Source: Pichia kudriavzevii (Eukaryota > Ascomycota > Pichiomycetes > Pichiales > Pichiaceae). From it: DNA of 64,000 nt. The stretch spans positions 1,054,001-1,118,000 of the forward strand of contig NC_042509.1 of NCBI RefSeq assembly GCF_003054445.1. The letters are read 5' to 3'. Positions 1 through 64,000 of the stretch are shown piece after piece (the stretch's first letter is position 1; every line of letters begins with the position of its first letter). The position numbers and the translations under genes are program-made. Under the pieces are notes generated by a model that was not told the origin of the DNA, did not search any database, and saw only the letters and a list, made by a program, of their open reading frames with translations.

Positions 1-625
1 CAGCATAATGGTCTGCGTCGTCATGTAGAAAAATATCCATGGTTTTGTTGAGCATATTGTCAAGCTCTTGCTCTCTTTCGATTATTTTGATGGTTTCGTT
101 GGATAGTCTCTCCAAGAAGGGCTCTTGGAAAATCCTCTTAATTGCCTTATTCTCCACCACATCTGATGGCTTTGAAATCGGTCTTAGGATTTGATCCAGC
201 CTTATCTCCTTGAGCACATCATTAAATTCATGATCTTCATTATTGTCTGAATTTTCCACCATGTGGTCGTAGTCGCCGTTTTCTGATCCAAATTCCTCAT
301 CTACCTCCTGCTGAATTCTGTCATGCAAATGGGAACTTAAGCTGTTATTGATGTACACTAGGCTTGGTTCGTACTCACCGGTGTCTTCGTTATAGAGTTG
401 GATCCTTTTCAAATCATAGTTGAACCTATTGGACACAATACTCATCCGATGGACTCCATCAACAGAATCACTCAAATTTGGCTCTACCTCTGTCCCTTTG
501 ATGACTCTAGCCTGATCTGTAGTTTGTCCACTGCAATGTCTGGCACTCTGGTCCCTCGCAAGTTTATCTTTCAAACGCAGGATGTCTTCCCTTAAAGAAA
601 CTGTCTCCGTCTCATTTAGCGCCAT
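1..625 (-). CDS. RXT2: Rxt2-like subunit of the Rpd3L histone deacetylase complex (C-terminus beyond window)
   Basis: An open frame runs from an ATG at 625 to the left edge (208 codons, cut off), with an in-frame TGA just upstream of the ATG, so the start is well supported. The N-terminal 30 residues are charged. A segment beginning SNRFNYDLKRIQLY is followed by an acidic stretch and then a block with the pattern ILRP-x-SKPSD...FLERLSNETIKIIEREQEL. That block resembles what I remember of the Rxt2 N-terminal domain (IL-x-P...PSD followed by a helix ending in E-x-Q). Rxt2 belongs to the large Rpd3 deacetylase complex and acts in the nucleus. The match is from memory and moderate. The gene is transcribed away from the DUF89 gene at 1067. 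Confidence 0.5.
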   Translation of the reverse strand, partial: MALNETETVSLREDILRLKDKLARDQSARHCSGQTTDQARVIKGTEVEPNLSDSVDGVHRMSIVSNRFNYDLKRIQLYNEDTGEYEPSLVYINNSLSSHLHDRIQQEVDEEFGSENGDYDHMVENSDNNEDHEFNDVLKEIRLDQILRPISKPSDVVENKAIKRIFQEPFLERLSNETIKIIEREQELDNMLNKTMDIFLHDDADHYA

Positions 626-1066
626 GTCTGTTGTAAGTGCTTTACCGCTTCATACAACTCCGTATCGTTTCCACGTCATAAGAAACAGAAGCTTTACAGA
701 TGGACACCCTTTGTCGGTTATCTGTAAAAAAAATACGGAAAATGCGAAAACCCAAAATGAAAAATACATCATTCTAATTGGGAAGAAGGGGGGGGCTTAC
801 TTTGGTTAAAGGAAGGCACAATCTTTACAAAATGGAATGTGTATGTCCCCGTATTGTTACAATGCACAAGTAAATACTTTAGTAGCATCAACAACACTTG
901 ACCTAGTGTTTTCGTGTTGGAAAATCAAAGTGCAGCAGAATCTGAAAGGCAATGGACGAGTATTTTCCGTACCTATTTTTGTGGGGTTATTTTCAAGGTT
1001 TTTCCAGTTTCATAGATACACCCTTTTTCCATCTTCCTTTCAAACACGAGCAATTCCACAGATAAG
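626..1066. other. Divergent intergenic region between the Rxt2-like and DUF89 genes
   Basis: This 441-bp shared upstream region holds A-rich stretches, a short poly-G run near 788 and small open frames without family resemblance. I see no RNA gene or repeat in it. Confidence 0.6.
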
Positions 1067-2434
1067 ATGAGTTCAATTCCACCCGTATACAACCTAGGGG
1101 ATCCAAAATCTTTTGCGTTCTCTACCTGTAGAGAAAGATGGCCGAAAATCATGAAACGAGCAAAGGCTGATGTTATCTCCCATATAGAGAAGTCCAATGA
1201 TAAAGAATTGAAGGAGCAAGGTGAAATCATTGCCAGGGATATCGACACGATCATTGCTAGCTTTCACGGCAATGCACCAATTAAACGCTTCTCGTCTAAA
1301 GATGTTTCACTGATTCCAAGTTTGCAATCTTACAACGATGAATTGGATACACTTGATTCGCAACCATCTTGGTTGAATGGTCCATGGTTATTCACTGAAT
1401 GTTATTTGTATAGATTGCTAGATTTGAAAATAAAGCAACATAGCAAGTGGTTTGAATTCGACGTTTTCGAAGATTTGAAGAGAAGCACTTTCAAATCTTC
1501 ACAATCCGGTATTTACGAACTTGCAATAAGATCTAAATGTTTGAGTGAAGAGTTGAAGAGAACTTCTGAACCGGACATTGAGAAATTGAAGATTTTATTT
1601 GAGGAATTTATTGACATTTCATTATGGGGTAATGCCACTGATTTGTCGTTGTTAGCAAATGCCACTCTAGAGGATATTCAATCTAGACAAGGAAAGGAAG
1701 CCCGGGCCAAATCTGCAAAGAACATTATTGACAACGACCTTCCTGAAGCGTGGGAGAGACTTCTTTCAGTTCCATTTGAGCAAAGAAGAATTGATATCGT
1801 CTTGGATAATGCAGGTTTTGAGTTTTATACAGATTTGGGATTGACTCTTTTCCTTCTAGATTCAAAGCTCGTAAACAACGTTACTTTCCATTGTAAGACA
1901 AGACCATGGATGGTTAGTGATACAATGGTTAAAGATTTCGATCTTTGGATACAAGACATGAAAAACACTGAATGGTTTCCGGACCATCGTGAAGAACTCG
2001 ATTACTTTGTGGATTCTATCATTTCTTATTATAAGTGCGGTAAGTTCCACTTGACCGATTCCGAATTTTGGACCTCTGCATTAGATTATTGGAGACTATC
2101 CCCAGAGGAAACTAAATACGGAGGTGCTCAGTTGTACGAATACTTTCAAGATTCTACTATAGTTATCATCAAGGGTGACTTGAACTATAGAAAATTAACA
2201 GGTGACAGAGAATGGCCTAAAACCACACCATTTAAAACAGCACTTAACTCTCTAGCACATTCCAACATCCATATTCTGGCATTGAGAACCTGCAAGGCTG
2301 ATGTTTGTGTTGGATTACCGGATGGGCTAGAAGAAGAACTAGTTGAAAACTGGAAAAAAGCTGGTAACGAAGTAGGTGAATTATGGTGCTCTTCTGGTAA
2401 ATGGGCTGTTATTTCTTATAGTCCAGGTAATTGA
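1067..2434 (+). CDS. DUF89/ARMT1-family metal-dependent damage-control phosphatase (YMR027W/Hrt2 type)
   Basis: The 455-residue protein is a full-length member of the DUF89 family, Mn/Ni-dependent phosphatases proposed to clear damaged or overflow sugar phosphates such as fructose 1-phosphate. Visible family signatures are the N-terminal helical segment with WPKIM and PSWLNGPWLFTECYLYRLL, the metal-site DNAGFE at residues 247-252 (Asp247, Asn248), the KTRPWMVSDT block at 277-286, and KGDLNYRKL at 369-377. These occur in the usual order and the length is typical of the S. cerevisiae protein YMR027W. The ATG at 1067 gives the expected start PPVYNLGDPKSFA. The protein is expected to be soluble. 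It has no operon-like partner; its 3' end faces MPE1. Confidence 0.9.
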   Translation: MSSIPPVYNLGDPKSFAFSTCRERWPKIMKRAKADVISHIEKSNDKELKEQGEIIARDIDTIIASFHGNAPIKRFSSKDVSLIPSLQSYNDELDTLDSQPSWLNGPWLFTECYLYRLLDLKIKQHSKWFEFDVFEDLKRSTFKSSQSGIYELAIRSKCLSEELKRTSEPDIEKLKILFEEFIDISLWGNATDLSLLANATLEDIQSRQGKEARAKSAKNIIDNDLPEAWERLLSVPFEQRRIDIVLDNAGFEFYTDLGLTLFLLDSKLVNNVTFHCKTRPWMVSDTMVKDFDLWIQDMKNTEWFPDHREELDYFVDSIISYYKCGKFHLTDSEFWTSALDYWRLSPEETKYGGAQLYEYFQDSTIVIIKGDLNYRKLTGDREWPKTTPFKTALNSLAHSNIHILALRTCKADVCVGLPDGLEEELVENWKKAGNEVGELWCSSGKWAVISYSPGN

Positions 2435-2534
2435 TTTTTCCCCTCGTTCTTATTTTGTTTAGAAGAAGTAGTATATAAGTTTAGATAGAACTTTAAACTC
2501 AACAAACTCAAAACAGAGGTTGCGAAGTATTTTA

Positions 2535-3818
2535 TTACTTTGGCTGTTGCCCCGGGCTATTTTGCTGTGAATGCATACTGTTTGCTACTGGGTTTGGCGT
2601 GTTCGAATTCATGTAAGGATTCATGAATGGCATGAAAGGAGGCATGCCCATGTTTAAAGCAGGCATATTCATCATATTTGGCATTGGCATCATCGGCATT
2701 GTCATTCCTGGTGGTTTGAGCTGTTGCCTCTTGGGCGAGTTACCCTCTTCTTTCTTTGCCTTAGACTTCTCTTCAATGTATCCTGTAATTTTTTTCTGTA
2801 GCTCTTCATCTGGTGTTAAAGTATCCAAATATATCTGTTCTTTCTTACAGTTTGGACATGTAAAATCGTCTTCAATAAGTTTGTCCTCAATGTACTTTCT
2901 TGAATATACTTTATTGCAGCATGGTGTTCGTACTGGATTCTTCCATAGCTTCCCTGTTTCAGGGTCTTTCAATTCGCCATCTTCTACATCAATATCATCG
3001 GTGTTGGCTAGTTTTTCTCCCTTTTTAATATTTTGAAATTGCTCCCATGCCTTAGTGTCAGCAACAGCAACCACGTACTTACCTTCATCATTGACCATGT
3101 ATGTGGTACCATTTGGCGGTACATCTCCCATATTTTCGTTTGGTTTTTCAATAGTCTTCAAGTAACTTTTTGGGATACCAGTCGTTTTCCTGATACGAAC
3201 GCCTTCCCAGTTTGGATCGTTGTTTTTAGGACAATTCTTGATATTGTGTTTACCTTTTTCACCACACTTGTAACAAATGTAATAATCTGGAACAGGTTCA
3301 TTAGTTGGAGGCCTATACGTATCTACCCTAGTTGCTGTTGCTAACACGCTCTGCTGCTCGGACCACTGTTGATCCTGGGCATTAAACATCTTTTGGATCA
3401 TGTCGTCCTCATCACCATTACCAGTTGTGCCGCCTACAGCTGGTATTGCGTAATTATTAGTATTGATACTAGCCGAGTTTGAAGTGAGGTGCAATCTAGG
3501 CTTACCAGTGACATACCGTTGAACATTACCTCTTCCTTTTTTAAGTGCATTCGTTCTACGAACAATAACAGTAGCGGAACGTGGTATAACCTCATTATCA
3601 TCGACAAGTTCTCTATCATTTTCGGAGCTGAAAACGTTTGAGTCTTGTATGTTTTCAGAGCTATACAATATAATATCAACATCTGCTGAATTTAGTAAAT
3701 TATTTGCCATGATGATATCACGCTTCAGCTCAAAAACGGTCAGCCCCGTACCGTCAAATTTGATAGTGGCAATGTGGTCGGGCTTTTGTGAACGAAATCT
3801 GTAGTAAATGACAGCCAT
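2535..3818 (-). CDS. MPE1: Mpe1, RING/zinc-knuckle subunit of the cleavage and polyadenylation factor
   Basis: Mpe1 is the RBBP6-type subunit of CPF and is needed for mRNA 3'-end cleavage and polyadenylation in the nucleus. Domains in order are an N-terminal DWNN ubiquitin-like domain (about 1-91, starting MAVIYYRF with FDGTGLTVFELKRDI), a CCHC zinc knuckle (CYKCGEKGKHNIKNC, about 180-194), a divergent RING/U-box (CCNKVYS...CPNCKKEQ, about 297-327), and a Met/Pro-rich C-terminus. The frame extends upstream to 3887, but only through a GTG, and the family begins at MAVIYY, so I chose the ATG at 3818 (427 residues; the S. cerevisiae protein is about 440). It is divergent from TOA2, 192 bp away. 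Confidence 0.95.
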   Translation of the reverse strand: MAVIYYRFRSQKPDHIATIKFDGTGLTVFELKRDIIMANNLLNSADVDIILYSSENIQDSNVFSSENDRELVDDNEVIPRSATVIVRRTNALKKGRGNVQRYVTGKPRLHLTSNSASINTNNYAIPAVGGTTGNGDEDDMIQKMFNAQDQQWSEQQSVLATATRVDTYRPPTNEPVPDYYICYKCGEKGKHNIKNCPKNNDPNWEGVRIRKTTGIPKSYLKTIEKPNENMGDVPPNGTTYMVNDEGKYVVAVADTKAWEQFQNIKKGEKLANTDDIDVEDGELKDPETGKLWKNPVRTPCCNKVYSRKYIEDKLIEDDFTCPNCKKEQIYLDTLTPDEELQKKITGYIEEKSKAKKEEGNSPKRQQLKPPGMTMPMMPMPNMMNMPALNMGMPPFMPFMNPYMNSNTPNPVANSMHSQQNSPGQQPK

Positions 3819-4010
3819 GTTTAGGGTGTAAGCCTGAGATAAATATATTGATAAATACAATACAGTGAAAAAAAAAGGAGAAGGCACTTTTGAAGTTGAT
3901 TGCGCCAGAAGTTTTGAACTTTTTATTTCATGTTTTCAGGAGTGTGTTGTTTCACTTCTAAGTTGCACAAGCTCTCCTATAGAGATTACCTTTGGACAAG
4001 AACATACATT

Positions 4011-4413
4011 ATGAACGGGCCTTCATATTACGAGTTCTATAGAAGGAGCACGTATGTACATTTTCTACCTTCCGATACCTCTGGACATCACGGATTACTA
4101 ACCCAGCCATTTCTTTTTTAGTGTTGGTGCAACTTTAGCAGATGCGCTTGATACACTGATTGTGGACCAGCGTATCCAACCTCAACTTGCAATGAAAGTA
4201 TTGGAAAACTTTGATAGAGTCACATCCGAACGTCTCCGTACAGATGTCAAGGCAAAGATGTCATTCAAAGGTCATTTGAGCACATACAGATTCTGTGATG
4301 ACGTATGGACCTTTGTTATTAAAGATGTTGTTATGAAATTAGATGGAGGAGAGTCCATAGATGTTGGAAAGTTCAAGATAGTTGCTTGTAACAGCAAGAA
4401 ATCAGGAGAATAG
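4011..4413 (+). CDS. TOA2: TFIIA small subunit Toa2 (spliced; intron 4052-4121)
   Basis: Toa2 is the small (gamma) subunit of general transcription factor TFIIA, which stabilises TBP on promoter DNA. Exon 1 (4011-4051) encodes MNGPSYYEFYRRS plus two bases. A 70-nt intron follows with GTATGT at 4052, branch site TACTAAC at 4096-4102 and AG at 4120-4121. Exon 2 (4122-4413) continues TVGATLADALDTLI. The spliced 110-residue protein matches yeast Toa2 throughout, including YYE-x-YRRST, the helical LADALDTLI segment, FCDDVWTF, and the C-terminal KIVACNSKK. The intron lies in the YRRST motif, so without splicing the protein would lose its N-terminus. It is convergent with SEC12. Confidence 0.97.
4052..4121 (+). 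other. Spliceosomal intron of TOA2
   Basis: The intron is 70 nt long, with 5' splice site GTATGT (4052-4057), branch site TACTAAC (4096-4102) and 3' AG (4120-4121) preceded by a T-rich tract. Removing it restores the conserved YRRST-VGATLADALD reading. Confidence 0.95.
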
Positions 4414-4619
4414 CTGTGTTTTTTTTTTTTGGGATCAAGCTGTCGGTTTGATTCTCCACCCAAAAGGTGAGTTGTATAATTCCTTGTGCCAATCTGTTCG
4501 GACATGGTAGGCATGAGTCGAGAAGTTTTACGAAAACAGATATACGCTTAGAAAATCTCTACAGTATTAGTGATCACACCTTGAATTGATTATCATTATA
4601 AAATATTGCTTTATATTAG

Positions 4620-7322
4620 TTACAACTCGTCTTTTACAAGATCCGAATCGGTTACAGCAGTGACCTCGACGCCAGCCGCTTTCAAAATACCATCCCCTGA
4701 ATCAGCTTCTTTAACCGTAGCGGCTTCTGTGCTATTTGCAATCTTTTCTAAGATCTCTCTAGTGATTTTGGAAGCTTCAGCAATAACCCCGCTTGAAGGA
4801 TCTGTATATACTTCACTCGATGGTTCGATCTGGATAGATACTTGGGATGTTGGTAATTTTTTTTCAGATAGCAATTCTTCAAGGATTCTTTCCTCCTCCT
4901 TCAGTATTGCCTCCTTGGGGTTGTCGTATATTTCCTTAGCTGGTTCAATTTGAAGGGACACTGTGGGCTCTGTCGAAAATGTAGTTGTTACTGCATCCTC
5001 CTTATGTCTAGCTCCCGTTGAACCTAATAGTTTGGATCCCAATTCTTCATAGTTTATTTCTTTTTCACGTAAACTTGCCTGGTCTTTGTCATCAAAAGTT
5101 TCTATGTGTGGTTCAACCTGAATACCAACATCTGTAGTTTTCACACTGCCGACTTGATGGAGCGAACTTTCGACAACTGCTTTAACCATTTCTGACTCTT
5201 CAACTAAGTCAACTGGTTGTGCAGATAAGGTAATAGACCTTGAAGTCCCAGGGACAGATTCAAAAGAGGTAGGAGCAGTAGTAGTTACGGTGGTGGTATT
5301 ACCGACATTTGACTCAGAAACTGCACTTTCTTCAGTCGCAATTTCAGAAGATGAACTGGATCCTTTTAGAGTAGGTTCTTTCATGGTAGTTGAAACATCT
5401 GTAGTTGTAACTATTACTTCCTTAGTGACGTATTGGACAACAACTGAAGTGGTTATGCTGAAAGATGTCTCAACACTTGTTTCCACAGATGTGATCTTCT
5501 CTACAGAAGTAAATATTGCCGTCTCAGTGGCAGTTGACGTTTCTGTTTGAATTAAAACTGAGGTAATTTCTTTGGTTACTTCTTTGGTGATCGGTTCCAC
5601 AGAAGCATTAGTTGCTGCTAACAAAGACCTTTCTGATGTTGTCGTCATATATGATCTTCCCGAAGCTACGTCTGATGTATGGATTCCATTTGGAGAATTA
5701 TATACTAAGGGTTGCTGCTCAAAACTCGACACTGCTGATTTAGAATCAATGTTTTCCCGATCATTGTCCACTCTCTCTTCTGTAACCACCCCGTAATGAC
5801 TGACAGTTATACTAGACACCGTATTTGATGTGATACCAATGTCTGAAGCCGATAAAGATGCATTCAAGACGTTGTTATGGAAACTTTGAGAGGACTTTGC
5901 CGTTAAAGGGGTCACCGTTGTAAAATCTGACACGATATCATTGCTAACTGTCAAATCTGCTAAGCGAACAGAAGAAGTTAGTTGCGTGACAGAGCTGGTA
6001 TAATCAAGTGAAAGAGTAGCAGTATTTGCCAAGCAAGAGGAACTGGTTAATCTTTCAAGAGATGTAAGTGCACTAGAGGTGGCCAAACTTTCATGCGGGG
6101 TAGTTGATTCGGCGGTTGTTGAGCTATCAAACGATTGGATAGGCTCTACAGTAAAATAACTTGAAGAGTCCTGCGGCTTGTATGCTTCATATAGCTCAAT
6201 GGTTTTATTGACAGCCACATTAATGTATCCATGTTCATATAAATATTGAGTGCCGATACCAAGTAACACAACAAATATTATTGAAACAATATATTGGAAA
6301 ATAGTAGAGAGTAAAGACTTTGAAGCAGCAAAATTATCAGGAACCTCAACAATATTTACAGTATTAGCTGCAGAACATGATGCAATGTATTTGCCGTTTT
6401 CAGAGAATACCACTTTTGTTATTGCAAATTCATGAACCTTGTTCAAGATTTTAACAACTTTAAAATCAGATGTTCTCACTAACAACAAGGAATAATTGGA
6501 CGTGGCTAAAACTGTCAAGTTATTATTGACATTGACGTCCATCGAAGTAATACCTTTCATACTTTTCATGATAACCTTTTGTTGAATAACCTTAGAGCTG
6601 GAAATTGAAAATTTTGCAATAAAGGCGTCTTTATTCTTTGATCCACTGATTATAACTTCGTTGTTGTTCAAAAATCTTACCTTCGACATCAAAAATTGTA
6701 ATTTCGTCTTGAAAACTGATCTTCCAGTAATCAAAGAAATGACTTCAAAAACATTGGACGTGATATAGCACATCAATTTACCATCTTGGGAGATGGTGAT
6801 GTCCTTTACGTCACCGTCAGTCACAATCTTAAATTTCTCCTCCAAATCGCCAACTGATTCAACAATATAAATAGAAGAAGGAATGTCGCTCATCACAATA
6901 ACCCCGACCGATCCATCTTGCGATACCGCTGTTAATTTTTGATAGATGGTAGAGTTTGTATTTGGATGGATTTGCACACTTTCTACAAACTTCAAATGTT
7001 CGTTTTCAAATTTGAACTTCCGTAGGTGCTTATTGACGCCCTTTGCCATCATTGGCGAGCTTTCATTAATACCGGTCAGAATGGTACCATTTCCAACATC
7101 TAAAGACATTACTGAATCTTCATTGTCATTCAGGGTCAATTCCCTGTATCTTTTAATCGGCTTCTTTTCGTTCCCTGGTTGAATCAATATTGCCGTCATT
7201 TTATTTGGGATACCATTATTGCCATCTCCACCACCACCTGCAACAATCACAGTATGGTCGTTCACAAAAGCCGCCCCATACACTGGGTACCCAAGATTGA
7301 GGCTCCAGTTGTTCAGTTTCAT
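4620..7322 (-). CDS. SEC12: Sec12, ER-membrane guanine nucleotide exchange factor for Sar1
   Basis: Sec12 loads Sar1 with GTP at the ER to start COPII coat assembly. Residues 1 to about 334 form the cytosolic WD40-type propeller, with the glycine-rich potassium loop GGGGDGNNGIPNK at 29-41. One membrane segment follows at about 335-357 (IVSIIFVVLLGIG). The remaining 540 residues are a Ser/Thr-rich luminal domain ending in KDEL, an ER retrieval signal. At 900 residues it is far longer than S. cerevisiae Sec12 (471) and closer to its paralogue Sed4, whose luminal domain is also long. Near the C-terminus the motif [IL]Q[IV]EP recurs at about residues 734, 790 and 830. The ATG at 7322 gives the canonical N-terminus. 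Confidence 0.93.
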   Translation of the reverse strand: MKLNNWSLNLGYPVYGAAFVNDHTVIVAGGGGDGNNGIPNKMTAILIQPGNEKKPIKRYRELTLNDNEDSVMSLDVGNGTILTGINESSPMMAKGVNKHLRKFKFENEHLKFVESVQIHPNTNSTIYQKLTAVSQDGSVGVIVMSDIPSSIYIVESVGDLEEKFKIVTDGDVKDITISQDGKLMCYITSNVFEVISLITGRSVFKTKLQFLMSKVRFLNNNEVIISGSKNKDAFIAKFSISSSKVIQQKVIMKSMKGITSMDVNVNNNLTVLATSNYSLLLVRTSDFKVVKILNKVHEFAITKVVFSENGKYIASCSAANTVNIVEVPDNFAASKSLLSTIFQYIVSIIFVVLLGIGTQYLYEHGYINVAVNKTIELYEAYKPQDSSSYFTVEPIQSFDSSTTAESTTPHESLATSSALTSLERLTSSSCLANTATLSLDYTSSVTQLTSSVRLADLTVSNDIVSDFTTVTPLTAKSSQSFHNNVLNASLSASDIGITSNTVSSITVSHYGVVTEERVDNDRENIDSKSAVSSFEQQPLVYNSPNGIHTSDVASGRSYMTTTSERSLLAATNASVEPITKEVTKEITSVLIQTETSTATETAIFTSVEKITSVETSVETSFSITTSVVVQYVTKEVIVTTTDVSTTMKEPTLKGSSSSSEIATEESAVSESNVGNTTTVTTTAPTSFESVPGTSRSITLSAQPVDLVEESEMVKAVVESSLHQVGSVKTTDVGIQVEPHIETFDDKDQASLREKEINYEELGSKLLGSTGARHKEDAVTTTFSTEPTVSLQIEPAKEIYDNPKEAILKEEERILEELLSEKKLPTSQVSIQIEPSSEVYTDPSSGVIAEASKITREILEKIANSTEAATVKEADSGDGILKAAGVEVTAVTDSDLVKDEL

Positions 7323-7534
7323 TGTTCAGTGGAATTGGGGTTTGTTATGGTGGAGTTGGGGGTTAGCTATGACAAAGAGAAGTTTGAAATGAACAGCTGC
7401 GCAGCAATTTTTGATGTGAAATTGAGGAGTATCCGAATTTCCATGTAATGCTGCTGCTACGAAACATCTACTGATAGCACTTGATGTTGTGCATTGATAT
7501 ATACAGATACATGGGTATATACCTCTATTTTTGT

Positions 7535-9232
7535 TTACTCCATATACTCATCAAAACCAGGCTCTATGTCAACCGGTCCATGATCTAGTGCTGTAGAGAA
7601 ATCGAAATGTGGCTCTTCGTCTATAGGTCCCTTGTCCTGGTTTTCGTCACTGGGCATATCGCCTGTCCATTTCCCGTTTTCTTTTAGCTTTTTGTTTTCT
7701 TCAGGATCAATGTCATCGGTGAACCCATCTTCACCCAAAACAAACGAGTAGTCGTCGTTTTTGCATTGAACTGAGTACATGATCCAGGGAAATGATTGCA
7801 TCTTAAGTTGGTCTTCCTTGATTGTTAAGAAATTCACCTTAAGTCCTGAGTATAGCATGTTTCGTAAAGTGAACTCAACAAGTACAACCCTATCGTTTTC
7901 TATATAGTTCTTGTTATTTCTTTTGTTTGTCGATATCAGACCTTTTCCGACTTTGTCAAACTCCGACCCGAGCTCAAAATAAAATAAGTCATTTCTCTCT
8001 TGCCTTCCACGATCCTTGTTTTCGTGGTATTTGGTAATGAGCAGCTTCTCTTGTAAAAGGTCAAACTCTGCCATCATTTCACCCCTCATAGTTCCCTGGA
8101 TCTTCTCAACATTCCAAACAATGCACTCATCGTCTAAACTGTGAATGACAGCACCTAGTTTTGTTTTAAATTTCATTGGCTTATTGAAATCAATGTAAAG
8201 AACAGGATGTCTAATTATTAAGGGTATGCGTATGTGTACATCACTCATACTAAACTTTCTCTTAAACGTAGTTATCATCTCCACTTTGATTCGAAGCTTG
8301 TAGTTCCCATTTCTGCTGTATATTCGATATATTGGTTTTACAAGTATTGGTGGTTGTAAAACATTTGTGTCGATTATTTGGTAGTTTAAGAGATCAAACT
8401 CCCCGTCGGGTGGTACAAATTGAATTGTTTTGCCACTGATTTTGTTTAAATCTACGCATTGATGGTACTGGATATTATTGAAAATGGACTTCCCATCTTC
8501 AAATGTTTCATTTAAACCTAGCTTCAAATCAGGCATTCCAGATAAATATGACTTGCATTTGATATCACCAATAATTTCATTTCTAACAACCTTATGGATT
8601 TTATGATTATACTTGAATTTCAAATTCTCTTCAAAATTAATAAAAAACTCATTTTTGTTATAGAAGATACCCTTTGGTCTCCAGGAGACTTTTGTAGTTG
8701 CCGTCCTCGAAATAGACGAATTGATTTCGGTTTCAACCTGCTTCTCCATTAAGTCGATTTCTTCGGTAACATGTGATGCATCGAGGTAGTCCTCTGGTTT
8801 TATCATTGTTTTGATGTAATCTTTCAAAATTGAAAATTCCGTCAACTGGGGGATCCCAAAATCCATACATTCATCAAACAATTCATAGATGAGTATGAAA
8901 TTGTCCTTCACCAAATCTGCTGTTATCAGAGGTGTTTTAATCATTTTATAATGTAGAAAATACTTTGTTAGTAGTTCACTGAATTTATCCAAGTATGTCA
9001 TGTAGAGTATCAAGTTTATATCTGAGAAGGCAGGTATCATGAAAATCACCTTGTGTTTCTTCAAGTGTATGTAAGTTATTCCCTTATTGGTTAGTACAGG
9101 TGAATCAAAAGGATGCGAATTCAACACTGCCGCTTTAAACCCTTGCACGATTGCGTGTACATCCAAATCATATTGATATTGTCGTTGGAGCAAGAGATTG
9201 AACTCACTATCTAGGATGAAGATGGCTGCCAT
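7535..9232 (-). CDS. APM2: Clathrin adaptor medium (mu) subunit, AP-1 mu/Apm2-like
   Basis: The protein has 565 residues with the adaptor mu architecture: an N-terminal longin domain (about 1-140, MAAIFILDSEFNLLLQ) and a mu-homology domain opening with SWRPKGIFYNKNEFFINFEE at about 182 and containing EIIGDIKCKSYLSGMPDLKLGLNE. Such subunits recognise cargo sorting signals at the trans-Golgi network and endosomes. AP-1 mu proteins share the SWRPxGI and SGMPDLKLG blocks. The extra length, the weaker longin domain and the end SFPWIMYSV...DDYSFVLG favour the Apm2 branch over Apm1. A 65-residue acidic tail (501-565) carries two related decapeptides (GPIDEEPHFD and GPVDIEPGFD). The Apm1/Apm2 choice needs a phylogeny. 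Confidence 0.75.
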   Translation of the reverse strand: MAAIFILDSEFNLLLQRQYQYDLDVHAIVQGFKAAVLNSHPFDSPVLTNKGITYIHLKKHKVIFMIPAFSDINLILYMTYLDKFSELLTKYFLHYKMIKTPLITADLVKDNFILIYELFDECMDFGIPQLTEFSILKDYIKTMIKPEDYLDASHVTEEIDLMEKQVETEINSSISRTATTKVSWRPKGIFYNKNEFFINFEENLKFKYNHKIHKVVRNEIIGDIKCKSYLSGMPDLKLGLNETFEDGKSIFNNIQYHQCVDLNKISGKTIQFVPPDGEFDLLNYQIIDTNVLQPPILVKPIYRIYSRNGNYKLRIKVEMITTFKRKFSMSDVHIRIPLIIRHPVLYIDFNKPMKFKTKLGAVIHSLDDECIVWNVEKIQGTMRGEMMAEFDLLQEKLLITKYHENKDRGRQERNDLFYFELGSEFDKVGKGLISTNKRNNKNYIENDRVVLVEFTLRNMLYSGLKVNFLTIKEDQLKMQSFPWIMYSVQCKNDDYSFVLGEDGFTDDIDPEENKKLKENGKWTGDMPSDENQDKGPIDEEPHFDFSTALDHGPVDIEPGFDEYME

Positions 9233-9414
9233 TGTTCAAAGGGTAGCAATCTCTAGGGTGAAAGAAAGTATTGTTGAGGTGGAATGGTGGTTGTTACATG
9301 TGCAGAGTGAACGCGATCTACAATGTGTACACATTCCCAAATTGATTGCTGTTAATCCTCCCACCCTGCATTTATACCTTCCTAACCCTGTTGGATGAGC
9401 TGCACCCCGCAAAA

Positions 9415-9732
9415 ATGAAACTCAACGCACTACAGATCAAGACACTTGTAGCTGCGGTGCCCAAGTGGCAGTTTGTTCCAGCAATTACAGACAACGCATG
9501 TGATAAGCTTACCAGGAAATATCAGTTCAGAAGCTTTGAAGAGTCCTGGTGTTTCCTCACACGTGTGGCTATGAAATCCCATAAACTGGGGCACCATCCA
9601 TTGATAAAGAATTTGTACAATGTTGTTGAGCTTGAATTAACTACCCATGATGTACAGGGCTTGAGTGAACTTGATTTCAAAATGGCCAAATCGATAGAGA
9701 AAGCTGCTAATCAATTGGGGGTCAAAGACTAG
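9415..9732 (+). CDS. Pterin-4a-carbinolamine dehydratase (PCD/DCoH family)
   Basis: This 105-residue protein carries the PCD signature: FRSFEESWCFLTRVAMKSHKLGHHP, then a tyrosine, TTHDVQGLSELD, and a following helix. The HHP...H...D residues are the active-site set that dehydrates 4a-hydroxytetrahydropterins. S. cerevisiae has a small homologue (YHL018W) reported from mitochondria. An upstream extension exists only from a TTG at 9346, so the ATG at 9415 (MKLNALQIKTL) is the likely start. The gene is divergent from the adaptor gene, 182 bp away. No aromatic amino-acid hydroxylase is visible nearby, so the physiological substrate is unknown. Confidence 0.85.
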   Translation: MKLNALQIKTLVAAVPKWQFVPAITDNACDKLTRKYQFRSFEESWCFLTRVAMKSHKLGHHPLIKNLYNVVELELTTHDVQGLSELDFKMAKSIEKAANQLGVKD

Positions 9733-9823
9733 ATAATGAAAAGAAAATATAAATATGATCATACAGTTATATATATAATGAATTTATGAATGTGGTAGTT
9801 ATGTCAATTTCAAGCCATAGGGG

Positions 9824-10564
9824 TTACTTGCTGGAAGCCTTTTCTTGTTTCAGTTTATTTTCCAATTTCTCAAACTCCGCAATGGCAATTTCTTCCTCGG
9901 GGTCAAGAACGGCCTTGACGTGCTCCACTTCTGGAACATAGTGTTGTAGCATTGACTCAATACCAGATTTAAGGGTGTCTTCACTTAGGGAGCAAGACTT
10001 ACATGCTCCCCTGAGTTTCACATATACTGTACCTGTAGACTCGTCAAATGATCTAAAGTGAACATCACCACCGTCGTCCTGTAATGCTGGACGGATTCTC
10101 GTATTTAATAATTCCTTTATTTCAAAGACAATGTCATCGTCATTTTCATTGATTGCATCCAGCTGTTTTTGATAGTTTTCCATCCAGTTGGAATTGATAA
10201 ATGGTTTTTTAGAGTCGGCAAACTCACAAATTGCTTGCTGTATCTTAGGTTTTAAGCAATTCCAATGTAATTCTGGATTATTCGAAAGTGAATCATCAAC
10301 CTTGTTCACTGTAATAAAGTCCGGCCCAACCATAATGGACTTGACACCGTTGATCTTGTACAAAGATGATGCAAGTGGTGAAATATCATTTGCTTCACCA
10401 ATAGTCTCAATGTCAATGGCTTGGGATAGACCTTCTGGAAGAAATCTTGCATCTTTGGCAATAAATTTCAACGCATTTTCTGATGGTGTATCAAGAGTTT
10501 GGAGCGTTAGGAAGCGGCGTCCAACTATTCGGGTAAATAGAAGCTTAGGTCTGTACATAATCAT
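9824..10564 (-). CDS. NFU1: Nfu1, mitochondrial iron-sulfur cluster transfer protein
   Basis: Nfu1 passes 4Fe-4S clusters to mitochondrial enzymes such as lipoate synthase. The protein has a presequence-like N-terminus rich in Arg/Lys (MIMYRPKLLFTRIVGRRFL), the Nfu N-terminal domain, and a C-terminal NifU domain (LNTRIRPALQDDGGDVHF...GACKSCSLSEDTLKSGIE) with the cluster-binding CxxC at about residues 188 and 191. Length (246) agrees with S. cerevisiae Nfu1 (256). The frame continues to 10600 only via TTG, so the ATG at 10564 is used; a second ATG two codons on (10558) would serve equally well. A charged helix forms the C-terminus. Confidence 0.94.
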   Translation of the reverse strand: MIMYRPKLLFTRIVGRRFLTLQTLDTPSENALKFIAKDARFLPEGLSQAIDIETIGEANDISPLASSLYKINGVKSIMVGPDFITVNKVDDSLSNNPELHWNCLKPKIQQAICEFADSKKPFINSNWMENYQKQLDAINENDDDIVFEIKELLNTRIRPALQDDGGDVHFRSFDESTGTVYVKLRGACKSCSLSEDTLKSGIESMLQHYVPEVEHVKAVLDPEEEIAIAEFEKLENKLKQEKASSK

Positions 10565-10754
10565 CAAAATATAAGCGGTTTGGTCTATAGAAATGAACAA
10601 AGTTTATGAATGACTGGAAAAAAAAATGCAGAAAGTTTACCACGATTATAAGAATTATTACAAATCCAGAAATTTCTGATGGCTATGCGAGTCGGACTTG
10701 ATCAAGATGATCATATAAAGTTTTTTGTCATCCAAAAGCACTTCTATCCTACTT

Positions 10755-12395
10755 CTAGAACATAGAGAGGGCTGCCTTTAAGGAAGTGACAACATTATCC
10801 GGGACACCCACACCTTGGGCAAAACTCCATCCTCCCAAGGACAGTTTGCCCTTGTATGTCTTTTCTATGTTTTGTAGAGTCAGTTCCCGTCTCTCTGGAT
10901 AGTGACGATCGTAGAGTGGAATTGATGACTCGAGGTTGCCGCTCTCAATCGCAAATTCAAGATTGGAGGGACTACCTAAGAGATCCTCCAATGTAGAGCG
11001 AACGATGGCATGCATATGGGCTGGAGAAGGCACCACATACGTGCCACTTCGAGGAATGTTGGACATAAAGGTCAACTTGGTGAATTTTTCATTTTCTGGC
11101 AGAATGTTTGGTTTTGACACAATAGCGTTGATTGCTTCTTGGATATTACCGTCACCTTCTACTTGCAAGGGCCTGGGAATAGAGCCCTGAAAAAGAGGTG
11201 AAGAATGTTCTTCTACATCAGAATCGAAAATGACACCCATAACTCGTGTTTGCGGGTTAAGTTGCGCCTTCGGCACTAGGAAACCAAAACCTTTAACATT
11301 TTTGGCTTCAGCTTGTGGAATGAGAACGTTGGTGACAATGACAGACGTATACTGAAATTGATTCAATAATGCTGAACTCTTGTCCTCGACCATTTGGCCC
11401 AAGCTCGTTGCGTCAATTGTGCTTCTCACATGGTCGAATTGGTATTCTTTATCGGCCACAACAATCATTTTACCGTCTTGTTCCTTTATCCTTTGAACAC
11501 CAGAACCGGTTATAATCTCAACATTTGGTGGCATGTTATCCTTCAAACCATCGGTTAATACCGACAGTCCATTGGTCAAGGCTAACATGGGAAACTTCTT
11601 TAGAAACGCCGCCATTTTCTCCAAATTTAGTTTTGTTCCAAAATTATCGATATACTCTTTGACGTCGTGGTCAATACCAGTTTTTTTCGGATATTTGAGA
11701 CGTTTGAACATTGATTTAATAACTGAACCACTTTCTTTTTCCATATTGACCAGTGCAGGTAAAACGCAACTCACATTCAAATCAGAGACATCTGCAGCAT
11801 AGATACCATACATTAATGCACTTAATATATTGCTAGAAAATTCCTTACCAAATTGTCTATCTAGAAATTCCTCAACTGACATTTTATCAAGTTGTTTACC
11901 GTCTGGTTTGAATGCCAGATTCCTCAAGATAGAAAATATCAGTATACGACCTAACGGACTTGTGAAAAACGAAGTCATAGTTGAAATGGAACACCCTGGA
12001 CCTGGAACTTCAAGTAATTCACCTCCATTGTGTCCTCCGATCTTCAAGTATTTCTTATTAGCCTCACTGTGAACATGGACGCCTCGAAGTTCATTCAAAA
12101 GGCCCATTTTCTCTAATAGATCAACTATGATTAGGGTTCCTGGAGACACTCCTCTTAAAGTACGAGGACCTTTTTCCATCTTCAAAGCTCTTCCACTTTT
12201 TAGTTTGGTTCTCTTGATAGTCTCTTCATTGGCTTGTGCCGTATTAATGTATCCACCCACACGAGTTTGCTTTTCAAAGATTGTAATTTTAACATCGGGT
12301 CTGAGCTTTCCAAGAAAGTATGAAAATGAAAGACCCGAAATACCAGCCCCTATCACGGACACCTTGGCGTTTTGCACAAGCTTTGAAACGCTCAT
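10755..12395 (-). CDS. HEM14: Hem14, protoporphyrinogen oxidase
   Basis: Hem14 oxidises protoporphyrinogen IX to protoporphyrin IX, the penultimate step of haem synthesis, at the mitochondrial inner membrane. The N-terminal dinucleotide-binding GxGxxG is at residues 16-21 (GAGISG), followed by IFEKQTRVGGYI. The C-terminal FAD motif GGWSFAQGVGVPDNV is characteristic of the PPO family. From the ATG at 12395 the protein is 546 residues, matching S. cerevisiae Hem14 (539). A frame extension to 12452 begins at TTG and adds basic residues, so a longer non-ATG form cannot be excluded but is not needed. The next gene upstream, NUP120-like, lies on the same strand. Confidence 0.96.
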   Translation of the reverse strand: MSVSKLVQNAKVSVIGAGISGLSFSYFLGKLRPDVKITIFEKQTRVGGYINTAQANEETIKRTKLKSGRALKMEKGPRTLRGVSPGTLIIVDLLEKMGLLNELRGVHVHSEANKKYLKIGGHNGGELLEVPGPGCSISTMTSFFTSPLGRILIFSILRNLAFKPDGKQLDKMSVEEFLDRQFGKEFSSNILSALMYGIYAADVSDLNVSCVLPALVNMEKESGSVIKSMFKRLKYPKKTGIDHDVKEYIDNFGTKLNLEKMAAFLKKFPMLALTNGLSVLTDGLKDNMPPNVEIITGSGVQRIKEQDGKMIVVADKEYQFDHVRSTIDATSLGQMVEDKSSALLNQFQYTSVIVTNVLIPQAEAKNVKGFGFLVPKAQLNPQTRVMGVIFDSDVEEHSSPLFQGSIPRPLQVEGDGNIQEAINAIVSKPNILPENEKFTKLTFMSNIPRSGTYVVPSPAHMHAIVRSTLEDLLGSPSNLEFAIESGNLESSIPLYDRHYPERRELTLQNIEKTYKGKLSLGGWSFAQGVGVPDNVVTSLKAALSMF

Positions 12396-12660
12396 ATAGT
12401 TTTGATAGTTGATAGTCTTGACTCGATATTTCAATGGGGATAGGTGAATCAACCGGTACTTATCGCAGTAACAGCGTCTTCTACTTCTAGTGACAAGACA
12501 TGCATCGTAGAGCCTTCGCTTATACGAGTCTCTTGATTTCTTCGTTTATTTTATTTTTTTTTTCTCGTTTCACATACTGCCATTTCAATATGGTGTGATA
12601 GAAAGTGGTGATTTATCTGATGTACATTATCTATTCTAGTAATTGTATACAACGGAGTTA

Positions 12661-15600
12661 TTACATAGTCAGCATTTTGCCGCTCTTCAGTTTTTGTAAA
12701 AAATTGTCATATTCGATCTCAATCTCGTTCAAGTCAACGACTCTTTCACCTACTTCCTGAGGAGACCTCCTTATGATCCATTGGTCACCCCCTGGCAGAG
12801 TATGTAATAAGTTTATCAGCACAAGATAGTTAGTTTTCAATATATTGTAAGTCTCTTCAGAAATATTAGGAAGCTTGCAACCAACCACACTGTTGAACCT
12901 GTACAGAGACTCTACTGCACCTCTAAAATCGCCGTCTTTCAACCTAAGGGAATAACACACCCTGAAGTATTTCAAGGCTAATTTGGCATCCCCGGAACCT
13001 GATTCTAAAACCTCTTCACCCAAACCAACAATCAGTTCATCAACATGATCTAAATCATCAGAATAATCAAAGTCAATGATTAGTGAAAGCTTATTTTTTT
13101 GGAATAGTTTGTAAATAAACTTACGTAATGGTATGATTCTATACTGATGTTTCATAGATTTCAAGGATGAAAAGCTCAACTCGTACTCACCCAAACTCAA
13201 TGCTAACTCAAACACTTTAAGATAAATTTCATATTCTTTATCAGATCCAATCTCAATATGGGAAGTCAACGACTTAGATGCCTTTATTGCCAGTTCAAGA
13301 GCTTGAACGTAGCACTTCTTTGTTTCAAAAATTAAAGTTAGATTAAAGAAAAAATCAACAGGGTTATCCACTAAAATCAAGGATAAAACTTTGGAAATCG
13401 GCTCACATGAATCAACTTCGTTTTCTGGTGCCCTATAGGATGTGATTTCAGCAACATTGTCTCCAAAAAGTTTCTCTGCTTCTTCACCGTTTCCAGTCTC
13501 TAACATTATCAACCCGCGTAGAATTATGGTAATAGTGGACTCAGTTGGTAAGAAATTCAAGAACTCGTAGCCTGTTTGGGATTGCGCAGAGTGTACTAGC
13601 GATGAAACAACAAAGTAAACAAAATTTTTATTGCACAATTGTCCCAGAATATATGTGTTCAACATATTGATGGTATTGTTTTTAATGTAGACTCTAGGAA
13701 CTAATTTAGTGATGTATCTAACAACAAGATCATTTTCTACTAAAAGGTTAACTCTCTCCAGAAAAGCTATGTATTTAAATGATCCATATAATTTGGAGAA
13801 AAGAGCCCCAATAGGTTCCGTATAATCTAATGTAAGCAAGATCAGCATTAAGCCAAAAATGATTTTTTTTGCAACTAAGTTGTTCTGCAAGATTGAATTC
13901 TCAATTAACTTCTGGCATATTTCGGTGAAAGAAGAACTATTGTTCGGTATATAGCCTGTTGAATTATTGGTCAATAATCCTGATAAGAAATTAAATAGTT
14001 CTGAGGCATCATCAATATTAGATAGCTGATTGATAAGTTGTGAAACAATTTGTTCGTTTGCTATGTTAATGATATATTTGTCAAATAACTTAGACATGAT
14101 ACTTGCTATGTTTTCAATATCTCTGAAGGAGAGTAAATCCGACGTCATTTCATGTACAACCTTCTCATTATAACCCTTGGAATAATCAAGGATGAGGTCA
14201 ACTAGCTTCAGCAATTCTATTGTATTGATATCCTCAAAATTTTGCAAAACACATGCTTTTCTTTTGTTGATGCTGTTAAAATATAGGCTTTCGAAAGACG
14301 ACGAACTTTTTACAATGGAGTAATAATTTAGACCTTTCAATGCAATCAAGAAGGGATCATCGCTCAAATTCGAAACATCAAAAGAAATACTATAAACCTT
14401 CCCAATAGTTTTCATTTCAATATCTTGGCACGCCCCAGCAAACATAACCCAATCATCTTTCAGCCCGTCGACAGTTTTGCCATTGAACTCGACCAAATCA
14501 CGGACCTGGGTCATAAGATCATGCAACTTGCAGGAAGGAGAAACATTTTGATTGAAAATAGATAATGCTTTCTGGATAGTTTCAGTGGCATAATGCGACT
14601 GGATGAATCTTAGACTGAATTTGTTAATATCTGACGCTTCATCAAGTTCCTTCAAGTTTGATAAAAACTCACTATTTTTGATATCACTGTATTCCATCGA
14701 CGGTATACAGTTGGACCAATGAGCTGTTCTATTTTCATCATTTGCCAGTAGACATGATTGGTAGAAGGATGAATTTGAAAAAAACCAGGAAATCCAGAGC
14801 AGTAGGGAACCATCTTGGTTTTTCTTCATTATATAATCAATTGGAGACCAAATGTTGCTGTAATCAGGAGAAGTTAACTGCGAGACCAACTCAATTGAAA
14901 AATCATCTAAGGAGAATTTGAAAATGTTAATGTAGCAAATATCCAGCGACAAAAAGATTGTGATGTAATTATCCGACAAGCCTAAGATGGAATAGGGTAA
15001 TAAAGGTGACAATACAGCAGAATGTAAAGATCGGTCTAAATAATCATTAATCTGATATTCTTTTAACACAGCTGCGTGTGATAATGACCAAAATGCTAGC
15101 TTTTTGTCAACTGACACAGTCACAAATACATCATCTGTTATTTTCAACAAATCAATATAAGAGCTACTGGCAACTGAAAAGTTGTCGAAACTAATCATTG
15201 CTTGAGACTTCTTTGAACCGAAAAAAAATTTGGATTTAATACTGTTGAAATAAGAGTCAGTGACAAAGGGACGTATCACGAAATCGGCCTGAATTGAAGT
15301 TCGGGAAAGCAGTAAAAGCCCACCGTCCATAGTAGACAATAATAGATTCAACTGGTCTAAATTTTTCAAAAGAAGTGGTTTTCTTTGGACAAATGAATAA
15401 GGCATTGAGTATTTACACCAAGAATACACGTTCTGCATTTCCAAAGTCTGTTTGCCCAAAAAGACATTGACGTTCAAAGCCAGCGTGATTAATATATCTG
15501 TATCCATGATCATATCAACCACAACAACATTACCATCTTGCGTCACCGTGATACAGTTAGAAGCCACATTTGCTGGTAATTGGAAGGTGTACGAATTCAA

Positions 15601-15987
15601 AACTTCGTCGATTTGTTCATTGATTTGGATTGGAGAAATCGTTAGAATATCTGATGCCCCTAGGTCAGATGATCTTCCTATACTGTAAGAAAAGTTCAGG
15701 TCGATAGCACCGTCTACTTTAAAGTGAAAGAAGCGACCATAATGTGTTTCCAAGGGACTTAAGCTCGATTCGATGAAATCATCCCTCCTTAGTGGGGTTT
15801 TCTTAATGGCCTTGTCAATAGTTCTAGGCAAAGGCACGGTTTTGTTAGCGCCTTGAAAAGGAACGGTTACCTCCGAATATTTAAATGGAGTATCGGACAT
15901 ATCTGCTTCTTTCTGTCTGTCTGAACTATCCTCTGGGAAGTTCGAGTAACTTTTGGTTACACTTCGTTTCTCCTTGTTCACCATCAT
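12661..15987 (-). CDS. NUP120: Nup120/Nup160-family nucleoporin of the Y (Nup84) complex
   Basis: The 1,108-residue protein has the expected layout of Nup120: an N-terminal beta-propeller (roughly residues 70-500, with repeated short beta motifs such as LLLSTMDGGLLLLSR and DVFVTVSVDKKLAFWSL) followed by a long alpha-helical solenoid. The C-terminus GGDQWIIRRSP...LNEIEIEYDNFLQKL resembles Nup160/Nup120 ends. Nup120 is a scaffold arm of the nuclear pore Y complex. No membrane segment or enzymatic motif is seen. The first codon of the frame at 15990 is TTG, so I start at the ATG at 15987; an internal Met near residue 30 (MSDTPFKYSEVTV) is an alternative. The assignment rests on architecture and C-terminal motifs, not a computed alignment. 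Confidence 0.7.
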   Translation of the reverse strand: MMVNKEKRSVTKSYSNFPEDSSDRQKEADMSDTPFKYSEVTVPFQGANKTVPLPRTIDKAIKKTPLRRDDFIESSLSPLETHYGRFFHFKVDGAIDLNFSYSIGRSSDLGASDILTISPIQINEQIDEVLNSYTFQLPANVASNCITVTQDGNVVVVDMIMDTDILITLALNVNVFLGKQTLEMQNVYSWCKYSMPYSFVQRKPLLLKNLDQLNLLLSTMDGGLLLLSRTSIQADFVIRPFVTDSYFNSIKSKFFFGSKKSQAMISFDNFSVASSSYIDLLKITDDVFVTVSVDKKLAFWSLSHAAVLKEYQINDYLDRSLHSAVLSPLLPYSILGLSDNYITIFLSLDICYINIFKFSLDDFSIELVSQLTSPDYSNIWSPIDYIMKKNQDGSLLLWISWFFSNSSFYQSCLLANDENRTAHWSNCIPSMEYSDIKNSEFLSNLKELDEASDINKFSLRFIQSHYATETIQKALSIFNQNVSPSCKLHDLMTQVRDLVEFNGKTVDGLKDDWVMFAGACQDIEMKTIGKVYSISFDVSNLSDDPFLIALKGLNYYSIVKSSSSFESLYFNSINKRKACVLQNFEDINTIELLKLVDLILDYSKGYNEKVVHEMTSDLLSFRDIENIASIMSKLFDKYIINIANEQIVSQLINQLSNIDDASELFNFLSGLLTNNSTGYIPNNSSSFTEICQKLIENSILQNNLVAKKIIFGLMLILLTLDYTEPIGALFSKLYGSFKYIAFLERVNLLVENDLVVRYITKLVPRVYIKNNTINMLNTYILGQLCNKNFVYFVVSSLVHSAQSQTGYEFLNFLPTESTITIILRGLIMLETGNGEEAEKLFGDNVAEITSYRAPENEVDSCEPISKVLSLILVDNPVDFFFNLTLIFETKKCYVQALELAIKASKSLTSHIEIGSDKEYEIYLKVFELALSLGEYELSFSSLKSMKHQYRIIPLRKFIYKLFQKNKLSLIIDFDYSDDLDHVDELIVGLGEEVLESGSGDAKLALKYFRVCYSLRLKDGDFRGAVESLYRFNSVVGCKLPNISEETYNILKTNYLVLINLLHTLPGGDQWIIRRSPQEVGERVVDLNEIEIEYDNFLQKLKSGKMLTM

Positions 15988-16382
15988 CAACAGTGTATTA
16001 TTGCATCAATTCTATTGAAAGAAACCCTCTTTTCGACCTCATTAGAAATCGCGATTGTCCTTGTCTGTTTTTTTTTTTTTTTTTTTGCAATTCATTTTTC
16101 GTTCTTGTGACTTACAGTACTTTTTTTTTCCATTTAAAAGGCACGTTCGCTGAATTTGCAAAAGCTCTGGAACATCTTAAAATCTTCTTTTCGAGAAGAC
16201 AACAAATGGTTAACCCAAATCGGAATCAGCTATGTGTACGAGAATTCTCTGGGGGGGATTGCATTCTAAAATCATGATTCGATTATATGTGATTGGGAAT
16301 ACTGATGGCCAGGGGGCTATTTGGTTCAGATACCTTTTAGGGAGAATCAGTTTTAGAATTGTTTCCGGGGATTTTTGTTCCT
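15988..16382. promoter_or_regulatory. Divergent upstream region of the NUP120-like gene and the snoRNA cluster
   Basis: This 395-bp region separates the minus-strand nucleoporin gene from plus-strand SNR78. It contains a run of 18 T (about 16069-16086) and further T tracts, as is common in yeast nucleosome-poor promoters. The snoRNA precursor promoter must lie here if the cluster is transcribed as one unit; no clear TATA element was assigned. Confidence 0.4.
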
Positions 16383-16472
16383 GCAGACTGAAATGATGAT
16401 CACAACCGTAAATATTCAAACTAGAGTTTATGATATCTCATGATCTTAATTTGTTAACTGAAACCAGTCTGC
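16383..16472 (+). ncRNA. SNR78: Box C/D snoRNA snR78 (predicted 25S Um2421 guide)
   Basis: The C box ATGATGA is at 16393-16399, the D box CTGA at 16458-16461, and a perfect 8-bp terminal stem joins GCAGACTG (16383-16390) to CAGTCTGC (16465-16472). The guide TCAAACTAGAGT (16416-16427) lies ahead of a D' box ATGA (16430-16433) and is complementary to the 25S segment ACTCTAGTTTGA. Under the D+5 rule the base opposite A16425 is U2421, the S. cerevisiae snR78 target. It is the first member of the seven-gene cluster, as in S. cerevisiae. Confidence 0.88.
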
Positions 16473-16562
16473 TAGCTAGTTTTCTAGAGTACTGCGGAGA
16501 AGAAGTTTCTTGTTTGCAATACTCTTTTTTCTTTGACTATTTTGATTCTTTTACTCATTTAA

Positions 16563-16656
16563 AGTGTTCACATGATGACTAAACAAAAACAACATTAAGG
16601 AATTACCGGCTGATTTACCATGCTGAGAAATTTTGGCTGCTTACTGATGTGACACT
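16563..16656 (+). ncRNA. SNR77: Box C/D snoRNA snR77 (predicted 18S Um578 guide)
   Basis: The C box TGATGA is at 16573-16578, the D' box CTGA at 16610-16613 and the D box CTGA at 16644-16647. The terminal stem pairs AGTGT-T-CACA (16563-16572) with TGTGACACT (16648-16656), with one bulged T. The guide GGAATTACCG directly before D' complements the universal 18S 530-loop sequence CGGTAATTCC, and the fifth base upstream of D' faces U578, the snR77 target. Confidence 0.92.
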
Positions 16657-16784
16657 TTCTTTTATTTTTTTTTTTGTTCCTGCGAAATCGAATAGAACTA
16701 TAACATGATTTTTTGGAAAGGGTTCTGGATATTTTGTCATCATTTTATTTTTTTATTTCGTTTTTTTATTTTTTCTTTTTTTTG

Positions 16785-16892
16785 ATTCATTCAGATGAAG
16801 AAGTATAGCACTGGGCACTGATTACGTACATGAGAGTGACAACGCTTTATTGGTGGGCCTCAGAAACCCACCTTAACTGATTATGAATGAAT
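16785..16892 (+). ncRNA. SNR76: Box C/D snoRNA snR76 (predicted 25S Cm2197 guide)
   Basis: A perfect 9-bp terminal stem pairs ATTCATTCA (16785-16793) with TGAATGAAT (16884-16892). The C box is a variant (AGATGA, 16793-16798). D' CTGA is at 16818-16821 and D CTGA at 16877-16880. The guide AGCACTGGGCA (16807-16817) complements 25S TGCCCAGTGCT, placing C2197 opposite the D'+5 position. A second possible guide ahead of D has no target I recognise. Confidence 0.9.
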
Positions 16893-16986
16893 TATTTTTA
16901 CTTGTTTTTTTTTGTTGATTTTATGTTTATGAATGATTGAAGGTTCAATTTTTCAATTACACAGAGCTATGCTTTAAAGGGCCAAG

Positions 16987-17085
16987 AAATTCTCACTTGA
17001 TGATACTTTTAGATGACGAGTCAGATGTGTTGCACAATGCTGATAAAAACTTTTATTACTATTCATGCATTGCTGATGAGAATTT
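16987..17085 (+). ncRNA. SNR75: Box C/D snoRNA snR75 (predicted 25S Gm2288 guide)
   Basis: A perfect 9-bp terminal stem pairs AAATTCTCA (16987-16995) with TGAGAATTT (17077-17085). The C box TGATGA is at 16998-17003, the D' box variant CAGA at 17022-17025 and the D box CTGA at 17073-17076. The guide TTAGATGACGAG (17009-17020) complements 25S CTCGTCATCTAA, with G2288 at D'+5. Confidence 0.9.
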
Positions 17086-17175
17086 ATTGTTTATGTCTTT
17101 TTTTTGTTTCGTTTCTCCTGTTTGGTTTGATTGATACTTATTTCAGGTGAAATATGGTTTTTCAACATTAGATTG

Positions 17176-17258
17176 AAATCAGCTGATGAATATGAAAATA
17201 AAAAGACAAGCATATGTCTGATTTTACTTGAAGACATTTTTTTCATGTCTGATGATTT
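17176..17258 (+). ncRNA. SNR74: Box C/D snoRNA snR74 (predicted 18S Am28 guide)
   Basis: The C box TGATGA is at 17184-17189, D' CTGA at 17218-17221 and D CTGA at 17249-17252. A 6-bp stem pairs AAATCA (17176-17181) with TGATTT (17253-17258). The guide ACAAGCATATG (17206-17216) complements CATATGCTTGT near the 18S 5' end, placing A28 at D'+5, the snR74 target. Confidence 0.91.
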
Positions 17259-17332
17259 GATCAACCTTTTTTTTACAGTTTAGGAGTATCGACAAGGATG
17301 CCGATTACCTTTGAACTCACCTCTCCACTTGT

Positions 17333-17451
17333 TTTCTTTCGTATATGATGATTTGCACAACTCACGACGGTCAACTGCAATCCACTTTGTTGAGTGTGAT
17401 TTTTGATGATAATCCGGGTCTTACCACCCGTGCACCTGAAAACGAAAGAAA
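17333..17451 (+). ncRNA. SNR73: Box C/D snoRNA snR73 (predicted 25S Cm2959 guide)
   Basis: A 10-bp terminal stem pairs TTTCTTTCGT (17333-17342) with ACGAAAGAAA (17442-17451). The C box TGATGA is at 17346-17351, a D' variant CTGC at 17375-17378 and the D box CTGA at 17436-17439. The guide CTCACGACGGTC (17361-17372) complements 25S GACCGTCGTGAG, with C2959 at D'+5. At 119 nt it is the longest member. Confidence 0.88.
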
Positions 17452-17530
17452 CACTATTCTTGCATCTCACTGGTGCTTCAATTCTTCACTGCTTTCTTTG
17501 TCAGAGGACAAATGTGCGTGTGTGGATTAT

Positions 17531-17630
17531 ATACCTATGATGACAACATACCTAGTTTTGGAGTCCTTCTTTTGGGAGGTTCTGTGATATTCAAAACTAA
17601 TTCGATTTGCATGTCAGTCTGATTGGAATT
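17531..17630 (+). ncRNA. SNR72: Box C/D snoRNA snR72 (predicted 25S Am876 guide); ends approximate
   Basis: The C box TGATGA is at 17538-17543 and the D box CTGA at 17619-17622. The guide TCGATTTGCATGTCAG (17602-17617) complements 25S CTGACGTGCAAATCGA with one G-U pair or a species difference, placing A876 at D+5. The terminal stem is weak (GGATT at 17524-17528 with AATTC at 17627-17631, asymmetric), so the ends are uncertain. It is the last member of the cluster, as in S. cerevisiae. Confidence 0.84.
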
Positions 17631-17639
17631 CATTTAGTG

Positions 17640-18339
17640 TAGTACCAACCGAAATTTTTTTCAAAAATGTAGCCGTCCTGAACTATGAATGTAGAAAAAG
17701 ACTGAATGATTAAAGAATGAGTCAATAGAAGTAAGAATGGATTAAGCGTAGTATTTCAGTCGTGGGAAGTGGTGCATTTCTTCCAGACTGTCTAAAACGA
17801 GGTGGTTATCAAAAGCTCCATAAAGTCGGCATGTGAATCTTTCTAGAAGTCAAATAAGATTTTACAAGACTAAGCTGTCCTGTATTTTGCATGGGACAAG
17901 CAAGTTAAAGATGGAGTTATCCTGACTGTAACACTTCAAAAAAAATTTAAGTTTCCTACTACTAGCTATTTCTAGTGTATTGAACGATCTAGTTGACACA
18001 GGTTCTTTTATCACTCCACATGCTACGTATATTCTCCAGTCCCTAAAACATGAAATTTCCATCAAGGAATGTCAGTGCATATGCGAAAAGGAAATATCAT
18101 AATATGCAATACCTTGTCTCGGTCAAAGGTGATAACTTACTAATTGGATTTTTGCAATCAAATGTTTTAACAGCATCATGGGGAGGAATGGAGATTTTTT
18201 TCAGAGGTGATTCTATTTTTTGTACCTAAAAAAAAAGGAATTATTTCTCAGAGTAAGTGGCTACTAAACATGACGCAAAGTATGTCAGGAGACAGATCGC
18301 AAGGACAATGCCCAGTGTTAGTGTACATATACTATAAAA
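17640..18339. other. Gene-free stretch between the snoRNA cluster and a convergent regulator gene
   Basis: About 700 bp of A/T-rich DNA lie downstream of snR72 and of the 3' end of the convergent Zn2Cys6 gene. I find no open frame with family resemblance, no further C/D pair with a recognisable rRNA guide, and no repeat. Confidence 0.6.
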
Positions 18340-20709
18340 TTACAAAACAGCAGGTTCACGTAGTTTAGAGTCGTAGTTTCTTTCAAGTATGGAATAATAC
18401 TTGTAAAATGTATCATTTTTTGTGGTAGCAACAGTCCTAAATCTAAATATTAGGTTTAATATGTCTCTATTGACTTGTGAGTTGTCCAGTGTTTCACTTG
18501 GACTAACGTGGCTCTCCTTTTCCAGCTTGTTTATAGCAGACATTGTAGATATTAAGATATCTGTGGCATAGAAAACCATCATGTGTATCTGATCACTGAG
18601 GAACGCAAAATATGAATCGTCGTTAACTGAATCAATCAAATAAAGAATCGCCAGGGCATGCTTTCTTAACTCAGTCAATTCCTTCAAGTTGTTGAAATTC
18701 ATATTGAAAAAAGTATGAGGGTCCAGCTTTAAGCTTTTGATTTTCACAAGGATCTCCACAAAATGATAATCGATTTCAACAAACTGATTTGAAGCTTGTC
18801 CAAAGGTATCTTGCCATCTTTCCAACCACAAATTGATACCTTTTCTTAATAGTCTATATGGTTCATCTTCAAATAAGAACCTATAACAAATGAGATATAT
18901 GTGGATTTCACCTATAATCCTAAAATCAAAATTTGTGGCACTTGAGATATCCGACACTTCGACGGGCTTCAGTCTTTCGATGCTTATCCAGGACCGACGA
19001 CCATAAAATAGACAATACGCCAGGTGTACCAAAACTAAGGTGTTCCAGATTCTATGGAGTGTAAGAAAATTGAACTCTTCGTTATCCTCATACTCGTCAT
19101 CTTCGTCATCATCATTTTCATCATCGTACACATCACTTCCCTGTTCCTCATATTCGCCTTCTCCAGAACGATTGATAACATCATCATCATCATCGTTATC
19201 ATTTGCAGTATTTCTGCCAACTATTTTATTGCCACTCCCCGATGCATTATAGAGATTCTGGACGTTCAAATTTGAGCTGACCTTCTCCTTCATTTCCTCA
19301 TTATTAGCCTTCCATTGAGACTCGACTTCGGGACCGTACATTTGATCACCAAACCCATAATGGTTAATTTTTTCAAATAAAGTCAAGCCCACACCAGATA
19401 AGTGCCATCCATCAAGCAATAGTATTGGGTTTCCATTTTCAATTTCGTCGGTAGTCAAATCGCTCAAACCAATACAATATGCACCCAGGATAACTAGACA
19501 TTGAAGCTCTTCAAGACTTCCTGAATATGTTGAGTTTAGCCAATGAATTTCTTTGCAGACAATTTTATTCAGCTTATACCATATTTTCTGCTTTAATAAA
19601 GGGTCGCCATATTTTAAGCTCAATAAACAGGCAAGAGTTAATAATAAAGGACACCGTTTCCGCAGCCTAATAATTAACTTCCTTGTAGATATCAACGGTG
19701 GAAAAGATAACCACCGACCATATCTATCACGGAAAATATCTACCAACTGAACTGCTTGATTGAATGTTAATATTTTGGTAGTGATTATATCCTGATAAAT
19801 TGGGCGGAAAGAATGTAATGGATACAATTGCTGTTGAATGCATAATGGCAAGGAGATCGCCTGTTCTGTGCCAGAAATTTCTGTTGACAGATTAAGGAAA
19901 CTAATAGGAGAAAATGATAAAGACTGATTAGGTATGTTAGTATTATTTATTGGAGTCGATAATATCGGTAAAAGCTTCAGTAGAGCTTCATCACTGGAAA
20001 TATCTTTATCTGATTCACTGATTGAAGTCAACATCCTGTTATCGCTCCTCAATAAATGTAATATTTGTTTGACAGTAGAATCAATAGAGTCAATTTTTGT
20101 ACTCCTAGGATCAAATTCAGCATCGTTTATTGATGACATGTGATTAACTGTTGGAGTAGAATGGCAATTGTTCTGTTGGTAGTTCTGTGATGGAGAGTGG
20201 GATGATACAAAAGATTGGGATAATCGATGTGTAGATGTTGGGGGTATAGGATTGTTGTAGAAAAATTGATGGTGAACTGGGTCATTATACTTGGGATGAA
20301 ATTGCGGCTGACGTTCATAAGGGTTATTCTGTAACGTGCTAGCCAGGGATGGGAAGATGTGATTAGAGTTGGATTGCTCGTATTGATATTGGGATGGCTG
20401 CGGAGACGGGAGTTTGGAATAAGATAAACTTGATTGACGTGTCACCGGCTGTGATGACAGCTGTGTGACAGGATTAATGGAATTATTATGATTCGAATTG
20501 AGATTCACATTGAGAATGGGGAATTCATTCCTACGGCCCGTTTCTGACAATAATGAGCAATCCAGCTTCAGAGATAAACACCGTAGACAGGCAACACTTT
20601 CATCCGAGCGTAAGCATCTTGTTTTCTGTTGTCTACAAAATGTACAAGCTTTGGAAGCTCTTGTGTGAGCTCTTCTCCTCTTCTTCTGGACCCCATTTTC
20701 ATCCGCCAT
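18340..20709 (-). CDS. Zn2Cys6 (fungal binuclear cluster) transcription factor
   Basis: The 789-residue protein has an N-terminal Zn2Cys6 domain with cysteines at 22, 25, 32, 41, 44 and 51, preceded by a basic KKRRRAHTRASKA segment. A long Ser/Gln/Asn/His-rich region follows (about 60-230). The middle and C-terminal parts resemble a fungal regulatory (middle homology) region. An acidic island near residues 505-560 is rich in Asp/Glu and may act in activation. The frame reaches 20739 only through GTG, so the ATG at 20709 (MADENGVQ) is used. I do not recognise the orthologue. The upstream region contains closely spaced CGG triplets (20909-20925), the kind of sequence such factors bind. Confidence 0.85.
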   Translation of the reverse strand: MADENGVQKKRRRAHTRASKACTFCRQQKTRCLRSDESVACLRCLSLKLDCSLLSETGRRNEFPILNVNLNSNHNNSINPVTQLSSQPVTRQSSLSYSKLPSPQPSQYQYEQSNSNHIFPSLASTLQNNPYERQPQFHPKYNDPVHHQFFYNNPIPPTSTHRLSQSFVSSHSPSQNYQQNNCHSTPTVNHMSSINDAEFDPRSTKIDSIDSTVKQILHLLRSDNRMLTSISESDKDISSDEALLKLLPILSTPINNTNIPNQSLSFSPISFLNLSTEISGTEQAISLPLCIQQQLYPLHSFRPIYQDIITTKILTFNQAVQLVDIFRDRYGRWLSFPPLISTRKLIIRLRKRCPLLLTLACLLSLKYGDPLLKQKIWYKLNKIVCKEIHWLNSTYSGSLEELQCLVILGAYCIGLSDLTTDEIENGNPILLLDGWHLSGVGLTLFEKINHYGFGDQMYGPEVESQWKANNEEMKEKVSSNLNVQNLYNASGSGNKIVGRNTANDNDDDDDVINRSGEGEYEEQGSDVYDDENDDDEDDEYEDNEEFNFLTLHRIWNTLVLVHLAYCLFYGRRSWISIERLKPVEVSDISSATNFDFRIIGEIHIYLICYRFLFEDEPYRLLRKGINLWLERWQDTFGQASNQFVEIDYHFVEILVKIKSLKLDPHTFFNMNFNNLKELTELRKHALAILYLIDSVNDDSYFAFLSDQIHMMVFYATDILISTMSAINKLEKESHVSPSETLDNSQVNRDILNLIFRFRTVATTKNDTFYKYYSILERNYDSKLREPAVL

Positions 20710-21139
20710 TATGCAATTAGTGTATCTTGTAAGGAACACAAATATCCAACACTAGCTCCTATGCCACTGTGTCCAAACAAATGCACTTGAAAAGATTAGG
20801 AAAAATAGTCACTTTTAGAGTTATGAATCATGTCAATTAAAAAAAATTAAACTTCTGCCTTTGACTTGACTCCAATAATTTTTCTTTTTAAATTTTTATG
20901 ATCTTATACGGCGGTTCAGTTACGGAGAACAGGTGTTTTACTCAGCACTTTTAAGCTAAATGGAACCCCAGCGGTCATTCTGGGGAGCGCATCAAGGGCT
21001 CAAAAATAAATAGATGTTTATTATAACGAAGATAAACCTACTATAATAATATGAATAAAAAGAATAAAAGGAGAAATAAAGTATAATGTAGTGGAATTAA
21101 TCATATGGAATTTGGCTTGTAAACCTTGCACTATAGCAC
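20710..21139. promoter_or_regulatory. Upstream region of the Zn2Cys6 gene, with CGG triplets
   Basis: This 430-bp region between COX7 (3' end) and the regulator contains CGGCGG at 20909-20914 and CGG at 20923-20925, plus a CGG at about 20976. Zn2Cys6 dimers usually bind paired CGG triplets, so autoregulation is possible but unproven. Confidence 0.3.
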
Positions 21140-21325
21140 TTATTTTTGTGGCTTGATACCGAAAGCTGCTCTACCTGTGAAGAAAAGAGCTGCACCTAGC
21201 GAGACAGTGAAAGCTGCAAAGTATGGGATCAGAACTAACTTTGCATTTGGATGGGATCTCCAAAGAGGCTTGGTAGTTGTTTGGTAGTACTTTTGTAATT
21301 CAATGATTCTTTGTGGGTTAGCCAT
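21140..21325 (-). CDS. COX7: Cox7, cytochrome c oxidase subunit VII
   Basis: This 61-residue protein starts MANPQRIIELQKYYQTTTKPLWRSHP and aligns by eye along its length with yeast Cox7, whose start is MANKVIQLQKIFQSSTKPLWWRHP. A single hydrophobic segment (about 30-50, LVLIPYFAAFTVSLGAALFF) crosses the mitochondrial inner membrane. It ends in a basic GIKPQK, as in other Cox7 proteins. Cox7 is a small nuclear-encoded subunit needed for complex IV assembly. Upstream, a CCAATGA at 21839-21845 matches the Hap2/3/4/5 respiratory activator consensus, though about 510 bp from the start. Confidence 0.93.
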   Translation of the reverse strand: MANPQRIIELQKYYQTTTKPLWRSHPNAKLVLIPYFAAFTVSLGAALFFTGRAAFGIKPQK

Positions 21326-22010
21326 TCTACATTGATATTTGAGGAGACGGGTGTTAGTATTGTTTCTCTAAGGGGAGGGTATACTCATATGATGTGAATA
21401 TCGGTAAATCAGCTTCTGCAATGCTGAAAACACAAAATACATGAGAATGCAAAGAAATACAATAGCATGCAATGGAATACAGAGCTCCCCCAGTTGAATG
21501 ATAATTGTCACACTTCACCAGTGTCATGATAGTGATATAGAGATGCTGTGTTTGTATAATTCTCTCAAGTGTTTGCGATGTTTGGAAATGAGGGATTCCA
21601 TCCTCAAATCATCCGAAAACAAAAATAAAACTAGTCTGCCAGGTGAAGTGGACAATTCATATTCGGCTTCCAACATTTTCCCAATGGTTGCCATCCTTTA
21701 TACATACCTTCTTGTTTGTCGACACCTCTACCTTGTCAGAAACAAAATACACACCACGTCCAGTGAGTAGAAGTTTAGTTTTTTAATGCTAAGCGAAAGG
21801 CGAAATTGTATGAAAAACGACCCACATTAAAGGGCTGGCCAATGAAAATTGAGAATTATGGTGTTTTTCCCAATTAGGCATGCGCGCTGACAGACAGCTA
21901 CATGAATCAACGTTACAGAAATAGTTTCCTAATTGAGTAGTCGGAACTCGGGTTGTAACCTCATAGAAGTATTTGTTTGTCTACACAGGCTTATATAATG
22001 TACTACGCCT
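21326..22010. promoter_or_regulatory. COX7 upstream region with CCAAT boxes
   Basis: The 685 bp between COX7 and the 3' end of the next minus-strand gene hold no recognisable gene. CCAAT occurs at 21681-21685 and, as CCAATGA, at 21839-21845; the second fits the Hap complex site. A role in COX7 control is inferred from the gene's function. Confidence 0.35.
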
Positions 22011-23051
22011 TCAAGCCCATCTAGAGGGAAGGGATGAGTCCTTTGTTAAGCCATTACCGTTTTCGTAGCTAAAGTGTTCATGCGAGGTATGATTTTCAGC
22101 GGCATCCAGAGACCTGTCGGCTCTTTTTTCCGTGGTCTCATCCTCCCTGTCTAGGTCCTTCTCACCCTTCCGTCTCTGGATACCCTGGTCCCAATCCAAC
22201 TTTTCCGCAATTTTCTTCTTTCTGTAACTGTCCCTGTCCCTGGTACTTCCTTGATTAGCCGCTGTTCCATGCGAGGCGTTCGTAACGTCAACTTTCGCAT
22301 CTGCCCATCTGGAAGCAATTTTGTTTTCTCCTGGCGACGACGGCCTCGATGCATGACTTCCTTCCGTATAGTGGATTCGCTGGATATTGGTAGATTTTTT
22401 GGTTTTCTGTGGTGTGTGTTTCTTCGATATGTTCTGCTTTTTACCTTGATCATCTAGGTGATCGCTGATATCCGGTTTCCAGCCTACAACGGGCATCAAC
22501 CTAGCCATTTCTTTGGCTAGTTGCTCCGGGGATATATCATCATCTAGACTTCTACGACGTCTTATTTCTCCTTTCTCCCTCAATTTAGCAGGGCCTTTGG
22601 GGATAGGGGTTCTGTATTTATCAAATGATACAGGCTCCGGTTGCTTACTGATACTCTTGCCGAAATCACGTATCGGTGCGTGTAATTCTTTACTTCTTCT
22701 TCTTCTGTTGGCATTCCTACTTTCTTCTTTCTGTTCATTTAATTTACGGCTGGTTCTACTAGTGTTGTTACTAGTATTATATTTGTCATCTCGGTGATGT
22801 TCTTTATTTTGCATGTCCCTTTGTCTATGACTTTTACGATTAGCCTTTGGTTCCTTTAACAAGCTGGAGTCTACTTGCGGAAGTCTTTCGGATAAGTTCG
22901 ATGGACCCTTTAGTAATTCTTCTGCATCAAAATCGTCGTCAACCCAGGTATCGACTGTTTCCCATTCAAACAAGGGTGACGATTTCGAAGATATAGTTTC
23001 TTTCGTAGCTAACTTCAGCGGTTTCAATCCATCAACACCACTCTCTGACAT
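22011..23051 (-). CDS. Intrinsically disordered charged protein with SRWA motifs, unknown function
   Basis: The 346-residue protein is rich in Lys, Arg, Asp, Glu and Ser throughout. It has no membrane segment and no globular family I recognise. A short aromatic-acidic segment near the start (LFEWETVDTWVDDDFDAEELL) may be a binding motif. A semi-structured block, ISPEQLAKEMARLMPVVGWKPD, lies near the middle. SRWA occurs twice, once inside IASRWADAK and once as the C-terminal LPSRWA. The first ATG is at 23051 (MSESGVDG); the frame opens further only by TTG. Basic, disordered composition with short tryptophan motifs suggests an RNA-related or translation-related adaptor, but that is only inference. 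Confidence 0.65.
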   Translation of the reverse strand: MSESGVDGLKPLKLATKETISSKSSPLFEWETVDTWVDDDFDAEELLKGPSNLSERLPQVDSSLLKEPKANRKSHRQRDMQNKEHHRDDKYNTSNNTSRTSRKLNEQKEESRNANRRRRSKELHAPIRDFGKSISKQPEPVSFDKYRTPIPKGPAKLREKGEIRRRRSLDDDISPEQLAKEMARLMPVVGWKPDISDHLDDQGKKQNISKKHTPQKTKKSTNIQRIHYTEGSHASRPSSPGENKIASRWADAKVDVTNASHGTAANQGSTRDRDSYRKKKIAEKLDWDQGIQRRKGEKDLDREDETTEKRADRSLDAAENHTSHEHFSYENGNGLTKDSSLPSRWA

Positions 23052-23245
23052 ATTCCTTTCTAAGCTTTTTGAGAAATGGTCAGAGAACAATAACAACTTG
23101 CTACTTGTGCTTTATCCGTCTCCATCTCTACTCTAAACAGGGGACCTTCACTTGTAATATCACAAGTGTAAAAATGTAGCAATGATGCGCAAGAAAAATG
23201 TCCCTTTATTAAAAAAAAAAAAAAAAATGATCCGCAGAGACATGA

Positions 23246-24316
23246 ATGGATTATTTGAACATCTTAGTTCCTTTCAAAATACTTCCCACTAAAAGGAACG
23301 TGATCTTGAAGACAAGGTCTCAAATGATGCGAATGCCGATTAAATATATAAGTATATCTGAAAGGTCTCTAAATGCTGGTCCGCTGCATTTTTCCCGGCC
23401 GTTTTCTTTATCACGGCTATCATACAACAATCTCTCCAAGGAATCTAAAACACATGGTAGTCCCAAGTCAAGGTTGAACATACCACCTTCTTTTAAAAGT
23501 ACCAGGCCTATTCCTAAGAACACATTAACTGAAGAAGAGCGAGATCGTATTCAAAAAGGATCGGGAATTCTGCAGGAGAGCTCTTCTGTTTCCACACCTT
23601 TGCCGATCACCTACAGATCCCCGTGGTGGGTTTCTTTTCTTAAATTGGGTGTTGTTTTCATTCCTATGTTTGTCTTTGGTCTTGGGTATATTGTATACGA
23701 AACAAAGCAGGATCGCCCAGTTTTTTTCCCGTTGTATGTCAACTCGTCAGTTCCGTTGGAGAGGGCGAAGGGCTTTGAAAACGTTGATGTTGATATGTTG
23801 AAGGAGGTTGCCAAGACTAACCTTAGCAGAAGGTTGAACATGAACCACGATATTAGGGAGTATTTTGGATTACCAATTACGTTGGGTGATTATGAAAATT
23901 TCAATGTTACCGTGGAGTATAATAAATTGGCCGTTGAAGGTGTAGAGCTTGATTTTCGGAAATCGTGGTTTCATCCGATATTAAAATATCGAGAAATTGA
24001 TGTTCCTACACTTCCCTCTAATATTAACAAGTATGTCCAGCCATTGAAGGCAAAGGCTGGTGGGGAAGGTGTAGATGAAGATCCCGAAGATGATACTAAG
24101 TTCATTGAAGATGTTGATTACAAGTTACACATTAGGGCAACCATCAAAGTAGTGAATGAAACTGTACATAGAATAGAGCCTGGCTCGGGTCGTATAACGT
24201 TTGATGCAGAAGTTGAACTTGATCATACCAAATTGATGAAAATTGTTGGGTGTCTGATGCACTATAAAAATAAAAACAGTTCGGGAAGTGGGGGTACCCT
24301 TGAACGTCTATGGTGA
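23246..24316 (+). CDS. Probable mitochondrial inner-membrane single-pass protein (Aim39-like?)
   Basis: The 356-residue protein has a basic, Ser/Arg-rich N-terminus typical of mitochondrial import (several Met codons at 27-30 offer alternative starts). One clear membrane span is at about 128-150 (FLKLGVVFIPMFVFGLGYIVYE), followed by TKQDRPVFFPLYVNSS and a soluble C-terminal domain of about 200 residues. The layout, and the RPVFFPL segment just after the membrane span, recall fungal Aim39-family proteins, but I could not align it and give no symbol. The start codon follows a 16-A tract (about 23211-23226). It is divergent from the disordered-protein gene, 194 bp away. Confidence 0.6.
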   Translation: MDYLNILVPFKILPTKRNVILKTRSQMMRMPIKYISISERSLNAGPLHFSRPFSLSRLSYNNLSKESKTHGSPKSRLNIPPSFKSTRPIPKNTLTEEERDRIQKGSGILQESSSVSTPLPITYRSPWWVSFLKLGVVFIPMFVFGLGYIVYETKQDRPVFFPLYVNSSVPLERAKGFENVDVDMLKEVAKTNLSRRLNMNHDIREYFGLPITLGDYENFNVTVEYNKLAVEGVELDFRKSWFHPILKYREIDVPTLPSNINKYVQPLKAKAGGEGVDEDPEDDTKFIEDVDYKLHIRATIKVVNETVHRIEPGSGRITFDAEVELDHTKLMKIVGCLMHYKNKNSSGSGGTLERLW

Positions 24317-24546
24317 GCTATTGGGGTTTCCATATCTTGGCTCTAACTGCAGGACAACTATATAAGAATAAGTACGAAAACAAAGCTAAATATAAATAAC
24401 ATGAAAATATTTGAGAAAATAGGTGTAATCTTGTGCATCTGTCACCAAAAAGGAATTTCGAGTTTACCTGAGATATGCACATAGAATTTATTTTTAAGTG
24501 TAAATGACGTAGGGGATTCAGCTGCTTCTACTCAAAAGATCTTAGC

Positions 24547-25950
24547 ATGGTCAGGTTAGAATTACACATAGTGAGAACTTACTTTACCTCTTCCATTCCA
24601 CTAAGGCAAAAAGCTGTGAAGATTCTGAACGAAGAACTGGTGCAAGAAATACCCGCAATATCCCCATCTCCTAATCCGCCAATGTTTCTTCAAAAAGATG
24701 GCTTCCAATACGTTGCACCTTATACCAAGCTAACATACTTCACTATCGATAAACTTAAAAGTAAGAATACATACACAGTACTAGAGTATTTACAAAAGAA
24801 TTTTATAGGTAGAAACGTGGATTTCTTCAAGAAACAAATTGAAGAAGGAAAGTTATGGGTAGAAAGGCCAATACCGATGAGGGTTTGTGCAAAGACCAAT
24901 GGGCTGAAAATCTCTAAGAAGGCTCACAAATCTTTGAAGAAGAATTCTGTTGTTGAATTCGTCACCATCAAAGGGGAGGATTTGAAAGATTTTAAGTTGA
25001 AAAAATCTGATGTAATTGCCAATTATGCATGTATACACGAACTTAAAATCCCCCACATCGAATCATTCGATATTATCCATGAAAGTAAGGATCTATTGGT
25101 GGTTAACAAGCCTTCAGGTATTCCCGTTCATCCTAGTGGTATGTCGTATCGGTTCAACACCTTACAATTTTTACTTTCTAAGAAGAGATGTAGCCCCGGT
25201 AAGTCTTTGTACAATCCAGAAACGTTGGAAATTTTTCCAAGTTTGTGGCCTTGTCATCGGATTGATAAGGAGACGTCTGGGATAGTCATATTTGCCAAAA
25301 ACAAAGTTAAATGTGGTGAAATCTCAAAGTTAATTGAAACTAAAGAAAATATAACCAAAAGATATCTCATACATGTCCATGGAAAATTTGGAAATGAGGT
25401 AAAGACTTGTGAAGATCCAATAGTTGATGTTGATGTTTGTAAAAAGTATGAGAATGGTGGAGTAAGTAGAATCCAGCATGCCAAGTCCACCTTCAAGTTT
25501 GTTTACTACGACGCTAAGACAGACACAAGTATTTTATTAGGAGAGATATTCACTGGAAGAAAACATCAGATTCGTCAGCATTTGAGGAATGAGGGCTTTC
25601 ATATAGTGAATGATCCATTATATGGAGTGATGGGTATTTTAAAAGACAAAATGACTGGGCTACCCAATAGAGACCAGTTTAACGCTTTGAGAGGTGAATA
25701 TATAAAAAAGATGGAGGAGAGGATGAGCAAGTTTAAAAAGGAAAGCAGATGCTTAAATTGCAATCATATCAACTATTTTGATGACAATTTTCGTGCTGAT
25801 AGTTATATGCATCTACATGCTTGGGAATATACTTATACAAGTGAAGAGACTCCCAAGCTTTCCTGGTCTTTTATTACGTCCCCACCATCCTGGATCACGA
25901 ATATAGTCCCGCCAAATTTACTGGAGTCACTAGGCAATAGGAGATGTTGA
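24547..25950 (+). CDS. RluA-family RNA pseudouridine synthase
   Basis: The 467-residue protein contains the RluA catalytic core: DLLVVNKPSGIPVHPSG, the active-site motif HRIDKETSGIVIFAK with the essential Asp, a YLIHVHGKF strand, and FTGRKHQIRQHLRNEGFHIVNDPLYG. An N-terminal segment (about 85-150) looks S4-like. The C-terminal part has a CLNC motif and HLHAWEY, where fungal tRNA synthases of the Pus6/Pus8/Pus9 type have an LHA-aromatic motif. No deaminase domain is present, so it is not Rib2. Which tRNA or mRNA position it modifies cannot be told by eye; Pus6 (tRNA position 31) is one possibility. The start is the ATG at 24547. Confidence 0.85.
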   Translation: MVRLELHIVRTYFTSSIPLRQKAVKILNEELVQEIPAISPSPNPPMFLQKDGFQYVAPYTKLTYFTIDKLKSKNTYTVLEYLQKNFIGRNVDFFKKQIEEGKLWVERPIPMRVCAKTNGLKISKKAHKSLKKNSVVEFVTIKGEDLKDFKLKKSDVIANYACIHELKIPHIESFDIIHESKDLLVVNKPSGIPVHPSGMSYRFNTLQFLLSKKRCSPGKSLYNPETLEIFPSLWPCHRIDKETSGIVIFAKNKVKCGEISKLIETKENITKRYLIHVHGKFGNEVKTCEDPIVDVDVCKKYENGGVSRIQHAKSTFKFVYYDAKTDTSILLGEIFTGRKHQIRQHLRNEGFHIVNDPLYGVMGILKDKMTGLPNRDQFNALRGEYIKKMEERMSKFKKESRCLNCNHINYFDDNFRADSYMHLHAWEYTYTSEETPKLSWSFITSPPSWITNIVPPNLLESLGNRRC

Positions 25951-26166
25951 TGGCAGTTTCTATATAGTGTGAACTTACTATAAAACAATAGACCAATAGG
26001 CTAATAAATAATCTCCGAAACAATTTTCCTCCACTTTTGAGATCGTGCCTCTTAATTCCGAGGCTGGATGTTTTTTTTTTCTCTACTTACTTTAACTATT
26101 CACAATCACATTCTCGTTGAGCCACATATATGCAAGTAGTAAGACCAGTCAAGGAAAATACCAGAA

Positions 26167-28554
26167 ATGTCAGATACAAGGAAGCAGAGAAACCGTGCCA
26201 CTCTAGTCTGCCAGGTTTGCAAGCGGAGAAAAGTCAAATGTGATCGTGGCACGCCTTGTAATAACTGCATCAAATCACATAGAGAAGATGAATGCATATA
26301 TGATTACGTTAGTAGTAGGATAACGAAACCAATTCCCCGAAAGAAGGCCAGTGTGTATACATCGAAAAATGTGAGCCCACTTTCAGAAGCCAATATGGCA
26401 GAAAGTTATAAAGACGATGAGACTGTGTTAAACTATCCTTTCAGCATAATTTCTGACATTACTGTGTTCAGAAAACCGTCGAGGACACAAGCTCGATGCA
26501 TGTCACATGCAAATAAGTTTCGCAAGGGGGGATCACACTCTTTTCAGGTGTTAATGTCATTTTTCAGATTAATAGATAGTGAAAGAAAACTTTGGAAGGA
26601 CAGAAACTGGACAAGAAATACTTCACAACCTGTAATAACTAACCTTTGGACTAATTCGAATGAGATGTTTTCCAGTTATAATGAAATGATTGATAAGTTG
26701 ATTTGCCAAAACTACTATGCCATCCTTGAGCGTTTGAATTATTTTAACCTACATCTCAATGAGTTCCTTTTCAATTCTTACATACCAATGGGTGCTGTTC
26801 ACCTCATTTTCCATACTTACTTCATTGTAAAGCAAGACGGGATAACGTTTAAGAAACCCAAAAAGGCATTTGAATATTCCTTGATTGCATTTATTACCTC
26901 ATTGGTGGCATTGACAAATATATTCAGTAAATGCGATCATATGGCATTTAATTTTCCACTGAATTCTGAAAAGAATGACTTCAATAGAGTGACATTACTC
27001 TTATTAAACGCTTCCAATTATAGAAGAAAGACTTCTATCTTTGTGGTATATACATTGCTAAACTTGAGATTATCATTGTTAGTGTTTGGTGATGAGCAAA
27101 GCGATGGAATGGCTCGTCAAAATTCGTATCCACTTTTTGAATCTGCACTAAATATTAGTAAAGAGCAGGGTATCCATTTTGACATTGATCGAATATTCTA
27201 TGTTGATAGAGACGATGTTCCTTACTTGAAAAAGGAAGGAAGTTCCGAAAACGTATCGTTTTTTAAGGCTGTTCCACTCGACTCACTCAAGGCTCTCTGG
27301 AACTATTTGTTAGTCACGGATGCAAATTACTCTTACACTATGGAAATTCCACCCTGTATAGATGATAGGTACTCTCATGGCTTTTATGAAATGAATACCC
27401 CCTTTGATAAATGCTTTAGCTCTTATATTAACACAGCCAGAAGTCACGCAAATTTGTTGTTTTCACAGAAGAAAGTCACCTTAACTGAAGCATTGGATCA
27501 GATAAATATTCTCTCGAAATCATTATCCCTTTATGAAAGTTTTGAAAACCTAGATGTTTATTTGAAGGATGAACGTAAATGGGGCATTTTGAACATGAAA
27601 ATCCAGATCCTCGATAGTTTATCACGTCTAACAACCCACTTATGTCTGATACTGAATGAAAAGAATATAAGCTCAATTTTCCCTAGTGGAATCTTAGAAG
27701 ACCAGAGAAACATGCGTATAATATCTCAACTTAGAAATGAACTGAAAGAGAAGTACCGACTATCATCTCTCCTGGGATTAACCACCTTATTCAGGATAAT
27801 ACAATCAAATCCGAGTGAAAAGTTCATTCTTTACATTCGCCAAGTATTTTCATACTGGGTAGGTATCAAAAATCTAGGATATCTCGACGCAGTCATAGAA
27901 GAGGATATATGCAAGAGAGAAAATTTGGGTCTATCAACCACAGTTCCCACATCCGAATCCTTCAAGCTGCCCGAAATGCCTGTATATGACATCTCAGCTA
28001 TGGAGAATGCGTTGATTAATTATGATCCGGTGAAACATGCGCCAATATTGAACTACATTGAACAAAAGTTTAACCCCTTAGACCTGGCTTCTATGTTGAC
28101 CAATATCTACCAGAAATCTATCATGGTGCCATCTTTAGTTGCGGATTACAATTCTTTTATTGTTGCAAAAATTTTTTTGCTTGGTATCTATTTTTTATAT
28201 TCATACATCAAAAGCAGCTCATGTGTCACATTTGACATTACCAAGAATTCAGAGAACTTGAAAGAAATGACCAGAAACATTATTAAAAAGCATTTAAAAG
28301 AAGGTAAATTGGATCATCTAGTCCCAGCAGAAAGAATTATGAAAGAAATGGATGAAAATACAGCACCTGGAAACAGATGCCATGGTACACAGGCTCCCAC
28401 TCCAAGCGGGTCAAAACCGTTACATATTTGCTTGAACGACAATGATGGTTTTGCCACTCAGGAGCCGGAGGTAGATAGTTTGTTTTTCGATTTGTTCGAA
28501 GATGTGAATTTGAAAAATATATTCGATGAAATAGAATACTATTTTGATAAGTAA
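26167..28554 (+). CDS. Zn2Cys6 transcription factor
   Basis: The 795-residue regulator has a binuclear zinc cluster at the very N-terminus, with cysteines at 15, 18, 25, 31, 34 and 43 in CQVCKRRKVKCDRGTPCNNC. A weak fungal-specific middle region of helices follows and the C-terminus is acidic and aromatic (FFDLFEDVNLKNIFDEIEYYF), a plausible activation domain. The DNA-binding segment resembles that of the HAP1-like factor at 41955 (RNR...CxxCKRRKVKCDRG...C), so the two could be distant paralogues. No orthologue is recognised. It is followed by RAD18 on the same strand after 252 bp containing a pyrimidine microsatellite. Confidence 0.85.
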   Translation: MSDTRKQRNRATLVCQVCKRRKVKCDRGTPCNNCIKSHREDECIYDYVSSRITKPIPRKKASVYTSKNVSPLSEANMAESYKDDETVLNYPFSIISDITVFRKPSRTQARCMSHANKFRKGGSHSFQVLMSFFRLIDSERKLWKDRNWTRNTSQPVITNLWTNSNEMFSSYNEMIDKLICQNYYAILERLNYFNLHLNEFLFNSYIPMGAVHLIFHTYFIVKQDGITFKKPKKAFEYSLIAFITSLVALTNIFSKCDHMAFNFPLNSEKNDFNRVTLLLLNASNYRRKTSIFVVYTLLNLRLSLLVFGDEQSDGMARQNSYPLFESALNISKEQGIHFDIDRIFYVDRDDVPYLKKEGSSENVSFFKAVPLDSLKALWNYLLVTDANYSYTMEIPPCIDDRYSHGFYEMNTPFDKCFSSYINTARSHANLLFSQKKVTLTEALDQINILSKSLSLYESFENLDVYLKDERKWGILNMKIQILDSLSRLTTHLCLILNEKNISSIFPSGILEDQRNMRIISQLRNELKEKYRLSSLLGLTTLFRIIQSNPSEKFILYIRQVFSYWVGIKNLGYLDAVIEEDICKRENLGLSTTVPTSESFKLPEMPVYDISAMENALINYDPVKHAPILNYIEQKFNPLDLASMLTNIYQKSIMVPSLVADYNSFIVAKIFLLGIYFLYSYIKSSSCVTFDITKNSENLKEMTRNIIKKHLKEGKLDHLVPAERIMKEMDENTAPGNRCHGTQAPTPSGSKPLHICLNDNDGFATQEPEVDSLFFDLFEDVNLKNIFDEIEYYFDK

Positions 28555-28680
28555 AGGGTGTATAGAAAATATCAGTAGTGGTAAAAAAAACAGGGTGCTA
28601 TTGATCATGAAAACAGCATAACCAATTTGATTTGTAACGCGTAGGGGTTATTCAAATATATCAGATTTTATAGTATACAT

Positions 28681-28749
28681 TTTTTTCCTCTCTCTCTTTC
28701 TTTCTTTCTCTTTCTTTCTCTCTCTCTCTCTCTCTTTGTTTCTCTCTCT
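28681..28749. repeat. CT/TTTC pyrimidine microsatellite upstream of RAD18
   Basis: About 70 nt consist almost only of C and T on the plus strand, as interspersed CT dinucleotides and TTTC tetranucleotides. It ends about 57 bp before the RAD18 start, within the likely promoter or leader. Confidence 0.9.
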
Positions 28750-28806
28750 ATGGGGATAATCAGTTCACCAAGAAATCAATAAGAGTTGTGTTAAAAGTGC
28801 TTTCAT

Positions 28807-29973
28807 ATGGTTGGCATAGTTCCAGATGTGTGGGAGGATGTTTCTGATCCGAGTGACTGGAAAAATACAAAGTACCCAGATTTGGCCAATCTTGATTCTT
28901 TAATGAGATGCCAAATTTGTAAAGAATTTCTTCAAGCTCCAGTTTTGACTACCTGTGATCATATATTTTGTTCTATGTGTATTAGAAGGACTATTTCGAA
29001 CACGAACAAGTGCCCAATATGTTCAGAGGAAACTTATGAAAGTGGGCTAAGAAAGGTTTTGTTGCTTGACAGTATTGTCAGGTGGTTTGAAAACAAAAGA
29101 CCGAGTTTGATCGAGTCATTACAAATTGACCAAATAGAAGATTCTGTTGACGAAGATGGACCTTCAATAAAGGAGGAACTTAATAGGATAAGTGAGAATG
29201 CGGAGGCCTTGGAGACTGCATCGTCGAGCAGTGAACAATTAGCTGAGTGTCCTGTTTGTGGGACATGCATGAATGTTAATGAATTACAAGAAAAACACAT
29301 TGAAGAATGTTTGGGCAATGCTCAACCGAGTAGCAAAGAAACAAAATCTGTACGAAATAGTCCTAACAATGTTGTAGGATATTTTAAAATCAAAACTAAC
29401 GTTACAAACAATATTCCTGAAAATGTACAACTACAAAACAGCAAGATTAGAAAGAAAAAGAGACTGCCTAATTTAGATACTTCATTGTCGTTCAATAAAT
29501 TAAAAGAAAAAATGAATTCATTGAAGTTACCAGTCAATGGTAACAAAACAGAACTTGAAAATCGTATGAGAGAATATATCAATTTGTATAATTCCAATTT
29601 AGATTCAATCCACCCGGTTTCGGAGAGATTATTAATAGATAAATTACGGAAATGGGAAGCTCTAAATGATAGGAAGGCTAATCTGAAAAGTGGGAGAGAT
29701 TCCCCGCCTATAAATGCCGACGAAAATACCATCAAACGACAGAAGAAAGAGCACGTTTCATGGAATCGACAGAATAGTGGGCAGTATATGGAGTTAATTG
29801 CATTTGCAAAGCTGAACATGCAAAAGCTGAGAAATAAGGAGCAGGCAGAAAGAAATGAGAAGCAGACAGAAAGAAATGAGAAGCAGACAGAGAAAAACAA
29901 AGAGGAAAATGATTCGTTGAACGACGATAGTGGGGATGCGTTTTCTGACTTGGAAACTGAACTTATTTCATGA
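28807..29973 (+). CDS. RAD18: Rad18, E3 ubiquitin ligase for PCNA
   Basis: Rad18 with Rad6 monoubiquitinates PCNA at stalled replication forks to start translesion synthesis or template switching. Domains in order are a C3HC4 RING with zinc ligands Cys35, 38, 50, His52, Cys55, 58, 69 and 72; a UBZ-type zinc finger starting near 148 (CPVCGTC...HIEEC); and a SAP DNA-binding helix pair at about 230-265 (FNKLKEKMNSLKLPVNGNKTELENRM). The C-terminus contains three copies of a short AERNEKQ-type repeat and an acidic end. At 388 residues it is shorter than S. cerevisiae Rad18 (487) but the domain order is complete. The start is the ATG at 28807. Confidence 0.94.
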   Translation: MVGIVPDVWEDVSDPSDWKNTKYPDLANLDSLMRCQICKEFLQAPVLTTCDHIFCSMCIRRTISNTNKCPICSEETYESGLRKVLLLDSIVRWFENKRPSLIESLQIDQIEDSVDEDGPSIKEELNRISENAEALETASSSSEQLAECPVCGTCMNVNELQEKHIEECLGNAQPSSKETKSVRNSPNNVVGYFKIKTNVTNNIPENVQLQNSKIRKKKRLPNLDTSLSFNKLKEKMNSLKLPVNGNKTELENRMREYINLYNSNLDSIHPVSERLLIDKLRKWEALNDRKANLKSGRDSPPINADENTIKRQKKEHVSWNRQNSGQYMELIAFAKLNMQKLRNKEQAERNEKQTERNEKQTEKNKEENDSLNDDSGDAFSDLETELIS

Positions 29974-30020
29974 ATATACGGTGGTATGTCGAAAATCTAA
30001 TGTATAATAGTCTACAGTTT

Positions 30021-30941
30021 TTATATAAAGTTAACACTAATGTCCTCAACTTTAGATGTAATAAGCTTTCTGCTTTCTATTAGTTTCAAATCTGGAATGT
30101 AGAGCTTACCATTGACAAGTTTCTGAGTTTTGGATTCATTGGACACGATAGCATAACTCAATTTCAGAACTGACTCGACGACTGAAACTGTTTTACCCAA
30201 AGCGTCTGAAAGTTTCCTGGTATTGAAATATTCATCTGTCAGTAATCCCAAAAATAAATCACCAGAGCCAGAAAAGAGAGCATCGATTTCATCTACTTTG
30301 TAATAAAACGTGCTCTTGGCATCACTGCCAATACAATATAATGAACCACTGATATCTACAGAAGTAACAACCACATTTCTGATTGAGGAGTACTTTTTGA
30401 AAAAAATGTCAAGTGACTTCGAAAGAGAATCCCATGAGGCAATCTTAACACCTGTTAATTGTTCCATTTCAAACCCATTGGGCGTTAGTACATCAATTTT
30501 GTACTTATTTAATGATAAAAAATGCTCGTATCTAGCGGGGATTTTTGGGTCAACGTATACCCTTCCATTGTCCCCCAATATTGGATCCATTACCACAATT
30601 TCTTTGCCATTGAATGCAGGCAGGATTTCGTTCCATAAAACATCTAAATTGGATTCGCTTGCAACATATCCGACTATCAACGCATCGTAATCCTTTAACA
30701 TAGTTTGATCTTTCAAACCTTGGAAAATATCACTGATTGTATTCGAATCTGTTTTTGATCCTTTTAGTTTCCCATGTCCTGCATGGTTTGACAAATTTGT
30801 CGTATTAATTGTATCAACATTCCAATTTCTTAAATTTAGGGGGAATTGAATAGAATCATTCCCCACGTGACCATGCACAACATGTGAGGATATGCTTAGG
30901 ACGTTTCTGGTTGGTACGATATCTTCCAAAGTGCGATTCAT
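30021..30941 (-). CDS. Pyridoxal kinase (Bud16/Bud17 family)
   Basis: The 306-residue protein belongs to the PdxK branch of the ribokinase fold and should phosphorylate pyridoxal, pyridoxine and pyridoxamine to make vitamin B6 coenzymes. Visible blocks are VLSISSHVVHGHVGNDSIQFPL near the N-terminus (substrate site), VVMDPILGDNGRVYVDP in the middle, LTPNGFEMEQLTGV, and the anion-hole/catalytic region SGSGDLFLGLL, where GSGD supplies the catalytic Asp. Length matches Bud16 and Bud17 (about 312-317). The SHVVHGHVGN motif looks nearer Bud16, but I do not decide between them. It is convergent with RAD18, 47 bp apart. Confidence 0.88.
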   Translation of the reverse strand: MNRTLEDIVPTRNVLSISSHVVHGHVGNDSIQFPLNLRNWNVDTINTTNLSNHAGHGKLKGSKTDSNTISDIFQGLKDQTMLKDYDALIVGYVASESNLDVLWNEILPAFNGKEIVVMDPILGDNGRVYVDPKIPARYEHFLSLNKYKIDVLTPNGFEMEQLTGVKIASWDSLSKSLDIFFKKYSSIRNVVVTSVDISGSLYCIGSDAKSTFYYKVDEIDALFSGSGDLFLGLLTDEYFNTRKLSDALGKTVSVVESVLKLSYAIVSNESKTQKLVNGKLYIPDLKLIESRKLITSKVEDISVNFI

Positions 30942-31217
30942 AAGTGGCTTTCATAAGAAAAACTAGATCTGACAGAAAATGAGACAGTTAGGCAGAAAGA
31001 AGAATGGATCAAAGATAACGACTTACTCTCACCCATGAAAATTGCGTCTGCATTGGAGATGCTTTGTCGTTGTTACCCAACGTAATGTAACTTTCATTTT
31101 TTTTTTCGTCATTCCTTTATTTTTTCTAGAAAGAGAAATTAAGTCATTACAAAAGCGTTACATAAAAACAACTAATATATGATACTAGGAAAGCATTTAT
31201 TCAACCATATATACAGT

Positions 31218-32651
31218 TTAATCTTCTAAACCTAGGGAGAGGCCCGCAACTTCCCTCTTGTGAGCAAGTGCAGCAATAATGGCAGCACCAACACCAGAAC
31301 CATCCAAGGCAGTGACAATTCTAATAGGATGTTCACTTTGTGGCATTTCGTGGCCCCAACCAAAAACGTCAGCAAGGCCTTCGGCTGCACGACTAGCAAA
31401 GTTAGGATATTTCAGGTAAACAGAGCCATCAGCTGCAATATGACATTTCTTGTAGCCACGTTTCTTACAAACAGCAGCAACACCACAGATTGACAATCTT
31501 GCAGCTCTGTTGCTGATCAATTGGGCAGCAGCCTTGGCAAATTTAACTTCGTCCGTCGTTGCATTAGGATACTTGAATTCATCTGCAAATAACTTTTTAG
31601 CAGTGACCAAATCATCAGACTCGTCAAGTTCTATACGAGAAAGAAAGGAAGCGTCAATACACTGTGGAGTATTGAGACACTTGACAAATTCAGCAGGCGC
31701 ATCTTCAAAGGTGATACCTTCAGTGTAAGCTTCCAATAGTGTCAACCTTAACAAATCACCCAAGTAGAATCCTGCCGTCATTTTCTCAAAAGTTTGCTGG
31801 CCAGGTCTTGGGGAAGTTTCGTCGATAGTAATATCAAATCTAGTACGTGGGATAACCTTATGTGCATTGTCAAAGGAACCGTACTCACAGTTGATCAGCA
31901 TTGGGGAATCCTCAGGAATATCCTTAGGGAATCTACCTTTGTATTTGGTAATATTTGATACTTTTTCGTAGTAAGCACCGTTAACACCCGTACCAAAGAT
32001 ACAACCCATTTCAGTCAAAGGATCAACATATCTAGAAGCAACTAAAGTACCACAGGTATCGTTGATCAAAGCAACAATCTTAATTGGAACATTTCTTTCC
32101 TTTAACTTTTCAGTTAACAAAGGAACAACATCTTCACCTTCAACGCCTGGAATATCAAAACCTTTAGTCCATCTTTGTAAGACACCGGAGTTGATACGGC
32201 TCTGGGTTGCCGGGTAAGAAAAAGTAAACCCTAATGGGAAGACCTTGTTTTCTGGAATGCCTTCAGGGTGTTTATCCTTCAAGAATTGATCTAGTTTTTC
32301 TGCCATAAAATCAAACAGAACGTTTCTATCCTTGACCGTACGAATACCGTCTGGTAATTTGTAGAAAGCTTGATCCGTTTCCATCTGACCTTTACCCTTC
32401 AAATGGACAATAACGACCCTCAAATTGGTACCTCCCATATCCAGAGCTAGGTAGTCGCCCGTTTCGTCACCTGTTGGGTATTCCATGACCCAAGCAACAT
32501 TCATTGGAATACCCAATGGATCGGTACCATCCTGTAAACCTCTGTCCAGTTCTTCGATGAAATAGTCAATAATCTTGTGCAAGCTAACAGTAGAGACATG
32601 AAAGTCTTTGTGAAGCTTTTCAGTGTATAAATCTAGTTTGGAGTTTGTCAT
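31218..32651 (-). CDS. HXK2: Hexokinase (HXK1/HXK2 type)
   Basis: Hexokinase phosphorylates glucose and fructose at the start of glycolysis. The 477-residue protein has the full yeast hexokinase signature set: phosphate-1 loop LALDMGGTNLRVV (Asp71-Gly73), sugar-binding LGFTFSYPATQSRINSGVLQRWTKGFDIPG, catalytic Asp near 198 in ALINDTCGTL, IFGTGVNGAYYEK, INCEYGSFDN, SPRPGQQTFEKMTAGFYLG, and adenosine-binding DGSGVGAA. QRWTKGFDIPG and GVNGA favour hexokinase over glucokinase. The N-terminus begins MTNSKLDLYTEKLHKDF and lacks the S. cerevisiae VHLGPKKPQ leader, which contributes to Hxk2 nuclear/Mig1 interaction. Promoter boxes resembling Mig1 sites lie 160-575 bp upstream. Confidence 0.95.
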   Translation of the reverse strand: MTNSKLDLYTEKLHKDFHVSTVSLHKIIDYFIEELDRGLQDGTDPLGIPMNVAWVMEYPTGDETGDYLALDMGGTNLRVVIVHLKGKGQMETDQAFYKLPDGIRTVKDRNVLFDFMAEKLDQFLKDKHPEGIPENKVFPLGFTFSYPATQSRINSGVLQRWTKGFDIPGVEGEDVVPLLTEKLKERNVPIKIVALINDTCGTLVASRYVDPLTEMGCIFGTGVNGAYYEKVSNITKYKGRFPKDIPEDSPMLINCEYGSFDNAHKVIPRTRFDITIDETSPRPGQQTFEKMTAGFYLGDLLRLTLLEAYTEGITFEDAPAEFVKCLNTPQCIDASFLSRIELDESDDLVTAKKLFADEFKYPNATTDEVKFAKAAAQLISNRAARLSICGVAAVCKKRGYKKCHIAADGSVYLKYPNFASRAAEGLADVFGWGHEMPQSEHPIRIVTALDGSGVGAAIIAALAHKREVAGLSLGLED

Positions 32652-33378
32652 AATGTGTTAAAAGTTGTTGTTGTTGTTGTTGTGTGTGTAGTGGACTTCA
32701 GGATATTTACAGTTGCAACGTGGCGGGAAACAACCTACTCGGAACATCCACCCGCTTTATATAGACGTCTGCGCTTTCGTTGAGGAAAAACAAGCTTTCG
32801 TTTTCCCCCCACCACTTTTATGTGGGGTGACCTAGTTCTATGCGATTCCGGTCGCAGGAAATATTCCTACAATTAATTAACCTTGTAAATATCGTCCCAC
32901 ACAGAATGGCCAGGTCCTTTGTACAAAAAATAAACAAACCCTTCTCTTGGTTTCCACAACCACAAGACCTTTGTTAGTACTTGCTGTGAGATCTACGGCA
33001 ACCTTGTATACAATCAACTACGCCCTCTCCTTAAACTAGATAAACACACGAAGCGCCGTTCCCACAATTAATCCGACAGTCACGTTAAAAGTAGTGGAAA
33101 TATCCCATTAAATAAGCATTACGTGTAATTTCTGCACCACAGGATTTGTTTTTCCCCCATTGTTCCGATGCTGCACGCTGTATTGCACAACTTTTTCCGG
33201 GGAAACGAAAAAAAAATCGCGGGGAATGGGGGCTATGGGGAAAAACTCGAGAGTGGAAATATCGGAAATGATGGGACGATAGGAGGGTTGTTTAGAGTGA
33301 AGGGCAGATGAGGTGACCGGGTCTTCCATAATATAGAGTATTTACAGATACACATGGGGTTTATATTTATAGCAGGAA
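32652..33378 (-). promoter_or_regulatory. Hexokinase upstream region: TATA element and Mig1-like GC boxes
   Basis: A TATATA lies at 32758-32763, about 107 bp before the hexokinase ATG. Three sequences fit the Mig1 pattern of an A/T stretch followed by [GC][CT]GGGG: TTTTATGTGGGG at 32816-32827 (with an inverted CCCCAC at 32807-32812), TTTTTCCGGGG at 33192-33202, and AAAAAATCGCGGGG at 33211-33224. GTT and GT repeats lie just before the ATG. No other gene is seen in these 727 bp. Confidence 0.5.
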
Positions 33379-36300
33379 TCAAGCATCATTAATATACCCA
33401 CCGTCTACACACATGTTGTAGAATTGAGACTGTGGGTTCGAAAGTAACTCATTTGGGCTGGCAAATTCAGCTATCTCACCATTGTCTAATACTAAAATAC
33501 GGTCACTGTCCATAATTGTGTTGAGACGATGTGCAATAGTAAGAATTGTCAGGTGGTCACATCTGGTTCTGATTGTTTGCTGGATAACATTATCTGTTTC
33601 TGTGTCAATACTACTAGTAGCCTCATCCAAGATCAAGATCTTGGAAGGACACTCCTTCGAGTGAGACCCCTTTTGGGTCTTGAGTAGAACTCGTGCGAGA
33701 CATACCAATTGACGCTGTCCAACGGATAAATTACCTCCACTCTCAGTAATCAAACAGTCCAATGGATCTTTCATTTTATTTTGATCGCTAGACATCTTGT
33801 GTATGTGCTCCTCTAATCTTGACATACGTAAGGCTTCCCAAATTTGTGTGTCATCGTATTCACCAAGTGGATCCAAATTGTACCTAACTGTACCTTCGAT
33901 GCATTGTGCATCTTGCGGTATGATTGAAAGCTTCTTACGCAAATCGTGCAATCTAAGATAGCTTGTGTTGATTCCATCAATAGTGATATTGCCACTGATT
34001 GGCTCGATAAGTCGGAAAATCGACAATACTAACGAAGATTTTCCTGCACCGGTCCTGCCAACAATACCTATTTTCTCTCTGTTCAAAATAGAGAAGCTGA
34101 TTTTCTTTAGAACCGGATCTAAGTTCTCCCTATATTTTGTAGAGAAGTCGTTGAATTCAATTGTACCCTCCCTTGGCCAGTCATTTGGTGGTATAATCAA
34201 TTTATCTTTATATTTATCTTCGTCGCACTCTGGTTTTAACTTGCAGTATTCAAATATACGTTCACAACAGATAACATCACTCTCAATCTCAACTGATCTT
34301 CTAACAATAAAGCTCAACGAGGATGTCACCCTGATCGCATAACTCATAATCAACCCAATTAGACCAGAGCTCATTCTGTGGTTAGAATAAAGTGTACTAA
34401 GTGCCAAAAATGAGGTACTTAGTGTGATCAATGATCCAATAAATTGTAGCCTCGTGGACAACCATCTGTTAGTTGACTTATAACAATAAGACGAAACTTG
34501 GTTATTGTCTATGTTAGCCGAATTTATAAATGAAAATCTGGAAATTTGTCGATATGCTCTAATTGTATCACACCCGTTTAAACTTTCTTGGATAAGCGCA
34601 AGAATCGGACTCTTTGAGATACTCATAATTCTTTTCAAATCTCTAATAGTATTAATGTAGTACTTTTGATAGTAGCTGTAAATAAACGAAAGGAATATGA
34701 TAATGACAACGAAGAATGGCATGTTGTATCCAATAATGATTAATGTGAATATAGTTTTAACTATCGAACTGAACAACGCTGAAAAAACTCTTGGTAATGC
34801 ACTATCTATTTTTCTCATATCCTGACTGAATCTGTTCAATATTCTACCTAGTGGTGTGGTTTCAAAAAATTGTAATGGCGAATTCAAGACCGATTTAGCC
34901 ATATCCGAATGTAGCTTTTTAGATGCCCTAATTGAACATAGTGTCCACATGCACATTGCTCTAATCAATGTGAAAAATCCTGATCCAATACCCAATAATG
35001 CGTAAATGCCAACATACTTGAAAACGTTCTTGTTGGAACCGTTCTTAATATTATCTTCAGACCAATGCATTAGCCAGTAGTTACTGCATATTGACAAACC
35101 AACAGTGATAACCACAAATGACAAAGTTATTATGATACCTGAATAAGAACAGGCATTGGCATACTCTTTAAAAATCGACCACTTCACATGACCTTTTTCC
35201 TTTTTCTCCTCAGTTTGGTTCATCCTTCTTTCAATATCATCAATAACAACTTTGTAAGACGCCACGCTAGCGGCTTTTAGGGTCGAAATCTCTGCCTCCT
35301 CTAGATTACCAGATGTTTTATTCTCAAATCGAATTAGTTCTTCACCGGTATTTTCGTCGAAGTTAACGCCAAGAGGTCCAACACCTTCGTATTCACCCTC
35401 CTCTAATACATCTGTTGTCAGCTGAGGGTCATCTAATGTCGGAGATTCGGAACTTGATTTATAGTCCCCCTTTTCAACATTCGATTCTTCATTGAATCCA
35501 TAATCTTGAATTAATTTGTAAATCTCGCTAGATTTGTCATTCAAGATTTTGTCAATTGATCCTGACTGAACCAAAGTGTTGTCTTTTATTAGATATATGT
35601 CATCCGCTTGATCCAACACTTTGATTGAGTTAGTACAGAGTATTCTAGTTTTTGATCTTAGAATACCATTCTTACCTAATACACAGTCAATCAATTTCTG
35701 TCCAACATGGGCATCAACCGCACTCAGAACATCATCCAAAAGGTAAACATCAGCTCTGGCATATATTGCACGAGCAAGTGAGAGTCTAGCTTTTTGACCA
35801 CCTGATAAACTGATACCTTTCTCACCAACTAATGTTTCATGGCCATCTGGTAGAATTTCTAAATCGGGTAGTAACTGGCAAACACTTATAGTTTTATTAT
35901 AGAAATCTTCGTCATATTTATGCCCAAATATAATGTTCTGCTTGAATGTTGCATTAAGAATCCATGGAACCTGAGAGCAATAAGCAACAGAGCCTGCAAA
36001 CTCAATAGTCGGCTTCACGTCACGGTGTGATGGAACCATATATAATTCACCCAAAATACATCTCAAAAGAGTAGATTTACCTGATCCAACTTTTCCTAGC
36101 ACACAGATCAAGTCTCCTTTTTTAGCTTGGAAATTTATGTTTCTCAAGGCGGGAGCTTTAGTACCTTCAATAGATTCCTCCTCGTCTTCGCAGTTATCGT
36201 TATCTTTATATCTCTGCTGTGGGGGTTTGTTCCATAGAAACGTTGCATTATCAATAAACACCGTCTGTTTACCAACAGTGCTGACGGTTGGTAATTTGGT

Positions 36301-38049
36301 CACTAGATCAGTATCCATTTCATCTGCTCTTAGGAAGGACACAATTCTTGTCAAAGAGACATTGCATTCAATGAGAGCAGTGATTAATGAAGGAATAGCA
36401 AATATAGGATCGGACAATAAATCAAATAGTGACAAAGCAGGGAAAACAATCTCTGGAGACAATGGGATATCGGAGATGTAAGCAAACATTGCAAAGGTGG
36501 AGCATGACACAAAGAATGGAACACAGGTCCAAGCAAAGTTTATTCCCGCAGACAGAATACCAATTTTGTTTAAATTACTCAACTCTTTATCGTCTCTCAA
36601 GATCTTCAATTTCTCCAACATTGGTTCCTCCCATGCATATAACTTAATGGATTTAACATTCTGCAATATCTCCGCAACAAAACTAGTTCTCTTATCTTTG
36701 AGTTTCATTTGCTCCTTATGAAAGGATCTTAAAGATTTGACAAGAAACGTGTTTAAAGGGATCATAATCGCCATAGTTATGATTCCTATAAATGTAGATT
36801 TTCCCAGTAACCAATATAGAGACCACAAACATAAAACTAGCCTTGTGGGTGCACTAACCATGGTTTGTACATATGAAGCCAATGATTCGATTCTCGAGAC
36901 ATCCACAGAGACGTGGTTGATGATATCACCTGTAGACCTGCTATTCCTTTCGTTGAAAGCTAATCGCATTGCCTTATTGTAAATTATGTTCATCAATGCA
37001 GCTTTACAACCTTGTGAAACTTCAACTGTCATTATCATGTATTGGTTGTAGAAGGCAGTACTTGCAAGGTTCGTAAGGAACATCAATATAGAAATAGTCA
37101 ATCCTTTAATAATCAAAGGATTTTCGTCTTCAGTTTTGAAAAACTGGATGAGTTTTCTCAATAGTAAAGGTTGAATAAAGGAAACGATGGATTCCGCCAT
37201 ATCAAACGTCAGTGCACCTAGCACACCCAAACCGAATGTTTTCATCAAAGCTAGCATCAAAGAAGGATTTTCCTTGTGTAACTCCTTGTTCCAGTTGGAT
37301 AATAATCTAGGTGCATTGTATTCGGTGGAAACAATCCTTGGTGGAGGTGGCAAATCTTGTTGTTCTAACCCCCCTTGGTCGTAGGCCAACTGCAGAAGTT
37401 TATTCATCCAGGAAAAAGACAGCTTAGAGAAGACATCAGGTTCTGAAAGGAAGACCTTTTCAGCATCTGTCGAGCTGTAAAATTCTTTATTTGGCTTATA
37501 ATGCAGGTATTCCAAAATGAAAATGAGTCCTGAAATAAGTGGAAGAGAAACAAAGATTACTCTCTCGGAAGTGGACAATCTGGGGAAAATTTGATGATGT
37601 TTTGACAATACTTGTTGAACATTGATAGCTAAAAAAATCAAGAATTGTGATGGCCAATAGAATAGCAACGTGGCTGTAGGGATATGGCTTTTCGACACTT
37701 CCAAAATATGCAACGGAAAAATCACGATAATCAAATTAAACAGGGAGGTAAAATAGGAAACCCGATATAGCAAGACACTATTGGTAAGGCATTTAGAGAA
37801 TAATATGGACACCAAGATAAAAAGCAATCCAACCAACGTAACCTTTAGTTTCTGATGCGGGGTGAGTACCCCTATTCTGCCATAAGTGGACTTCTTTGAA
37901 TATTTGAGTAACTGAACAGAGCCCGATATCACAATGCTTGAACTAAGAACAAACTGAATAAACGCAATAAAGCAGGGCGACAAAGCGTTCGAATCTGAAG
38001 ATACCAATGGTGATGAGATATCACAGCCCCACAATACAGTGGAGTTCAT
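33379..38049 (-). CDS. YCF1: ABCC-type vacuolar conjugate transporter (Ycf1/Bpt1-like)
   Basis: The 1,556-residue full-length ABCC transporter is predicted to pump glutathione S-conjugates, and probably Cd-glutathione, into the vacuole. Order: N-terminal TMD0 with about five spans (1-200), TMD1, NBD1 with Walker A GKVGSGKS (near 651), signature LSGGQKARLSLARA (near 750) and LLDD in Walker B (the degenerate catalytic site typical of ABCC NBD1), an acidic Ser-rich regulatory linker (around 880-960), TMD2, and NBD2 with Walker A GRTGAGKSS (near 1331), LSVGQRQLVCLARVLL and LDEATSSID. The NSIKVLDQADDIYLI segment after NBD1 resembles Ycf1. Only TTG precedes, so the start is the ATG at 38049. It is divergent from the peroxiredoxin gene. 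Confidence 0.88.
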   Translation of the reverse strand: MNSTVLWGCDISSPLVSSDSNALSPCFIAFIQFVLSSSIVISGSVQLLKYSKKSTYGRIGVLTPHQKLKVTLVGLLFILVSILFSKCLTNSVLLYRVSYFTSLFNLIIVIFPLHILEVSKSHIPTATLLFYWPSQFLIFLAINVQQVLSKHHQIFPRLSTSERVIFVSLPLISGLIFILEYLHYKPNKEFYSSTDAEKVFLSEPDVFSKLSFSWMNKLLQLAYDQGGLEQQDLPPPPRIVSTEYNAPRLLSNWNKELHKENPSLMLALMKTFGLGVLGALTFDMAESIVSFIQPLLLRKLIQFFKTEDENPLIIKGLTISILMFLTNLASTAFYNQYMIMTVEVSQGCKAALMNIIYNKAMRLAFNERNSRSTGDIINHVSVDVSRIESLASYVQTMVSAPTRLVLCLWSLYWLLGKSTFIGIITMAIMIPLNTFLVKSLRSFHKEQMKLKDKRTSFVAEILQNVKSIKLYAWEEPMLEKLKILRDDKELSNLNKIGILSAGINFAWTCVPFFVSCSTFAMFAYISDIPLSPEIVFPALSLFDLLSDPIFAIPSLITALIECNVSLTRIVSFLRADEMDTDLVTKLPTVSTVGKQTVFIDNATFLWNKPPQQRYKDNDNCEDEEESIEGTKAPALRNINFQAKKGDLICVLGKVGSGKSTLLRCILGELYMVPSHRDVKPTIEFAGSVAYCSQVPWILNATFKQNIIFGHKYDEDFYNKTISVCQLLPDLEILPDGHETLVGEKGISLSGGQKARLSLARAIYARADVYLLDDVLSAVDAHVGQKLIDCVLGKNGILRSKTRILCTNSIKVLDQADDIYLIKDNTLVQSGSIDKILNDKSSEIYKLIQDYGFNEESNVEKGDYKSSSESPTLDDPQLTTDVLEEGEYEGVGPLGVNFDENTGEELIRFENKTSGNLEEAEISTLKAASVASYKVVIDDIERRMNQTEEKKEKGHVKWSIFKEYANACSYSGIIITLSFVVITVGLSICSNYWLMHWSEDNIKNGSNKNVFKYVGIYALLGIGSGFFTLIRAMCMWTLCSIRASKKLHSDMAKSVLNSPLQFFETTPLGRILNRFSQDMRKIDSALPRVFSALFSSIVKTIFTLIIIGYNMPFFVVIIIFLSFIYSYYQKYYINTIRDLKRIMSISKSPILALIQESLNGCDTIRAYRQISRFSFINSANIDNNQVSSYCYKSTNRWLSTRLQFIGSLITLSTSFLALSTLYSNHRMSSGLIGLIMSYAIRVTSSLSFIVRRSVEIESDVICCERIFEYCKLKPECDEDKYKDKLIIPPNDWPREGTIEFNDFSTKYRENLDPVLKKISFSILNREKIGIVGRTGAGKSSLVLSIFRLIEPISGNITIDGINTSYLRLHDLRKKLSIIPQDAQCIEGTVRYNLDPLGEYDDTQIWEALRMSRLEEHIHKMSSDQNKMKDPLDCLITESGGNLSVGQRQLVCLARVLLKTQKGSHSKECPSKILILDEATSSIDTETDNVIQQTIRTRCDHLTILTIAHRLNTIMDSDRILVLDNGEIAEFASPNELLSNPQSQFYNMCVDGGYINDA

Positions 38050-38626
38050 AGTGGTGTCTACTGGGTATATCAAGAGAGAGGGTATTCCTTAGAATTATCT
38101 GCAAGCATTTCATATCTACCATTATCTATGATTGCAGAAACATATTGTATATTGAAAATTTATACTTTTTGCCTCTAGGGAAGCCTATCCGAGAAAACGA
38201 AAGAATAGCCACCCCAAGCTCATCTACACTATATCATAACTAGAATAATCCTATAAAGACAACCTTTTCATCAATACCACCCGCAGACTTTGAGCTTAAG
38301 AGATTTGTTACTTTGATACCTACGAAAGAACTCTATAGTAATGGCTAGCATGCCTGACAGTCTAGACTTTCCCTTCCATGCTGCCGGAGTTCTCTTGATT
38401 TGGAGCACGTGATCTTTACGCAATTTGTGTGCACATCACGTGATATAGCTCAAAACTCTGCGGTGATTACTAAAGTTTTTACTAATCAATAACTGTGGCA
38501 TGGTTAATAATCAATTGTAGAGGTTGCATAACCTTATAAAAGGAGGGGAGGGGTTGTGAGTAAGACTGTCTAGGGTTGATATTAGACTATTTTTTATTTT
38601 GTATTATTGTTCGCCAAAGGAATACA
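38050..38626. promoter_or_regulatory. Shared divergent promoter of YCF1-like and AHP1-like genes with Yap1- and Cbf1-like sites
   Basis: The 577-bp region carries two Yap1-type elements, TTACTAA at 38467-38473 and 38479-38485 (12 bp apart), and two E-box CACGTG motifs at 38406-38411 and 38437-38442, both followed by AT; the second is the palindrome TCACGTGA recognised by Cbf1. A TATAAAA at 38535-38541 lies about 90 bp before the peroxiredoxin ATG. In S. cerevisiae both YCF1 and AHP1 are Yap1 targets, which supports shared oxidative-stress control here. Confidence 0.65.
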
Positions 38627-39178
38627 ATGTCTATCCAAGCAGGCTCTACGCTTCCTCCTATTCCATTATACTATTTACAGCCAAAAATTGGTGATGTCTG
38701 TCCATATGCGCCGGAAACGATTGATGTTACGAAATTGGAACATCCATTATTGACAGTTGTTGTTCCTGGTGCATTCACCCCAACATGTACAGAAAATCAT
38801 ATTCCACCATATCTAACCACTACTGCCATCGATAGCTTACAAAATGCCGGAGTGAAAACGGTGCTAATTTTGTCCGTTGATTCGCCATTTATTACACGTG
38901 CTTGGGGGGATGACTTAACAAGAGATAAGCCTGAGGTTTTGAAGTATGTTCAAGAAGGATACATCAAGTTTGTATCTGATGCAGGAGCACAATGGTTAAG
39001 TGAGGTTGGATTGGTAGGAGAACCTAAAGATTCATTTGCCAAGGGAGGCCTACGGGGTCTAAGAACAGCAATTCTTACTGACAAGCAAGGTAAAGTTACC
39101 TACGTTGGAACTGATTTAAAGAGAGGTTCTGTTGAAAAGTCAGGGATCGAAGCAGTTTTATCGGCATTGAAAAAATAG
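38627..39178 (+). CDS. AHP1: Prx5-type peroxiredoxin (Ahp1-like)
   Basis: The 183-residue thiol peroxidase reduces hydroperoxides using thioredoxin. The peroxidatic cysteine is Cys54 in VVVPGAFTPTCTENHIPPYL, the Prx5/AhpE-like active-site motif. Next come VLILSVDSPFITRAWGDDL and the FVSDAGAQW segment typical of the family. A second cysteine, Cys25 (GDVCPYA), could act in an intermolecular or intramolecular disulfide. Length agrees with S. cerevisiae Ahp1 (176). The C-terminus (SALKK) is not a peroxisomal SKL-type signal. An upstream in-frame extension begins at TTG, so the ATG at 38627 is used. It is preceded by Yap1-like elements. Confidence 0.87.
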   Translation: MSIQAGSTLPPIPLYYLQPKIGDVCPYAPETIDVTKLEHPLLTVVVPGAFTPTCTENHIPPYLTTTAIDSLQNAGVKTVLILSVDSPFITRAWGDDLTRDKPEVLKYVQEGYIKFVSDAGAQWLSEVGLVGEPKDSFAKGGLRGLRTAILTDKQGKVTYVGTDLKRGSVEKSGIEAVLSALKK

Positions 39179-39280
39179 AGTAAGCTAAACAAAAGAAAGT
39201 GCCGAAGAAAAAAAACCATACAAAAAGGAAAAAAATCACTATAAGCTTCATACTTTATATTTTATAATTTCCATAAACGC

Positions 39281-40690
39281 TTAATCAACGTTCTTTTCCG
39301 TTCCCTTTGTTTTGACGATTATAGTTTCCACTTGGTCAGAGTCGCCACTTTGTTTGAGTCTTTCTAATAGTTCCCTTTGGTGTTCCTGTTGCTTTATGGT
39401 ATTCCAATGGTCAGCCTTGTCTAAACTTTCGTCGCAAAACTTGATGATTTTATTAATCATGTCAAGAGATTCCTGAGCAAGTACTAGCACCTTGCCGCTT
39501 TGGTCATTCAATATTTGATTTCTTATTTTATTCTTGAACCAGTTGTTGAGCTTTTTCTTACTAGAGTCAAACTCTAGACCTTTTGATTTACGATATTCGA
39601 TCAAGCTATTCATAATCCGCCTACTAATGGATGCTTTACGCTCCCTCTGGAACATGGTTTTGTGATTCACGGTTATTGTAGGTATTTCCTCTTTTGTCTC
39701 ATCCTTCTCTTCCATTTCTTTCTCTCCCTCTTTGACGAACTTCTCCCCTTGATTTCCGTCGCCTGTTTGTTTGGCGTCATTGTATTCATGCTCGCTTTTC
39801 TGCCGCTTTTCATCAGCTTCATGCTCTTCTAGATCATCGTCATCACTACTTGGAATGTCCATTGTATTATCTTGATTGTCCAACATTGTAGCCCAATTAG
39901 TCGGTAAATTCAAAATAGCATCTTTAACCTTTGAACGGGCAGGCTCGGATAACGAGTCAGCAGAAACCTTAGACACCACCGTTACTATTTTTTTGATGGT
40001 GGCCACTATATCCGTCTTTATCTGCTGTATATTCAACTCCTCCTTCGAAACACCCAGTTTATCCCTTTTCTCGTCGACTGAATGGATAAGTTTCTCAATA
40101 CGTTCATTTAGTTGGTAGTTGCCCAACTTTAGAAACTGTATCAACATTGTAAGTTTCTTCCTACTTTCAATATTTAAAGTGAGTGTGGAATTCCTCAAAT
40201 CATTGATTGATTTATGTTTGGTTGCAGATCTCACAGATATTTGGTTCCTCAACGGAGTCGAGTCCTTAGAGAACTTTTGTTTCTTAGTTGAATGGTCCGG
40301 CTCTTCAAGCGACGCATCTTCCGCTCTTGCTCTTCTACGCTGAACAATAGCATCACTACCATCACAACCACCATGGTCCAAGTCTTTGGATTTAGCTTTC
40401 TCCAAGACAAAGTTTATGGAGTTTGAGATTATAGGATGGAAAATGACTTTATTCAAGAGTTTGTGAGATTGTGAAGGCCGAGGAGTGCTCTGTTGTGGAC
40501 GGGTATCATGTTTGAGTTTCTCCAAGGCCGTGGCTGCAATGAGAAGGTCATCTTCAATAGGAGCTGTCGGAGTTGCTGTGTGTGCCTTTGGGGCACACTC
40601 ACTAGAGCGATTTTCAAGTATATCAGTAGTGGGCATGGTTTGTCGTCGTGTTACAACCTGTCTTGTCGATGATGTGCTCTTGTCTGACAT
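39281..40690 (-). CDS. OPI1: Opi1, repressor of phospholipid synthesis genes
   Basis: Opi1 represses inositol/choline-regulated genes and is held at the ER by phosphatidic acid when inositol is low. The 469-residue protein has the Opi1 domain: LLNKVIFHPIISNSINFVLEKAK (near 85), SRKKLTMLIQFLKLGNYQLNERIEKLI, and IVATIKKIVTVVSKVSADSLSEPARSKVKDAILNLPTNWA, the most conserved block. A basic segment precedes the central part; an acidic patch (SSDDDDLEEHEADE) and Glu/Lys-rich stretch follow. I see no clear FFAT-type ER-anchor (EFFDA) as in S. cerevisiae. The C-terminal NSLIEYRKSKGLEFDSSKKKLNNWF is a second conserved-looking part. The start is the ATG at 40690, with a TA microsatellite 30-50 bp upstream. 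Confidence 0.86.
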   Translation of the reverse strand: MSDKSTSSTRQVVTRRQTMPTTDILENRSSECAPKAHTATPTAPIEDDLLIAATALEKLKHDTRPQQSTPRPSQSHKLLNKVIFHPIISNSINFVLEKAKSKDLDHGGCDGSDAIVQRRRARAEDASLEEPDHSTKKQKFSKDSTPLRNQISVRSATKHKSINDLRNSTLTLNIESRKKLTMLIQFLKLGNYQLNERIEKLIHSVDEKRDKLGVSKEELNIQQIKTDIVATIKKIVTVVSKVSADSLSEPARSKVKDAILNLPTNWATMLDNQDNTMDIPSSDDDDLEEHEADEKRQKSEHEYNDAKQTGDGNQGEKFVKEGEKEMEEKDETKEEIPTITVNHKTMFQRERKASISRRIMNSLIEYRKSKGLEFDSSKKKLNNWFKNKIRNQILNDQSGKVLVLAQESLDMINKIIKFCDESLDKADHWNTIKQQEHQRELLERLKQSGDSDQVETIIVKTKGTEKNVD

Positions 40691-40722
40691 TCTGTTCTAG
40701 ATCTAACAATGTGGTACCTGTC

Positions 40723-40742
40723 TATATATATATATATATATA
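40723..40742. repeat. TA dinucleotide microsatellite in the OPI1 upstream region
   Basis: A run of ten TA units is followed by TG/TA variants up to about 40759, about 33 bp upstream of the OPI1 start. It could serve as an A/T-rich promoter element. Confidence 0.85.
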
Positions 40743-40904
40743 TGTATGTATACATATATTAAAACATACATGATATATGGACCATCTCTCTAAATTATTT
40801 TCAAAATGAACATGTGAAAATTCATCATCCTATCAAACCAATTTTTTATCATTACATAACTCAAAATATTTCTCCTCAAGGAAAGACCCTTCCTAATGAG
40901 GCAA

Positions 40905-41249
40905 CTAATTCCCTCTGCCAAGTCCCCTCTCCACTTTGATCTTCAGCAGCAGCTCACGTGACCACTCGTCCAGCTCGTGCGCCACGCGCTCCAGCTGCGC
41001 CACGCGCCGCTCCGCCTGCTGTAGCGCCGCAACACCGCGCCTGTCGCAGAGAGCCTCTTGTTCTAATACCAGAGAGGAATTCTTATGCAGCTCGCCCGTG
41101 TAATGCGCCACGTCCCGGAATTTTAAAAGGGCAACATTGTTTGCACTCTCCATAATATTGAGCTCACCCACGGCATTCTCTGTATCTAGCTCCACAATGC
41201 GTCGCACACATTCTTGTGCAACTTGGATACGTTGTTGTGTCTCTTCCAT
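40905..41249 (-). CDS. BLOC-1 subunit 2-like coiled-coil protein
   Basis: The 114-residue, almost wholly helical protein has heptad-like spacing. The C-terminal half (NNVALLKFRDVAH...RRVAQLERVAHELDEWSRELLLKIK) follows the pattern of BLOC1S2, whose human form has KLTSLKYLEM...EEQVAALEQAAYKLDAYSKKLEAK. BLOC-1 acts in endosomal sorting; yeasts keep a reduced complex. The assignment is by eye. The last 50 codons are markedly GC-rich (CGC, CTG, GCG codons), unlike the rest of the window. The start ATG is at 41249. Confidence 0.6.
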   Translation of the reverse strand: MEETQQRIQVAQECVRRIVELDTENAVGELNIMESANNVALLKFRDVAHYTGELHKNSSLVLEQEALCDRRGVAALQQAERRVAQLERVAHELDEWSRELLLKIKVERGLGRGN

Positions 41250-41559
41250 GACTGGCCGTCTAATAAGGGAATATTATCAAACACTGACCCGACTCTTCCA
41301 TTCCTTGTGATCCTCCTAAATGGCACACACCATCATCACAAGATAGATGCTGAACTTCTCCCCCCCCAGCGTGTATCCACCTGCGCGCGCACCAAATATA
41401 CTTTACAAGGATAAACTGATGCAACATGGACATATCGGACAAGTGGCGAACAGCCCCGAAAAAAGGCTGTCGCGGATTTCAAAATTGAATAGATTAAATA
41501 CCGTAGAGGTAAAAAAGAGAAATGACAAAATGAACGTTACTTTAAAGAAAGAAGGAAAG

Positions 41560-41675
41560 AATAATTGAATGAATAAATGAATGAATAAATGAATGAATAA
41601 TTGAATGAATAAATGAATGAATAAATAAGTGAAAAAATGAAAAAAAAATGAAAAAAAAATGAAAAAAAAATGAAA
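41560..41675. repeat. Tandem ATGA/ATAA tetranucleotides followed by A8TG decamers
   Basis: From about 41560 to 41629 the sequence is interspersed GAAT/GAAA tetranucleotide units (TGAATGAATAAA pattern). From about 41630 to 41675 follow about four copies of a poly-A plus TG decamer. Both are simple-sequence arrays likely to vary in length between strains. Confidence 0.9.
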
Positions 41676-41786
41676 AATTCCTATTGTTTGTTGCACTTTA
41701 CAAGTCTAATCAAGAGTTGTGCCTATGTCAAAGGTATCGACAGAAATACACACAAATCTGGGCATTAATCCCACCACCGTTACATT

Positions 41787-41920
41787 CCCCCCCCCCCCCA
41801 TTTTTTTTATTTTCTGTAAACCTTGAGTATCGTATCCCCACGGACTTTATCCACACGTTGTATCAGTGCCCAATCAACAAACCCCCCCACTCTTGCACAC
41901 AGCACCCCCCCCCCCCCCCC
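41787..41920. repeat. Poly-C tracts (13 and 16 C) before the HAP1-like gene
   Basis: C runs occur at 41787-41799 and 41905-41920, with a shorter run near 41881-41888. The opposite strand is therefore G-rich in three blocks. The tracts lie 35-170 bp upstream of the ATG at 41955. Confidence 0.9.
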
Positions 41921-41954
41921 TAGCTCCAACTATCCCACTACGGTAAGTCTCATA

Positions 41955-44900
41955 ATGACTCCCTCGGACCAAGACAAGGCAATCAAAAAGAGAAACAGAG
42001 TCCCCCTATCGTGTTCCAACTGTAGAAGAAAGAAAATCAAATGTGATCGGGGGAAACCAATCTGTAAGATGTGTCAGGCACATAATTTCACCGATTGTGT
42101 CTATTATAGTCGGTCTTCCACTGTTGACGTACAGGAAGTGGTTAACACTTTGGTTGGTAATGTCCATACCACCAACAATGTCAATGGTGATGCTAACGAG
42201 ATTGCTGCTGTAATTACTGGTAGTACCATCATTACCGGAAATGGCATCCATGCCAATGTCCAAAAAGCGCCCAATGAAGATCCTAGTGCAATTACCTCGA
42301 TTCAAGTGGAACATGCCGTTTCTGAACAATTGACATCGATGAAATCCAAAATAGAATCCCTCGAGAAACAACTCAGTGAACAAAAATCCATGAATCGCCA
42401 TAATGTTGCCTTTCATTATTCGGATTACTCGTATGAATTGATTGAAAAAGTTCGGAGTTTCTTAACTTCAATGAATCTGTCCCCATTCGATAAGATCCCT
42501 GTATTCTCCGATTGCGAACCAACCATTTATTTCAATTCAAAATATAATAACTTTGGCCCATTTGCTTGGATTACAATTATAAAGAAGGACCAATTTCTAT
42601 TGCCCATATTTAAAAAAGTGACTCAAGCACGTAGGGAAATCGTTACAAACTTCCAAAAAATAACAATGTCTCTTTTGAATATCCCAGATAATAAAAATTA
42701 CCCAAAACCAACAGTTGCATTCGAGCCCTACACTGACTTAAACACAAATACGGTTTCAAGTTTCAATCATAAGTTTTCCCTGAATCCAAAAACACTTGAT
42801 CTAACTCGAAAAATTGCTCAAGAGTTGCCCAATAAAAGAGCAATATGGCTCTTCATCCAAAGATTCTTCAAATATGTTTATCCGTTTGTGCCATATCTTG
42901 ACCAAGAAACATTTATTGATGATATTGAGAGATTGATCGATGGACACAGTATTGACGATTTGTCAAAGGAGGAGAAAGTCACTTATTTCAACGTTAGTGA
43001 ACATTTGGATTTGGCCATAATTGGAACTTTGCTGATTGTAATAAAATTTGCCTATGAGTCTCTCTTGTCAACAAATAGAGAAATGATGGACCCACACAAT
43101 CGTTCAAAGGATGACCAATACTTATTACAATTTACACAAGGTGATAATATAGTGAGTTTAACAAATGAATGTCTTAATGAATTCTCATTAATCAAAAGGT
43201 GTTCTTTACCTATACTACAATTGGCAATATTGTTTAGAGAATACCAGAAGGTTGATGGCTGTGATGCGTTTCAAGATGGAGATTCTCAAATATTCACTGG
43301 CTTGATTATCCAGATTGGTAATACAATCGGGTTGAATCGGGATCCCTTATCCAATAATGAGTTGACCGACGGTAAGGCTATTAATTTAAGAAGAAAAATT
43401 TGGTATGGCTTAATCTCATCCGATAATTATCAATACACCCAAACTGGCACGCCTCCAATTATACACCCTAGTCATTATGACACTAGGTTGCCTGAATTCG
43501 ATGAAAATTCTTCAAATGTCTATGATCTGAAAATTGAGAGAATTACAATTGAAAATATTAGGAAGAGATTTGAAATTGAGAATAAAATGCGATCTCTAGC
43601 GGATCTCATGTCTAATATGAAGCAAAGCCCAAATGTTGAGCATATAACCCTCTGTATCATTGACTTGGAGGCTGAATTGAAACATCAGTTTGGTACTTTA
43701 GATGATCTACTTCTTTCAAATCATGGAAACATTCATCATAAAAAACTTGAAAAAGTTTTGAACTTTATCATCTATACAAACACTTTGAATCTATTGAAAC
43801 CAGTCCATATGCTAGTCTATTACCATTGCCAACAGAGAGAAAATTTTGAAGCCACCTACTATATTCACAATAAAATATTGTCCTTCTGGATGTATCTTTT
43901 AAGTAATTTACCTGAATTAGTAGGCTCAAGCCATACCTACTTTGATATTGGCTTTGATGTATTTCTAATACCTGGGTTAGAAGTTTCTCTGCACAAAGGC
44001 TTATGTTTCTTCATGTCAACATATGTTAAGTGTAAAATATTTATTGACTTATTAAAAGCCGAAGGTTCGAATGATTCAGAGCTGGTTAATGTTGTTACTT
44101 TTTTTAAAGATAATGTGTTGATTCGGATACTATCGGATATATATATTCCAATATTGAGACAGCTATCACCAAAATATTTCTACTCCTGGCGAATGCTTAA
44201 ATCTCATCAGTTTATTTTGAAATGCTTACGAGAAAACTCAATTGACTTTTCAAGAAGGACACATCTTTTCAACTTTATTGAAAAATTGACTGTTACTGAC
44301 TTTAAGATCTTAATCAAAACATCTGATATCAACACATATAAAATTGGTGGCAACTCACCACCTTGGTTGCCATCTTGGCGTAACAAATACAGGAAATTAC
44401 AAAGCATTTTTTTGAACGAACCATTGTTTGATAAGGGGCCTGTTTTTAGTGATGAATTGTTGTCTATAGACTCTTCTGTGGGAAAATATACCCTAATTAA
44501 TACTGTCCCAGTTAATGAAGAAGAAGAAGCGTTAGAAGATAGGAGATGGTACGAAAAGCTGTATGAGAAAATGACTATTAATTTTAACCATCGCTTTGAT
44601 CCCTCTCAAGTGCACGCCAATTCAATGACAATGGCTCCTGCCTTTTCTCCTGTTCCTTTGCCAGAGAAACAACTCACTAGTGCGCCCACTCTGCAATCAT
44701 TGAAAACTAAACCACAGGACTTAACTCCTGGTGACCAACAGCATTATCATCAACCTCAGCTGCAACATCAACCGCAACACCACCTACAGCCTCTTCAACG
44801 ATTGGTACAACAACAATTCATACAGTCTTCCCAGCCACAACTGATTAATACAATTCCAAATGCACAGTCCCATGCTCAGATATCCACATCCGGCATGCCA

Positions 44901-45062
44901 TTAGATGGAGTGATGCCGGAGATTCCTGGTCCCGTTCAATATATTCCGCAAACACTGAACCATACAGGTCCCGAACCATTGTCCGCCACCAGGGAAACTG
45001 AAGACATATTCTATATGTTGGACAATGCAATGAATATGGACGATATATTCATTCTGCAGTGA
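41955..45062 (+). CDS. Zn2Cys6 transcription factor, HAP1-like
   Basis: The 1,035-residue regulator has a Zn2Cys6 cluster with cysteines at 20, 23, 30, 37, 40 and 48, preceded by KKRNRVPLSC as in Hap1 (KRNRIPLSC). A coiled-coil dimerisation segment (EQLTSMKSKIESLEKQLSEQ) is near 120-140. A long middle homology region follows, with ERLIDG...LDLAIIGTLLIVIKFAYESL and GNTIGLNRDP. The C-terminus is Gln/His/Pro-rich and ends in an acidic aromatic segment (ETEDIFYMLDNAMNMDDIFIL), a likely activation domain. It lacks visible haem-regulatory KCPVDH repeats, so haem control is not implied. The frame extends to 41823 only through TTG; the ATG at 41955 is used. Confidence 0.82.
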   Translation: MTPSDQDKAIKKRNRVPLSCSNCRRKKIKCDRGKPICKMCQAHNFTDCVYYSRSSTVDVQEVVNTLVGNVHTTNNVNGDANEIAAVITGSTIITGNGIHANVQKAPNEDPSAITSIQVEHAVSEQLTSMKSKIESLEKQLSEQKSMNRHNVAFHYSDYSYELIEKVRSFLTSMNLSPFDKIPVFSDCEPTIYFNSKYNNFGPFAWITIIKKDQFLLPIFKKVTQARREIVTNFQKITMSLLNIPDNKNYPKPTVAFEPYTDLNTNTVSSFNHKFSLNPKTLDLTRKIAQELPNKRAIWLFIQRFFKYVYPFVPYLDQETFIDDIERLIDGHSIDDLSKEEKVTYFNVSEHLDLAIIGTLLIVIKFAYESLLSTNREMMDPHNRSKDDQYLLQFTQGDNIVSLTNECLNEFSLIKRCSLPILQLAILFREYQKVDGCDAFQDGDSQIFTGLIIQIGNTIGLNRDPLSNNELTDGKAINLRRKIWYGLISSDNYQYTQTGTPPIIHPSHYDTRLPEFDENSSNVYDLKIERITIENIRKRFEIENKMRSLADLMSNMKQSPNVEHITLCIIDLEAELKHQFGTLDDLLLSNHGNIHHKKLEKVLNFIIYTNTLNLLKPVHMLVYYHCQQRENFEATYYIHNKILSFWMYLLSNLPELVGSSHTYFDIGFDVFLIPGLEVSLHKGLCFFMSTYVKCKIFIDLLKAEGSNDSELVNVVTFFKDNVLIRILSDIYIPILRQLSPKYFYSWRMLKSHQFILKCLRENSIDFSRRTHLFNFIEKLTVTDFKILIKTSDINTYKIGGNSPPWLPSWRNKYRKLQSIFLNEPLFDKGPVFSDELLSIDSSVGKYTLINTVPVNEEEEALEDRRWYEKLYEKMTINFNHRFDPSQVHANSMTMAPAFSPVPLPEKQLTSAPTLQSLKTKPQDLTPGDQQHYHQPQLQHQPQHHLQPLQRLVQQQFIQSSQPQLINTIPNAQSHAQISTSGMPLDGVMPEIPGPVQYIPQTLNHTGPEPLSATRETEDIFYMLDNAMNMDDIFILQ

Positions 45063-45256
45063 ACTAGTAAAACCGGCTGAGTTATGCGGGTAAATCAAAT
45101 AAAAAAATGGGGCAACATTTTGCTGAATCATACATATCTGTTGGTATGTGTCAACGGGTTCCCTCTCGTTATGTGTACACAGTAGTTTACAATAATATTT
45201 AGTGCTTTTATCTTCAACCAAATAGTATAAACAAACAATAGTACTTTGCCAATCTG

Positions 45257-46843
45257 ATGGTTAAGCTTTGCTATTTATTACCTCTAATAATACTGAGCGC
45301 ACATAGTGGTAACGCAATAAGTACGGAGCTTTCAAAGCCAATGACAAGGAAACAAAAGGTCTTGGGTAAAGATCATGGAGAATACATCAGGAAACATTAT
45401 GCACCTATGAAACTACAACTAGAAAAACGTGTCAGTTATAATCCAAAACAAAGCATACTACCTCAAAACCAAAGCCTGCGAAGCAAGGATTCAGAGTTGG
45501 AAGGAGCTGCTTATAGTTACTCTGTTATTGGGGGGATTGGGAATGAGGACAAAGATATATCAGAGAATGAGATTAAACTTGAAAAAGATGCTTTTGTGTA
45601 TAGCGATGGTAGCAATACATTAAATCCGATGCCTGAATCAAGTCGTGACAATAATAAAAAACTCGAGATGGAAACTTATAGACTACAGAAACTACAAAGT
45701 GATCTGATGAAAAATGATGGCTCCATTGGTACGCAAAATGGCATTGATGTTGGTCTTGATGTTGATAAGAATGGGTATAAGTTTAAGGAGTATAAGGATT
45801 ATAATGATGATAACAGCAATATTGCTAACACGGATGGTAACGCTGGTTACGATGGTTCCTTCCATAGTTGCAGTACCCAATCAGCCCAATCTCGAATAAA
45901 TACGGAAGCATTAACGGAAACTTTGGAATACTATCTAACTTTGGGAAAAGAAAAATGGGCAGGGTTTTTAGCTACCAGTAATTGCAGCAAATTTCTGGAA
46001 TTGTTTAAAAGGCTACAAAATAAGATAAATAGTGCGTCCCAGCTTGATAAAATAGAAGAAACGTACTCAACAAGGGAGCTCACGTGTGCCAATTGTAGAG
46101 ATGGCAGTAAAGCTGATGTCAACAGAGTGTATAGTAACTTTGATACACCTAAAGCTTACGATCGAGAAAATAGGTCTTCCAGTCAAAAACATGAGGTTTT
46201 TTTTGAAGTTGAAAATCACAATCGTACAACTGGAACATCATTCGATAATATAGCTGGCGAAAAAAAAGACCAGTTTATGTCGTTACTGCAAAATGTCGTT
46301 AGCTACTGGGAAAGAGAAAATGCAAAGGACATTTTGCAAGCCTCGAGGGGTGTAGCATACAAAGATTTCAAACTAGGCGGAGACGTATACAATGAAACAG
46401 CAAATGTGGTGAAACAGAATAAGATTGCAAAAACTCAAAGCGAAAAGTACAATCACTCTTCTAAGCAAAGGGAAGATTATTATGACACTCCTGATGAGAA
46501 TGACAGCGCTGCAACACTTTCACGTTTAGATGAGTATCATTCAAAAAATTCAAGGCATAGAGACCTTTTAGAAAGTATTCATCCAACTGATGTGAAAACC
46601 AAAGAGCAAGAAGCGTGGTTAAGGGCAAATGCAATAAGAAGAGCACAGCTTCTCCAGGAATTAGTAAACGGGAATCACGATGAAAAGATGTTACAACAGG
46701 ATCTTACAAAATATAGAGACGAAAACATTTTCCTTGATCAAGATGAAAATGAATTTGTTAGTAACGGAGTTAAATTGAAACCAAGATGTTCGGTGTCGTA
46801 TGGCATATTCTTTGCTGTTACAATGTTATATTGCCTATACTAA
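45257..46843 (+). CDS. Orphan secretory-pathway protein, possibly GPI-anchored
   Basis: I do not recognise this 528-residue protein. It starts with a signal-peptide-like segment (MVKLCYLLPLIILSAHSGNA, with a plausible cleavage after Ala20) and ends with a short hydrophobic tail (CSVSYGIFFAVTMLYCLY) that could direct GPI attachment or membrane anchoring. The body is hydrophilic and rich in Asn, Asp, Lys and Ser, with an Asp/Asn/Gly-rich stretch near 165-195, few cysteines, several N-x-S/T sites and no repeats. A CANC motif sits near 280. It lies between the HAP1-like regulator and convergent IML2. Cell-wall or ER-membrane roles are possible; nothing shows which. Confidence 0.7.
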   Translation: MVKLCYLLPLIILSAHSGNAISTELSKPMTRKQKVLGKDHGEYIRKHYAPMKLQLEKRVSYNPKQSILPQNQSLRSKDSELEGAAYSYSVIGGIGNEDKDISENEIKLEKDAFVYSDGSNTLNPMPESSRDNNKKLEMETYRLQKLQSDLMKNDGSIGTQNGIDVGLDVDKNGYKFKEYKDYNDDNSNIANTDGNAGYDGSFHSCSTQSAQSRINTEALTETLEYYLTLGKEKWAGFLATSNCSKFLELFKRLQNKINSASQLDKIEETYSTRELTCANCRDGSKADVNRVYSNFDTPKAYDRENRSSSQKHEVFFEVENHNRTTGTSFDNIAGEKKDQFMSLLQNVVSYWERENAKDILQASRGVAYKDFKLGGDVYNETANVVKQNKIAKTQSEKYNHSSKQREDYYDTPDENDSAATLSRLDEYHSKNSRHRDLLESIHPTDVKTKEQEAWLRANAIRRAQLLQELVNGNHDEKMLQQDLTKYRDENIFLDQDENEFVSNGVKLKPRCSVSYGIFFAVTMLYCLY

Positions 46844-47040
46844 ACAGTAAATTGCGATGGGATGATTGTATATCTTTCTTTTTTTTGATATTTATAGGAA
46901 AGCGTATAGTTATTAGGTATAGGATATACATATATAAGAGAATGGAAAAAAAAAAGATATAAATATCGATGACGACATTGAATAACACAATAACGGTAGA
47001 AACAACAACAGTAATGATCAACGCATATTCTAATCAAATA

Positions 47041-49449
47041 TTAGTAGTTCAAATCTTCTAGTCTATCAATGGCAGCCTTTGTTTTCATTCCTGTTCTGGT
47101 ACTCAGTTCATAATCATCATTATGGTAATTCTGGGACAATGTTAGCCATTTCATGCACTCTGGCAATCCATCAGCGCCCTTTAATTTCCAAGTGAATAAA
47201 GCACGTTCATATAATGCGGTTGGATAGAGGTATGGGTTGTCTGATAGCTTAGTGGTTTTACCACTGGAGTTGACCAATTGAGATATCACAATTTTATCCA
47301 AGATTTCCATTCCCTCGGTGATGTAGCCTAATCTACGTAATGCAATGGATTGGAACATGATCCTTATCATTCTCTGTTCCTTATTTTCAGGGACTTTTGC
47401 AAATGGTTTTCCATTGGAATCTTTCAATGCCAACGTGATTGGGGAAGAAGATAAAGATAATGAATTGTTGGATTTAATTGACATGCTTGACATTGAAGAT
47501 ACGAGGTCATTTGGAGAGCCTGTTGTAGATGCTGCGGATGCTGAAATGGATGCTGCTGAGGACGACGATGGTAATGATGCAGATGACAGGGCAGAATATC
47601 CTAGTAATTTGATGGATAATTCGAGATGTTCCTGAGACATTCTGTTGTATCCGTTCCAAAAGTAAGCCAACTCATGAACTAGCGACGTTTGAATACAGTC
47701 AATGAAAGGTATCTTTGGATTTCTTCTTTGTGCTTCCTCTAGTTCTTTATACTTCCGACCAATGAACTTCTCAAAAGGAGGGATCTTGGACAAGAATTTC
47801 TTTTTACCGATCAACTTTGGCGCTTCGTGTAGATATCTATCTGCCAGACTAGCATAACTATCAACTTTCTTTGGATCAACATCTGAACCTTTTGGAATAA
47901 GACCAGTCTTACACATCCTATATGCTTCCAAATAACAAGCTGCTGCAAACCAAGTATAAAGGGCATGAGAGTACGAGTTGACTTTCATCAAGTCAAGAAA
48001 GTCTTGACCTGCTCGATCAAAATCATGTAAAAAGACCAAGATCATGCACCTATCAAATCCCAGTAATGCATCGACTTGTTTCATTTGTGAAGGCTTTGCC
48101 GTATCCATCAGCTTAACTGCTTCGTTCAACTTACCCCTCGAGGCAAGCATACGGGATTCTTGTAATAACCATAGATTACTATGAGGGAACAAAGCTCTTG
48201 CATGCAATAACACCTTGACCAGTTTTTCGCCTGGATGTAGCAAAGTTTCACCGTGGTTCATTGATGCCATTCTTTCAAGTTGGATTTTCTCCTCTACTAT
48301 TTCCTTCCTTGAAAAGCTCGAAGAATTTGTTTTGATTTTCTTCAATTTATCATCATTTTCCCTCATTAAAGAAGAGTTACTCTTATTTAATTCCGAGGAT
48401 GAAGGAATATCAAAATCCACATCGGTGAATTGAAAAGGTCCATCATAGAAAACTAACAATGCCAATAAACCAATACCACCATGAATATTACGTTCCATTG
48501 CCGCATTCCAAACCATTTTCAACCCGACTTCTCTGGAACCTTTGAAACCAACAACAGACAAGACCTTACCAATGGCTGGAGGAATCAAGGACAAAACCAC
48601 CTGTAAGATACCAAAACATAGATTAACACCTGAGTGAATATATTCATCAACAGAGGAGATGCTTGGGTTACCCAATTTAAGAACGTCCTTATCATTCAAG
48701 TTATTATTACTGTCACCACCTAATTCGGATTGTAACGATTCCGATACAGGGGGGTTCCCAATGTGGGAACCGTTAATTCTGGAGAGTCTCATATGATATA
48801 CCCTATCCAAATCATCAATGATTTTTTGATCTTTAACTTCTTGGTCAGTCATTGTTAATGGTAAATCAACAAATGATGCATCATTATGTTCCACTTGGAA
48901 AGATGAATAGCTACTTAAATCGGCCAATGAAGCAGAGGGAGAATTGGAATCAAAATCCAAATTTTTCTTAATTGAATCAAGAGTTTGATAAGCTCTTCTT
49001 AATTTAAGTAAAGCTTTTGCACCTTCCATAAAATTTTCACTTAATAACATCAATAAAGCATTAAGCAAATTTGATTCTGCATATGCAACGGCAAATTCAG
49101 TCCCCGGCGGATAAATTTGCGATGACTTTATTTGATTTTTCTCAGCAAATGATTTCTCCTTTAGAGACAAGGACTCTGCCTTTGATAAAATTTCAGATGC
49201 CTTCTTCATTGTATCTTGTTCAAAACCCAATGTTGCTTCTAAAAATAGGCAAACCCCATAAGCCAATTGAGAAATTGCCACTGTGTCATGATCATTCAAG
49301 AGATCGTATGCCTCATTTGCCCGATCGTCCAAGACATAGTCCATTGCCTTCAATGCTTTCTCCAACTGTAAAGCTTGCGTTGCAATTTTCTGGTTCATCT
49401 CCTCATTAGAGAGAGCCGGTGAAGATTTAAATCCTAAGGCCCTTAGCAT
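47041..49449 (-). CDS. IML2: Iml2, inclusion body clearance protein (TTC39/Iml2 family)
   Basis: The 802-residue protein has the Iml2/TTC39 family organisation. The N-terminal helical segment ends in DYVLDDRANEAYDLLN, a GTEFAVAYAESNLLNALLMLLSE block follows, and the family core IHSGVNLCFGILQVVLSLIPPAIGKVLSVVGFKGSREVGL lies at about 265-305. TPR-like repeats follow, including HPGEKLVKVLLHARALFPHSNLWLL and YERALFTWKL. In S. cerevisiae Iml2 acts with lipid droplets in clearing protein inclusions. Ser/Ala-rich linkers (about 605-660) are low complexity. Length is close to S. cerevisiae Iml2 (731). The start is the ATG at 49449. Confidence 0.9.
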   Translation of the reverse strand: MLRALGFKSSPALSNEEMNQKIATQALQLEKALKAMDYVLDDRANEAYDLLNDHDTVAISQLAYGVCLFLEATLGFEQDTMKKASEILSKAESLSLKEKSFAEKNQIKSSQIYPPGTEFAVAYAESNLLNALLMLLSENFMEGAKALLKLRRAYQTLDSIKKNLDFDSNSPSASLADLSSYSSFQVEHNDASFVDLPLTMTDQEVKDQKIIDDLDRVYHMRLSRINGSHIGNPPVSESLQSELGGDSNNNLNDKDVLKLGNPSISSVDEYIHSGVNLCFGILQVVLSLIPPAIGKVLSVVGFKGSREVGLKMVWNAAMERNIHGGIGLLALLVFYDGPFQFTDVDFDIPSSSELNKSNSSLMRENDDKLKKIKTNSSSFSRKEIVEEKIQLERMASMNHGETLLHPGEKLVKVLLHARALFPHSNLWLLQESRMLASRGKLNEAVKLMDTAKPSQMKQVDALLGFDRCMILVFLHDFDRAGQDFLDLMKVNSYSHALYTWFAAACYLEAYRMCKTGLIPKGSDVDPKKVDSYASLADRYLHEAPKLIGKKKFLSKIPPFEKFIGRKYKELEEAQRRNPKIPFIDCIQTSLVHELAYFWNGYNRMSQEHLELSIKLLGYSALSSASLPSSSSAASISASAASTTGSPNDLVSSMSSMSIKSNNSLSLSSSPITLALKDSNGKPFAKVPENKEQRMIRIMFQSIALRRLGYITEGMEILDKIVISQLVNSSGKTTKLSDNPYLYPTALYERALFTWKLKGADGLPECMKWLTLSQNYHNDDYELSTRTGMKTKAAIDRLEDLNY

Positions 49450-50330
49450 AGTTGGTTGTTTTCAATCTAGGATTGAAGAGGAAGAACTGTCAATGTAGGC
49501 TGGGAGGTAGGGGGGAGAGAAATAGTTGAATGAAACGTTGATATTAAGATGCAACAAAATGCAAAGAATCCAAAATGGAGGGTAGTGATTCTCAATCGGA
49601 AACGGGAACGAGTGCACGTACTACAATATACGCAACAACTTTGAAGGACAAGAAAAAAAAAAAAGAGGTGTACCGAAAAGCTCTCCTCTGAATTGATCTA
49701 CTCCCTCACTCTGTCCCTCCCAGAAACTACCTATCTATTGACATCGGTGCATTTTGGCCGTTTAACTATTCTCCCTCGGCATCCATTGTATGTATTCACC
49801 GTCTTTATCAACATCCTAATTATAGCTAATGACTCTATCTACCCATTCATTGATTCATATTCTTGTTGTATCAAACCCCCTCCCCCCCTTTCCCTTTTGT
49901 TTCGTTGACTTCCCGCCCCATCTTTCTTTGTTTCGATTTCCCCCACCCCCCATTTTCAAAGAGCGGTCTATTGTCTCAAAAGAGACCGATCTTCTCCGAG
50001 AAGAGGGAAAAAAAAAAATGAAAAAAAAAAAAGACGGTAAATTCCGCGGGGTTTCCTACTCCCTTCTTTCCTCCTGGGGAGTCCCACAGCATTTCCTCAA
50101 GTTTTCTCATTCTATACCGCTTTTTCGTATTTGCCGACCCCGACGCGTCGGAACGGCAAGAAGAAAAAAAAGGTCCCGGAGTCCGACAATTGACGGAGAA
50201 AGGGGACGCGAGAGGAGAAACGGTAATAAAAAAAAACGGGGCTAAAATGAGATCAACAGCAGGTGAAAAGCCGAAATTCGGAAGACAAAAGAACAACTTG
50301 TAAATTCTGAATTGGCGAATGTAAGAAGGT

Positions 50331-50370
50331 GAGGAAAAGGGAGGGGGGAATTTGCCCCTCCCTTTTCCTC
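50331..50370. repeat. Perfect 16-bp inverted repeat (potential hairpin)
   Basis: GAGGAAAAGGGAGGGG (50331-50346) is followed, after an 8-nt spacer, by its exact reverse complement CCCCTCCCTTTTCCTC (50355-50370). It is the strongest simple hairpin I noticed in the gene-free leader. Confidence 0.9.
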
Positions 50371-50760
50371 CCTTATTAGTTGACGGTCTTTAAATCCAGA
50401 TAACAAAAGAGGCAATTCCGCAGGGAAAACTGAATTTTTCATTTTTTTTTTTTTCAATATTTCTCCTTCAGTTTAGTTGCATCTTCATTTTCTTTTTTTT
50501 TTTCTTTTTTTTTAAAAGTAATAAAATAAAGGCATTGTCTAATAAAGTGCGTTTGGTGTTTCTGCCGTTCGAGAAATGTCCCCCAATTAAACAAGGAACA
50601 AAAAAGAAAGAAACGCTCAGCTGGAAAGAGCAAGGTGCATTTCAACGTTTGGACTAACAACGCACAACAAACAAAGACACTTTTCAACAGTAACAGGTCT
50701 TATTTGCGAATCGGGACTGGACTTAGAAAGTTCTATTCATATAGTCATACAGCCACATAG

Positions 50761-50993
50761 TCAAATAGGTCAAATAGGTCAAATAGGTTGGACAATCAGA
50801 CAGTCACGAAACCAGTGAGTGTGCCAGTAGTTCATTGTTTACAGCCACACACGTTATCAACAAACAAAGCAAACAGACCATCCGAGATACAAGTAAGCAA
50901 GAAGACAAGACAAAAAAAAAGGACAAACGGCTTTACGGCTTCAGAGACAAAAGACAAAAGTACAAAAGTGCAAAAGTACAAAAGTACAAAAGT
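50761..50993. repeat. Short tandem repeats TCAAATAGG (x3) and ACAAAAGT-type (about x6)
   Basis: Three exact 9-nt units lie at 50761-50787, and a degenerate 8-10-nt ACAAAAGT array lies at about 50947-50993, both in the leader of the C2H2 regulator. Confidence 0.85.
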
Positions 50994-51647
50994 TTAAAGG
51001 TTTAGAAGTGCAACAGTTTGAAAGTACAAGAAACTCAAAACTACAAAGCCGAAAGTAAAAGTCCAAAGGTAAAATTAACAACAGGAGAAAGCACCAAATC
51101 CCCCGTGTGAAGCTTAAATTGGTTTGCTTTTCCCTTGGTGCTCATTTCGTCACACATAATCGATTCGGTCTCCAGTCGCTAATTTCATCTACAAACAGTA
51201 GTCGGAAATTAAGATTTTTTTTTCTGTATTGAAACCGAGGTGTAGCGCGTGGCCAACACAGGAAACGAGTACAACATTGCATATACACACCTATTGTTAC
51301 AAGTATTGACATTTCCATTAGGAGAATCCCTTTTAACCTTCTTACATCTTCTCTCCTCTAGTTAGGAAAACCATAATTAGATATTCATTATTGATTGTGG
51401 GCTTGTTGTTCTTTGTTCCATACATAGAGACATACTTCCACTTTTGCATTCTAACACTCTCGTATTCTTGAACAAATACATACATCCATTCATATCTCTA
51501 TCCACTCTTATACCAGGTAAACGTTTCTGTGCTATTTGGTTTAGATTCTAAAGTACTTACGATTTCTGTCTTTTATTATCCAGAGCTTGAATAGACTCAC
51601 CAAGGACATCGTCAAAGGACTGTTGAAATACATCTAAGGAAGAAAAA

Positions 51648-51697
51648 GAAAAAGGAAAGGAAAAGAAAAAGGAAAGGAAAAGAAAAAGGAAAGGAAA
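51648..51697 (+). repeat. 17-nt purine tandem repeat in the 5' leader of the C2H2 regulator
   Basis: Nearly three copies of GAAAAAGGAAAGGAAAA (51648-51664, 51665-51681, 51682-51697) sit in a longer purine-only stretch (about 51636-51735) ending just before the ATG at 51749. It probably lies in the mRNA leader. Confidence 0.85.
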
Positions 51698-51748
51698 GAA
51701 AAAAGAAGAGACAAAACGAAAAGAGAAGAGAAGAAGTTAACACGAAAA

Positions 51749-54700
51749 ATGGAGAACACCTCAATGACTAAACGCTCAATATCAACTACTACTGATGAGA
51801 ACTATGAAACAGATAATCCAAACACTTCTCCCAAATCGAATCCAGGAACTTTTTCAGCAACCACAAATCCCCACAAACAATCTAGTGCACACTTCAATGA
51901 AAATGATGAGGATCATGATGATGACTTTGGTGTGCCCATGAAGAGAGTTGCCTCTTCGAAGTCGTCAAAGGCGTCCAAACCAAGACCTCATGTCTGTTCG
52001 GTTTGTACTAGGGCATTTGCAAGATTGGAACACTTGAAAAGGCATGAACGTTCCCATACTAATGAAAAACCTTTCCAATGTGCAGCTTGTGGTCGTTGCT
52101 TTGCAAGGAGAGATTTGGTTCTAAGACATCAACAGAAATTACATGCATCTCTTCCAACTAATAATAGAACTAACGTACCACGTAGGGGGAAAACGCAAAA
52201 ACTTAAACCCGAAGATGGTAAAGTTGTTAGAGATTATCTAAATGATAACATCAATATCGTGCGAAATAATACTAGTGCGAAATTGCCTTTAACCAATCAA
52301 TCAAATGATGCTTCTTTTAAAAACAATGATGACATTCACAATCATATTCCTTTTGATCATGATCCAGTGGATCATTTCTCTCCAACTGTGGAAAAAAACA
52401 ACTATTATAATAATGGAGGGCATCATGTCTTCAATTCTGGGGCTAATCCCCTAATGCAAGATCAAATTAGTTTTTTCAATTCTAATATTCTAGGTACAAA
52501 TATAACAAACGGCGGATTCTATAACTCACCGACTTCCCTTAATGGTATGATGTTTTCGCCAAATATGGTCAACACAAAAAACGAGCATTCACAAATACGG
52601 CAAGGTAATGTATCAAATATTACTCCTGAGTCTCAACAGAACAAATCTGTCAATTCTGACATTAAACTGAACGATTACCACATCGACTCCGATGAGTTGG
52701 ATTCAGACTTGGGTTCGGATTATGGCAATGATAGGTTTGATCATCCAAGGGCAATGTATCAGGACGATTCAAATAGACTCCAATTGCATTCGGAAAATAA
52801 TAATAATGGAAATACTAATAGTATGAATGATAATAATAATAGTAATAATAACATCAATAACGATGCTAGCTCGAGTTATAGAAACCATAGGCATGCGTCT
52901 TTCTCCGCAGCAGCTTCCTCCTCGTATACTGGTTTGCCTGATACAAGGTACCCGCATGATCAAAATATGAAAGACTTGGAGAATGGAGCACCTCAGCAGG
53001 TAAGCTTTTCATCGCCTCAGTTTTCATACAAGCCAAATGGTGAATTGGGGTATTTGGATTATGAAACCTTGGAAAACCTGGATTTGAATGATCTTGGTAT
53101 CGATTTCAGTTCTGTCAACTTCATAAATGGTAATGATATGCATGGTGTAACATCTAGTAACTCTCCACATTCAAATACTAATTCAAACACTAATTCAAAT
53201 ACCAACTCAAATTCAAACATCACACCGGCTTCTATTGCAAGTAACCATAATACACCACATTCCGACGATTCAAAGGAAATCAACCTACAAAGGGTCTTGT
53301 CAAATCCTTCAAACGCTGTCCCCTTGCATAGAGTCTTATCTCATCCTAGGTCTGGTGAAGCTTTACAAAAAGTCCTCTCCCATCCAAATTCAGATGTGGC
53401 ACTACAGAAGGTGTTGTCACATCCAGAACCTAACCTGGTGCTTGAAAAGGTTCTTTCTCATCCTTCAGATACTGATTGGTTTAACGAATTCATAAATGCA
53501 CCAATCGATACGAACTTCCCTCCAATTACAAACCACATTGGATTTACAGACACTCCAGACAACATCAACTCTCCATCATTCACTGGCATGAACAACAGCA
53601 ATTCTGGTAGTTCGATGAACAACAATCACAACGAAACAGCGCATCATTTTTCTTCAAACAGTAACGATTTGAAGCATCTTTTCAGATCCAGGCAAATTGA
53701 TCTATCAAAACATATTCCTCATCCATACCAAAATCCAGCTATACCTGCACGCTGTTCGGAATCTGTCAGAGAGCATATAATGGCTGAATACAATTTAAAT
53801 CATCAACAGTTTCCCAAGTTGGAAGATTTGAATCATTATCTTGCGTTGTATGAATTAGAATTCAACAAATATTTTCCCTTTGTTCATATACCATCATTCA
53901 AGATTGACGAAAACATGGATCAAATTCCATTGATGTTATCAATGGCAGCCATCGGCGCCTTGTATTCTTTCCATGCACGGAATTCTTCAACGTTATTCAA
54001 TTTCTCAAGGTTTTTAATCCATAATTTCATGGAAGTTCAAATGCAGTCTAAAGTTTTCAATGATATACCGTTACATATTACACAAGCTTTAGTTTTGCAT
54101 ATGTTTTTGGGTATGTTCCATAATGATGCGGAAGTTACCAAGTTGATATCCAGACAATTGAACTCACTTGTTTCGTTGGTTAAGACGACTAGGTTGGATA
54201 TGCCTTTGGAGAGTTTGCTTTTACCACCAGGAATCAATTACGATATTGTTCAAAGTGATAACTTTGGTTTGATCGAGTCTTGTTATAAGTATTTTATACT
54301 TGCCCAATCCAGAATCCGGACAATCCATGTCTTGCATCAAATTACCGTTTTATTTGGTTGTCTGACTAACTCAAAGGTTGAACTATCTGCTGATAGCATT
54401 GAGTCCGGTTCTCCGTGTTCAATTGAGGAATTGTGGAGTTGTAAAAACTATAATGAATGGATCCTCATTTTGAAGGAGAAGCATATTGCAATATCAAGTA
54501 AATTCCTATTGATTAGATTGAGCAATGGTTACCAGTATAGAGAATTATGGAGAAGTTTACAAAACCTATCACTCGATAAAGATGTTGGTTTAAGAGGCAT
54601 GCTATCCTTACTAATGTCAATGAATGAATTTATACACGAAGAATCAATGGAAATTGATAAGGATTCGAATAAAAGTCAAGGCTTTAAACTGGCTGAATGG

Positions 54701-55603
54701 AGGATGGAACAACGTCCATACATTGAATCCTTGATTAAGATTTGGGAGAGTTGTTTCATCCGAAACGGGGGTGTTTTAGTGCCAAGAGGTCAAAATATAC
54801 ATACGATTAACAACAGTTGTGCGTTGAAGTTGACCTTGCCACTATTATCGTTTGCTAAAATTAATAAATGTGTACATATCAGCTCCGTTTTGGAACACGT
54901 TTGGGCAAGGAATTGGGAACAGATGAACGTGGAAGTTAAAAGACTGACACTTGACGTGGAAGCGTTGAGAGATTCGATCAACTATTCGTTGGACATCGTT
55001 AATCTCTGGATTGAAATTATATCAATTACAAATGATGCAGAGAAAACTTCAATTAGAACCCCTATTTTTTTTCTGACATGTTTATTCACTTCAACATTAC
55101 TAATTTCGGAGTACCTCTACGCAACTGAACTGTGGGCCCACAAATATATTGGAGATAAGACCCTAATTAACCCTTTGACAACTTCTGATCGTGTTCTATG
55201 GATGAGAGCCGAAAAAATCTTCAAAAAAATAGAAAAAAATCTTTTACCTTTAGGTTCGAATAACCAATCCTATTCTGAATTTTTGAGGCTACAGGCAAAT
55301 GGTGCGCTCGATGTTGAGATCTTGGATGACGAAATTGCAAAACTAGCACTAGGCCCAGGAGATTTACAACCAATTGCCGAAATCATCATAAGTGGCAGAC
55401 TAAGTACCAGATGTCTTTCGTTGGGAGTGAGGATATTGGCTGACGCTCCAGTTTGGCCCATTGCATTATTGTTTGCAGAAGCGTTGAAGGCCAGAGCAAC
55501 ACACATTCATGAATGCACGAGTTCTTGGAGTCCATGCGAAAATGAAGACACTAAAAAGGAAAGTGCTGAAGGCGGTGCTGTCATTAATTCTAAGGCTGAA
55601 TGA
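51749..55603 (+). CDS. Two-finger C2H2 transcription factor of the Adr1/Rsf2/Tda9 group
   Basis: The 1,284-residue regulator has two adjacent C2H2 fingers at about 83-134 ([21 protein letters not shown] and [22 protein letters not shown]), joined by the TNEKPF linker and preceded by a Ser/Lys basic stretch. This arrangement matches Adr1, Rsf2 and Tda9. A long Asn/Ser-rich disordered region follows, containing five tandem 13-residue VLSHP repeats (513-577). The C-terminal half has a fungal-specific regulatory region starting near [30 protein letters not shown]. Adr1-type factors control alcohol, glycerol and fatty-acid use; which orthologue this is cannot be fixed by eye. The start ATG at 51749 follows a purine repeat. 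Confidence 0.88.
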
Positions 55604-56519
55604 ATCTCTACTTAGACCGCTTCTATGAATACCAGCAGCTTTGTAATATATATACATATATATCTGTTTTTATACATGTATTCATTTATGCTTGCTTTTT
55701 AACAAGGTAGTTGAACTCTAGCTGTTCAAACGCCTTATTGTGTTGTCTGCCTAAAGAATAGGCAAGTATAAATTTTTTGGCTGTTGTTTTACGACATAAG
55801 TATTTGTTGCAGGCTTAGAAATTAGATCTTTGCTAACTTAAAATCAATCGATAACAAACAAACATTGTTTCTGTTTGCCTATAGTAAATTATAAAGGTTG
55901 GATCAAGTGTGTATCCCCATTGAATTACAATGTACAGTACGTTTGTTAGAGTAAAATTGAGAAAAATAAAAAGTTTCTAGCTTGATAATATCCGTAAAAA
56001 CTTAGGAGAAAAATTGTTTTTTTTTGATCTTTGGGCTTATAAATTTTTTTTTTAAAAAAAAAGTATCAATTCACGTTATCTAACCAGCTTCAATACAATT
56101 CCTTAATTCCTTGTTCTCCATAGCTAGTACGGATACATTCTGCTTACTTTTTAATGTCCGTCAGGAGAAACCCTTTTCCTTCCTTAAAGGCTCACCTTTG
56201 CTGCCCAATGAAATTAACGCATTCTAGAGTGTCTCGAACCTTGTCTGACTTAACTCCATGTTCGCATTATTTCCGTCCCTCGAATTTTTCTTAGTTATGT
56301 GACTACTGCCACAAGGAAGCCGAGCCTCCAACGGAAATAAGCAATGTGTGATTTGTTCCTCATTGCCGAGGTAAATTTGGGACAGAACTGTTCTCCATTG
56401 TTTAAGCAAAAATATTATTTAAGAGAAGAGATTTTCTGGGGCAGCTTTTGAATAAGGTACATGAATCCCGAATGAACAGCTAATACCACAAAGCAAACAA
56501 TCTCATTACAAAATCAACG
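55604..56519. other. Gene-free intergenic region between the C2H2 regulator and the SDR gene
   Basis: These 916 bp are A/T-rich. They include a run of T followed by a run of A near 56046-56063 forming a perfect T9A9-type palindrome, and no recognisable gene. They should hold the SDR promoter. Confidence 0.6.
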
Positions 56520-57269
56520 ATGTTCGCAAACAAGTCCACCATCATCACCGGCGCAAACAAAAATTTGGGTAAGGAGACTGCAATTGCATTTGCAAAGGAA
56601 GGTTCAAACGTCTTGTTGCATTACCATTCTGATTCCTCTGCAAAGGAGACCCAAGAACTAGCGCATACCATTTCCTCAGAATATGGGGTTAAAACAGCTC
56701 TTTATCAAGGAGACTTATCCAACGAAGAAGTCACTATTGCTTTATTTGAAAAAGGTATTGAAGCCTTCGGTAAAGTTGATTATGCGATTAATAACGTTGG
56801 TATGGTTCTAAGAAAGCCACTTGCTGAGACCTCTCTTGAAGAATACAACAAGATGATCTCCATCAATGTCACCGCTTCTTTTCTCTTTCTAAGAGAGGCC
56901 GAAAGGAAATTAGCTGACGAAGGCTCAGTTGTTATGTTGACCACCTCTCTTCTTGGCGCATACACCGATGGTTATTCTCTCTACCAAGCTGCAAAGTCTG
57001 CTGTCTATTGGATGTGTAAGACTGCTTCTAAGGAGACCACCAAAAGAATAACCTACAATTGTGTTTCTCCAGGTCCAATGGATACCCCATTCTTATACGG
57101 CCAAGAGAATCAGCAAAGGATTGGCTTTTTCAAGTCTCAGGCAGTCCAGCAAAGATTAACCGAGGTTGCAGACATTGTCCCAATTATCAAATTCATTGTT
57201 AAAGATGGTAAGTGGATGACTGGTCAAAACTTATACGCTAATAATGGATTTACCGCACCTTCCGCTTAA
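56520..57269 (+). CDS. Short-chain dehydrogenase/reductase
   Basis: The 249-residue classical SDR has an N-terminal cofactor motif TGANKNLGKETA (residues 10-21), where the usual TGxxxGxG has Asn15 in place of the second Gly; NNVG at about 90; and the catalytic set Ser143, Tyr155 and Lys159 (YQAAK). The C-terminal NLYANNGF is family-like. It most likely uses NADPH, given the polar residues after beta-2, but the substrate cannot be deduced. No clear S. cerevisiae orthologue comes to mind; similar proteins include bacterial and fungal 3-oxoacyl-reductase-like SDRs. Acquisition from bacteria is possible but untested. The start is the ATG at 56520. Confidence 0.88.
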   Translation: MFANKSTIITGANKNLGKETAIAFAKEGSNVLLHYHSDSSAKETQELAHTISSEYGVKTALYQGDLSNEEVTIALFEKGIEAFGKVDYAINNVGMVLRKPLAETSLEEYNKMISINVTASFLFLREAERKLADEGSVVMLTTSLLGAYTDGYSLYQAAKSAVYWMCKTASKETTKRITYNCVSPGPMDTPFLYGQENQQRIGFFKSQAVQQRLTEVADIVPIIKFIVKDGKWMTGQNLYANNGFTAPSA

Positions 57270-57736
57270 GCCATCTCGATTGTTTCTTTTTCTGGCCATT
57301 GTATGAAGACGCTTTTATCTAAGAATCTATAACTGAGTAATCAATATGTGTTGAATGTAACTAATTTGAGTACGTGATTTGCTACCATTAAATAGAGATA
57401 TCAAAAAGAAGAAGGTATCAGTATTTGTAGAATAATATTCGGACCCAAACGTTTTTTTGATCTTTTATTTTTAAGAAAAACAATCAATGGAACTATAGAC
57501 GGGAAGTCTGAAACAAAAACACGGAAATTTATAGTTTACGGTTGCACATTGTAATCCCATGTTAATTACGGAATCATTAAATATTAAATGTCAAAAATGC
57601 GGAAATTCACCAAAAAATATCTTTTTTCTTTTTTTTTCTTTTCTTTTTTTTTTTTTTTTTTTTTTACTGATCACCAAAATTTGATATTAATAAAAGAAAA
57701 GAAAAATAGAAAGCTGTGAGTTGTCTTACTGGCCTA
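57270..57736. other. Intergenic region with a long poly-T tract before DUS1
   Basis: These 467 bp hold a T-rich stretch (about 57619-57665) with a run of more than 20 T, about 70 bp before the first DUS1 ATG. No gene is seen. Confidence 0.7.
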
Positions 57737-59116
57737 ATGAAAATCTTCAGTTTATTGTTCAGTAATCTTAGAAATAGACTAACAAAGAGAGCATCAGTGG
57801 GAAGAATGACCGAGGAACATAAACTTAACGAATATGGAATTAATCTACAAGAATCTATCAAAAAAGGCCGTGAACTATTTAATAATCTAGGACGACCAAC
57901 TAGAGTTGTTGCACCCATGGTCGATGGATCTGAGTTGGCTTGGAGAATAATATCAAGAAAGTATGGTGCTCAGCTGTGCTACTCACCAATGCTACATTCA
58001 AGGTTATTCAGTGAAGATAAAAAATTTCGGGATCAATTCCTGTGTGAACAAGATGGCCAGCCGGGACTCGATCGTCCTTTAATTATCCAGTTTTGCGCAA
58101 ATGACCCAGAAGTCTTATTGAAAGCAGCCAAATATGTTGTCGGGAAATGCGATGCCGTTGATATCAATTTTGGATGTCCACAAGGCATTGCTAAAAAAGG
58201 CCATTATGGATCCTTCTTAATGGAGGAATGGGATTTAGTTGCAAGGTTAATCAATAAGCTGGCGGTTGAATTAGGTGAACAATTACCAGTTACTGCAAAA
58301 ATTAGAGTATTTGAGGATTGGTCAAAGTCTTTAGATTATGCCAAGATGTGCCTTAATGCAGGTGCGAAGTTTTTAACGGTTCATGGCAGAACAAGGGATA
58401 TGAAAGGCCAGAAGACAGGTTTGGCAAATTGGGGGTTAGTTAAGTATTTAAGAGAAAATCTACCAGAAGGAACGGTTTTTATCTCCAATGGTAACATTTT
58501 GTACCCCGATGATATTGAGCGGTGTATAAACGAAATCAAATGTGATGCCGTGATGAGTGCTGAAGCCAACCTTTGTAATCCAGGAATTTTCTGGACTAAG
58601 TCAGACGACAAAGAGAAAGTTTTTCCTAGAGTTGACAAGTTTATGAGAGAGTATTTCGATATTGTTAAATCATGCAAAGGTACGGAATCCAAAAGATGTA
58701 TGAAAACCCATATGTTTAAAGCGCTGAAGACATTTTTACCGTATCATACTGATATACGTTCTGAGATTGCTAGATTAACCAAGAATTCAACATTTGAAGA
58801 AATAGAGAAAGTCATTATCATGATTGAAGAAGTTGTAAATGAAATCTTCCAAAAGGAAGATATTGAGCAGTTAGATGAAATCAAGACTGGTGCTGTCCAA
58901 CCATGGGGTGGAAGATATAGAGAAGTTCCTTACTGGAGATTGCAACCCTATTTTAGGAAAGTTGATGGTGTTGCAGGTAAGGATTTAATAAAGGATGAAA
59001 TTGAAAGGATATCTCAGGAAAATACGAAACAATTTGAACTTGTTGAGAGTAGAAAGAGGAAAGCCGAAGAGCATGAAAATGAGCCTGTAGTCAAGTCCGC
59101 CAAAGTTTCTGTTTAA
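57737..59116 (+). CDS. DUS1: Dus1, tRNA-dihydrouridine synthase (U16/U17)
   Basis: Dus1 reduces U16 and U17 in the tRNA D-loop with FMN and NADPH. The protein shows the Dus core: VVAPMVDGSELAWRI, LIIQFCANDPEVLLKAAKYV, VDINFGCPQGIAKKGHYGSFLMEEWDL with catalytic Cys147 (459-residue form), LTVHGRTRDMKGQKTG, and ISNGNI. The first ATG (57737) gives MKIFSLLFSNLRNRLTKRASVGRM, a basic, hydrophobic leader resembling a mitochondrial presequence. A second ATG at 57806 (MTEEHKLNEYG) would give the 436-residue cytosolic form that resembles the S. cerevisiae start. Both may be used. The frame opens upstream only to a GTG at 57716. The C-terminus is a charged, Lys/Glu-rich tail. Confidence 0.94.
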   Translation: MKIFSLLFSNLRNRLTKRASVGRMTEEHKLNEYGINLQESIKKGRELFNNLGRPTRVVAPMVDGSELAWRIISRKYGAQLCYSPMLHSRLFSEDKKFRDQFLCEQDGQPGLDRPLIIQFCANDPEVLLKAAKYVVGKCDAVDINFGCPQGIAKKGHYGSFLMEEWDLVARLINKLAVELGEQLPVTAKIRVFEDWSKSLDYAKMCLNAGAKFLTVHGRTRDMKGQKTGLANWGLVKYLRENLPEGTVFISNGNILYPDDIERCINEIKCDAVMSAEANLCNPGIFWTKSDDKEKVFPRVDKFMREYFDIVKSCKGTESKRCMKTHMFKALKTFLPYHTDIRSEIARLTKNSTFEEIEKVIIMIEEVVNEIFQKEDIEQLDEIKTGAVQPWGGRYREVPYWRLQPYFRKVDGVAGKDLIKDEIERISQENTKQFELVESRKRKAEEHENEPVVKSAKVSV

Positions 59117-59331
59117 CCCATTTTTACGTGTATATATGTACTATAACTATAAATGCTGCTTTCTTTTCCTTTTTTCAGATGTAACCACATTTTTTCTAAA
59201 AAAAAAAAAAAAGATGCCATGAATTTCTCTATTAAGCGAGAGTCACCAAGTCCAAGTCTTTCACCAAGGGGGTTGTATTTTCTATTTTCATTCTCATAAC
59301 GTCTAGAGCACCATAGAAGACTTAAGTTAGG

Positions 59332-60837
59332 ATGCTCATCAAAAAAGTAATCAAGTGCTCATCAAGAAGGTTTTTTTCTATAAGATTGAGTAGAGGACAA
59401 GCTCATCTTCCACAGCATATCAGTAATATTTTAAAGAAACACGATATTGTGATAACCGATGACGAATTTAAGAGGGACTTTCAAGAGCCTATAGTGTCAC
59501 ATTTAAGGAAAAGAGGATTAATTGAAACATGTGTCAACGAGGAACAACTTTTCAAGGATGCAGAAGACAAAGTATTAGGCTTATATTGTGGGGCTGATCC
59601 GACTGCCAAATCGCTTCATTTAGGAAACCTTTTACCGTTGATGATTTTGCTTCACTTTAACCTACGTGGCCATCGAATCTTCCCGCTAATTGGAGGCGCC
59701 ACTGGTGAAGTTGGTGATCCATCGGGTAGGTCAACTGAAAGATCGGCAATGGCGGAAGAGGCAAGACGAGACCATGTTGAAAGAATCTCCAATCAATTTC
59801 TGGACTTTTTTCAACGGGCTGTTGAGTACGGAAAAACCAGGAACCCCGAGATTGCTAGCTTATCTATTGGATCCCAAGAATTAAAAAATAATCGTGAATG
59901 GTGGAAAGACATGGGGTTCTTACATTTCTTAGCAACCTACGGTAGGCATATCAGGGTGAACCAGATGCTGAGTAGAGAATCCATTAAGGCTAGATTAAGT
60001 TCCGACCAAGGTATTGGATTTAATGAATTTACTTATCAAATTTTGCAGGCATATGATTTCTACTATTTGAACAAAACTTACAAAGTCAACATTGAAGTAG
60101 GAGGTAACGACCAATATGGTAATATTGTTGCCGGAATTGACCTGATCAATAGATTAAAGAAGGTTGAAGATTCAGATAGGAATGACGATGTTTATGGAAT
60201 AACTGTACCTTTACTAACAACTTCCAATGGGGTGAAGTTCGGGAAAAGTGCAGGAAATGCGCTTTTTATAGACAAAGAATTAACATCTGCATATGACATT
60301 TATCAATTTATGTATAACACTACAGATGCCGATGTTCAGACTTTTCTCTACAAATTTTCCTTATTACCAGTTTCCGTAATTGATAAGATTGTTGATCTCC
60401 ATAATATGAACAAGAAGCTGAGAATTGGTCAAAGGGTCCTAGCAATCGAGATGTGTGATTTAATTCACGGAGACGGAGAAGGATTGAGTAACTATATCAT
60501 TAGTGAAGTTCTATTTAGCAATTCCAATATACGGGAAAATTTCAAGGCCGACGAGGTTTTGGATGCATTTAAGAAGCAGAATTTAGTTTGTGAATTCAAC
60601 AGAGACGAAGTCCTGAAAACACCAATCTATCAGATATTATATTCGGCATGTAGAGGTGAGAAATCTAAATCTGAAATTAAGAGGATGATTAAAAATGGTT
60701 CATTTCAAATAGGCAACACCAAAGATGGCAAAGTCAAGGACCCAGATTATTGCATCACTGAAAATGACGTTATTGAAGAAAGACTACTTGTTTTAAAGCT
60801 TGGCAAGAAGTTCTACATTGTTGAAGTTATCAACTGA
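59332..60837 (+). CDS. MSY1: Msy1, mitochondrial tyrosyl-tRNA synthetase
   Basis: Class I synthetase charging mitochondrial tRNA-Tyr. The 501-residue protein opens with a basic presequence (MLIKKVIKCSSRRFFSIRLSRG). It then shows the bacterial-type TyrRS core: YCGADPTAKSLHLGNLLPL with the HIGH-equivalent HLGN at 96-99, GGATGEVGDPSGRS, VGGNDQYGNI, and the KMSKS-equivalent KFGKSAG at 302-308. A C-terminal S4-like domain (KRMIKNGSFQIGN) completes it. Length matches S. cerevisiae Msy1 (492). The start is the ATG at 59332, 215 bp downstream of DUS1 on the same strand. Confidence 0.96.
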   Translation: MLIKKVIKCSSRRFFSIRLSRGQAHLPQHISNILKKHDIVITDDEFKRDFQEPIVSHLRKRGLIETCVNEEQLFKDAEDKVLGLYCGADPTAKSLHLGNLLPLMILLHFNLRGHRIFPLIGGATGEVGDPSGRSTERSAMAEEARRDHVERISNQFLDFFQRAVEYGKTRNPEIASLSIGSQELKNNREWWKDMGFLHFLATYGRHIRVNQMLSRESIKARLSSDQGIGFNEFTYQILQAYDFYYLNKTYKVNIEVGGNDQYGNIVAGIDLINRLKKVEDSDRNDDVYGITVPLLTTSNGVKFGKSAGNALFIDKELTSAYDIYQFMYNTTDADVQTFLYKFSLLPVSVIDKIVDLHNMNKKLRIGQRVLAIEMCDLIHGDGEGLSNYIISEVLFSNSNIRENFKADEVLDAFKKQNLVCEFNRDEVLKTPIYQILYSACRGEKSKSEIKRMIKNGSFQIGNTKDGKVKDPDYCITENDVIEERLLVLKLGKKFYIVEVIN

Positions 60838-60922
60838 GCGAGTTATTAGACTGTGAACAAAAAGCACTAAACAAAATCATGTATATAGAACCTGTAGACC
60901 AATATAGTAGGGCAAGATGCCA

Positions 60923-61294
60923 TCAAGAACCTCCACCTTTACTATGCCTGAAAAGCTTCATACTTATCCACGAGGAGACGGCCCATATCCACAGTATGAC
61001 AAAATTCAGGAAAAATACAAAAATGTAGTAGTTCTCCACCGGTTTTTCTTGTAAAGACACCTCTCTGTAGACCAGAGAAATCCACCTGTTTTTCAGTAAC
61101 CATTCTTTCACGGACCCAACATCGAGACACCACTCCCAGAGGTTAAATATTGTTCCAATGGAGACCGTGAATACAAGCCACGTGACAACGATGATCGAAT
61201 ACCCATACACTTTCAGGGAACAAAGGTACTCGTCTTCGGAAATATAAGATTGATGCTGAGGGTCACCAGCTCTCCTACCACCAGCGTGGGGCAT
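60923..61294 (-). CDS. Small two-span ER protein, PIG-Y/Eri1-like subunit of GPI-GlcNAc transferase
   Basis: The 123-residue protein has two membrane spans (about 30-53 and 89-110) with a soluble loop between them. The end LWIWAVSSWISMKLFRHSKGG resembles the C-terminus of human PIG-Y (LWTWMGIKLFRHN) and, more weakly, yeast Eri1 (LWLWALIAW...SSK). PIG-Y/Eri1 is a small subunit of the ER enzyme starting GPI-anchor synthesis. The match is by eye over a short stretch. The start ATG at 61294 has no competing upstream Met. It is convergent with MSY1, 85 bp apart. Confidence 0.6.
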   Translation of the reverse strand: MPHAGGRRAGDPQHQSYISEDEYLCSLKVYGYSIIVVTWLVFTVSIGTIFNLWEWCLDVGSVKEWLLKNRWISLVYREVSLQEKPVENYYIFVFFLNFVILWIWAVSSWISMKLFRHSKGGGS

Positions 61295-62406
61295 ATTCTA
61301 TTGGCAACATGGAACAATCTCCACAACAGAGCTGTCTTCTTCTTGATGTCGATCATATGCATATTATATACGCCAAACAAATTCTACTCGACGCCCCCAC
61401 ATGCATAAAGGTAAACGCGAATCGGGTACCCGATGCCTCTATGCAGCTCCAACACTGTCATGCCATCGAGTAAAATTACACCCAGTTTCGGCGGCTATAA
61501 GATGTGCCAGATAGGCTTTGCCTTCCTAGAAAAAAAGATCAGGAGGGGTGATCTGATAGTCTATCAAAAATGTTCTTTACTGGTTAAGGTACGAGTAAAG
61601 GAGCAAAAAAAAAGCTGCATGCCGCCAATTTGGAGGGTACATTAGAGATGGAAAAAAAAAATAACTAAAAGGGTGGAGTCCGTAGCATAATTTGCTGCCA
61701 TTACTTCACTTACCCCGCAAGGGTGACTCAACAGTACTCCAGAGGCAGTAAGATGATGGGCATTGTATTACAGCAAACCCCGTCTGTTGTTGGAGGGGGC
61801 TTGGATGTGGTTTTTTTTTTCTTTATGTATGTCCACCATTTGGGTTGCTGCTCTTGCTTCCATGCTTTCCATTTTTTTATGGGATAGCTGCCTGTCGTTT
61901 TATTTTCAATAGCAATCCACTGTGGAAAGTGCTTTTATTGGAAATAAGACTACTTTGTTGCGTCTGAATGGACACCTACTCGTCATGCAGTTAAAGGGTT
62001 TCTTGCATATGCAACACAGTCGACAATAATTTCTTTGAAGTATATTTTCATATGAATTTTTTTATTTGTTTCCATATTCTGCTATTTGCGAGTTATTAAG
62101 GTTGGCTATCTTACTATATTCTTGTTTGTCACCAGGCAAGCACTCATTGGTGGGCCAGTTAACAAGCCATGGTAGGGTCGTTATTCTCTTTCCCTATATC
62201 TCGCTCTCAGTTCTGGGGAAAGCATATTGATTCCCTTCTCTCAGTGTGATAATCCTAGATGGATTGCTATTCTATACATGTAAGACTCGCGTCATTGAAG
62301 TGAAGAAAAAAAAACATCGGTTGTATTTAGTTCAAACTACCTCATGTAAGCCTTCTTTCTCTTGGGTAATTTTGCTATTTTTAGGTAAAGAAGAGATAAC
62401 CTTTAA
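61295..62406. other. 1.1-kb gene-free region upstream of PNG1 and the PIG-Y-like gene
   Basis: No convincing protein gene is found. A weak H/ACA-like arrangement (two short stems, ATAAGA box at 61944-61949, ACA at 62016-62018) is noted in the findings; otherwise it is ordinary divergent promoter DNA with A/T tracts. Confidence 0.5.
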
Positions 62407-63528
62407 ATGTGTATAATGTGTGGCTCCAGTGCATACACAGGCAATGAGACTGGAATATACATCGACCAAGCGTTTGTTTGCAGAATCAAAGACACACTAT
62501 ACAATGGTCGGGTGGATATGCTACATAAGGTAATTCAACACCTTACCAGAAATAAGCATTTATTAAATGAGGCAATTAAATATCCATTCCTTAATCAAGT
62601 CATTCATTTGAGTAAGAATTTCAGGCCATTAACCGACGATGAACAGAATGCGGCAATTGATACGGTCTTGAGTTCCGAAGTTTATGATCGTGTTAAAGAC
62701 GAGGAGATGAAGCAAGACCCTAACTACGAGTATGTTGAGGTACTAGTCAAGCAACTGTTGCGATGGTTCAAAGAGGAATTTTTTACATGGGTCAACAAAC
62801 TGGACTGTCCAAATTGTGGGAACAAAGAACAAGAACAAATTCGACACTTACCAGGGCTTCGCCCATACAAGTATGAGCATTTCCAAGGGAAAGCAACAAT
62901 AATCGAAAGATATCAATGCCTCAAATGCCTGTCAACGTATGAGTTTCCTAGATATAATGATATCCGGACATTGTTGAAAACTAGAAAAGGACGTTGTGGT
63001 GAATGGAACAATTGCTTCATTGCTATTCTCAAGTCCCTGGATATAGACACAAGGTTCATTTGGAATGCAGAGGATCATGTATGGTGTGAATATTATAATG
63101 AACGAGAGGGAAGATGGATCCATTTGGATTCTTGTGAAAATTCATATGACCAGCCTTACTTATATAACGAAGGGTGGGGGAAGAAGATGTCCTATACATT
63201 TGCTATTGGTCCCAATTATATTATAGATGTATCCGATAAATACCTGAGTCCTAATAGGCCAGAGAATCACTTGCCAAGGAACAAGTGTCCTGAAGTTTCA
63301 TTGAAAGGAATTTTAGCTCACCATAATGCTCAATCGATTCTTGCGTCTTCTAAGGATACAATTTTACGTACCACTTCTCAACTAATTGCAGATTTGATGA
63401 ATGCACGGGGAAAAGTACATCCTGTTCATACTGAAACTACGTCTACGAATGAAGGTGCCTCCCTACTACCAAGACAAAGTGGTGCTGGGGCATGGACCCG
63501 ACAAAGAGGTGAAGATAACAATGAATAA
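62407..63528 (+). CDS. PNG1: Png1, cytosolic peptide:N-glycanase
   Basis: Png1 removes N-glycans from misfolded glycoproteins during ER-associated degradation. The 373-residue transglutaminase-fold enzyme carries the triad Cys197 (GRCGEWNNCF), His224 (AEDHVWCEYY) and Asp241 (HLDSCE). The spacing of 27 and 17 residues equals S. cerevisiae Cys191/His218/Asp235. Two CxxC pairs (CPNC, CLKC) form the structural zinc site. A basic tail follows DVSDKYLSPNRP. The length matches S. cerevisiae Png1 (363). The ATG at 62407 begins MCIMCGSS, a short N-terminus compatible with the yeast enzyme. Confidence 0.96.
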   Translation: MCIMCGSSAYTGNETGIYIDQAFVCRIKDTLYNGRVDMLHKVIQHLTRNKHLLNEAIKYPFLNQVIHLSKNFRPLTDDEQNAAIDTVLSSEVYDRVKDEEMKQDPNYEYVEVLVKQLLRWFKEEFFTWVNKLDCPNCGNKEQEQIRHLPGLRPYKYEHFQGKATIIERYQCLKCLSTYEFPRYNDIRTLLKTRKGRCGEWNNCFIAILKSLDIDTRFIWNAEDHVWCEYYNEREGRWIHLDSCENSYDQPYLYNEGWGKKMSYTFAIGPNYIIDVSDKYLSPNRPENHLPRNKCPEVSLKGILAHHNAQSILASSKDTILRTTSQLIADLMNARGKVHPVHTETTSTNEGASLLPRQSGAGAWTRQRGEDNNE

Positions 63529-63828
63529 CATAATAGTTTTAACGCAAAGCGTTTTTATCGGCGCGTCGATACTGCCCCTGTCTATTAATTTTCTTCCGCT
63601 AGCTTTTATAGAGAATTTTTCTTTTGTACATTTTATAGATCGAGTATTTAAGAAATTTATAGTAAATTTTTTTTTTCAAGGTTTGTTAATACTTAAATCG
63701 AAATAAAATTTTTAGTAAAGTTACTTATCTTTAAACACTATTTTTCCAAAGACTACGAAGGGTTCTAATTAAATTATACTTTAATTGGCCTGTCAGGTTT
63801 TGTTGAAAAAATTATCTCTGAACTAGAA
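63529..63828. other. PNG1 3' region and probable upstream exon/promoter of the next gene
   Basis: These 300 bp are A/T-rich. They contain the 3' end region of PNG1 and, near the right side, non-coding sequence leading into a probable 5'-UTR intron. There is no ATG in the last 100 bp before the intron. Confidence 0.4.
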
Positions 63829-63941
63829 GTATGTGGAATTTTTGCACTTGTTGGAAACCTCAATCTCATATTTTTCTGCCTCCGATAAAAAAAAAGAATA
63901 GGTTTACTAACATTTATATCACCTTTCTTTCTATGTACCAG
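63829..63941 (+). other. Probable 5'-UTR spliceosomal intron of the gene starting at 63953
   Basis: GTATGT at 63829-63834, TACTAAC at 63905-63911 and a pyrimidine-rich tract ending CAG at 63939-63941 make a 113-nt yeast intron. The ATG at 63953 follows after 11 nt. Confidence 0.7.
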
Positions 63942-63952
63942 TCCACTTCATA

Positions 63953-64000
63953 ATGTCTCTGCAAGAAAATCGATTGATTGTCGATTTTAAAAAATCAATG
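63953..64000 (+). CDS. Start of an unidentified gene (N-terminal 16 codons only)
   Basis: An open frame from ATG 63953 runs to the window edge (MSLQENRLIVDFKKSM). Its position just after a consensus intron makes it a likely real start. Too little is visible to identify a family. Confidence 0.45.
   Translation, partial: MSLQENRLIVDFKKSM

Follow-up and report, generated by a model that had tools for sequence, protein, structure and literature searches.

A putative snR78-snR72 box C/D snoRNA cluster in Pichia kudriavzevii, apparently unspliced and with AGNN hairpins in its spacers

The analysis was carried out on a window of 64,000 nucleotides of Pichia kudriavzevii DNA (contig C4, 1054001-1118000), and searches of the genome covered 10.79 Mb in five contigs. 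All positions are those of the window unless another locus is named. The snoRNA interval occupied 16383-17631 of the plus strand, where seven putative box C/D units in a single orientation were located between two protein genes. The neighbouring genes and the units, with the rRNA site assigned to each guide in S. cerevisiae numbering, were as follows.

12661-15987, minus strand: NUP120, upstream neighbour, divergent from the cluster
16383-16472, plus strand: snR78 unit, guide for 25S U2421; box C at 16393, box D' (ATGA) at 16430, box D at 16458
16561-16658, plus strand: snR77 unit, guide for 18S U578; box C at 16572, box D' (CTGA) at 16610, box D at 16644
16784-16892, plus strand: snR76 unit, guide for 25S C2197; box C (ATGAAGA) at 16795, box D' (CTGA) at 16818, box D at 16877
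16987-17085, plus strand: snR75 unit, guide for 25S G2288; box C at 16998, box D' (CAGA) at 17022, box D at 17073
17173-17264, plus strand: snR74 unit, guide for 18S A28; box C at 17184, box D' (CTGA) at 17218, box D at 17249
17332-17451, plus strand: snR73 unit, guide for 25S C2959; box C at 17345, box D' (CTGC) at 17375, box D at 17436
17530-17631 (ends approximate), plus strand: snR72 unit, guide for 25S A876; box C at 17537, box D at 17619, guide abutting the 5' side of box D
18340-20709, minus strand: Zn(2)Cys(6) regulator, downstream neighbour, convergent with the cluster

The preliminary description had placed the units between a nucleoporin gene and a convergent regulator, and both flanks were recovered as the minus-strand genes for Nup120 and a Zn(2)Cys(6) protein. 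Among nine relatives, the Nup120 of Pichia membranifaciens was 45% identical. The interval had also been described as protein-free and blank under gene-only annotation, and in agreement with this no ATG-initiated ORF of at least 100 aa was found between 16277 and 18340. A 130-aa ORF (15885-16277, plus strand) overlapped the start of NUP120 on the opposite strand and looked spurious. The Zn_clus match of the Zn(2)Cys(6) protein was barely significant (22.1 bits, cut-off 21), and the protein contained a long acidic run rich in Asp/Glu. A pseudouridine synthase gene (PF00849, 24547-25950), another RNA-modification gene, was located 7 kb from the cluster, which was probably a coincidence.

The claim of C and D boxes in every unit was borne out. 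Box D was CTGA in all seven, and box C was the full RTGATGA in four (snR78, snR77, snR73 and snR72) and a variant in three, namely TGATGA lacking the initial purine in snR75 and snR74 and ATGAAGA in snR76. The D' boxes associated with the guides were CTGA in snR77, snR76 and snR74 and degenerate in snR78 (ATGA), snR75 (CAGA) and snR73 (CTGC), while the guide of snR72 was paired with box D, not D'. The snR78 unit was closed by an 8-bp terminal stem (16383-16390/16465-16472, duplex of -17.0 kcal/mol), and the duplexes of snR77, snR76, snR75, snR74, snR73 and snR72 were calculated at -11.9, -11.8, -14.1, -7.1, -12.2 and -7.2 kcal/mol, respectively. Good terminal stems had been claimed for most units, and this held as "most", not all: the stems were located no more than a few bases from the boxes in six of the seven (overall range -7.1 to -17.0 kcal/mol), and snR72 was weak, with its duplex away from box D.

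An Rfam search had been proposed as a check, and its outcome was divided: six of the seven units were matched, three of them below the gathering score, and snR72 was not. The snR76, snR75 and snR73 units scored above gathering (RF01209, 77.8 bits; RF01185, 64.1 bits; RF01207, 51 bits). The snR78 unit (RF01176, E 0.002, 36.6 bits), the snR77 unit (RF01181, E 6.4e-5, 47.1 bits) and the snR74 unit (RF00086, SNORD27, E 4.4e-7, 48.7 bits) did not reach gathering scores of 48, 50 and 52; SNORD27 is presumably the human counterpart of snR74. For the snR72 unit, no Rfam family was found at E<=1 in a permissive search, and its assignment was made because of its C/D boxes and 16-bp guide. Since Rfam at the gathering score named only three of the seven units, annotation at that score would miss the other four.

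The guide search was performed on both strands of the 64-kb window with seven S. cerevisiae rRNA segments, not drawn from a database record, in place of P. kudriavzevii rRNA; up to four pairs on the 5' side of the target were allowed, per the D/D'+5 rule, and the four best placements per target were considered. Against these S. cerevisiae segments, an antisense element of 10-16 bp at D/D'+5 of the expected site was found in every unit, as had been claimed for these known methylated bases. For five of the seven targets (those of snR76, snR75, snR74, snR73 and snR72), the top one of the four best placements fell in the expected unit. Their guides, measured on these segments, were 11 bp in snR76, 12 in snR75, 13 in snR74 and 12 in snR73, and the snR72 guide of 16 bp with one G-U was the longest of the seven and the best placement across both window strands. 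The 13-bp guide of snR78 tied for first with a 14-bp minus-strand site that contained two G-U and was followed by TCAA. The snR77 guide (10 bp, no G-U) tied for second on score among the best four placements and was the only one of them with CTGA next to it; the top placement for this target, at 30243 on the minus strand, contained two G-U and was followed by CAGA, the form accepted as D' in snR75. Beside the snR76 guide, a CAGAAA 3' of the guide (unit region 16790-16884) could pair with TTTCTG beside the 25S target in the S. cerevisiae segment used, a possible accessory pairing. Six rRNA probe strings gave no match in the chromosome ends at the sites given in the accessible part of PMC6053246. 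The assignments made here agreed with those for S. cerevisiae snR78, snR77, snR76, snR75, snR74 and snR72 in the available text of PMC5199042, and snR73 is directed to 25S-2959 in that of PMC8307265.

Boxes near the ends, a terminal stem and at least 10 nt of rRNA antisense at D/D'+5, as expected of box C/D snoRNAs, were thus found here, and the seven named snoRNAs lay on one strand in the order expected of cluster I. Seven same-strand units at these positions had been proposed from the outset, and this was upheld by box pairs on the plus strand and by Rfam matches in six of seven. Likewise, Rfam matches together with guide positions confirmed that the order along the plus strand, snR78-77-76-75-74-73-72, equals that of S. 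cerevisiae SNR78-77-76-75-74-73-72. These results supported the assignment of the seven units to snR78 through snR72, with the target sites first named for them. As judged from sequence, the interval is orthologous to the fungal "cluster I" (snR78-snR72), a known kind of locus. A guide-RNA cluster that gene-only annotation leaves blank, and that Rfam at gathering finds in part (three of seven), is added in this way.

Some of the units, above all snR72, might have decayed and no longer be functional guides. The missing Rfam match and weak terminal stem of snR72 and the short, 10-bp guide of snR77 were in keeping with such decay, and in the available text of PMC5033589 snR72 has been lost or relocated in other species, among them C. 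parapsilosis, where it lies outside cluster I. However, snR72 retained perfect C and D boxes together with the longest guide of the cluster, and decay was considered very unlikely.

Rnt1 recognises stem-loops with AGNN tetraloops and frees polycistronic snoRNAs (PMC13183374, available text), and the spacers between the units were inspected for such hairpins. The first scan covered AGNN loops on stems of at least 6 pairs in 16000-18200 and gave 11 hits. Seven of these were a single hairpin in the leader and one per spacer, and the remaining four (16488, 17577, 17714 and 18192) were weak, at -1.0 kcal/mol or above. The seven candidates were as follows.

16302-16323, plus strand: candidate RNase III hairpin of the leader, AGGG loop at 16311-16314
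16486-16525, plus strand: RNase III-type hairpin in spacer 78-77, AGTT loop at 16504; in the best fold, 16 pairs
16682-16761, plus strand: RNase III-type hairpin in spacer 77-76, AGGG loop at 16719; in the best fold, fold energy z -0.3
16930-16955, plus strand: core of an RNase III-type hairpin in spacer 76-75, AGGT loop at 16941; in the best fold, 17 pairs
17136-17158, plus strand: weaker RNase III-type hairpin in spacer 75-74, AGGT loop at 17145; from the scan
17277-17317, plus strand: RNase III-type hairpin in spacer 74-73, AGGA loop at 17295; in the best fold, 16 pairs
17497-17512, plus strand: core of an RNase III-type hairpin in spacer 73-72, AGAG loop at 17503; in the best fold, 6 pairs

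In the fold test, the sequences between terminal stems were folded without constraint and an AGNN-capped hairpin of at least 5 pairs was counted in the best fold. Such a hairpin was present in five of the six spacers against 0.048 expected from 500 dinucleotide shuffles each, an excess with P of about 1e-11, which is nominal because the limits of the spacers and the minimum number of pairs were chosen once the first scan had been made, and because the shuffle frequency of one spacer, 0/500, was entered as zero. Outside the cluster, 0.8-1.5% of background tiles contained an AGNN hairpin of at least 6 pairs (for example, 12 of 1489 plus-strand tiles of 85 nt). Most spacers were no more stable than their shuffles (z -0.2 to -2.1), and the signal therefore lay in the identity of the loop, not in stability. 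The hairpin at 17145 was not in the best fold of its spacer (17087-17168) and came within 0.3 kcal/mol of the best in a 94-nt piece. The leader hairpin appeared in the best fold of a centred 94-nt piece (-21.8) and was absent from that of 16270-16382; it depended on how the sequence was cut and was a weaker candidate than the spacer hairpins. No AGNN hairpin was found in the 3' tail (17640-17760). Rnt1 is described as cutting about 14 nt 5' and 16 nt 3' of the loop (PMC13183374, available text). By arithmetic from this published distance, the positions 16 nt 3' of each loop lay in front of the respective unit, and the mature 5' ends could then be reached by trimming.

Splice signals were then considered on the sense strand. 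No donor of the forms GTATGT, GTAAGT, GTACGT, GTATGA or GTTTGT, and neither TACTAAC nor CTAAC, was found on the plus strand of 15900-17700. In 15988-17640 (plus strand) there were zero boxes within one mismatch of TACTAAC, against a mean of 2.3 in 152 window pieces of the same length, and hence no donor-branch pair. Donors within one mismatch of GTATGT numbered three, against a mean of 5.4 in the same kind of pieces.

16063, plus strand: donor-like GTCTGT, one mismatch to GTATGT
17341, plus strand: donor-like GTATAT, one mismatch to GTATGT
17518, plus strand: donor-like GTGTGT, one mismatch to GTATGT

Weaker TACTRAY sequences were present at 16300 and at 16642, the latter overlapping box D of snR77. 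Canonical signals were used elsewhere in the genome, as at locus L016, where GTATGT at 1517 and TACTAAC at 1685 preceded a 106-aa ORF that we take to be RPS25-like. For the genome of P. kudriavzevii, 205 introns are reported in the available text of PMC6053246. By these searches, the cluster had no recognisable intron signals on its sense strand.

The snoRNAs could nevertheless come out of introns that are spliced from a non-coding host transcript, as in Candida, if the splice signals had become too degenerate to recognise. Cluster I is intronic in Candida and in most other fungi surveyed and unspliced in S. cerevisiae and its close relatives, according to the accessible parts of PMC3596301 and PMC5033589, and the weak TACTRAY and donor-like sites speak for such a reading. 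Against this, the cluster held no searched donor variant and no TACTAAC, CTAAC or one-mismatch TACTAAC box on the plus strand, and its spacers were occupied by AGNN hairpins; release from introns was judged most unlikely. A chance gathering of motifs resembling C/D boxes in an A+T-rich spacer, for which the frequency of short boxes might speak (20 CTGA on the plus strand of 15900-18340), was rejected as virtually impossible, being refuted by covariance-model matches reaching E 2e-17, by guide placement and by the order of a known cluster.

Enzymes for release from the hairpins were sought with the RNase III profile PF00636, which detected three loci in the genome. Locus L003 encoded a 701-aa ORF with RNase_3_N, RNase III and one dsRNA-binding (dsrm) domain, whose best PDB matches were 7dey (RNase III, E 7.1e-41) and 5t16 (Ribonuclease 3, E 6.1e-39); we take PDB 5t16 and 4oog to be S. 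cerevisiae Rnt1. We infer that L003 is the Rnt1 candidate, with orthology read from the domain layout. Locus L002 (776 aa), a second candidate, contained two dsrm stretches, and its best matches were the RNase III PDB chains that L003 matched, with the match to K. polysporus Dcr1 ranking below them; a Dcr1-like role, that of the budding-yeast Dicer, would be a guess. Locus L004 fitted weakly to the mitochondrial mL44, below the family cut-off. In C. albicans, DCR1 is described as maturing rRNA and spliceosomal RNA as well, which permits the loss of RNT1 (PMC5499181, available text).

An orthologue of cluster II was also detected in the same genome, with snR55 and snR61 in tandem (L016:2436-2713, contig C1) 3' of the 106-aa RPS25-like ORF. 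Within 5 kb around this pair, neither snR57 nor another third snoRNA gave an Rfam match at E<=0.05. By eye, the spacer between snR55 and snR61 formed a hairpin capped by CGTT; it gave no AGNN hairpin in the scan, and one AGGG hairpin was located 5' of snR55. The idea that every cluster spacer of the genome carries the AGNN pattern was rejected on account of this snR55-snR61 spacer.

Spacer AGNN hairpins (five of six best folds), the absence of recognisable splice signals and a Rnt1-like gene, the sequence features of the unspliced, Rnt1-processed form, were found together. Release by RNase III and exonucleases rather than by splicing was therefore the best supported reading, as a prediction from sequence. 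Rnt1-type processing had been proposed in the preliminary description with no sequence evidence offered, and these three features now provide some. A single non-coding plus-strand transcript would start in the 0.4-kb divergent region beside NUP120. A promoter motif scan of 15988-16400 gave partial matches only (TGTGACT, Homol-D-like, at 16106; CCCTAA at 16342 and TATAA at 16287, both minus strand). A nuclear RNase III of the Rnt1 type would cut this transcript at the AGNN-capped hairpins between the snoRNAs, exonucleases would trim the products to ends shielded by bound C/D proteins, and the seven mature snoRNPs, with Snu13, Nop56, Nop58 and Nop1 as their predicted proteins, would guide 2'-O-methylation at the sites listed above. 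Single transcription, cleavage, trimming and methylation are inferred steps, and taken as a whole, an orthologous cluster I that is made as one transcript, cleaved by a Rnt1-type enzyme, trimmed by exonucleases and used as seven methylation guides was considered highly probable. For S. cerevisiae SNR78-SNR72, Rnt1 cleavage and Rat1/Xrn1 trimming are described in the available text of PMC5033589 and PMC13183374.

In the NCBI taxonomy, Pichiales and Serinales (Candida) belong to Pichiomycetes and Saccharomyces to Saccharomycetes. Since Candida, of the same class as Pichia, has an intronic cluster I, the switch to an unspliced cluster may have been independent of Saccharomyces, and an ancestrally intronic cluster I would mean two or more origins of the unspliced form. 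Intron loss in these snoRNA clusters is said to have been treated by Mitrovich et al. in 2010. We would give even chances to the proposal that Pichiales, independently of Saccharomyces, converted an ancestrally spliced host gene into an intronless polycistron cut by RNase III, with an AGNN hairpin acquired in all or almost all spacers and two RNase III genes of nuclear type retained, one of them Rnt1-like and the other perhaps Dicer-like. If true, the release machinery changed convergently while gene order and guides stayed frozen. The Pichia guilliermondii of one published survey is presumably Meyerozyma, on the Candida side. The species list of that survey, in its accessible text (PMC3596301), names no Pichiaceae, and no description of cluster I in Pichiaceae was found in the literature examined, which included the available text of PMC8476143, PMC12063151 and PMC5499181. 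The locus shows that a cluster I which is apparently unspliced and of the RNase III type also occurs beyond Saccharomycetes, and it is a test case for snoRNA release moving from splicing to RNase III.

Compared with known systems, the cluster differed in several respects. Neurospora and other filamentous ascomycetes have an orthologous cluster that is all intronic, according to the available text of PMC3596301, whereas that of P. kudriavzevii is apparently unspliced. The clusters of Candida albicans and C. parapsilosis consist of orthologous snoRNAs, and the Candida transcript is spliced at consensus 5' sites and TACTAAC branch sites (PMC5033589 and PMC3596301, available text), whereas no such signals were found in P. 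kudriavzevii. With regard to known snoRNA families, the snR78, snR77 and snR74 units scored below Rfam gathering. Compared to S. cerevisiae, the snR77 guide was 10 bp on the 18S segment used, and the flanks were NUP120 and the Zn(2)Cys(6) gene, from which we take the neighbours of S. cerevisiae SNR78-SNR72 to differ. With this S. cerevisiae polycistron, the P. kudriavzevii cluster shared the seven snoRNAs, their order, their target sites and, apparently, the lack of introns.
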